From the IMG/VR virus record IMGVR_UViG_3300034060_001783, positions 1-26,776 of that record: a stretch of 26,776 nucleotides of DNA; one strand, written 5' to 3'. This DNA comes from a virus. Positions 1 to 26,776 of this stretch are shown here, one piece after another (position 1 is the first letter of the stretch; every line of letters starts with the position of its first letter). The translations under genes and the position numbers were made by a program. The notes below the pieces were generated by a model. It was not told the origin of the DNA. It did not search any database and worked only from the letters and a program-made list of their open reading frames with translations.

Positions 1-1437
1 AATGCCCAAGGGGTTGGTAAACCATTCGCCAATGCTCGTGGCAAACCCCGTGACAGACGCCTTGGCATCCTCAACTTTATCGCTGAACCCCTTGATAAAG
101 CCGTCGATCACATTGCCCGCCCAACCCTGCATCTGCGTCACAAGGTCCGCCATGCCACTCGCCAGCGCCGCCGCCAACCCCGCGACGGCATCAATCGCCG
201 CCTGCGGCAACCCAAGCCACATTGCGTTGAAATAATCAAAGAAGGCCGCCGCCAAATCCTTCGCCGACGCCCACGCTGCCGCCCAATTTCCCGTCAGAAT
301 ATTGCCGACAAGGGCAATAACATCGCCCGCAATCCTACCCATTGCCGCGAAAGCCGCGCTAAAATAATCCACCGCCGCCTGCACTGGTGCAAAACTCATG
401 GCCCAATCTGCAAGTGCCGTCGCCCAGCCCGACACTTTTGAAACCACCAAATCCCAATTCTGATAAAGCGCGATAGCGCCCGCAACAAACAGCGAAACCC
501 CTAGAACCACCAAACCAATGGGCGACGCAAGAACCGCGACCGCACCCGCCAAGGCCCCCAGCGCAACCAACACTGGCCCAAGCGCCGCAGCCAACGCAGC
601 CCCCGCCACGATGAACGTTTGCACGTTAGGGTCTAAATTCTGAAAAGCCTTGGCAACCCCGGACACCCACTTTGCGATGTCTGCCAGGATCGGCAAGATG
701 ATCGCGCCCACCGCCTCCATAGCGTTGCCGATGTCAAGCATCGCGCCTTGTACTTCGCCCGCCGGTAAGTTGCGCGCCGCCTCGGCTTGGCCGCCGTATT
801 GCCGGGTCAGTTCGGCCATGATCAAAGCCTGCGCGCCCGCCGTATTCCCCGCGCTTTGCATCGCCCGGATCTGGTCCTTTTGCTGCGCACTAAACGAAAC
901 CCCCGCCCGCGTCAGCGCCGTCACACCCGCAATCGGGTCATTCAGCGCCTTGCCCAACATAATCGTGGACGATTGCAAATCGGTTCCCAAGCGCTGCGAC
1001 AGATCAAGCGCGGCTTGCTGCGCATCTGCAAAAACTTCGCCTTGCACATTGCCAAAGGTCAAAAGGTTGGCCGTCACCTTGGTCAAAATTTCGTCGTCAT
1101 CAAACAACGACTTGCCGCTCAACTTCGCCGCCATATCGCCCAATTGGTCGGCGGTAAATCCGGCCTGCCCCCCCATCGACTTAAGCGCCGCATCCACCGC
1201 CGCCATCGCCGCCGCCGACTCTGCCGCCCCGGTCACAGCCTGCCTGCCAAAAGCCACCAAGGGCGCGGTCAGCGCCAAAGATAGGCCACCACCAATTGCC
1301 CCCAACTTGACGGCTTGCGCCTCCATATTCTTTTGCAAATTTCCAAAGGTCGCCTGCGCGTCCGCCGCACCCTTCAAAAAGGCGGCAGAGTTGATGATCA
1401 GATCAACTCGCAGCGCCCCGATCAGACCCTTTGCCAT
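1..1437 (-). CDS. Tail tape measure protein (N-terminal 479 residues; runs off the left edge)
   Basis: The minus-strand frame stays open from ATG at 1437 to the window start. The protein begins MAKGLIGALRVDLIINS and continues with long alanine-rich helices, then hydrophobic stretches around residues 265-330 typical of tape measure proteins, which fix tail length and may pass DNA through the membrane. Position directly after the tail chaperones is the standard tail gene order. Its start overlaps the end of the upstream chaperone frame by 35 bp, so translation is probably coupled. The C-terminal part and the true length are outside the window. Assignment rests on order, length and composition rather than on a catalytic motif. 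Confidence 0.88.
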   Translation of the reverse strand, partial: MAKGLIGALRVDLIINSAAFLKGAADAQATFGNLQKNMEAQAVKLGAIGGGLSLALTAPLVAFGRQAVTGAAESAAAMAAVDAALKSMGGQAGFTADQLGDMAAKLSGKSLFDDDEILTKVTANLLTFGNVQGEVFADAQQAALDLSQRLGTDLQSSTIMLGKALNDPIAGVTALTRAGVSFSAQQKDQIRAMQSAGNTAGAQALIMAELTRQYGGQAEAARNLPAGEVQGAMLDIGNAMEAVGAIILPILADIAKWVSGVAKAFQNLDPNVQTFIVAGAALAAALGPVLVALGALAGAVAVLASPIGLVVLGVSLFVAGAIALYQNWDLVVSKVSGWATALADWAMSFAPVQAAVDYFSAAFAAMGRIAGDVIALVGNILTGNWAAAWASAKDLAAAFFDYFNAMWLGLPQAAIDAVAGLAAALASGMADLVTQMQGWAGNVIDGFIKGFSDKVEDAKASVTGFATSIGEWFTNPLGI

Positions 1438-1753
1438 CACCACCCCTATGTGCTTTGATCGTCAAAAAATAAGCCGAAATCGCGGCATCGCTTGAACCGG
1501 CCCGCCGCTTTTGCCCGCCCACAAACTCGCCGTAGCTTGGCATCTGTTTTGGATTATGCGTGGCAATCGCAATCAGCGATGCCAGCGTGTGCAGCTCGGC
1601 CCGCCGCGCCGCACCCTCGCGCTCGATGCGCGCCACTTGCGCATCCAAGATCAAGCCAATCTCTGCGGGCGTCAGCGCCCAAAACAAGTCATAGGGCTGG
1701 CCAATCGACAGCCAGCCCCAAAGCAGGCGATCTAGCCAATCGCCGCCTGCACG
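1403..1753 (-). CDS. Tail assembly chaperone, -1 frameshift extension (T-like part of G/GT)
   Basis: This frame encodes a protein ending in the pattern FWALTPAEIGLILDAQ, which fits the small tail chaperones found before the tape measure gene in alphaproteobacterial phages and gene transfer agents (Phage_TAC_6 type). The only start inside the frame is a TTG at 1687, but upstream codons already look coding (DWLDRLLWGWLSIGQPYDLFWAL), meaning that start would cut into the conserved part. The frame is open back to the slippery heptamer at 1753-1759. I therefore read it as the extension of the 1732-2136 gene: 128 residues of frame 0 plus 116 residues here, a 244-residue fusion. It would bind the tape measure protein and help tail tube assembly. 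A separate gene with a non-AUG start is the alternative. Confidence 0.8.
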   Translation of the reverse strand, partial: RAGGDWLDRLLWGWLSIGQPYDLFWALTPAEIGLILDAQVARIEREGAARRAELHTLASLIAIATHNPKQMPSYGEFVGGQKRRAGSSDAAISAYFLTIKAHRGGDGKGSDRGAAS

Positions 1754-2136
1754 TTTCCCGCATCGCCGACCACCGCATCGCTGGCAGCCACATCAGCCCC
1801 GGCGACCGCCGCCTTAGGTGCCGCCCCAAAGGCCTTGGTCAACGCATCCCCTAGCAAGCGCCCCACCTTTTCCATGCCAAGATCATCCATGATCAGCCCG
1901 GCTTGGCGTTCGGTTAGGCCCTCGTGGCAATCCGTCAAGCCTGCCCAGAAGATTTGGCGCAACCGGTCAAAGGAAATGTCATTGCCTTTGCCCACGTTAA
2001 AAACCGCCGCAATCTGCGTGGCTTTTAAACCGCTGATCTTTTCAAACTCCACCAGCGCATTGGTCGAATAACAAAGCGTAAACGCCTTATCTGCCACTTC
2101 AAAGCCGACCCCCTTCTTGCTGATCATCAGTTTCAT
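1732..2136 (-). CDS. Tail assembly chaperone, zero-frame product (G-like)
   Basis: A 134-residue protein beginning MKLMISKKGVGFEVADKAF, with the motif LCYSTNALVEFEKISG that resembles the GTA gp10-like tail chaperones (small proteins placed between tail tube and tape measure). It lacks membrane or signal sequences and probably coats the tape measure protein before the tube polymerises. Its start overlaps the stop of the tail tube gene by four bases (ATGA), indicating translational coupling. An alanine-rich tail (about residues 100-134) precedes the frameshift site, which lies six codons before its stop. Confidence 0.82.
   Translation of the reverse strand: MKLMISKKGVGFEVADKAFTLCYSTNALVEFEKISGLKATQIAAVFNVGKGNDISFDRLRQIFWAGLTDCHEGLTERQAGLIMDDLGMEKVGRLLGDALTKAFGAAPKAAVAGADVAASDAVVGDAGNVQAAIG
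1753..1759 (-). promoter_or_regulatory. Programmed -1 frameshift slippery site GGGAAAC
   Basis: On the minus strand the zero-frame codons read GCG GGA AAC, so the heptamer fits X_XXY_YYZ exactly. Slipping back one base moves ribosomes into the frame that encodes the second tail chaperone, and that frame is open from here to 1403. The zero frame ends only 19 bases later at TAG 1734-1732. Lambda G/GT uses GGGAAAG in the same gene position. Confidence 0.8.
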
Positions 2137-2540
2137 GCGGCCACCTCGGCGGTAACGTCACCCGATACGGTGCCCGTCAATTTCAACATGGCATCGTTTT
2201 CCAAATCGGTGCCGGAAACCTCGTAATCCACAATGCACTTTGCAGAAAACTTGGTGCCATCCGACAGCGTCACGCGCAGCCAAGTATAGTCGCGCGCTTG
2301 ATCAGCAATCGCCGCGGTGATCCCCGCTTTTGACGAAAAGCACTCAATACTAAATTCGCCGTATTCGGTGCGCCCCTTGCCAAATTCTTTGGCATTGCCG
2401 ACCGTATCCAGGCTGGTGCGGTCGCGCTTTTGCGACTTGATCGTGGGCACCGTCACCGATTTGACGCCCGCAATCTTGGTGTAAGCCACCCCGTCCACCG
2501 ACCGCTCGACGGTCCCGTCCCACAATTCTTGTTGTGCCAT
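2133..2540 (-). CDS. Major tail tube protein
   Basis: A 135-residue protein starting MAQQELWDGTVERSVDG. It has the short beta-rich make-up of TP901-1-like major tail proteins, with a C-terminal segment (DYEVSGTDLENDAMLKLTG) describing a data-typical 'substitution added to a base-type, tested for difference' layout of tube subunits. Position between the minor tail/HK97 gp10-like gene and the tail chaperones is the expected place. A GATAGAGGATG-type ribosome site (AGGATG) sits just before the ATG. The subunit would form stacked rings around the tape measure. A 20-bp gap separates it from the upstream gene, unlike the four-base overlaps around it, which leaves room for an own strong ribosome binding site, as suits a high-copy structural protein. 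Confidence 0.85.
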   Translation of the reverse strand: MAQQELWDGTVERSVDGVAYTKIAGVKSVTVPTIKSQKRDRTSLDTVGNAKEFGKGRTEYGEFSIECFSSKAGITAAIADQARDYTWLRVTLSDGTKFSAKCIVDYEVSGTDLENDAMLKLTGTVSGDVTAEVAA

Positions 2541-2560
2541 CCTCTATCCCTTCGCTGTGT

Positions 2561-3001
2561 TTAAAGTTTCGCCGCCCGCTTTGCGGCCCGTGCTTTGGTT
2601 TTTGCGACCTCAGCCGCAAAATCCTGTTCCAAACTATCCACGACCTTTTGCCGTGTCTCTTCCCAGGCGGGGCGCGCATGGGGCTGTGCTGCATGGTTCA
2701 CCGTGCCAAACTCTTGCATCTGGCCCGCAGGGTTGGCGGTCCCGGCATAGACGATCACCTCATCCGCCGCGGGTTGATCGGCCTGCGACTTTTGCCGCCG
2801 CGTCAACACCGACCGCGCCCCGACCTTATAGCTCTTCGATAAGTTGCCGGTGCGCCCGACCGGCGCCTTGGCATTGGCCGCATCGACAAAAACCTTAAGC
2901 GCCTTCGTCGCCGACCGCGTTGTCACGGCCTTGGCCAAACGCCGGGGCAACTCGCGCAGGGCCGCGTCAATCTCGGCCCCGCCGCTAAAGACAACTTTCA
3001 T
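2561..3001 (-). CDS. HK97 gp10-like tail completion/neck protein
   Basis: A 146-residue basic protein with the pattern typical of HK97 gp10-like proteins: an N-terminal helix (ALRELPRRLAKAV), then KAPVGRTGNLSKSYKV in the middle and a conserved EFGTVNHAAQPHARPAW near the C terminus, the hallmark of this family. Members lie at the head-tail junction and help terminate or attach the tail. The gene starts with a four-base ATGA overlap on the upstream DUF3168 gene. The C terminus is a lysine/alanine-rich helix (AKTKARAAKRAAKL). Confidence 0.88.
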   Translation of the reverse strand: MKVVFSGGAEIDAALRELPRRLAKAVTTRSATKALKVFVDAANAKAPVGRTGNLSKSYKVGARSVLTRRQKSQADQPAADEVIVYAGTANPAGQMQEFGTVNHAAQPHARPAWEETRQKVVDSLEQDFAAEVAKTKARAAKRAAKL

Positions 3002-3378
3002 TCCTCACACCACCGCAGGGCCAAATCCATCCGCACCCGCCCCAACTTGGCCTCATGATCCTTGGCCACTTCTGACGACAGCGTGAAACTGGTGACAAAT
3101 ACGCCGGTGATCTTCACACCCAAAACCACCCCGCCGTAGCCCGAAAGCAGGCTGCGCAAGGCCCGCGCCACACTCAACGCCCCCGCCTGGTCCAAGGCCC
3201 AAACATCCAACTGCACCCCGCCCCGATGCACCCCCGTCTCGCCGTCCAAGGAATAGGCGGGCACCTCGCCCAGATCGGTCAGGGTGACGCGCGGATAAAC
3301 CGTATCGCGCGCATCCAACCAGCCCCAAGCCACATGGCCGCACACCGGCTTGATCAGGGCCACCAAGGCCTCATACAT
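2998..3378 (-). CDS. Tail terminator-like protein (DUF3168)
   Basis: A 126-residue protein starting MYEALVALIKPVCGHVAWG with the DUF3168 pattern: a conserved YPRVTLTDLGEVPAYSLDG stretch, a VQLDVWALDQAGAL segment and a terminal RVRMDLALRW strand. The family caps the tail tube at its head-proximal end (gp8 position in Rhodobacter GTA). It overlaps the upstream head-closure gene by 8 bp and the downstream gene by 4 bp, so it sits in a translationally coupled neck block. Confidence 0.88.
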   Translation of the reverse strand: MYEALVALIKPVCGHVAWGWLDARDTVYPRVTLTDLGEVPAYSLDGETGVHRGGVQLDVWALDQAGALSVARALRSLLSGYGGVVLGVKITGVFVTSFTLSSEVAKDHEAKLGRVRMDLALRWCEE

Positions 3379-3697
3379 GGCCCACCCCCAAGCGCATCAG
3401 GTTGAACGTCACCCGGTCACGCGCCACCACCGGCGCACCGTCGATGCCGTAATCGACCCCCGATAACCGCACACGGTCCGCCGCCGTCACCGCTGCAAGC
3501 TTGGCCGTGCGCCGCAACACCGCAACCAGCCGCACCCCGGCCACCACGCCGCCCGCCTGGTCAGCCTCGCTCAGCGCCGCCCCCTCAACGAAGGCCAAGC
3601 CGCTGGTGATAATCGACCACCCGCCCGACACCTCGCCCAAGGCATTGCTTGCACCCGCCCCCGCGCGCAAAACATCCAAGCGGCAATCTGCCCTCAT
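3371..3697 (-). CDS. Head-tail joining / head closure protein
   Basis: A 108-residue protein. I start it at ATG 3697, which forms an ATGA overlap with the stop of the connector gene; a GTG four codons upstream is possible but has no support. The sequence is compact and beta-rich (RADCRLDVLRAG at the start, DRVRLSGVDYGIDG towards the end), matching SPP1 gp16 / GTA gp7-type head closure proteins in length, and it has the right position between connector and tail terminator. It would bind under the connector and gate the DNA channel. Family assignment depends mostly on order. Confidence 0.75.
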   Translation of the reverse strand: MRADCRLDVLRAGAGASNALGEVSGGWSIITSGLAFVEGAALSEADQAGGVVAGVRLVAVLRRTAKLAAVTAADRVRLSGVDYGIDGAPVVARDRVTFNLMRLGVGHV

Positions 3698-4242
3698 CGT
3701 GCGGCCCACTCCATCGGCCGGGCATAGCGCACTTGGCTCATCAGGGCGCGCACCCCAAACGACAGCGATGGCGCGTTAAAGGGGTCAATCGACAGGCCCG
3801 CGTCAAACCACTCACCGGCCAACAACCGCACCGCCTGCATCATTTGCACCGGCGCATCCCCGCCCGCTTGGGCTGTGATCTTCAAACGCACCCCGCAAGC
3901 CAACCCCGCCACATTCAGCACCGGCTCGTCCTTGCCGTCTTCTAGAAAATAGGCCTCGGCCCCAAGCGGGCTAAACACCCGCCCATCTTGCGACCACGTC
4001 ACCGCCGTCACGGCGGCAATTGGGCAGACGGGAAACCACCACCGCGCCCCCGCCACATGGGTGCTAAAGCCCATTTGGCGCGCGCCGATCAACCGGCGCG
4101 TGCCCGTTTCCACCACCGCTTGTGCCGCGCGCAACGCCTCATCGGCGGCGGTAATCTGTGACAGATCGGGATCAAACACCCCCCGCGTTGTCAAGAACGC
4201 CCGCGCCTCAAGGGCCTGCGGCACAGCGGTGATCAACTCCAT
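3694..4242 (-). CDS. Head-tail connector protein (gp6-like / phiE125 gp8 type)
   Basis: A 182-residue protein with a helical N-terminal part and the conserved central WWFPVCPIAAVTAV motif, which in this family (phage head-tail connector, GTA gp6) precedes a beta strand segment with YFLEDGKDEPVLNV. The C-terminal helix VRLLAGEWFDA is also typical. It would form the ring beneath the portal. The start overlaps the preceding stop as TAATG, so it is coupled to the small repeat protein gene. Confidence 0.85.
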   Translation of the reverse strand: MELITAVPQALEARAFLTTRGVFDPDLSQITAADEALRAAQAVVETGTRRLIGARQMGFSTHVAGARWWFPVCPIAAVTAVTWSQDGRVFSPLGAEAYFLEDGKDEPVLNVAGLACGVRLKITAQAGGDAPVQMMQAVRLLAGEWFDAGLSIDPFNAPSLSFGVRALMSQVRYARPMEWAAR

Positions 4243-4667
4243 TAGATTAAAGCCCCGCCGCCCTGAACCGGCGGCGCGCCCAGATCAGCAACCGGCTCGC
4301 CCTGCGCCACGGCGACAGGCTTCGCCTTGCCCACTTTGACGGCCACGGCATTAGCCGCAACCTCGGCAACCTCAGCGCCAAGCGCTTCGCCGTAAGCCAC
4401 GGCCACGCCCGCCTTGATCAACATAGCCGCGCGATCAGGCTCAAACCCTGCCACTTGTTCGGGGGTATAAACACCCCAAGCCTTGACAAATTCCACCACC
4501 TTAGGCGCAACCACTTGCGGTTCCGTCACCGCCGCCTCGGCATCCGCCCCAACATAGGCCGCAGCCACCCCGGCCTCGATCAGCTGGTCCGCCAGCTCAG
4601 GCACAAAGCCCGCCACCTGGCCGGGGTTATAAACCCGCCAGAACTTCAAAAACGTAACAACCTTCAT
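4242..4667 (-). CDS. Small head-region protein with an internal tandem repeat
   Basis: A 141-residue protein of unknown detailed role. Start ATG 4667 is chosen because a GAGGTG-like site lies at proper distance; an in-frame GTG is 9 bases upstream. It contains two copies of a roughly 36-residue unit: residues about 2-37 and 57-92, both with the core W.VY.P.QVAGF.P..A..LI.AGVA.AY. Single copies of this unit occur in small proteins encoded just after phage major capsid genes. Position between capsid and connector suggests a head accessory or stabilisation role. The rest is alanine/valine-rich low-complexity sequence with a glycine/proline tail. Confidence 0.7.
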   Translation of the reverse strand: MKVVTFLKFWRVYNPGQVAGFVPELADQLIEAGVAAAYVGADAEAAVTEPQVVAPKVVEFVKAWGVYTPEQVAGFEPDRAAMLIKAGVAVAYGEALGAEVAEVAANAVAVKVGKAKPVAVAQGEPVADLGAPPVQGGGALI

Positions 4668-4689
4668 TGGCCTCACCTCATGAAATGAA

Positions 4690-4716
4690 AAGGCCCTGCG
4701 CGTCTCGCAGGGCCTT
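4690..4716 (-). terminator. Hairpin terminator/attenuator after the capsid gene
   Basis: A perfect 11-bp stem (AAGGCCCTGCG with CGCAGGGCCTT) and a five-base loop lie 24 bp after the capsid stop and 22 bp before the next start. On the minus strand it is followed by TTTTCATTTC, a weak U tract, so partial termination or 3'-end protection of capsid mRNA is likelier than full termination. In the plus direction it is also followed by GGTTTTT. Confidence 0.7.
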
Positions 4717-4740
4717 GGTTTTTCCTAGATCAAAGGGCGC

Positions 4741-6015
4741 TTACAGCGCCCAAGCCACAACCTGCGCACCCGCAATGGCCACGTCATGCTTGGGGGCAAA
4801 GTCGTGCAACGACACCACGCGGATCAAGGTTTGGAGGGTTTGGAAGGCCGAAACCGTCACCCCCCCCACAACATAAGACGCCTCGGTCGACATCGCCATG
4901 GTCGTTTGGCCCGCGTCACCGATCATCAATTCCGAAAAATCGGCGAACATGACTTGGGTTTCATTGGTGCCCGCCCCCAAATTCGACGGGATCTGCGAGG
5001 TGGTATAGATAGGATAGCCCATCAAAGTGCCCGCCGCATCAATCGACGGATAAGCGACAAGGCCCGCCGCATTCTTCAAGCTGGCCAAGAACTCGCGCGT
5101 CCCGCGCCGCATCACCCAACCGCCCGCCAACATCGGCACGTCGCTGTCGACAACTTTCGAAACCATCTTGCGCAGCGCAACGTCCACAACGGCAAAGCCA
5201 TTGGCAACCGACGTCTGCTTATTCGCAGAAGGCATCCAAGCCCACATGCCCTTGGGGTCCGTGGTGCTGCCCGCGCTCAAAAGGAACGTGGCATCTTCTT
5301 TGGCCGCCATGACAGCCAAAAGATCATTGCGCACCAATGCACCCGTGCGCGGGCCAAACGTCAGCAGCGCATTCGACACGGGCACCATGGCCGTCAGCGT
5401 CTTAAAGCTTTGATCCACATAGCCCGTGGTGGGTTCAGACGGCGTGATGGGGGCAATTTCGCCACCATAGCTGGCCGTGGCCGACGCTGTCTGCTTGGCG
5501 TAGCGCAACTGCCCCGCAGGCATGGGTACGGATTGCGCCCCCGCTTTACGCACGACGACATTCGGGCGCAGCAATTCGATCATATTTTCAGCCATTGCCT
5601 GCGGGATCACCACGCCCCCGGCCGTGCTCGAACCCGTGTTCAGCGATGCCGACAGGCCAGAATAGCCAGCCTTCTCCAACAGGTTTGCGGCCTTGTCCTG
5701 ATCACCTTTCGCATTGATCAAAGCGATGGTGATCAAGCCCAAATCCACGCCCTTATCCGCAGGGTTCAAAGCCATGGCGGGGGCCGCACTTGCAATCTTG
5801 GTATCGCCCACAGCCGCCAGCGCCATAGCAGCCTCAGCGCTTTCCCCGGCTTTGACCTTCACGTCAGCCGCTTTGAAATCCGCCTCACCCTGCGCAAACT
5901 TCGCTTGCGCGGCCACCAGCGCCTCGCCTTCCGCGGCGGCCAAAGCTTGCGCATCCACCGTCATCACCGCAGCCAAAGCCGCACGGTGGCGGCGCAAATC
6001 GTTCAAGTCTTTCAT
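4741..6015 (-). CDS. Major capsid protein, HK97 family
   Basis: A 424-residue protein. ATG 6015 is preferred because GGAG lies six bases upstream; an ATG two codons earlier and a longer open frame exist. Residues 1 to about 100 are a helical, charged, alanine-rich scaffold-like delta domain (RRHRAALAAVMTVDAQ), followed by GYSGLSASLNTGSSTAGGVVIP, the start of the HK97 fold with its typical 'GG.VIP' motif, then the E-loop and P-domain. The N-terminal part should be cut off by the S49 protease encoded just upstream. Size and domain order are as expected for the family. The gene is flanked by hairpins on both sides, which may set its high expression. Confidence 0.92.
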   Translation of the reverse strand: MKDLNDLRRHRAALAAVMTVDAQALAAAEGEALVAAQAKFAQGEADFKAADVKVKAGESAEAAMALAAVGDTKIASAAPAMALNPADKGVDLGLITIALINAKGDQDKAANLLEKAGYSGLSASLNTGSSTAGGVVIPQAMAENMIELLRPNVVVRKAGAQSVPMPAGQLRYAKQTASATASYGGEIAPITPSEPTTGYVDQSFKTLTAMVPVSNALLTFGPRTGALVRNDLLAVMAAKEDATFLLSAGSTTDPKGMWAWMPSANKQTSVANGFAVVDVALRKMVSKVVDSDVPMLAGGWVMRRGTREFLASLKNAAGLVAYPSIDAAGTLMGYPIYTTSQIPSNLGAGTNETQVMFADFSELMIGDAGQTTMAMSTEASYVVGGVTVSAFQTLQTLIRVVSLHDFAPKHDVAIAGAQVVAWAL

Positions 6016-6064
6016 CGTCATCTCCAATTTACGCGGTCCGATTTGGCCGCAGTTTTCCAACCGG

Positions 6065-6114
6065 CAGGCCACATGGCCTGTCGGGTCACCCCGTCACCCC
6101 TGATCAAAGATCAG
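6065..6114 (-). promoter_or_regulatory. Two hairpins in the leader of the capsid gene
   Basis: Between the protease stop and the capsid start are two perfect 6-bp hairpins: CTGATC/GATCAG with a three-base loop at 6100-6114, overlapping the protease stop codon, and CAGGCC/GGCCTG with a four-base loop at 6065-6080. Neither has a U tract. They may stabilise or process the capsid transcript. Confidence 0.4.
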
Positions 6115-7058
6115 CTTTGCGCGACAGCCATCGCCGCCGCAGCCATGGCCCGCGCTTGGCCCGGCATAATGCCGCGCCCCCCGCTTTGAGCTGTCTTGGC
6201 TTGCACGCCGTGCTTAACAAACACAGCCTCGTAAAACCCCGCCCGCGTGGCTTGGCGGTCCGCCATGCCACGGGCAATCGCATCCGCGCCCCCAAACAAA
6301 GCACCGCCGTCCGCAGGGTTATCCGATACACTCAACCGCGCGGCCAGATCGCCCAAGGCAATGCCGCGCCCTGCTGCAACAGCGGCGTGAAACTCACCCT
6401 CCACCGCATCCAATTGGCGCAGCCAAAACGATTGCCCCGCCTCAGTTGTCAGCGCAGGCCGCTTGGCACGCGCCTGTGACGATGTCAAAATCTGCCACTG
6501 GTCGCCATCAAAGCCGGGCTGCACATGGTCGCACCCTTCCACCATTGTGCCGATAGCCCCAACCTCGGCCCCGGCGATCAGGGTGATATCGCTGCATTGC
6601 GACGCCAACCAATAAGCGGCCGATGCCGCCAGCGGATTGATCAACCCATAGACCGGCTTCACCTTGGCCAATGCCGCCAGCGCCTCGGCGGCGGATGCCA
6701 AGGCCCGCGTCATGCCACCGGGGCTGTCAAACTCCACGATCACCGCGCCCACATCGGGCGACCCCGCAAGCTCGTCGCAGGTGGCAACAATCCCTTCGTA
6801 AGTGGCCCAGCCCAAATACTGCTCAAACATCGCATTGGCAGGCGTCAAAATCCCGCGCACCGGCATGACGGCCACGCCGCGATAAATCGCAAACCGCTCA
6901 CCCGGCTCGATGCACATATCCCCGCCGTCCGCGCGAAACGTGGCCCCCACCACCACGGCTTTTGGCATCTCTTGCACCATAAGGCCGCGCGCTGCCGCCA
7001 GATCGACCGCCATCATCTGGCCGCTCAAATGCGCCCTGATCGAAATATCCTTGTTCAT
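6111..7058 (-). CDS. Head maturation protease, S49 (SppA/ClpP-like) family
   Basis: A 315-residue serine protease. Start ATG 7058 follows the portal stop directly and has GGAG six bases upstream; an ATG at 7070 overlaps the portal gene. The fold signature is clear: VIVEFDSPGG (about residues 106-115), then INPLAASAAYWLAS with the likely nucleophile Ser146, and a downstream SSQARAKRPAL segment that carries the probable general base Lys199 of the Ser-Lys dyad. Phage members of this family process the capsid and scaffold domain during procapsid maturation. It lies between portal and capsid, as in HK97-type gene orders. No separate scaffold gene is visible, so the scaffold function is probably the capsid delta domain. 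Confidence 0.9.
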   Translation of the reverse strand: MNKDISIRAHLSGQMMAVDLAAARGLMVQEMPKAVVVGATFRADGGDMCIEPGERFAIYRGVAVMPVRGILTPANAMFEQYLGWATYEGIVATCDELAGSPDVGAVIVEFDSPGGMTRALASAAEALAALAKVKPVYGLINPLAASAAYWLASQCSDITLIAGAEVGAIGTMVEGCDHVQPGFDGDQWQILTSSQARAKRPALTTEAGQSFWLRQLDAVEGEFHAAVAAGRGIALGDLAARLSVSDNPADGGALFGGADAIARGMADRQATRAGFYEAVFVKHGVQAKTAQSGGRGIMPGQARAMAAAAMAVAQS

Positions 7059-7059
7059 A

Positions 7060-8322
7060 TCACGCTCCATTGCCCAAAGCCCCCGAAGGGGCCGTCATAT
7101 TCGCGGGCGGATAAAGCACCGCACCCTTTGTCAGCGGCCCAAGACCGGCCTTGGTGCGCCCCTCTTCCACCGTCATCACCGGCCCGCCCACGGCGACCTT
7201 GATTGCGTTGTAAAGCTCGGCCGTTGTCGGTTCCAAAAGCGCATCCCAATCATGCGCCAGCGTCATGCCTGCCCGCCGCTCGGCTTCCGTAAGCAAGGTC
7301 AGCGAGGCGAAAGATGCAAACAACCCGCCCCAATGCGTCAAACAATCGGTCTTATAATCAATTGCCTGTTGTTGGCCGTTGGCTTTAACCCCATCGGTGA
7401 TTTGCAATTTGAACGTGGGCACGCGGTAAATCGACGCAATCATTTCGCGGTCAAACTTCCGGCTGGCCAGCAATTCCTGATCTGCCGCTTTCAGTTCAAG
7501 GCTTTTCAATTCGCCCTTTTCCAAAATCGGGATGCCATTGGCGTTTGGATCTTCAATCGCCGCGCGCAACTGTAGGGCCGCGCGCTTATGGGCCTCAGCA
7601 TCGTCAAAGAAATCATCAAACTTGGCAAAGGCCCGCATATGCGTTCCCGATGCCACCCGTGCCGCAGCCTCTTGTCCGGCCAGCGCCAACCCAACCGACT
7701 CTGCGGCCACGATCAAAGGGCTGCGCCCCGTCCAATTGTCCAAGGCCATATAGCGCAAATGCACCACCGAACGGCCAGGAACGACGCGCGCCACTTCGTC
7801 ACCGTCGGTGAAGCTATAAAACCGCGACCGCCCGCGATGCAGCTCACCCACCAGATCGGGGTGCAGCACGTCAATCAGCACCACCTCGCCTGCCCCGTCG
7901 CGCGGCGCAAAAGCATAGGCCCGCCCCCGCAAACAAAAGCTATAGGCCAGGTCAAACCGCGCCTGTTGGGCAGGCACCCCAGCCGAGGTTTCGACGTTCA
8001 GCAAATAATCCACCGGGTGATCTTTCACCCGCGCCTCAGTGCCGTCTTTGTTCTTTTGCCACACAATCAGCGGTACCTTGGCCAGATCACCCGCAATAAC
8101 GGAACAGCAGGCAAAGACTGTCGCATGCCGCTCAGCCGTGATCGGCGACACATGCGGTAAGGTTTTCACCCGGCTTTGCTGTGCGCCCAAAATGTGAAAC
8201 CCGGCATTGGCCGCACTTTGGTCGGGCACAGAAGCCCGCAGCACGGGTGCCGCTTTAAGAACCGGCTCGGCCCGCACGGCGGCTTGTGGTGGCCCCCCCA
8301 TGATGCGTTGCAATAAACTCAT
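7060..8322 (-). CDS. Portal protein, HK97 family
   Basis: A 420-residue protein of the usual length. It has the family pattern: AERHATVFACCSVIAGDLAKVPLIV near residues 60-90, a central LRYMALDNWTGRSPLIVAAESVGLAL, then helical DREMIASIYRVPTFKLQ and a C-terminal crown region. Twelve copies would form the DNA gate at one capsid vertex and dock TerL. The start overlaps the TerL stop as ATGA, and the end abuts the protease start. Confidence 0.94.
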   Translation of the reverse strand: MSLLQRIMGGPPQAAVRAEPVLKAAPVLRASVPDQSAANAGFHILGAQQSRVKTLPHVSPITAERHATVFACCSVIAGDLAKVPLIVWQKNKDGTEARVKDHPVDYLLNVETSAGVPAQQARFDLAYSFCLRGRAYAFAPRDGAGEVVLIDVLHPDLVGELHRGRSRFYSFTDGDEVARVVPGRSVVHLRYMALDNWTGRSPLIVAAESVGLALAGQEAAARVASGTHMRAFAKFDDFFDDAEAHKRAALQLRAAIEDPNANGIPILEKGELKSLELKAADQELLASRKFDREMIASIYRVPTFKLQITDGVKANGQQQAIDYKTDCLTHWGGLFASFASLTLLTEAERRAGMTLAHDWDALLEPTTAELYNAIKVAVGGPVMTVEEGRTKAGLGPLTKGAVLYPPANMTAPSGALGNGA

Positions 8323-9989
8323 GCGATGATCACCTCTCGGGCGCTGCGTTTCTTAGCACTTTCATTCGCCACAGCACGTCCGACGGCCATGATCGCCGCC
8401 ACAGCCATGTCGATGCGGCCCTCTGATCGTTTCTTGTTTGGCGCGATATTCTCGGCCTTGTCTTCGTCGCGGTGCACATTGCCCACTTGCCAGGCCAAAA
8501 CGGGGTTACCCCCGTGGCGCAACCGCCCCCGTGAAACCTCTTCTTCAAACCGCTTCATCGGGTTTGACATGGATGCAAAGCCTTGCCGGTGTTCCAACAT
8601 CGGCAAGCCCTCAGCGGTCAAATCCGTGGCCAGATATTTCATGCCCCAGGGGTCATAGGCGATCTCTTGCACGTCAAATTTTGCCATAAGCCATTTCAGC
8701 CTTTGCACAATCTGCGCCTCGTCAATCGCCCCGCCGTGGTGCACTTCCAACCAGCCCTGGTCGCGCCAGCCGATATATTCGCGCTTCTCGGCTTGGGCGC
8801 GGGCGATAAAGCCCTTTTCGCCGACCGGCAAAAAGCAATAGCTGATCAGATAGATCAGCCCATCGACCGGCACCGCCACAACAATCGCCGTCGTGTCGAT
8901 CTTGTTTGACAAGTCCAACGCCACCCAAGCCTTGCGCCCATAAAGCGTGGCCGGGTCAAACCGCTTGGCCATATCGCCGCCATCCCACTGGTCGCGCCCG
9001 ATCCAAGCCTCAGCCCCTTCGGTCCAAAGGTTCAAGTGGAACCGGCGAAAGTTTGGCATCAGCCCTGCGATATTCATGGCCTTTTCCGCCGCAGCCTGCA
9101 TCCGCTCCAACGGTTTCGAAATCCCCAAATTGGGATTGCCCATGGCCCAAGCGATGGGATCCATGGGGTCAGCATCTTGCGGCGGCTCGGCCACATAGCC
9201 AAAAAACGCATCATCGGGCACATCGCCGCGCAACACACTTTCAGCGTAACCGCGCAACTCACCGCACAGCGACCCGCGATCATGGCCCGCCGTGGTGATC
9301 ACCCAGTCGATCGGCTGGGCGCGCGCAATCATCGACTCTGTCAGCGTCTCGGCCAATTCGCGGTCGGTCCATCGGTGCATTTCATCGCGCGCCAGAAAGC
9401 TGGGGTTGATACCGTCGGAACTATCGCCGTCGCGCGACAGGCATTTGATCAAGCCGTCCGTGCGCGCGCAGGTGATACTGCTTGTCCAGGACTGAAAGAT
9501 TTGGCTATGCACCGGGCTGCGGCGTATCATCCGCTTAAGCCCCTTAAACAAAATTCCCGCCTGTTCACGGGTTGTGGCCGCGCAATAGGCCTCGGGTGAC
9601 CCCTCCCCGTCAAAGGCCAGCGCATGAACCATTGGCGGGGCAAGATCGGTGGTCTTGCCATTCTTCTTGCCGACTTGGTGGTAGGTATCACGAAAGCGCC
9701 GCAACCCGCCTTCCTTCTTCCAGCCATAGATCGACCCATGGCGAAAAACTTGCCACGGCTCTAACTCCAAAGGCTTGCCTGCCATTGGCCCCGCTGTATG
9801 CTGCAAGGTACGCGAAAGCCGTGTGATCATCGACGCAGCTTGGCAGTCAAAATATAGGCCGCGCGTGGCCCCCGTTTCCAGATCGCTCAAATGCCTCTGG
9901 CAAGCCAGCCGCACCAATTCCCCCGCCACCACTTTGCCCGACAAAACATCCAAGGCATAGCGGCTGACGGGGTGATCAATCGGGTCCAT
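8319..9989 (-). CDS. terL: Terminase large subunit
   Basis: A 556-residue DNA packaging motor. The N-terminal ATPase shows a variant Walker A (VGKKNGKT, about residues 106-113) and a Walker B-like FLARDEMH (about 198-205, Asp202/Glu203). The C-terminal RNase-H-like nuclease has the three expected acidic positions: Asp359 in VALDLS, Asp446 in AYDPWGM and Asp527 in RIDMAVAA. This is the Terminase_1/HK97-like group, usually paired with P27-type small subunits and, often, an HNH protein, as here. The start overlaps the TerS gene by 14 bp. The group mostly packs from cos sites, but the ends cannot be seen here. Confidence 0.96.
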   Translation of the reverse strand: MDPIDHPVSRYALDVLSGKVVAGELVRLACQRHLSDLETGATRGLYFDCQAASMITRLSRTLQHTAGPMAGKPLELEPWQVFRHGSIYGWKKEGGLRRFRDTYHQVGKKNGKTTDLAPPMVHALAFDGEGSPEAYCAATTREQAGILFKGLKRMIRRSPVHSQIFQSWTSSITCARTDGLIKCLSRDGDSSDGINPSFLARDEMHRWTDRELAETLTESMIARAQPIDWVITTAGHDRGSLCGELRGYAESVLRGDVPDDAFFGYVAEPPQDADPMDPIAWAMGNPNLGISKPLERMQAAAEKAMNIAGLMPNFRRFHLNLWTEGAEAWIGRDQWDGGDMAKRFDPATLYGRKAWVALDLSNKIDTTAIVVAVPVDGLIYLISYCFLPVGEKGFIARAQAEKREYIGWRDQGWLEVHHGGAIDEAQIVQRLKWLMAKFDVQEIAYDPWGMKYLATDLTAEGLPMLEHRQGFASMSNPMKRFEEEVSRGRLRHGGNPVLAWQVGNVHRDEDKAENIAPNKKRSEGRIDMAVAAIMAVGRAVANESAKKRSAREVIIA

Positions 9990-10419
9990 GTTTCAACGTG
10001 GCCATCAGATCGGCAAACAAATCGCCCTGCCCGCCCACTTTAAGCCGCGCCTCGTCAACCGGCGATAGACCAAACAGCGCCGACAACCGCGTCATTTGCG
10101 CCAAGGCCTCTTGCTGAACGGACCACATCGCCCGCTTTTTTTGCTGCTTGCCGTTGCGCGTCTCTGTTTCAAAATAATATCCTTCGACCGCAAGGCAGGA
10201 TGTGGCGGTGATAAAGTTGGCGACAGACTCGCAGTAGCCCGCAAACTGGTAAAGATACTGTGGCTGCAACCGATCCTTGCCCACCAGCCCCCCCGCCAAT
10301 TCGCCCCAAACATCACGGGCCAGATCGGTCATCCAGTCCAAAGGCTCCGGCACCACCCGCTGCGCCATGTCCCCCTTGAAGGGCAGGACATTCCCCAATT
10401 CCGGCTTACGTCCCTTCAA
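9976..10419 (-). CDS. terS: Terminase small subunit, P27 family
   Basis: A 147-residue protein starting with MKGRKPELGNVLPFKG, the standard opening of P27-type small terminases. The start codon is TTG at 10419, supported by AAGGGG seven bases upstream and by the family N terminus; a stop lies just above it, so no longer form is possible. The helical core (ARDVWGELAGG, YLYQFAGYCESVANF) would bind the packaging site and feed DNA to TerL. The upstream 153 bp are noncoding and could hold that site. Confidence 0.9.
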   Translation of the reverse strand: MKGRKPELGNVLPFKGDMAQRVVPEPLDWMTDLARDVWGELAGGLVGKDRLQPQYLYQFAGYCESVANFITATSCLAVEGYYFETETRNGKQQKKRAMWSVQQEALAQMTRLSALFGLSPVDEARLKVGGQGDLFADLMATLKHGPD

Positions 10420-10572
10420 AGCCCAACCCCTTCATTCCCCAAACCGCCACCTCAAAAACCCCCAAAGGGCTTATCCAAAGTGGCTTTTTTCCCCAATTTC
10501 CCATCCACATAATAGGTGGTCCCCCCGCCGGTGTCCTGTTGAACCCCCCAAGTTGCAGCCTACCCCCCCCTT
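10420..10572. other. Noncoding gap before terS with C/G runs; candidate packaging site
   Basis: No convincing gene. The plus strand has C runs at 10459 (5), 10491 (4), 10521 (6), 10544 (6) and 10563 (8), giving G runs on the transcribed-sense strand about 20-30 bases apart. The gap separates the HNH-kinase gene from terS, the usual place of a cos or pac site. That role is inference. Confidence 0.35.
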
Positions 10573-11397
10573 TCAGGGGTTCGCCCGATACCACCCATCG
10601 GCCACCGCGATCATCTGCACGCGCCGTCCAACCCGTGCGGGATCAGCCATAATCTGCACCACCACCTCATCGCGCGGCGGGGCGATCACCACCCACGACG
10701 CCCGCAAGCCCAAAGCGCGCAGCCACGCCGCCCGCTCGGCCGCATCAGCGCCCACCATCACCACCCAAGCCTTGGGCGCTACCGGTTCGCACAGCCGCAA
10801 CAGATCGTGATCGCGCAACCCAAACGCCGCGCGCACCCGCACCTTGTCTTGATCCCAAGGCCGCCCGCCAAGCCGCACCAAATACTCATCCAGATCGATC
10901 ACCAGATCGCGCGGCCCCTTGTGCGCGGCCACGTAAGTCGACTTGCCCGCACCCGGCGGGCCGCCCACCAACACCACCGGCACCACCGACGGCCTGATCC
11001 CGTGCGGGATCGAATAGCCAAAGCGCACACCGGCAAAGACTTCCCGCGCCGTCTTGCGTGAGTGGCAGCGCTTGCACAGCGACTGCCAGTTGGTGTGGTC
11101 AAAAAACAAAGCCTCGTCCCCACGGTGCGGGGTGACGTGGTCCACCTCACCCGCCGCCACCACCAAGCCGTCGGCCTCACACTGGGCGCACAAGGGAAAG
11201 CGGCTCAGCCACGCGACCCGCCCCGATTGCCAACGTGCCGTGGCGTAAAGCTTGGCCCCCGCTTTGGCCGCGGGGCTGGCCTTGGCCGCGCGCCGCGCAA
11301 CACTTTGGCGGGCAAGGCGGGCATCCTCATGGGCCAAGCAGCGCGGCAAGCCCGCACCGGCCACGTCGTCACAACCAGGGGCGCAGCAGAGTTTCAT
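10573..11397 (-). CDS. HNH endonuclease fused to a P-loop kinase domain
   Basis: A 274-residue two-domain protein. ATG 11397 is chosen; upstream only a TTG is available. Residues 4-23 hold CC...C...C..H, a likely small zinc-binding cap. Residues 66-118 are a full HNH domain: FPLCAQCEADG, EVDHVTPHRGD (His87), NWQSLCKRCHSRKT (His112). The second half starts at residue 138 with VPVVLVGGPPGAGKST (Walker A 145-154) followed by DLVIDLDEYL, the pattern of AAA_33/polynucleotide-kinase-like P-loop enzymes. Phage HNH proteins next to terminase assist DNA cutting during packaging (HK97 gp74 in the literature). A kinase partner on the same chain suggests repair or marking of cut ends, but the substrate is not known. 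An intrinsic terminator lies just upstream. Confidence 0.88.
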   Translation of the reverse strand: MKLCCAPGCDDVAGAGLPRCLAHEDARLARQSVARRAAKASPAAKAGAKLYATARWQSGRVAWLSRFPLCAQCEADGLVVAAGEVDHVTPHRGDEALFFDHTNWQSLCKRCHSRKTAREVFAGVRFGYSIPHGIRPSVVPVVLVGGPPGAGKSTYVAAHKGPRDLVIDLDEYLVRLGGRPWDQDKVRVRAAFGLRDHDLLRLCEPVAPKAWVVMVGADAAERAAWLRALGLRASWVVIAPPRDEVVVQIMADPARVGRRVQMIAVADGWYRANP

Positions 11398-11416
11398 CTG
11401 GCCACCCCCGAAATGC

Positions 11417-11456
11417 AAAAAGCGCCCGACAGGTTTCCCCGGGGCGCAGCTTTAGA
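11417..11456 (-). terminator. Rho-independent terminator between the methylase and HNH-kinase genes
   Basis: On the minus strand a GCGCCC/GGGCGC stem with a loop of about 14 bases is followed at once by TTTTT; flanking AAAGC and GCTTT can extend the stem with a two-base bulge. It lies 20 bases before the HNH-kinase start, so it would stop leftward transcripts before the packaging and head genes unless they are antiterminated. Confidence 0.7.
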
Positions 11457-11527
11457 TCATGCCAAGAGTTGTGCGCCCGGTTGACTTAACCGTCAAGGGG
11501 GGTTTGCCAAAAAAAATCACGCGCGCG

Positions 11528-12559
11528 TCAAAAAAGATCGCCTTGGGCGGCCAGCTGGCACGCCGGTGACAGCCAAAGCCGCTCGGCCCGCGCGTTGTCG
11601 CGCCCGCGCCGCGCACCTTGGTTGGCGTAACCGCCCTGCGCGCGCCACGCGTGCACGCGCCAGCCGTGATCTTCCAGCACGTTGTGCTCGCCGTCGTAGC
11701 CCGCCAAGACGATGCGCAGGGCGGGGTTGGGCCCATGGGCCAAACACCAGCGCCCCACATCAGCGGCCACGGGCGCTTCCAGGGCGTAAACCGCGTCGCG
11801 CCGGTCAAGATCGTAGGGCGGGTCCAGAAAAATCCCCGTGGTGCCGGGGGTTGCGGTTAAGATCGACGGGCCCAGCACGCGCGTCCAATCGCCGCACGCC
11901 ACCCGCACCTCGGCCAAGCGCGCCCCAAGGGCTGCAAACTGGGCATCCACCCACGCGGCACGGCTGTCAAAGTCGGGCGGTCCGCCGCTCTGAATGCCGT
12001 GGCCCCGTGACAGCACGGGCATTTGGCGCTTGACGCCCGTGCCGTTTGCCAACTTGGGGATCTGTCTGATCACCCCCGCCGCAGTCTTGGCCCCAGCCTC
12101 GGCCCCAACCTCTGCCTTGCCAAAGACCCCGTTCACCGCCCGCCACGGGCCTTGGCCCGATACCCACCCGCCGCCGATCCAGTTCGATGCGCCCCAAATC
12201 CACCAGCCCGCGGCTTGGGCGTCAAACCACGCAGGGTCGCCCATCAACCGCGCGGTCAAATCGGCGCGGCGGGTCACCAGCCACAGGTGGCGGGCATGCA
12301 AATCGGCCTCGTTCACCGGGTTGTCAGCGTGGCGCGCCACGCCGCCCGCGTCAGCTTTCAGCGCGCGCCACACATTGGCCACCATGCCGTCCGCGTCGTT
12401 GATCGTTTCCAACTTCGCGGGATCTGGCCGCGCCAACAGCACCGCCCCCGACCCAAAGAAAGGTTCGATGTAATGATCGACGCGCCCCAAAGCCGCCCAA
12501 ATCACGGGGGCCACGGTTGACTTGCCGCCAAAGTAGGGAAAGGGCGCGCGCAGGGTCAC
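11528..12559 (-). CDS. D12-class DNA adenine N6-methyltransferase
   Basis: A 343-residue methylase. GTG 12559 is chosen because it overlaps the previous stop as GTGA and gives the family N terminus (LRAPFPYFGGKST). The SAM-binding motif EPFFGSGAV lies at residues 32-40 and the catalytic DPPY at 246-249. Dam-like enzymes of this class transfer a methyl group to adenine N6; in phages they protect DNA from host restriction or mimic host methylation. The recognition sequence cannot be read from the protein. A stretch of about 50 residues (150-200) with glycine/alanine-rich sequence looks like an insertion in the target-recognition region. The C terminus is QGDLF, and a terminator follows. Confidence 0.92.
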   Translation of the reverse strand: MTLRAPFPYFGGKSTVAPVIWAALGRVDHYIEPFFGSGAVLLARPDPAKLETINDADGMVANVWRALKADAGGVARHADNPVNEADLHARHLWLVTRRADLTARLMGDPAWFDAQAAGWWIWGASNWIGGGWVSGQGPWRAVNGVFGKAEVGAEAGAKTAAGVIRQIPKLANGTGVKRQMPVLSRGHGIQSGGPPDFDSRAAWVDAQFAALGARLAEVRVACGDWTRVLGPSILTATPGTTGIFLDPPYDLDRRDAVYALEAPVAADVGRWCLAHGPNPALRIVLAGYDGEHNVLEDHGWRVHAWRAQGGYANQGARRGRDNARAERLWLSPACQLAAQGDLF

Positions 12560-12741
12560 AGGATTTGCACTTTGGCGCTGGTTGCGACCCAATGCCCCAG
12601 CGTCGACGCACCGTTGACGGCGTGGTCGATGCGGATCAGCCCGGCGAAATAGGCAAACACAATCAGTTCGCACCCAAGCATCCCCACATATCTGCGCCAC
12701 CAGACAGGCGTGAGCCGCACTCTCACCCGCACCCGCGCCAT
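12556..12741 (-). CDS. Small membrane protein
   Basis: A 61-residue protein beginning MARVRVRVRLTP, with one clear membrane helix (about residues 18-38, GMLGCELIVFAYFAGLI). It overlaps the upstream stop as TGATG and the downstream methylase start as GTGA, so it is translated as part of a coupled set and is very likely real. The basic N terminus predicts it stays inside. Function unknown; a superinfection or lysis role is possible but nothing shows it. Confidence 0.65.
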   Translation of the reverse strand: MARVRVRVRLTPVWWRRYVGMLGCELIVFAYFAGLIRIDHAVNGASTLGHWVATSAKVQIL

Positions 12742-13511
12742 CACCCGCGCCCCCCAAGCCAAACCACCTCGATCCGGGGGCTGCGCGCGGGGCCGATCAT
12801 GCGGTCAAGCGCTGCGGCCAAAGCGGCTTGGGCGGCGCGCAAAGTCTCGCCCTTGATCGACCAGCCGTGATCGGCCAGCACCACCGACAGATCACGGTCC
12901 AACAGGCAGACCGCGTCCACCAAGGCGCGGTCGGGAATGTTGGTGCGCACGCCGCGCACCGAAGGGCGCACGCGCCGCACGGCCAGCGCCACACCCAAGC
13001 CGATCTTGGCGTGCAGCGCGTCAATCCGGCGCGACTGATCAAGCCGGTGGTCGGTGAAACCTTCGGCCGTGCCACCGCGCCCGCCCTCAAGCGCGGCACA
13101 GCGCAACCCGCCCGCCGCTTGGGTTTCCACCAGGCTGCGGTACATCCGGCCCATGCCGATCTGACTGTCACTCAGCGCGCAATCGCCGCCGCGCCGTGCG
13201 GCTTGGGCTGTCATGCGCCCAAAAACATCCAAGCGCTGCAGTGAACGCCGCCCGGCAAAGCCCGCCGGTTTCAGGCGCGACCCGTTGGGGCCGTCGGGGT
13301 AGCTTTCCAAAAGGTCAAACACGCGCACGGGGCCGCGCGCGGGGGCGGGCGTGATCGCGGGGCCGCAATCGGCGGGCACGGCACCGGCACGCGCCACCAA
13401 GCGCAGCCGCGCCCCTTCGGGCAAGGCGTCAAAGGCCGCTTGGCGATCACGCGGGGCCAAGCCTTGAAGCGCTGCCGCCCCCAGAATGATCGTGGTCAAT
13501 TCGTCTTTCAT
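12741..13511 (-). CDS. Putative late regulator (DUF6456-like)
   Basis: A 256-residue arginine-rich, soluble protein. The C-terminal half (about 150-245) has the layout of DUF6456: RRIDALHAKIGLGVAL, a central ALVDAVCLLDRDLSVVL, then a tryptophan-containing turn and an alanine-rich helix (HGWSIKGETLRAAQAALAAALDRM). DUF6456 domains occur in alphaproteobacterial DNA-binding regulators. The gene lies just above the methylase and packaging genes, the place where other phages carry a late activator or antiterminator. The likeness is by eye only. It overlaps the upstream gene as ATGA. Confidence 0.5.
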   Translation of the reverse strand: MKDELTTIILGAAALQGLAPRDRQAAFDALPEGARLRLVARAGAVPADCGPAITPAPARGPVRVFDLLESYPDGPNGSRLKPAGFAGRRSLQRLDVFGRMTAQAARRGGDCALSDSQIGMGRMYRSLVETQAAGGLRCAALEGGRGGTAEGFTDHRLDQSRRIDALHAKIGLGVALAVRRVRPSVRGVRTNIPDRALVDAVCLLDRDLSVVLADHGWSIKGETLRAAQAALAAALDRMIGPARSPRIEVVWLGGRG

Positions 13512-14122
13512 GCCGCCACCCCCGTGCTTTGGGCCCGCACCGCGCGGCCCTGATCAATAAATGCCGCCGCTTGGGCCTGATCGCCCAAAAAGGCCGCGTG
13601 CCAAGCGCGGTCTTCATCCCACGCCACGCCGTTGGCCAAACGCTCTTGCACGCGTTCCAAGCGGCGGCGATCCTCGATGGCTTGGGCTTTGCACTCGGCC
13701 ACGTCGGCGGGCAAAGGCGGGCGCTGCGCGCGGCGCAAAAAGCGCAACAGCTGCACCTCGTAGCCGCCCGCTTGGGCCACGGGGCCTTCGACACTGGCCA
13801 GCCACGACGTGACGATACGCGACAACCGGAACGGGCGGGGCTGCAACCCATGCGCCCAAGATTGCACCAGCACAAAAGCGGGCCACAGGCCGCGCGCTTG
13901 GCCCGTGGATTGTGCGGCATGGGCCACCACGGCCTCGGCCAAGGTCGCAAGGTTTTCAGCCCCCATGTGATCAAGCGCCGTGATCAGACGATCAAGCCCC
14001 GCGTCAAAGGCCCCCGCCGTCATTCCGCGCGGGCGGCCAAGGCCCGCTTGGGTCACGGGGTCAACAAACACCCGCCGCACCAAGCCGCGCCCTGCGTCAT
14101 TCTGCTCTGTTTTCTCGGTCAT
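13508..14122 (-). CDS. Unassigned phage protein
   Basis: A 204-residue protein I do not recognise. ATG 14122 has GGGGAAGAAG just upstream. It has two helical parts: residues 35-90 (GAFDAGLDRLITALDHMGAENLATLAEAVVAHAAQ) and a C-terminal charged region (AECKAQAIEDRRRLERVQERL, about 140-165) that could form a coiled coil. No cysteine clusters, membrane segments or nucleotide-binding motifs. It is the first gene after the candidate origin and is coupled by ATGA to the putative late regulator, so a replication or regulation role is possible. Confidence 0.7.
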   Translation of the reverse strand: MTEKTEQNDAGRGLVRRVFVDPVTQAGLGRPRGMTAGAFDAGLDRLITALDHMGAENLATLAEAVVAHAAQSTGQARGLWPAFVLVQSWAHGLQPRPFRLSRIVTSWLASVEGPVAQAGGYEVQLLRFLRRAQRPPLPADVAECKAQAIEDRRRLERVQERLANGVAWDEDRAWHAAFLGDQAQAAAFIDQGRAVRAQSTGVAA

Positions 14123-14305
14123 CTTCTTCCCCAGCGAAGCAACTTATCCACACGCGTTTCGTTTTTTTTGGGCAGTGTTTGGGTTTCTTAATCTTCTCTT
14201 TTCTTTTCTTCTCTTCTCTACGCAGGACTGTCTTTTGTGTCTGAAATCTGTCTTAAGACTGTCCATTCTGTCGTTTGGACAAAATCACGACAGAATGGGC
14301 GGGCG
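14123..14305. other. Candidate phage replication origin
   Basis: A 183-bp gap with no gene. It holds a perfect DnaA box (TTATCCACA, 14145-14153), a T run (14162-14169), an AT-rich polypyrimidine tract on the plus strand (about 14185-14220), and a cluster of short repeats: TGTC at 14229, 14238, 14249, 14260 and 14269 and GACA at 14278 and 14289, spaced 9-11 bp, about one helical turn. It also holds the palindrome GTCTTAAGAC (14250-14259) and an 11-bp inverted repeat (14263-14273 with 14288-14298). It adjoins a DUF1376-like replication gene. Features are seen; the origin role is inferred. Confidence 0.6.
14263..14298. repeat. Perfect 11-bp inverted repeat next to the candidate origin
   Basis: CCATTCTGTCG at 14263-14273 pairs with CGACAGAATGG at 14288-14298 across a 14-base spacer, 8 bp after the end of the DUF1376-like gene. 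There is no U tract on the minus strand, so a protein-binding or cruciform site is as likely as a terminator. Confidence 0.65.
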
Positions 14306-14923
14306 TTAAATCCACTTGGCTTTGGCCGCCGCTTCAACCACGCGCAGATAGGCCAAGGGGGTGCGGTTGCCCTTCCAGTTTGCGCTGAGCCACTCATCCA
14401 GACGGGCCAGCAAGATCGCATCGCCCAAGACGGCATCTGACAGGCCCGCGGCTTTCAGGCCCTTGGAAAGCCGCTCAAGGCGCTTGGCCTCGGCCTGCGC
14501 TTCACGGCTCAGCTCGCGGGTTTGGCGGCGGTGTAGGACGTCTTCCAGCATCGCCATCACGACGGGGTGCATCAGGCGCACTTCGCCTGCGCTGGTGCAG
14601 CGCACCCAGTTGCGCAGCGGCCCGCGCGGCCCCAAGGCGCGCAGCGCGGCGAAATGCGGCATGGGCACGCGCAGCAGGATCGACAGTTCTTCGGTGTCGT
14701 CGGGCAGGGTGCCAATGGGCGACTGCGCGGTGGCCAGATCGAACAGCGCGCGCGCCATGCCTTGGACCTCGTAGGTGCATTTAAGGTGCCCCGATGATTG
14801 CAACCACCGCGAGGGCACCCACTTGACGAAAGCCAATTCGGGCAAGCGCTCATCGCGCGCAATCGGGTATTCGGGCAGGTCTTGGGCGCTGACGGCTTGC
14901 AGCGGTGTGGCGCGCTCTAGCAT
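14306..14923 (-). CDS. DUF1376-like replication protein
   Basis: A 205-residue protein. Residues about 32-115 follow the DUF1376 pattern: AFVKWVPSRWLQSSGHLKCTYEVQGMARALFDLA (N-terminal 'W.P..W' and a long helix), a GTLPDDTEELSILLRVP motif, then MPHFAALRAL and a VRLMHPVVMAMLEDVL segment. The family occurs in phage replication initiators of the O/DnaD-like type. The C-terminal half is a charged helix (REAQAEAKRLERLSKGL) and a basic tail. It overlaps the upstream gene by 7 bp and lies directly beside the candidate origin, which fits an initiator that binds there. No helicase or primase motifs are present. Confidence 0.65.
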   Translation of the reverse strand: MLERATPLQAVSAQDLPEYPIARDERLPELAFVKWVPSRWLQSSGHLKCTYEVQGMARALFDLATAQSPIGTLPDDTEELSILLRVPMPHFAALRALGPRGPLRNWVRCTSAGEVRLMHPVVMAMLEDVLHRRQTRELSREAQAEAKRLERLSKGLKAAGLSDAVLGDAILLARLDEWLSANWKGNRTPLAYLRVVEAAAKAKWI

Positions 14924-15261
14924 GATCCCGTCCTTGCCCGCCGCTTGGCGCGGTCGTTTACGGCACGCTCGTTTTCGGCGCGCTCGGCCTGCAGTTTGGC
15001 GGCCAAACGCGCGGTGTAGCGGCGCAGCACGTAGTCGCTGTCAACCCCGCCCAAAAAGCACACCAGGTGAAAATCGCGGCCCCCGAACCAGTCTGCGGCT
15101 TGGCGCGCGGCAAGCGTGTCGGCAAAGACGGTGCCGGGGTCAAAGACCAAGCGCAGCTGCTCTCCCAAGACGGCCAGCCACAGGGCGCGGCAATCTGACG
15201 CCTCGACCGCGACGTTGGTCGGGCCAAAGGCGCGGGTGGCTGCGACGGTTTCAGTCCTCAT
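14917..15261 (-). CDS. Unassigned small phage protein
   Basis: A 114-residue protein. A longer open frame extends upstream, but that part is a shadow of the multi-HTH gene; ATG 15261 with GAGGCGCGGC upstream gives the natural start MRTETVAATRAFGPT. The middle is hydrophobic and mixed (CRALWLAVLGEQLRLVF), and the C terminus is a highly charged helix (LAAKLQAERAENERAVNDRAKRRA) that may bind nucleic acid or form a coiled coil. It overlaps its neighbours by 11 and 7 bp in the replication cluster. No known family recognised. Confidence 0.65.
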   Translation of the reverse strand: MRTETVAATRAFGPTNVAVEASDCRALWLAVLGEQLRLVFDPGTVFADTLAARQAADWFGGRDFHLVCFLGGVDSDYVLRRYTARLAAKLQAERAENERAVNDRAKRRARTGSC

Positions 15262-16246
15262 GCCGCGCCTCGTACAAATCGCGCACCACGCGGCGCGGGG
15301 TGACGCCCAAGGCGGCGGCAATGGCCCCCGTGTCGTGGCCCCGCGCGGCCAAATCGGCCACTTTGGCGCGGCGCTGCTGGGATGCCTGCACACGCCGCGC
15401 GTTGGCCCCAAGGGGCACGTCAGGCACAACACCGCGCAGCTTTTGAAGGTCGCGAAAAACGCAGGTTTCGCCCACGCCAAGCGCGGCGGCAATCTGCGCC
15501 ACGCTTTGGCCTTGGTTGACCAGCTCTAAAAGGCGCGCGTGCCGTGCGCTGCGCGCGCTTGACCCGGCGCGCGCCCCGCCGATCTGCGCCAAGCGTAAAT
15601 CGCGCCTGATGCGGTGCGCAGGCTGGCCCAAAGCCGCGCAAATCTGCGCCACGTCTTGGCCCTGTGCGGCCAACTGGGCCACTTGGGCGCGGCGTGCCAC
15701 GATGGCGGCGCAGTGATAACCCGGCTTTTGCACCGGCGCATCCAAGGCCAAAAGCTTGGCCACAACACCTTTGCGCCAGCCTAACTTGGTTTCAATCGAC
15801 GCCGGGCTAAAGCCGCGCGCCAACATGTCTTTGACCGCGCCAAGCTGGGCCACCAGCGCGGGGCCAAAGCCGCGGGTGATATTGGCAGGCAATTCACGCG
15901 CGATGCGGTACACCACGACCCGCGCGTGGGGCAGATCAAGGCGCGCCGCGACTTGCCCGTCGGTCAGGCCTTGGGTGACCAGATCGGCGACCTGATCGCG
16001 CACCGCGTCAACCTGTGGATGCGCGCCGCGTGACGGCGAACCACCGCGCCGAGGCCGGTGCGGGTTAAACTTTGCCCGCACGGCGCGCTTGTCCAACGGC
16101 TGGCCCAAGGCGTCAACATGGGCCAGACGCTTGCCGTCCCACAAAAGCCGCTCGGCACTGGCCCCGCGCGGCAGAACGTGCACGCGCGCATCGGGGGCGA
16201 CGGTGGCCCCGTAGCGCGCGGCGACATCGGCCAAAAGGGCGTTCAT
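15251..16246 (-). CDS. Protein with five tandem helix-turn-helix units
   Basis: A 331-residue protein. After an N-terminal domain (1-58) and a basic linker (59-76, NPHRPRRGGSPSRG), five related resolvase/Hin-like HTH units follow at about residues 83-118, 138-168, 185-220, 236-271 and 293-328. Each reads roughly V..L...G.....IAA.LG.....V.RDL. The last three are most alike (QGQDVAQICAALG, QGQSVAQIAAALG, RGHDTGAIAAALG), spaced 51-57 residues, a sign of recent internal duplication. Such a chain could bind several repeated sites in series. It overlaps DUF1937 as ATGA. Role unknown; regulation or origin binding are likely. No catalytic domain is visible. Confidence 0.82.
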   Translation of the reverse strand: MNALLADVAARYGATVAPDARVHVLPRGASAERLLWDGKRLAHVDALGQPLDKRAVRAKFNPHRPRRGGSPSRGAHPQVDAVRDQVADLVTQGLTDGQVAARLDLPHARVVVYRIARELPANITRGFGPALVAQLGAVKDMLARGFSPASIETKLGWRKGVVAKLLALDAPVQKPGYHCAAIVARRAQVAQLAAQGQDVAQICAALGQPAHRIRRDLRLAQIGGARAGSSARSARHARLLELVNQGQSVAQIAAALGVGETCVFRDLQKLRGVVPDVPLGANARRVQASQQRRAKVADLAARGHDTGAIAAALGVTPRRVVRDLYEARHED

Positions 16247-16743
16247 GGGGCTGATCCGTAAACGTAAACGGGCAACGATAGGTCAAGGGCGGTGCGCACT
16301 TCGGCGGCGATACCGACCGAGCCGTCCCAGCCCTTGATGTCGGGCACCACGACGGCCCCGCAAACGTGCAAAAACGGCAGGCACCAGCGCATCCACAGAT
16401 CGGCGTCAAGCGGGTCGACGGTGGGTTCGAAACGATAGCTGCTCCCATTCCCATTGAGCACAAAATTGCCCAAGGCATTCACCTGCATCACCGCCTGCGC
16501 GATGGGTGAAAAAGCGGAAACGCCGCGCGCGCGCAACTGATCTGCGGCAATCGCCGCCAAGCGCGCCGCCCAAAGCGATGCGTCGTGCGACCACCCGCCG
16601 AGAAAATCGACCGCGATCTTAGAATAGGGCGTGGCCAGATAGACGGGCAGGCCCCCGGCAAAATCACGCTCAACGTCCAACAGCGTGGCCCCAAAATGCA
16701 CACCGGGGGCTGCGGCAAAATCTTTCCAAATTGGCAAAGTCAT
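16243..16743 (-). CDS. DUF1937 family protein (nucleoside deoxyribosyltransferase-like)
   Basis: A 166-residue protein matching DUF1937: YLATPYSKIAVDF near residue 35, helical WAARLAAIAADQLRARGVSAFSPIAQA, then LWMRWCLPFLHVCGAVVVPDIKGWDGSVGIAAEVRTALD and a final PVYVYG strand. The fold is that of nucleoside 2-deoxyribosyltransferases, in which the GWD..GV..E motif forms the active site (Glu near residue 147). Phage copies may act in nucleotide salvage or modification or in signal clearing; the substrate is unknown. A strong terminator-like hairpin lies 12 bp before the start, with AAAGG as ribosome site between them. Confidence 0.85.
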   Translation of the reverse strand: MTLPIWKDFAAAPGVHFGATLLDVERDFAGGLPVYLATPYSKIAVDFLGGWSHDASLWAARLAAIAADQLRARGVSAFSPIAQAVMQVNALGNFVLNGNGSSYRFEPTVDPLDADLWMRWCLPFLHVCGAVVVPDIKGWDGSVGIAAEVRTALDLSLPVYVYGSAP

Positions 16744-16920
16744 GTCACACCTTTAAAAAAAGCGGGGCGCGCGCGCCCAAAAGCACCGCGCCCCGAAGGC
16801 CAAGCAGGGAGGTTGGGGGGGCCACAAACAGGGCACAGACCGCCCCCCCGATGTGATCTGTCCAACGCAGGAACGGCGCTGCCCCAGTGTTTGAAAAGGC
16901 CGTGTTTGCCAAGGCTTGCG
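16744..16920. other. Noncoding gap between the CII-like and DUF1937 genes
   Basis: Apart from the terminator at 16755-16795 I see no gene with support. A 66-residue minus-strand frame crosses the whole gap and the hairpin and is judged spurious. The gap has a run of six to seven G/C (16814-16820 and 16844-16850) and could include a leader or an antitermination signal. Confidence 0.5.
16755..16795 (-). terminator. Strong Rho-independent terminator upstream of the DUF1937 gene
   Basis: On the minus strand CGGGGCGCG (16795-16787) and CGCGCCCCG (16771-16763) form a perfect 9-bp GC stem with a 15-base loop, followed by C and seven T. It ends 12 bp before the DUF1937 ATG. It would stop leftward transcripts coming from the CII-like gene, so the replication genes need read-through, antitermination or a promoter hidden downstream. 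Confidence 0.82.
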
Positions 16921-17364
16921 TCATTTTGCGCCCCGATCAAGTGCCGCCAAAATCTGGCCCGCCAGCAAAATCGCGCGCTGCAATTGGGCGGCGATCACCC
17001 CCGCCTCGCGCGGTGTGATCGTGGCCCCGCCGTCTGACGACGCAGCCAAAGCGCGCACGATTTGGGCGTGGGCGTGCGACACGGTTTCAACCGAGCGCGC
17101 GGTAAGCTCGCCCAACTCCACGCCGCTGGGCACAACCGCGCTTAAGCGATCAGCCATGAATTTGGTAATAGGATATTCGCCCGCCGCATCTTCCAAAGCC
17201 AAGACGCCGACCAACGGCATGCGCAGCTGGCCCGACACGATCTTTGACACCGTGCCCTTTTGGTCGACGCCGAAATGCGCCCCGAAAATCGCCGCCGCCG
17301 CATCGACGCCGCCAACCTTGCGCACCAAAACCGCGACCAAGGCTTTGATCACGGCCTCATTCAT
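16921..17364 (-). CDS. CII-like phage regulator (Phage_CP76 type)
   Basis: A 147-residue protein. ATG 17364 is chosen; it overlaps the preceding small gene by 8 bp. The start NEAVIKALVAVLVRKVGGVDAAAAIFG and the following KGTVSKIVSGQLRMPLVGVLALEDAAGEYPITKFMADRL match the CII (CP76) regulator layout: an N-terminal HTH that recognises DNA, then a conserved 'L..V.ALE.A.G...' helix. The C-terminal part is helical and probably forms oligomers. It lies third in the leftward operon after Cro, as cII does in lambdoid phages. About 177 bp after its stop lies the start of the DUF1937 gene, with a terminator in between. Confidence 0.7.
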   Translation of the reverse strand: MNEAVIKALVAVLVRKVGGVDAAAAIFGAHFGVDQKGTVSKIVSGQLRMPLVGVLALEDAAGEYPITKFMADRLSAVVPSGVELGELTARSVETVSHAHAQIVRALAASSDGGATITPREAGVIAAQLQRAILLAGQILAALDRGAK

Positions 17365-17509
17365 CGTCGTCACCGCCACGCGCAACGCTGTTGCCTTGGG
17401 CGCGGGCCAAAAGCGCGCTACAAAACAGATAGGCCAGATAGGCTGCGCCGATCCAAACCAACGCCGCCGCCAAAAGTGTTGTGATCAAAATGAAGCCACT
17501 TAGTGTCAT
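17357..17509 (-). CDS. Very small membrane protein
   Basis: A 50-residue protein with one long hydrophobic segment (about residues 4-32, SGFILITTLLAAALVWIGAAYLAYLF) and a soluble acidic tail (ARGGDDDE). Start ATG 17509 has AAGG five bases upstream and an ATGA overlap with the Cro-like gene's stop; its end overlaps the CII-like start by 8 bp. Conserved coupling makes it a real gene. Role unknown; it may affect the membrane early in lytic growth. Confidence 0.65.
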   Translation of the reverse strand: MTLSGFILITTLLAAALVWIGAAYLAYLFCSALLARAQGNSVARGGDDDE

Positions 17510-17715
17510 GCTACCTTGCTTTCTTGTGCTGGCACCCATGCCTCCATCGGCACCACCTCGCCCGTCACTTGGGCGATCTTGGCGGCCAAGGTCAGGCTGG
17601 GCAGGGCATCGCCACTGACCAAGCGCGAGATTGACGCTTGCTTGACCCCGACCAGCACACCGAAGTCGTGCTGCGTCAGGTTACAGGCCGAAAGATAGGC
17701 GCGAAGTTTTTCCAT
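17506..17715 (-). CDS. Cro-like HTH regulator
   Basis: A 69-residue XRE-family protein that is little more than one helix-turn-helix: MEKLRAYLSACNLTQHDFGVLVGV, KQASISRLVSG (recognition helix) and ALPSLTLAAKIAQVTG. It is divergent from the repressor gene and shares its operators. ATG 17715 is chosen over an upstream alternative because the promoter -10 element ends just 6 bp before it, so the transcript would start at or beside the ATG. Expected role: shut the repressor promoter and allow lytic growth. Confidence 0.85.
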   Translation of the reverse strand: MEKLRAYLSACNLTQHDFGVLVGVKQASISRLVSGDALPSLTLAAKIAQVTGEVVPMEAWVPAQESKVA

Positions 17716-17721
17716 GCCCCC

Positions 17722-17749
17722 AAAATACACATTGTGAATACCTCGTCAA
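17722..17749 (-). promoter_or_regulatory. Leftward lytic promoter (Cro operon)
   Basis: On the minus strand TTGACG (17749-17744) and TATTTT (17727-17722) are 16 bp apart. Operator O1 covers the spacer and most of the -10. The next ATG is only 6 bp after the -10, so the cro-like message would be leaderless or nearly so. Same design as the rightward promoter at 18850-18878. Confidence 0.7.
17725..17739. promoter_or_regulatory. Operator O1 (ATACAC-ATT-GTGAAT)
   Basis: A 15-bp palindrome with half-sites ATACAC and ATTCAC (reverse strand) around a three-base centre. It overlaps the leftward -10 element. It is one of four such sites, all between regulated promoters, and is the likely binding site of the CI-like or Cro-like protein. 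Confidence 0.72.
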
Positions 17750-17757
17750 CCGAAAAA

Positions 17758-17772
17758 ATACACTAGGCGTAT
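17758..17772. promoter_or_regulatory. Operator O2 (ATACAC-TAG-GCGTAT)
   Basis: Second 15-bp palindrome, half-sites ATACAC and ATACGC, centred 33 bp from O1 and 8 bp upstream of the leftward -35. It lies 36 bp before the repressor ATG, so it may also control repressor transcription. Confidence 0.72.
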
Positions 17773-17807
17773 TTGAAAGATTGGCCCTGAAAGGCGACAC
17801 TGCGCCC

Positions 17808-18119
17808 ATGAACCTGGCAAAACTCAGAAACCTGCGCGGCCTTAAGCAAGACCAGCTCGCCGAGCTGATCGGGGTGACGCAGCCCACCATCCACCGCGCC
17901 GAGGCGATGGATAAGTCTGCCAAACTGTCAACCTACATCGCCTGCGCGGATGCCTTGGGCGTTACCCTTGCCGAGATTTTTGCCGACGACCGTGACCCGG
18001 TCGAGCAACAAGTGCTTCAGGCGGTCCGCCGTCTTGGCCCTGTGGGGCAACGCCGCGCTTTGGCTTTGTTGGAACTGGCAGAAGCCCATCTGCACGAAGA
18101 TGATCCAGAAAAAACATAA
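17808..18119 (+). CDS. CI-like repressor (XRE family, no protease domain)
   Basis: A 103-residue protein. ATG 17808 is chosen over a TTG nine codons upstream since the family starts MNLAKLRNLRGLKQDQLAEL. Residues 4-60 are a typical XRE HTH with the recognition helix QPTIHRAEAM. The rest (65-103, REDPVEQQVLQAVRRLG and RRALALLELAEAHLHED) is a helical segment that probably dimerises. There is no S24/LexA peptidase domain, so RecA-induced self-cleavage is not expected and induction must work otherwise, for example by an antirepressor or by Cro. It sits opposite the Cro-like gene and next to two operators. Confidence 0.85.
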   Translation: MNLAKLRNLRGLKQDQLAELIGVTQPTIHRAEAMDKSAKLSTYIACADALGVTLAEIFADDRDPVEQQVLQAVRRLGPVGQRRALALLELAEAHLHEDDPEKT

Positions 18120-18215
18120 ATTGGTCGTCGCTTAGCGCTGAAATACGCTTTGAAAACTCTGTAAAATCCATAGTTTAATACCTTTTGCAGCGACCTCCCC
18201 CTTGCTCAGTCTGCT

Positions 18216-18245
18216 GCGCTTGGCTTAGCCGAGGCGCGTTTTTGC
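18216..18245 (+). terminator. Terminator after the repressor gene
   Basis: GCGCTTGGC pairs with GCCGAGGCGC around a TTA loop, with one wobble and one bulged base, followed by GTTTTTGC. It lies about 97 bp after the repressor stop and 60 bp before the next gene, separating the repressor unit from the moron-like gene. Confidence 0.65.
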
Positions 18246-18305
18246 TTGCCAGTGCGCCACCGCAGTTGGATAATTCTTACACGCATTTACAATGGAGAAT
18301 TTCCA

Positions 18306-18782
18306 ATGATCGCCCTGATACCCCTTTTGTGTCTGCTTGCGGCTTGCTTTGGTTTGTTTTTGCTGATCTTTCGCAAAGGTTACCGCCTGAAAGGGTTCGT
18401 GCTTTTCGCCTTTGCGCTGCCCGCGACAGTGGGGGCAATCGCGCTCACCGCCCCCAAAACCCCCGCCGAACTGGAAAAGGCCGCGCACCAAGCCGCCCTT
18501 GACGCCGAAGCTGCAGCCTACGCCAAAGACCACGGCACAGATTGCCTGTCACCCTGGAACGGCAGCCACAAAGGCTTGAACATTCTGATCACCGACCAGC
18601 TGCGCGACCCCGCCAGCTTTGAAATGCTAGAAACGCGCACGGCCCCGGTGAACGACAAAGGCGTCAACATGGTCTTTGTCGAATACACCGCCAAGAACGG
18701 CTTTGGCGGCACCGACCGCGCCACGGCTGTTGGTTTTTTTGACAACGCAACCTGCGCGCCAACCCTTGTCAGTCTAGAATAG
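18306..18782 (+). CDS. Moron-like membrane-anchored protein of unknown function
   Basis: A 158-residue protein. ATG 18306 with GGAG 9 bases upstream is chosen; an in-frame ATG at 18246 would place a soluble stretch before the membrane segment. Two hydrophobic helices (about 1-20 and 28-50) are followed by a charged coil (PAELEKAAHQAALDAEAAAYAKDH) and a soluble domain with two cysteines (DCLSPW and DNATCAPTL) and the motif DPASFEMLET...VFVEYTAKNGFGG. The domain pattern is like small phage or lipoprotein C-terminal domains that I cannot name. The gene is single, bracketed by terminator-like hairpins, and lies between the repressor and the regulated operon, the usual setting of a lysogenic-conversion gene, for example superinfection exclusion. 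Confidence 0.8.
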   Translation: MIALIPLLCLLAACFGLFLLIFRKGYRLKGFVLFAFALPATVGAIALTAPKTPAELEKAAHQAALDAEAAAYAKDHGTDCLSPWNGSHKGLNILITDQLRDPASFEMLETRTAPVNDKGVNMVFVEYTAKNGFGGTDRATAVGFFDNATCAPTLVSLE

Positions 18783-18789
18783 CCAAAGG

Positions 18790-18826
18790 GTGCGGCGGGG
18801 CCGATTCGCACGCGCCCCACATTTTT
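18790..18826 (+). terminator. Terminator-like hairpin after the moron-like gene
   Basis: GGGGC (18797-18801) can pair with GCCCC (18814-18818), or alternatively GTGCG (18790-18794) with CGCAC (18807-18811); ATTTTTATT follows. Moderate support. It would insulate the moron-like gene from the operon downstream. Confidence 0.45.
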
Positions 18827-18841
18827 ATTCACAAAGTGTAT
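18827..18841. promoter_or_regulatory. Operator O3 (ATTCAC-AAA-GTGTAT)
   Basis: 15-bp palindrome with half-sites ATTCAC and ATACAC, 8 bp upstream of the rightward -35 element. Same place, relative to its promoter, as O2 has to the leftward promoter. Confidence 0.72.
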
Positions 18842-18849
18842 TTTTTGGA

Positions 18850-18878
18850 TTGACGGCTTTATACACAATGCGTATTTC
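18850..18878 (+). promoter_or_regulatory. Rightward operon promoter
   Basis: TTGACG (18850-18855) and TATTTC (18873-18878) are 17 bp apart. Operator O4 covers the spacer and the first bases of the -10, and O3 lies upstream. The expected start is near 18885, giving a short leader before ATG 18909. Design matches the leftward promoter nearly base for base around the -35. Confidence 0.7.
18861..18875. promoter_or_regulatory. Operator O4 (ATACAC-AAT-GCGTAT)
   Basis: 15-bp palindrome with half-sites ATACAC and ATACGC, overlapping the rightward -10. Its centre is 34 bp from that of O3, the same spacing, within one base, as between O1 and O2. Confidence 0.75.
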
Positions 18879-18908
18879 TTGACCCATCGCAACCGATGGA
18901 GCCGCCCG

Positions 18909-19199
18909 ATGCACCCCGCAACCCTCACCCACCACCGCCTGATCTTTGCCCGCCAGATCGTCACCAGCCCCGCCCGCTACGCCGCCCAACCCGCCCTGCG
19001 CACTTTTGCCTGGGAAGAACTGTTGGGCCAGCGCGGCAAAACCGTGCACGAACCCCGCCTGCGCCAACTGGCCCAAACCCCCCAAGCCCGCCCCACCAAC
19101 CCTGCCCCGCCGCGCTTGGTGACCACCACCGCCATCCCCCACCGCGCCGTCGCCGCCATTCTGGCAGGCCGGATGCAAACCGCACCGGGGGCCGCATGA
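18909..19199 (+). CDS. Unassigned early protein
   Basis: A 96-residue protein, first gene of the rightward operon. ATG 18909 has GGAG 8 bases upstream. Sequence starts MHPATLTHHRLIFARQIVTS and has a helical N-terminal half with FAWEELLGQRG and a proline-rich basic second half (APPRLVTTTAIPHRAVAAI). No known motif. A 6-bp hairpin in the leader (18884-18899) covers part of the ribosome site. Being the first product after derepression, it may be a takeover or anti-defence protein; this is inference only. Confidence 0.6.
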   Translation: MHPATLTHHRLIFARQIVTSPARYAAQPALRTFAWEELLGQRGKTVHEPRLRQLAQTPQARPTNPAPPRLVTTTAIPHRAVAAILAGRMQTAPGAA

Positions 19200-19582
19200 T
19201 GCAGACCCTAGCCCTGCGCCCCGCCCTAACCTACCTCGCCCCAACCTGTGCGGGCGGCATCGACCCCGACGAAATCATCCAAACCCGCCCCGCGCGCGTG
19301 CACGACATCACAGCCATGGCAACGCGGGCCGAACAGCGGCTTAACCCGCCACGCTTGGGCTGCGGCTCGCCGCGCCATTACGGCCTGATGCTGCTGTTTC
19401 GGCTGCAGCGCGACAACCTGGCCGTCTTTACCCGCAGCGGTGGGAAAAACTCGGTCGAGATTTACGGCATCACCGCCACTGCGCCAATCGCCGATGGCCC
19501 CGACGGCCTGCTGCGGGCTTGGATCACCGCGGCCAATGAATGGTGCGTTTTGGCCGCACAATCAAAAGGGGGGCGTGCGTGA
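19196..19582 (+). CDS. Unassigned early protein, paralogue 1 of 3
   Basis: A 128-residue protein, start ATG 19196 overlapping the previous stop as ATGA. It carries the shared pattern of the next two genes: a helical segment followed by VEIYGITATAPIADGPDGLLRAWITAA. In this copy the central part (ATRAEQRLNPPRLGCGSPRHYGLMLLFRLQRDNLAVF) is longer, and an N-terminal extension with a cysteine (LAPTCAGGIDPDEI) is present. Function unknown. All three copies lie side by side, so tandem duplication and divergence is the simplest explanation. Confidence 0.65.
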   Translation: MMQTLALRPALTYLAPTCAGGIDPDEIIQTRPARVHDITAMATRAEQRLNPPRLGCGSPRHYGLMLLFRLQRDNLAVFTRSGGKNSVEIYGITATAPIADGPDGLLRAWITAANEWCVLAAQSKGGRA

Positions 19583-19944
19583 TGCAATCCGCCCCCCAAA
19601 CCCGTGACCCGCTGACCCTACTGCAAGTCGAAGCGATGGCCGCGCTGATCGACCGCAAGTTGTACCGTCACAGCCGCACCCGCCCTCAGCAAGGCCACTG
19701 GCTTCTGGACGACGCGCGCCGTCTGCAACAAAGACTGATCGACGCGGGCTTGGCCACTTTGCAACCGCGCGACGGCGCGCACCCGGCAACCTTAACGATG
19801 TACGGCATCCAAGCCTCTGGCCTGCCGCTCAGCGACGAACCCTTTGACCTGCTTGGCGGGTGGTTTTTGGCCGCCACAAGTATCGTGCTAAATGCAGCGC
19901 ATGACGCCCGCGCCACGCGCCACCCCACCCAGGGGGCCGCATGA
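19582..19944 (+). CDS. Unassigned early protein, paralogue 2 of 3
   Basis: A 120-residue protein, start ATG 19582 overlapping the previous stop as TGATG. Shared pattern: AALIDRKLYRHSRTRPQQG, RRLQQRLIDAGLATL and then LTMYGIQASGLPLSDEPFDLLGGWFLAA. The mid-part is close to a winged-helix-like order (helix, basic turn, helix, strand). No cysteine or catalytic motif. May bind nucleic acid or a host protein; not determined. Confidence 0.65.
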   Translation: MQSAPQTRDPLTLLQVEAMAALIDRKLYRHSRTRPQQGHWLLDDARRLQQRLIDAGLATLQPRDGAHPATLTMYGIQASGLPLSDEPFDLLGGWFLAATSIVLNAAHDARATRHPTQGAA

Positions 19945-20261
19945 TGCAAGCCGCCCCCCAAACCTTTGGCGCGGCATCGGTGCCCACCCTTGCCCCCACC
20001 CGCGTGATCCAGATCAAATCCATGATCGCTTGGATCACCGCCCGCACCGGCGTGTCGTCTTTTTTTCGCAACGCCACCGCCCGTCAAATGGTGACCGACC
20101 TGCGCGACGCGGGCATGGCCGACCTGTTTGACCACGACACCGACCCGACCTTGGTTTTGTACGGCATCAAGGCCAGCACCACGGGCGGCTATGACGATCT
20201 GCTGACCGCTTGGGTGCAAGCCGCCCACACCCGCTTGGCCGGAAAGGCGGTGGCGCCGTGA
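19941..20261 (+). CDS. Unassigned early protein, paralogue 3 of 3
   Basis: A 106-residue protein, start ATG 19941 overlapping the previous stop as ATGA. Shared pattern: KSMIAWITARTGVSSFFRNA, MVTDLRDAGMADLF and LVLYGIKASTTGGYDDLLTAWVQAA. It is the shortest and cleanest copy, which suggests the core domain is about residues 22-100. Function unknown. Confidence 0.65.
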   Translation: MMQAAPQTFGAASVPTLAPTRVIQIKSMIAWITARTGVSSFFRNATARQMVTDLRDAGMADLFDHDTDPTLVLYGIKASTTGGYDDLLTAWVQAAHTRLAGKAVAP

Positions 20262-20533
20262 AAAACCCCCACCCCAAGTTTTTAGACCGCTGCCCGCCCA
20301 CGGTTCAGGCGGGCATCTTGTGCGCCGACCCGCAGTTTCAAAGCTTTGCCGCCCAAAACTGCGGGCTGGCAGGCCAGCACTTTAACCGATCAGCCGCCGC
20401 CGAATATCTGCGCCGCGTCTGCCAAATCAACACCCGCGCGGCGCTGAACACCAGTGCCGCCGCCCAAAGCCACCTTGCCGCCCTGCGCACCAGCTTTGAT
20501 GCGTGGCGCGGCCACGCCCCCCAACCGCGCTGA
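20258..20533 (+). CDS. Unassigned small protein
   Basis: A 91-residue protein. The start is GTG 20258, overlapping the previous stop as GTGA, the only coupling-compatible start. It has three cysteines (DRCPP, LCADPQ, NCGLAG) and a RRVCQIN motif, then a helical C terminus (AAAQSHLAALRTSFDAW). The cysteines are not in a clear zinc pattern. Role unknown. Confidence 0.55.
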   Translation: MKNPHPKFLDRCPPTVQAGILCADPQFQSFAAQNCGLAGQHFNRSAAAEYLRRVCQINTRAALNTSAAAQSHLAALRTSFDAWRGHAPQPR

Positions 20534-20545
20534 AAGGCCCGCCCC

Positions 20546-20914
20546 ATGTCAGATCTTGCCCCCCCGCCCGACGACCCGACCCCGCGCCTGATCATCGCCG
20601 TGGGCGTGGAAAAGGCCCTGCGCAAAAATCGCCCGCCGATGAAAGACGACCGCGACTTTGCGCAGCACAATTCCAAAGCCTACGACGTCACCGCCGCAGA
20701 ACTGCTGCAATTTGTTGAGCGGTTCGAACAGCTTGGCGTTGAAAAACAAGAAGTCGCCGACAAGCAAAAAGAAACCATGGCCGAAGCCAAAGGCCGCGGC
20801 TACGACACCAAGGTTTTGCGCAAGCTTATCGCCCTGCGCAAACGCAAGCCCGACGACGTGGCCGAGGAAGAGGCGATTATGGAAGTTTACAAAGCCGCCC
20901 TTGGCATGGCCTAA
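20546..20914 (+). CDS. Prophage GapR-like nucleoid protein (DUF2312)
   Basis: A 122-residue protein. Residues about 45-122 align without gaps to the host GapR encoded at 25896-26150, with 59 of 78 positions identical, including the invariant AEAKGRGYDTKVLRK and RKRKPD segments. GapR clamps overtwisted, AT-rich DNA ahead of replication forks and RNA polymerase in Caulobacter and relatives. This copy adds about 44 N-terminal residues (PPPDDPTPRLIIAVGVEKALRKNRPP) not in the host protein. AAAGG before ATG 20546 supports this start; ATG 20639 would remove most of the extension. It probably remodels phage or host DNA or replaces host GapR during lytic growth. Confidence 0.88.
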   Translation: MSDLAPPPDDPTPRLIIAVGVEKALRKNRPPMKDDRDFAQHNSKAYDVTAAELLQFVERFEQLGVEKQEVADKQKETMAEAKGRGYDTKVLRKLIALRKRKPDDVAEEEAIMEVYKAALGMA

Positions 20915-20937
20915 CCCCCAAAGTGATTGGACAAACC

Positions 20938-21327
20938 ATGATTTCCCCCCTTGCCGCCCTGCTGTCGTGCACGCTGATCAGCGTCACCGACGGCGACACG
21001 TTCCGCGCCGCCTGCCCCGCCCCCGTGATCGTGCGCATCGCCGATATTGACGCGCCCGAACGCCGCACCTGCCCCACGCTTGCCGCCCGCTCTGCCACCA
21101 CTTTGGGCGCGCTGCTCACCGGCACGATCACCCTGCAACCGCTGTACACCGACCGCTACCACCGCACGGTCGCACTGGTCAGCGTTGACGGCCAAGACGT
21201 GGGCACCGCGATGCTGGCCAGCCAAAGCGCCTACCCGTGGCCCCACAATGCCAAAGGCCGCGCGCTGACCAAGCGCCCCGACACCTGCGCCGTGATGCAC
21301 CCACCCAAACGCCCGGAGGGCTTGTGA
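20938..21327 (+). CDS. Staphylococcal-nuclease-like protein
   Basis: A 129-residue SNase-fold nuclease. ATG 20938 with GGA 9 bases upstream is chosen; a GTG 15 bases earlier is less likely. It has a short hydrophobic start (ISPLAALLSCTLI) that may be a signal or anchor, then VTDGDTF, RIADIDAPERRTC and DRYHRTVALV. The three expected catalytic positions are present: Arg33, Glu41 and Arg76, with Asp19/Asp21 and Asp38 as metal-site candidates. At 129 residues it is near the minimal SNase size. It might degrade host DNA or entering DNA; whether it is exported is unclear. Confidence 0.85.
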   Translation: MISPLAALLSCTLISVTDGDTFRAACPAPVIVRIADIDAPERRTCPTLAARSATTLGALLTGTITLQPLYTDRYHRTVALVSVDGQDVGTAMLASQSAYPWPHNAKGRALTKRPDTCAVMHPPKRPEGL

Positions 21328-21641
21328 TGACCGATAAACCCGATCCCAGCCTGTTTTCCGTGGACCTGCGCGAAGGCCAATATGAGGCCGTCTTTGCCGT
21401 ATCAGGAACCGTGCAGCACACGATCAAAGCCACCAGCCTAGAAGATGCGCGCGCGCAGGCCCACGCCATGATCGAAGAGGTGAGCGAGATTGCCGTGGGT
21501 CTTCACGACGAGGACATAAGCCTTGACCGGGTGCGGCCAAAGCCGCCGATGTACCGCATCACGCGCGGCGGCCAAAAGATCAGTGCATCTTTCCTGCTGC
21601 CCGGCGACCTGCCGCGCGACCCTGATGAAAGCGGGTTTTGA
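21327..21641 (+). CDS. Unassigned small acidic protein
   Basis: A 104-residue protein, start ATG 21327 overlapping the SNase stop as TGATG. It starts MTDKPDPSLFSVDLREGQYEAVF and includes a helical DARAQAHAMIEEVSEI and a terminal basic RVRPKPPMYRITRGG. No recognised domain. Placed between the SNase gene and two tiny membrane genes. Confidence 0.6.
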   Translation: MTDKPDPSLFSVDLREGQYEAVFAVSGTVQHTIKATSLEDARAQAHAMIEEVSEIAVGLHDEDISLDRVRPKPPMYRITRGGQKISASFLLPGDLPRDPDESGF

Positions 21642-21642
21642 C

Positions 21643-21816
21643 ATGACATCAATCATTTTGCACACGTTAGCTGCGGTGCTTTTTGGGGCCGCGCTATTTG
21701 TTTCCCACGCGACCGGTCGCATGACGAGGCATCTAAACAACAGTCAGTGGTATTTTATGGCTGCGATTTGGAATGTAACCGCACTCATCGCCTTCACCTT
21801 GCAGGTGATCGCATGA
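21643..21816 (+). CDS. Tiny two-helix membrane protein, paralogue 1 of 2
   Basis: A 57-residue protein with two hydrophobic helices (about residues 3-19 and 36-55) separated by a basic loop (SHATGRMTRHLNN). ATG 21643 starts one base after the upstream stop codon. Its last codons, CAG GTG ATC for QVI, provide the ribosome site AGGTGAT for the next gene. The following gene has the same design and the same ending, so the pair probably arose by duplication. Holin-like or membrane-signalling roles are possible. Confidence 0.6.
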   Translation: MTSIILHTLAAVLFGAALFVSHATGRMTRHLNNSQWYFMAAIWNVTALIAFTLQVIA

Positions 21817-21965
21817 CAGCCCTTAGTCTGAACGCACTCGCAGCGGGGATTTGGTTTTGCGTGCTGCACGTTGCCATTGACCGCCGCAACATTTGGATGG
21901 TGGCTTTGAGCGTTGCTGCGCTTTGCGTCTACCTCACCATCTTCGCCTTGCAGGTGATCAAATGA
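21813..21965 (+). CDS. Tiny two-helix membrane protein, paralogue 2 of 2
   Basis: A 50-residue protein with two hydrophobic helices (about 5-18 and 27-48) and a short basic loop (DRRN). It overlaps the previous stop as ATGA and ends FALQVIK, like FTLQVIA in the previous gene. Its 3' end again holds an AGGTGAT ribosome site for the following ParB/Srx-like gene. Confidence 0.6.
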   Translation: MTALSLNALAAGIWFCVLHVAIDRRNIWMVALSVAALCVYLTIFALQVIK

Positions 21966-22780
21966 CCGCCCACCTGCGCCCCATCACCATCACCCACGAA
22001 CAGCCCCACGCCTTGCGCGAACAGTCCGCCCCGCAGTTGGGCTGGCTGAAAATCTCCACCCTCAAAATCGACGATCGCTACCAGCGCCCCTTGGGCCCCC
22101 ACAACTGGCAGGCAATCCGCAAGATCGCCGAAGACTTCGATTGGTGCGCCTTCGCCCCGATCCTGTGCGCGCCGGTTGAGGGCGGGCTTTACGCCGTGAT
22201 CGACGGCCAGCACCGCGTGCACGCCGCAGCTTTGTGCGGGATCAGCCAAGTGCCCGCGATGATCGTGCAAGTGGCCCCGGCGCATCAGGCCTTGGCCTTT
22301 GTCAAAGTCAATTCCGGCATCCGCGTCAGCCCGCACCAAACTTACCGCGCCGAACTTGCAGCCCACCACCCCGAGGCTTTGGCCATAGCCGCCGCAGCCC
22401 AAGCGGCGGGCTGCACGGTACCGACCAGCCACCCAAGCTCGAAAAACAAAAAGCCGCGCGAGATTTACTGCATCGGCTTTCTGCGCGCCTGCATCCGTGC
22501 CGGCCACGCCCCCTATTTGACCGCAGCGCTGCAAGCCCTTGTCGCTTTTGACACCAAGGGCCGCGTGGGCCTGTACAACGACTTTGTGCTTGGCCCCTTT
22601 GTGAACGCCGCCGTTCAAACCGGCGTGACCAACACGGCCCACCTAACCGCCGCCCTGCACCTGCGCGACCCGTTCCACGTGCTTGAAGCGGCGGCGGCCA
22701 CCGCCAAATCCAAAGGCATCTTCGCCACCGCAGAAAAGCGCAAAGCCATGGCACGGCAGATTTTGGCGGTGGCCAAATGA
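21962..22780 (+). CDS. ParB/sulfiredoxin-fold protein (ParB N-terminal-like)
   Basis: A 272-residue protein, start ATG 21962 overlapping the previous stop as ATGA. Residues about 25-105 have a ParB/Srx-like order: ISTLKIDDRYQRPLG, then WCAFAPILCAPVEGGLYAVIDGQHRVHAAALCG, where DGQHRVHAA matches the conserved G.HR box that binds nucleotide. The rest is alanine-rich and helical with a basic KNKKPREIYC part. There is no ParA gene beside it, so plasmid-type partition is unlikely. Related phage proteins may be nucleases or NTP-dependent DNA-binding switches; the biochemical role here is open. Confidence 0.75.
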   Translation: MTAHLRPITITHEQPHALREQSAPQLGWLKISTLKIDDRYQRPLGPHNWQAIRKIAEDFDWCAFAPILCAPVEGGLYAVIDGQHRVHAAALCGISQVPAMIVQVAPAHQALAFVKVNSGIRVSPHQTYRAELAAHHPEALAIAAAAQAAGCTVPTSHPSSKNKKPREIYCIGFLRACIRAGHAPYLTAALQALVAFDTKGRVGLYNDFVLGPFVNAAVQTGVTNTAHLTAALHLRDPFHVLEAAAATAKSKGIFATAEKRKAMARQILAVAK

Positions 22781-22995
22781 CCCCCCGCGCCAAACGCCCC
22801 GGCGTCACCAGTGCCGCCATCGTGCGCGCGGTCAAAGGGGCCGAGGCGGCGGGCCTAAAGGTGGCCAAGCTTGACATTTGCACCCACAGCGGCACGATCA
22901 CGGTGCACACCCTCACCGCCCCTGAACCGCCCAAATCACCGCTTGAACTTTGGCAGGCCAACCGACATGAAAATGCACCTCAAAGGCATCCATAA
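22777..22995 (+). CDS. Small protein next to the integrase; candidate excision factor
   Basis: A 72-residue protein, start ATG 22777 overlapping the previous stop as ATGA; its end overlaps the integrase start by 29 bp. Sequence VTSAAIVRAVKGAEAAGLKVAKLDI, then a strand-like GTITVHT and a basic tail. Short, basic proteins placed directly before a tyrosine integrase are often directionality factors. The motif is not a known Xis, so this is positional inference. Confidence 0.5.
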   Translation: MTPRAKRPGVTSAAIVRAVKGAEAAGLKVAKLDICTHSGTITVHTLTAPEPPKSPLELWQANRHENAPQRHP

Positions 22996-24070
22996 AGTTG
23001 GCCGCAAACAGGCTGACGGCAGCACCGTCACGCATTTTTACGCGTGGCGCGGCGGGCCAAAGATCACCGCCGACCCGGGCAGCGCCGAGTTTGTCACCCA
23101 GTGGCGCGACCTGACCGCCGCGCGGGGCGCACAACCAACCCACCACGCGGGCACCTTTCAAACCCTGATCACGGCCTATCAATCGACCCCGGCCTTTCTG
23201 ACCTTGGGCGAAAAGACGCGCGGCGATTACCTGCGCTACATCCGCCGCATCGAAACCGCCTTTGGCGATCTGCCCATGGCAGCGCTGAACGACCCCAAAG
23301 TGCGCGGCGTGTTTTTAGATTGGCGCGATCAGATCGCGCGCGCCAACCCGCGCACCGCCGATTACGGCTTTGCCGTGCTGGCCCGCATTGTGGCTTGGGC
23401 CTACGACCGGCGCAAAATCTTGGCCAACCCCTGCGAACGCGCAGGCCGCACCGCGCGCGGCACCCGCGCCGCCGCAATTTGGAGTGACGACGACGTGGCG
23501 GCGATGGTGGCCTTGGCCGCCCCGCAGGTGATCTTGCCGCTGCTGATCGCCCTTTGGACGGGCCAACGCCAGGGCGACATTTTGCGCTTAACGTGGGGCG
23601 CTTACGACGGGGCCACGATCCGCCTGCGTCAATCCAAGCGCGGCAAGCATTTGGCCATCCCCGTCGCCGCCGATCTGCGCGTGGCGCTCGATGCCGCCCG
23701 CGCCCAACGCGGCCAAGCGGTGACGATCTGCACCACCTCACGCGGCACGCCCTGGACGACGGACGGATTTAAAAGCAGTTTTGGCAAAGCCCAAACCGCC
23801 GCGGGCATCACCGGCCTCACGTTTCACGACCTGCGCGGCACCGCCGTCACCCGCCTTGCCGCCGCCGGTTGCACCGTGCCAGAGATTGCCCAAATCACCG
23901 GGCATGGCCTGAAAGACTGCGAAACGATCCTAGATCGCCACTATTTTTCGCGCGACAAAGGCCTGGGCGAGTCGGCGATTGCCAAGCTAGAACAGCACCA
24001 AAGCAGAACAAAGACTGTAAACCGTCCTGTAAACGGCCCACTCCGGCCCGCGAAAATATCCGCTAAGTAA
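22967..24070 (+). CDS. int: Tyrosine integrase
   Basis: A 367-residue tyrosine recombinase. ATG 22967 is chosen; an ATG two codons later is equally possible. N-terminal: arm/SAM-like part (residues 63-150, TLITAYQSTPAFLTL and RTADYGFAVLARIVAWAY). Catalytic part: Arg201 in WTGQRQGDILRL, Lys near 224-227, His287-Arg290 in FHDLRGTAVTRL, His313 in ITGHGL and Tyr326 in ILDRHYFSRD. The full set is intact, so integrase should be active. It is the last gene of the repressor-controlled operon and ends 10 bp from the 3' end of tRNA-Thr, its likely target. Confidence 0.96.
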   Translation: MKMHLKGIHKVGRKQADGSTVTHFYAWRGGPKITADPGSAEFVTQWRDLTAARGAQPTHHAGTFQTLITAYQSTPAFLTLGEKTRGDYLRYIRRIETAFGDLPMAALNDPKVRGVFLDWRDQIARANPRTADYGFAVLARIVAWAYDRRKILANPCERAGRTARGTRAAAIWSDDDVAAMVALAAPQVILPLLIALWTGQRQGDILRLTWGAYDGATIRLRQSKRGKHLAIPVAADLRVALDAARAQRGQAVTICTTSRGTPWTTDGFKSSFGKAQTAAGITGLTFHDLRGTAVTRLAAAGCTVPEIAQITGHGLKDCETILDRHYFSRDKGLGESAIAKLEQHQSRTKTVNRPVNGPLRPAKISAK

Positions 24071-24080
24071 TTGATTTAAA

Positions 24081-24120
24081 TGGTGCCCCCAACAGGGATC
24101 GAACCCGTGACCCCCTGATT
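24081..24120. other. Probable attachment site: 3' half of the tRNA-Thr gene
   Basis: Integrase ends at 24070 and the tRNA 3' end starts at 24081. The phage seems to have supplied the 3' part of the tRNA at integration. The second copy of this core should be at the other prophage end, outside this window, so the core length cannot be set. Confidence 0.7.
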
Positions 24121-24156
24121 ACAAATCAGGTGCTCTACCAGCTGAGCTATAGAGGC
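24081..24156 (-). tRNA. tRNA-Thr (anticodon UGU), CCA encoded
   Basis: Full cloverleaf on the minus strand: acceptor GCCTCTA with TGGGGGC, D arm (AGCTCAGCTGGTAGAGC), perfect anticodon stem CCTGA/TCAGG with loop TTTGTAA (anticodon TGT, reads ACA), T arm ACGGG/CCTGT with loop TTCGATC, discriminator A and encoded CCA at 24081-24083. Small wobbles occur in the acceptor stem. Intact and probably functional. Confidence 0.95.
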
Positions 24157-24197
24157 AGCAAAGGCGTGATAGCCAAGATCTGCACCGCTTGCAAGCC

Positions 24198-25847
24198 TTA
24201 GGCGCGCGAAGATCGGGCCATAATTGCTACGGCGGTCAGGCTGAAGGCGATGACCAGCAGGGCGGCGGGGGCGGCTTCGGTGATTTTCTCTAGGCTGGCA
24301 AGGTCATAGGCGCGGGTGGACAGGGTGTTAAAGTTGAACGGGCGCAGCATCAGGGTGGCGGGCAGTTCCTTCACGCAGTCAACGAACACCATCAGCAACG
24401 CGGTGCTGACCGATCCGCGCATCATAGGCAGGTAGATGCGACGCAGCACGCCGCCTGCGGTTTGGCCTAATGACCGCGCAGCCATCGGCAAGGTCGGGGC
24501 GACACGGCCGAAGGCCGCCTCGACCGCGCCTTGGGCGATACCGAAAAAGCGCACCGCATAGGCGAGCACCAAGGCGGCAGCTGTGCCGGTCAGTAACAGG
24601 CCCGGGTCGTGGCCTGTGACGGCCAAGATGGCATCGGCCAACTTATGGTCGAACGCCGCCAAGGGGATCAAGATTCCCACCGCCAGCACCGCGCCCGGTG
24701 CTGCATAGCCAAGCGACGTCAGTGGCAAGATCAGCCGCGCCAAGCCGCGCCGCGACAGGCGCAGCCCTTGGATCAGAAAGGTCGCCGCCGCCACCGTAAG
24801 CACGGCGGCGATCGCCCCCACCATCAACGTGTTAAGCACCGCCTGCCCCAAACCAGGTGCAAGCCATGCCTTGGGCTTTTGCAGCGCGTGGGCCAACATA
24901 ACCCCAACGGGCAGCACAAAGCCCAAGGTCACGGGCACCAGACAGACCAGCATTGCGACCCAAGCTTTCATCCCGTGCAAGTCCAGCGGCACCACCGGGC
25001 GCACCGCGCGCGAAGGCTTGTGAAACCGCGCATTGCGCCGGCTAGAGCGTTCAACAAAGATCAGGCCCAAGATCAACACCAAGATCACGCCCGCCAATTG
25101 CGCAGCACCGCCCGCATTGTCGCCGTTTAGCCAAGTGGAAAAGACCCCCGTGGTCAGGGTTTGCACGGCGAAATGTTGCACCGTGCCAAAGTCGGCCACA
25201 GTCTCCATCAAGACCAGCGCCAAACCTGCGGCAATGGCGGGGCGCGCCAATGGCAGGCCCACGCGCCAGAACAGGCCCCAAGGCCCTGCCCCCAAGGCGC
25301 GCGCCACTTCGTAGGTGCCGCCCGATTGTTCGCGAAAGGCAGCGCGGGCCAGAAGGTAGACGTAGGGGTAAAAAGCCGCCGCCAGAACAAGGGTGGCGAA
25401 GCCTAGCGAATGCACCTCGGGGAAGGCGTAGTCTTTGGCAGATTTCCACCCCATAGCCAGCCGCAAAGCGCCTTGCAGGGGACCCGAATAATCCAGAAAA
25501 TCGACCAAGGCATAAGCGCCGATGTAGGCTGGAATGGCCAAGGGGAACAGCAGCGCTTGGTCCAAAAGGCGGGCCAACGGGAAGCGGTACATCACCACCA
25601 GCCAAGCAGCACCTGTGCCCATGGCGACTGACAGGGCCCCCACACCGGCAGCCAAAATCAGTGTGTTTTCCACATAACGCGGCAAAACGGTGGCCATCAG
25701 GTGCGGCCAAATATTCTCGGTGGGGTGAAAGGCCAACCATATTACGGCCAGCACTGGGGCTACAACCACAAGGCCGATCATAACCGCGCCAACAGACCAA
25801 AGGTCAGGGCGGGCCAAGTGGCTTAGTTGACTCTTTTGCTGGGTCAT
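24198..25847 (-). CDS. fbpB: Iron(III) ABC transporter permease, fused two-domain type
   Basis: A 549-residue inner-membrane protein with about 12 hydrophobic segments and two permease halves. Each half has its ABC-binding EAA-type loop: EVARALGAGPWGLFWRVGLPLARPAI (about residues 179-204) and MAARSLGQTAGGVLRRIYLPMMRG (about 453-476). This double arrangement and length fit FbpB/SfuB ferric-iron permeases, which take Fe3+ from a periplasmic binding protein. No ATPase or binding protein gene lies in the window on this side; a ThiP-like permease is an alternative. It is host chromosomal, downstream of the tRNA on the far side from the prophage. The 3' end lies 41 bp from the tRNA. Confidence 0.85.
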   Translation of the reverse strand: MTQQKSQLSHLARPDLWSVGAVMIGLVVVAPVLAVIWLAFHPTENIWPHLMATVLPRYVENTLILAAGVGALSVAMGTGAAWLVVMYRFPLARLLDQALLFPLAIPAYIGAYALVDFLDYSGPLQGALRLAMGWKSAKDYAFPEVHSLGFATLVLAAAFYPYVYLLARAAFREQSGGTYEVARALGAGPWGLFWRVGLPLARPAIAAGLALVLMETVADFGTVQHFAVQTLTTGVFSTWLNGDNAGGAAQLAGVILVLILGLIFVERSSRRNARFHKPSRAVRPVVPLDLHGMKAWVAMLVCLVPVTLGFVLPVGVMLAHALQKPKAWLAPGLGQAVLNTLMVGAIAAVLTVAAATFLIQGLRLSRRGLARLILPLTSLGYAAPGAVLAVGILIPLAAFDHKLADAILAVTGHDPGLLLTGTAAALVLAYAVRFFGIAQGAVEAAFGRVAPTLPMAARSLGQTAGGVLRRIYLPMMRGSVSTALLMVFVDCVKELPATLMLRPFNFNTLSTRAYDLASLEKITEAAPAALLVIAFSLTAVAIMARSSRA

Positions 25848-25895
25848 AGCGCCGTGTTACCCCAAAGCGCTTGGCCTGTCCAGAAATGCCGTGCT

Positions 25896-26150
25896 TTACG
25901 ACATCCCAAGGGCGGCTTTGTACACTTCCAGCACGGCTTCTTCTTCGGCCAACTCGTCTGGCTTGCGCTTGCGCATCGCAAGCACCTTGCGCAACACCTT
26001 GGTGTCATAGCCGCGGCCCTTGGCTTCGGCCATCGCCTCTTTCAATTGATCGGCCACATCCTTTTTTTCCGCTTCCAACTGCTCGAAGCGTTCGATGAAC
26101 TGGCGCAGTTCATCGGCGGTCACGGAATAGGCGTCATTCGGGCTGGACAT
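25896..26150 (-). CDS. gapR: Host GapR nucleoid protein (DUF2312)
   Basis: An 84-residue protein with the full DUF2312 sequence: TADELRQFIERFEQLEAEKKDVAD (coiled coil), EAMAEAKGRGYDTKVLRKV and RKRKPDELAEEEAVLEVYKAALG. Ribosome site GAGG lies just upstream of ATG 26150. GapR is a widespread alphaproteobacterial chromatin protein that tracks positive supercoils. It is convergent-independent here and divergent from the small membrane gene at 26285. It is the chromosomal counterpart of the prophage copy at 20546-20914, on the opposite strand. Confidence 0.93.
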   Translation of the reverse strand: MSSPNDAYSVTADELRQFIERFEQLEAEKKDVADQLKEAMAEAKGRGYDTKVLRKVLAMRKRKPDELAEEEAVLEVYKAALGMS

Positions 26151-26284
26151 GGGGGCCTCGCAAGGGAAAAGGTCTGGGCAGATCCCTATACTGGGCGGGG
26201 GCCGCCATGCAAGGGCACCTGTGGCCTAAGGCTGGACAGCGCGGGGCCAAAGCGTTACCCCAAACCCATATCTGGGAGGATACG

Positions 26285-26494
26285 ATGGCAGCTTTAATCT
26301 GGGGCGGGGCTGTGGTGACGCTTTTGGGTGTGGCGGGGCTTATGTTCTGTGCCGCGCAATCCATAAAAGCCAGAACCTTGCCTGAAGACCAAGCGCGCGC
26401 CGCGATGGCGCGGGTTGTGGCGTGGAACCTCGGTTCGGTCGGCGTGGCTGTACTGGGCCTGATGGCCGTCGTGGCAGGCTTGTTGCTGCGTTAA
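26285..26494 (+). CDS. Small two-helix membrane protein (host)
   Basis: A 69-residue protein. ATG 26285 has GGGAGGATACG directly upstream. Two hydrophobic segments (about 2-19 and 45-67) with a charged loop (QSIKARTLPEDQARAAM). Function unknown. Its stop overlaps the stop of the convergent gene by two bases. Confidence 0.75.
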   Translation: MAALIWGGAVVTLLGVAGLMFCAAQSIKARTLPEDQARAAMARVVAWNLGSVGVAVLGLMAVVAGLLLR

Positions 26495-26682
26495 ACCGGC
26501 AGGTTATCGAAACCCTCTTCCACCTCGTCATCTTGCGTCAAGTCGGACAGAGCGCTTTCATGCGGCGCACCGCCGAACAAAACAGCTAGGCCTTCCATTT
26601 GCAGCTTGAGGGCTGACAAAAGCGCTACTTCAGACATTTCGACCATTAATTCAGTGGCTGGAAAGGAGGCGGAATAGGTCAT
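26491..26682 (-). CDS. Small acidic host protein
   Basis: A 63-residue protein starting MTYSASFPATELMVEMSEV, ATG 26682, which overlaps the stop of the zinc-finger gene as ATGA. An in-frame GTG three codons upstream is less likely. A helical middle (ALLSALKLQMEGLAVLF) and a very acidic end (LTQDDEVEEGFDNLPV). No known domain recognised. Coupled to a DksA/TraR-type gene. Confidence 0.65.
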   Translation of the reverse strand: MTYSASFPATELMVEMSEVALLSALKLQMEGLAVLFGGAPHESALSDLTQDDEVEEGFDNLPV

Positions 26683-26776
26683 GGGGCACACTCTTTACAA
26701 AACGGGGTATCGGGCAGAACGTCTAACCGCGCCGGACTGATCGGCGACCCGCACACCTGACAGCGGCCATAATCGC
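26679..26776 (-). CDS. DksA/TraR-type C4 zinc-finger protein (3' end only)
   Basis: The last 31 complete codons run in from the right edge and stop at TGA 26681-26679. The end has CQVCG and FCKECAP, i.e. CxxC...CxxC spaced as in the C4 zinc finger of DksA/TraR proteins. The remainder of the gene is outside the window. DksA-type proteins bind RNA polymerase and help control rRNA and stringent responses. Confidence 0.8.
   Translation of the reverse strand, partial: DYGRCQVCGSPISPARLDVLPDTPFCKECAP

Follow-up and report, generated by a model that had tools for sequence, protein, structure and literature searches.

The window analysed here comprises 26,776 nucleotides, i.e., positions 1 to 26,776 of the IMG/VR virus record IMGVR_UViG_3300034060_001783, and is an HK97-type prophage in which the genes follow the order terminase, portal, protease, capsid, connectors, tail tube, chaperone pair and tape measure. 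The chaperone pair is encoded on the minus strand, whereby the first frame, ORF1 (1732-2136), reads from ATG2136 to the stop codon TAG (1734-1732) and specifies a putative G-like tail assembly chaperone of 134 aa (13.9 kDa), and the second frame, ORF2 (1403-1759), lies in the -1 frame and specifies a putative T-like domain. Immediately upstream of ORF1 a tail tube protein gene (2133-2540, minus strand) was identified by its match to phrog_158 'major tail protein' (E=4e-5) and a weak match to NF047353, and immediately downstream follows a tape measure protein gene (1-1443, minus strand; PF06791 TMP_2, E=2.4e-7), which extends past the record end. The pair hence occupies the place between tail tube and tape measure genes that is characteristic for chaperones of the G/GT kind. 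That prediction had likewise named GTA-like chaperone families, and resemblance to these was found in the expected order, PF11836-like followed by PF09550-like. ORF1 matches phrog_2115 'tail protein' (E=1.2e-17) and reaches 18.6 bits against PF11836 (Phage_TAC_11/GTA-gp10), which is below the gathering cut-off of 27.8, and ORF2 reaches 17.3 bits against PF09550 (Phage_TAC_6; cut-off 23.4) and 14.5 bits against TIGR02216 (the rcc01693 family; cut-off 56.1). As both Pfam scores lie below the curated cut-offs, ORF1 and ORF2 are regarded as distant homologues and not as formal members of these families. GTA clusters are without integration genes of their own, and here a tyrosine integrase gene was identified at 22871-24070 (PF00589, E=8e-14); the window is a prophage and not a GTA. 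Its assignment to the Rhodobacterales is plausible. Within 22871-25847 the integrase adjoins an ABC transporter permease, which is probably a host gene marking the prophage edge. Elsewhere in the window, a single minus-strand ORF (10573-11418) was seen by eye to unite what looks like an HNH endonuclease part with a kinase-like part that carries a P-loop (GGPPGAGKST).

The 3' end of ORF1 reads GAT GCG GGA AAC GTG CAG GCG GCG ATT GGC TAG and thus contains, in phase with ORF1 codons 127-128, the heptamer G_GGA_AAC (GGGAAAC, 1759-1753, minus strand), a canonical X_XXY_YYZ site for -1 slippage, as had been predicted; its distance to TAG (1734-1732) amounts to 18 nt and not to the 19 given originally. 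After a slip at this site, reading would resume from base 1753 in the -1 frame (CGT GCA GGC...), which is open from there to the TGA at 1405-1403. ORF1 and the -1 frame overlap by 61 nt including the ORF1 stop, and the last upstream stop of the -1 frame is located inside this overlap. As a word, GGGAAAC occurs in the window at chance level (4 observed versus 4.35 expected). By chance, an in-phase heptamer is expected in the 19-codon overlap with a probability of 8.4% if every X_XXY_YYZ is counted and of 1.1% if only 15 efficient heptamers, picked from general knowledge, are considered, so that the heptamer on its own constitutes modest and non-decisive evidence. Furthermore, AAC in the YYZ position is generally held to be less shifty than AAG in E. 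coli. The strength of the case results from the heptamer in combination with a start-less, conserved -1 frame, with downstream RNA structure and with comparative data. The composition of the site also bears on the question of whether RNA polymerase rather than the ribosome slips, since transcriptional slippage would yield the same fusion protein; this process generally requires longer homopolymer runs than the runs of only three that GGGAAAC offers, none of the results obtained points to it, and its probability is considered to be practically negligible.

The -1 frame was found to be protein-like well ahead of its first possible start, as had been claimed. With a family model from whose building the window sequence was left out, the 24 residues between the slip site and TTG1687 (1685-1687, minus strand), the sole ATG, GTG or TTG of the -1 frame ahead of the conserved FW core, scored 10.4 bits, whereas the best codon shuffle reached 7.8 bits and none of the 14,688 scored shuffles attained the value of the real sequence. 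An alignment of 15 sequences identified an invariant tryptophan (W8) and a near-invariant one (W16), both upstream of TTG1687, and the AlphaFold model of ORF2 places a helix with confidence at residues 7-18, also upstream of this codon; residues 11-40 are the best-scored part of this model (pLDDT above 90), the overall pTM of which is only 0.39. A Foldseek search with the same model (pTM 0.39) gave no significant match, and for this reason no structural tie to lambda T is claimed. These data have to be weighed against the assumption that ORF2 is a separate gene, which starts at TTG1687 or some non-standard codon and whose translation is coupled to the ORF1 stop. This assumption would be in line with GenBank, where the second parts of Agrobacterium phage Rivra (gene 13, L069) and of Paracoccus phage Pben1 (p46, L071) are entered as separate hypothetical proteins with internal starts, located inside the conserved domain, and with those members of the wider family that do possess a real ATG or GTG near the ORF1 stop (a candidate start in 29 of 93 pairs, see below). 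For the window, however, a start at TTG1687 would remove W8, W16 and the first helix, as the original prediction had anticipated in stating that conserved residues would be cut off, and would lower the domain score against the family model from 50.8 to 25.1 bits. In addition, no Shine-Dalgarno-like sequence was seen upstream of TTG1687, and the 44 nt from TAG to TTG would have to be non-coding, yet conserved residues are encoded there. The segment with both tryptophans and the helix is reachable only via the shift. On these grounds TTG1687 is not regarded as a genuine start and ORF2, as far as its sequence indicates, possesses no functional start of its own, which renders a separately initiated second gene very unlikely.

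Downstream of the heptamer, two hairpins are predicted that would be suited to stimulate the shift. The putative stimulatory hairpin 1 (1726-1744, minus strand) begins 8 nt past the heptamer, comprises 7 bp (GGCGAUU-GGCUA-GAUCGCC) and has the U and A of the ORF1 stop codon UAG lying in its loop, and it is directly followed by hairpin 2 (1692-1720, minus strand), a strong hairpin of 12 bp. In a z-score scan of 701 windows covering 8.4 kb within the structural region, the 60-nt window that starts at 1749 and includes both hairpins was the most over-stable of all (z = -4.5, rank 1 of 701). Its exact position was chosen once preliminary results had been seen; the windows next to it on the regular grid, at 1740 and 1752, take ranks 6 and 8. 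Based on this prediction, the hairpins are the probable stimulator of the shift. The structure is also relevant to the idea that ORF1 and ORF2 are a single gene split by an indel, be it a sequencing error or the mark of a pseudogene. Adjacent frames are compatible with such a one-base shift, but exactly the junction combines a canonical heptamer with an over-stable structure, the neighbouring phage genes are intact, and the same -1 relation is found again in independent relatives, so that an indel is extremely improbable.

Sequence anatomy, the missing start, protein conservation of the -1 segment, predicted RNA structure and recurrence in relatives were all established by computation, and taken together they make it very probable that a programmed -1 ribosomal frameshift of the lambda G/GT kind joins ORF1 and ORF2, whereby the central claim of the original prediction is supported at the computational level. 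The suggested sequence of events assumes that the majority of ribosomes stop at TAG1732 and release the 134-aa G-like chaperone, while a minority (in lambda a few per cent, and probably similar here) would pause at the downstream hairpins. There the tRNAs would slip from GGA-AAC to GGG-AAA, and the slipped ribosomes would read the -1 frame to 1403, yielding a predicted GT-like fusion of 244 aa (25.8 kDa). By analogy to lambda, the G part may coat the tape measure protein, and the C-terminal T-like domain may recruit tail tube subunits. That slippage occurs, at which rate, and that the products act as chaperones is what we infer from this anatomy. For annotation, the consequence would be one gene with two products in place of a chaperone and a truncated orphan, and the window, in which heptamer, spacer and a stop-spanning hairpin come together, represents a well-formed test case.

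Scans of viral contigs with ORF1, capsid and tail tube found no close relatives of the window. A scan of genome contigs returned three Rhizobiaceae prophages as the only relatives, and a profile search across 385 alphaproteobacteria recovered one of these three and nothing else. Locus L146, the best of 12 loci from a scan with the tape measure protein, was dropped, as no chaperone pair was detectable in it by the family models. The distant phage relatives, coming from IMG/VR, Rhizobiaceae prophages and GenBank phages, share 19-32% identity in ORF2, and in 19 of 20 of them the second part is located in the -1 frame, most being devoid of an ORF2 start near the junction; in L019, L023 and L029, in-frame starts are located inside ORF1, a long way upstream. 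The sole relative with the second part in +1 phase is L034 (about 2645-3104), which may represent a +1 shift or a misassignment. In-phase heptamers were identified as GGGAAAC in L030 and L031, CCCAAAC in L022 and GGGAAAG in Pben1 (vB_PbeS_Pben1, MK291441, p45/p46), where a 5-nt spacer is followed by a hairpin of 7 bp whose loop contains the ORF1 UGA. Most Rhizobiaceae relatives are without a canonical heptamer and instead show CGC CCY, after which a GC-rich hairpin spans the stop of ORF1. In the Rhizobiaceae-type phages L001, L003, L008, L010, L014, L018, L019, L033, L040, L041 and L069, CGC-CCY (or CAC-CCC) precedes a GCGACGGC...GCCGTCGC-like hairpin that likewise spans this stop. A shift in these relatives would require slippage at C_CCY, possibly of a single tRNA (Pro) in the -1 direction, which counts against the frameshift reading. 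Covariation within the Rhizobiaceae hairpin was viewed by eye and is not claimed, because the coding constraint acting on the -1 frame is a confounder. The original prediction had named as evidence against itself a heptamer lost in homologues along with a proper second start kept in them. A kept start was not found, as most relatives have none near the junction, and the heptamer was found to be kept in part, i.e., in Pben1 and L030/L031 among these distant relatives, other sites being present elsewhere and the non-canonical one in most Rhizobiaceae relatives.

A wider view was obtained from PF09550 loci of alphaproteobacterial genomes, which gave 93 related pairs (loci L046-L068 and L074-L145), several of them confirmed as GTA clusters in that a Phage_tail_2 tail tube gene precedes and a DUF2460 gene follows the pair. 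No usable ORF2 start near the junction was identified in 64 of the 93 pairs, and in all 64 the second part lies in the -1 frame. An in-phase canonical heptamer is present in the overlap of 57 of the 64 start-less pairs versus 7 of the 29 with a candidate start (Fisher P about 1e-9, uncorrected for relatedness), and across the last 45 nt of ORF1 the canonical heptamers of the start-less pairs distribute over the three phases as 59:3:1, again uncorrected for relatedness. The Phe of the ORF2 PFxW motif is encoded in start-less pairs by TTT 37 times and by TTC 4 times, whereas TTC is favoured elsewhere in ORF2 (167:88). The RNA downstream shows a slight excess of stability (median z -0.61 vs -0.05, P=0.009, relatedness uncorrected). 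CCCTTTN is the dominant slip word in one order, and GGGAAAG and AAAAAAA are the dominant ones in another. At two junctions (L066, AAC CCT TTA TGA; L067, AAC CCT TTG TGA) the slip word is merged with a start-stop overlap, as if these loci were caught between a frameshift and a separate-start state, and a further junction (L056) carries GGGAAAG three times within 75 nt of the ORF1 stop, all in phase. From these patterns it appears likely that GTA g10 and g10.5, mostly entered as two genes, are one frameshifting gene in most alphaproteobacterial lineages. The junction would be conserved while its slip word (CCCTTTN, GGGAAAG, AAAAAAA, AAACCCT) changed repeatedly, some lineages having exchanged the slip word for a separate start, and sister Rhizobiaceae phages appear to use a non-canonical C_CCY with a conserved hairpin. 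If this holds true, domesticated particles with few-ring tails would still keep a lambda-type control of the G:GT ratio, and present gene lists (g10, g10.5) would either misplace the second start or list a gene that is never initiated alone. No description of a frameshift in the GTA chaperone pair was found in the literature searched, which is weak evidence since most subscription journals lay outside the search; a Wolbachia GTA paper with many mentions of 'frameshift' concerns a +1 shift in a hydrolase and not the chaperones. This GTA-wide pattern is the more interesting part of the result and worth following.

The mechanism as such is already known from lambda G/GT, and the pair in the window adds one further case. 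The lambda tail assembly chaperones gpG and gpGT were reportedly the subject of work by Levin in 1993, and the lambda heptamer is GGGAAAG. Common to lambda and the window are the order tail tube, chaperone and tape measure and a -1 shift at G_GGA_AAN near the end of the first frame, giving a short and an extended product, both predicted in the case of the window. The window differs in that its heptamer ends in C, its chaperones are of the GTA gp10 kind and a strong pair of hairpins lies downstream; the comparison is one of gene order and shift site. The G/GT frameshift was established by Xu, Hendrix and Duda (2004), as referred to in PMC5009743, and GGGAAAC is given as the frameshift site of the halovirus HCTV-1 (PMC5009743). 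Among phages of alphaproteobacteria, annotated predictions for the same locus exist for Caulobacter phage Colossus, with the identical heptamer GGGAAAC, and for phiCbK, with AAAAAAC in place of the GGGAAAC of the window (PMC3556154); both are likened to the window by locus, and Colossus also by site. A survey of R. capsulatus phages reports a chaperone frameshift in most of them (PMC8601537). In RcGTA, g10 and g10.5 are listed as two genes, 'tail chaperone 1 and 2' (PMC11409702); they share with the window the PF11836 and PF09550 families, as distant homologues, in the same order ahead of the tape measure gene, and the window differs from them in being a prophage with an integrase. The Pben1 pair p45/p46, annotated as two hypothetical proteins and distant in sequence, is homologous to that of the window and shares with it the -1 frame, the lack of an ORF2 start near the junction and a heptamer followed by a hairpin over the ORF1 stop, the heptamer being GGGAAAG.
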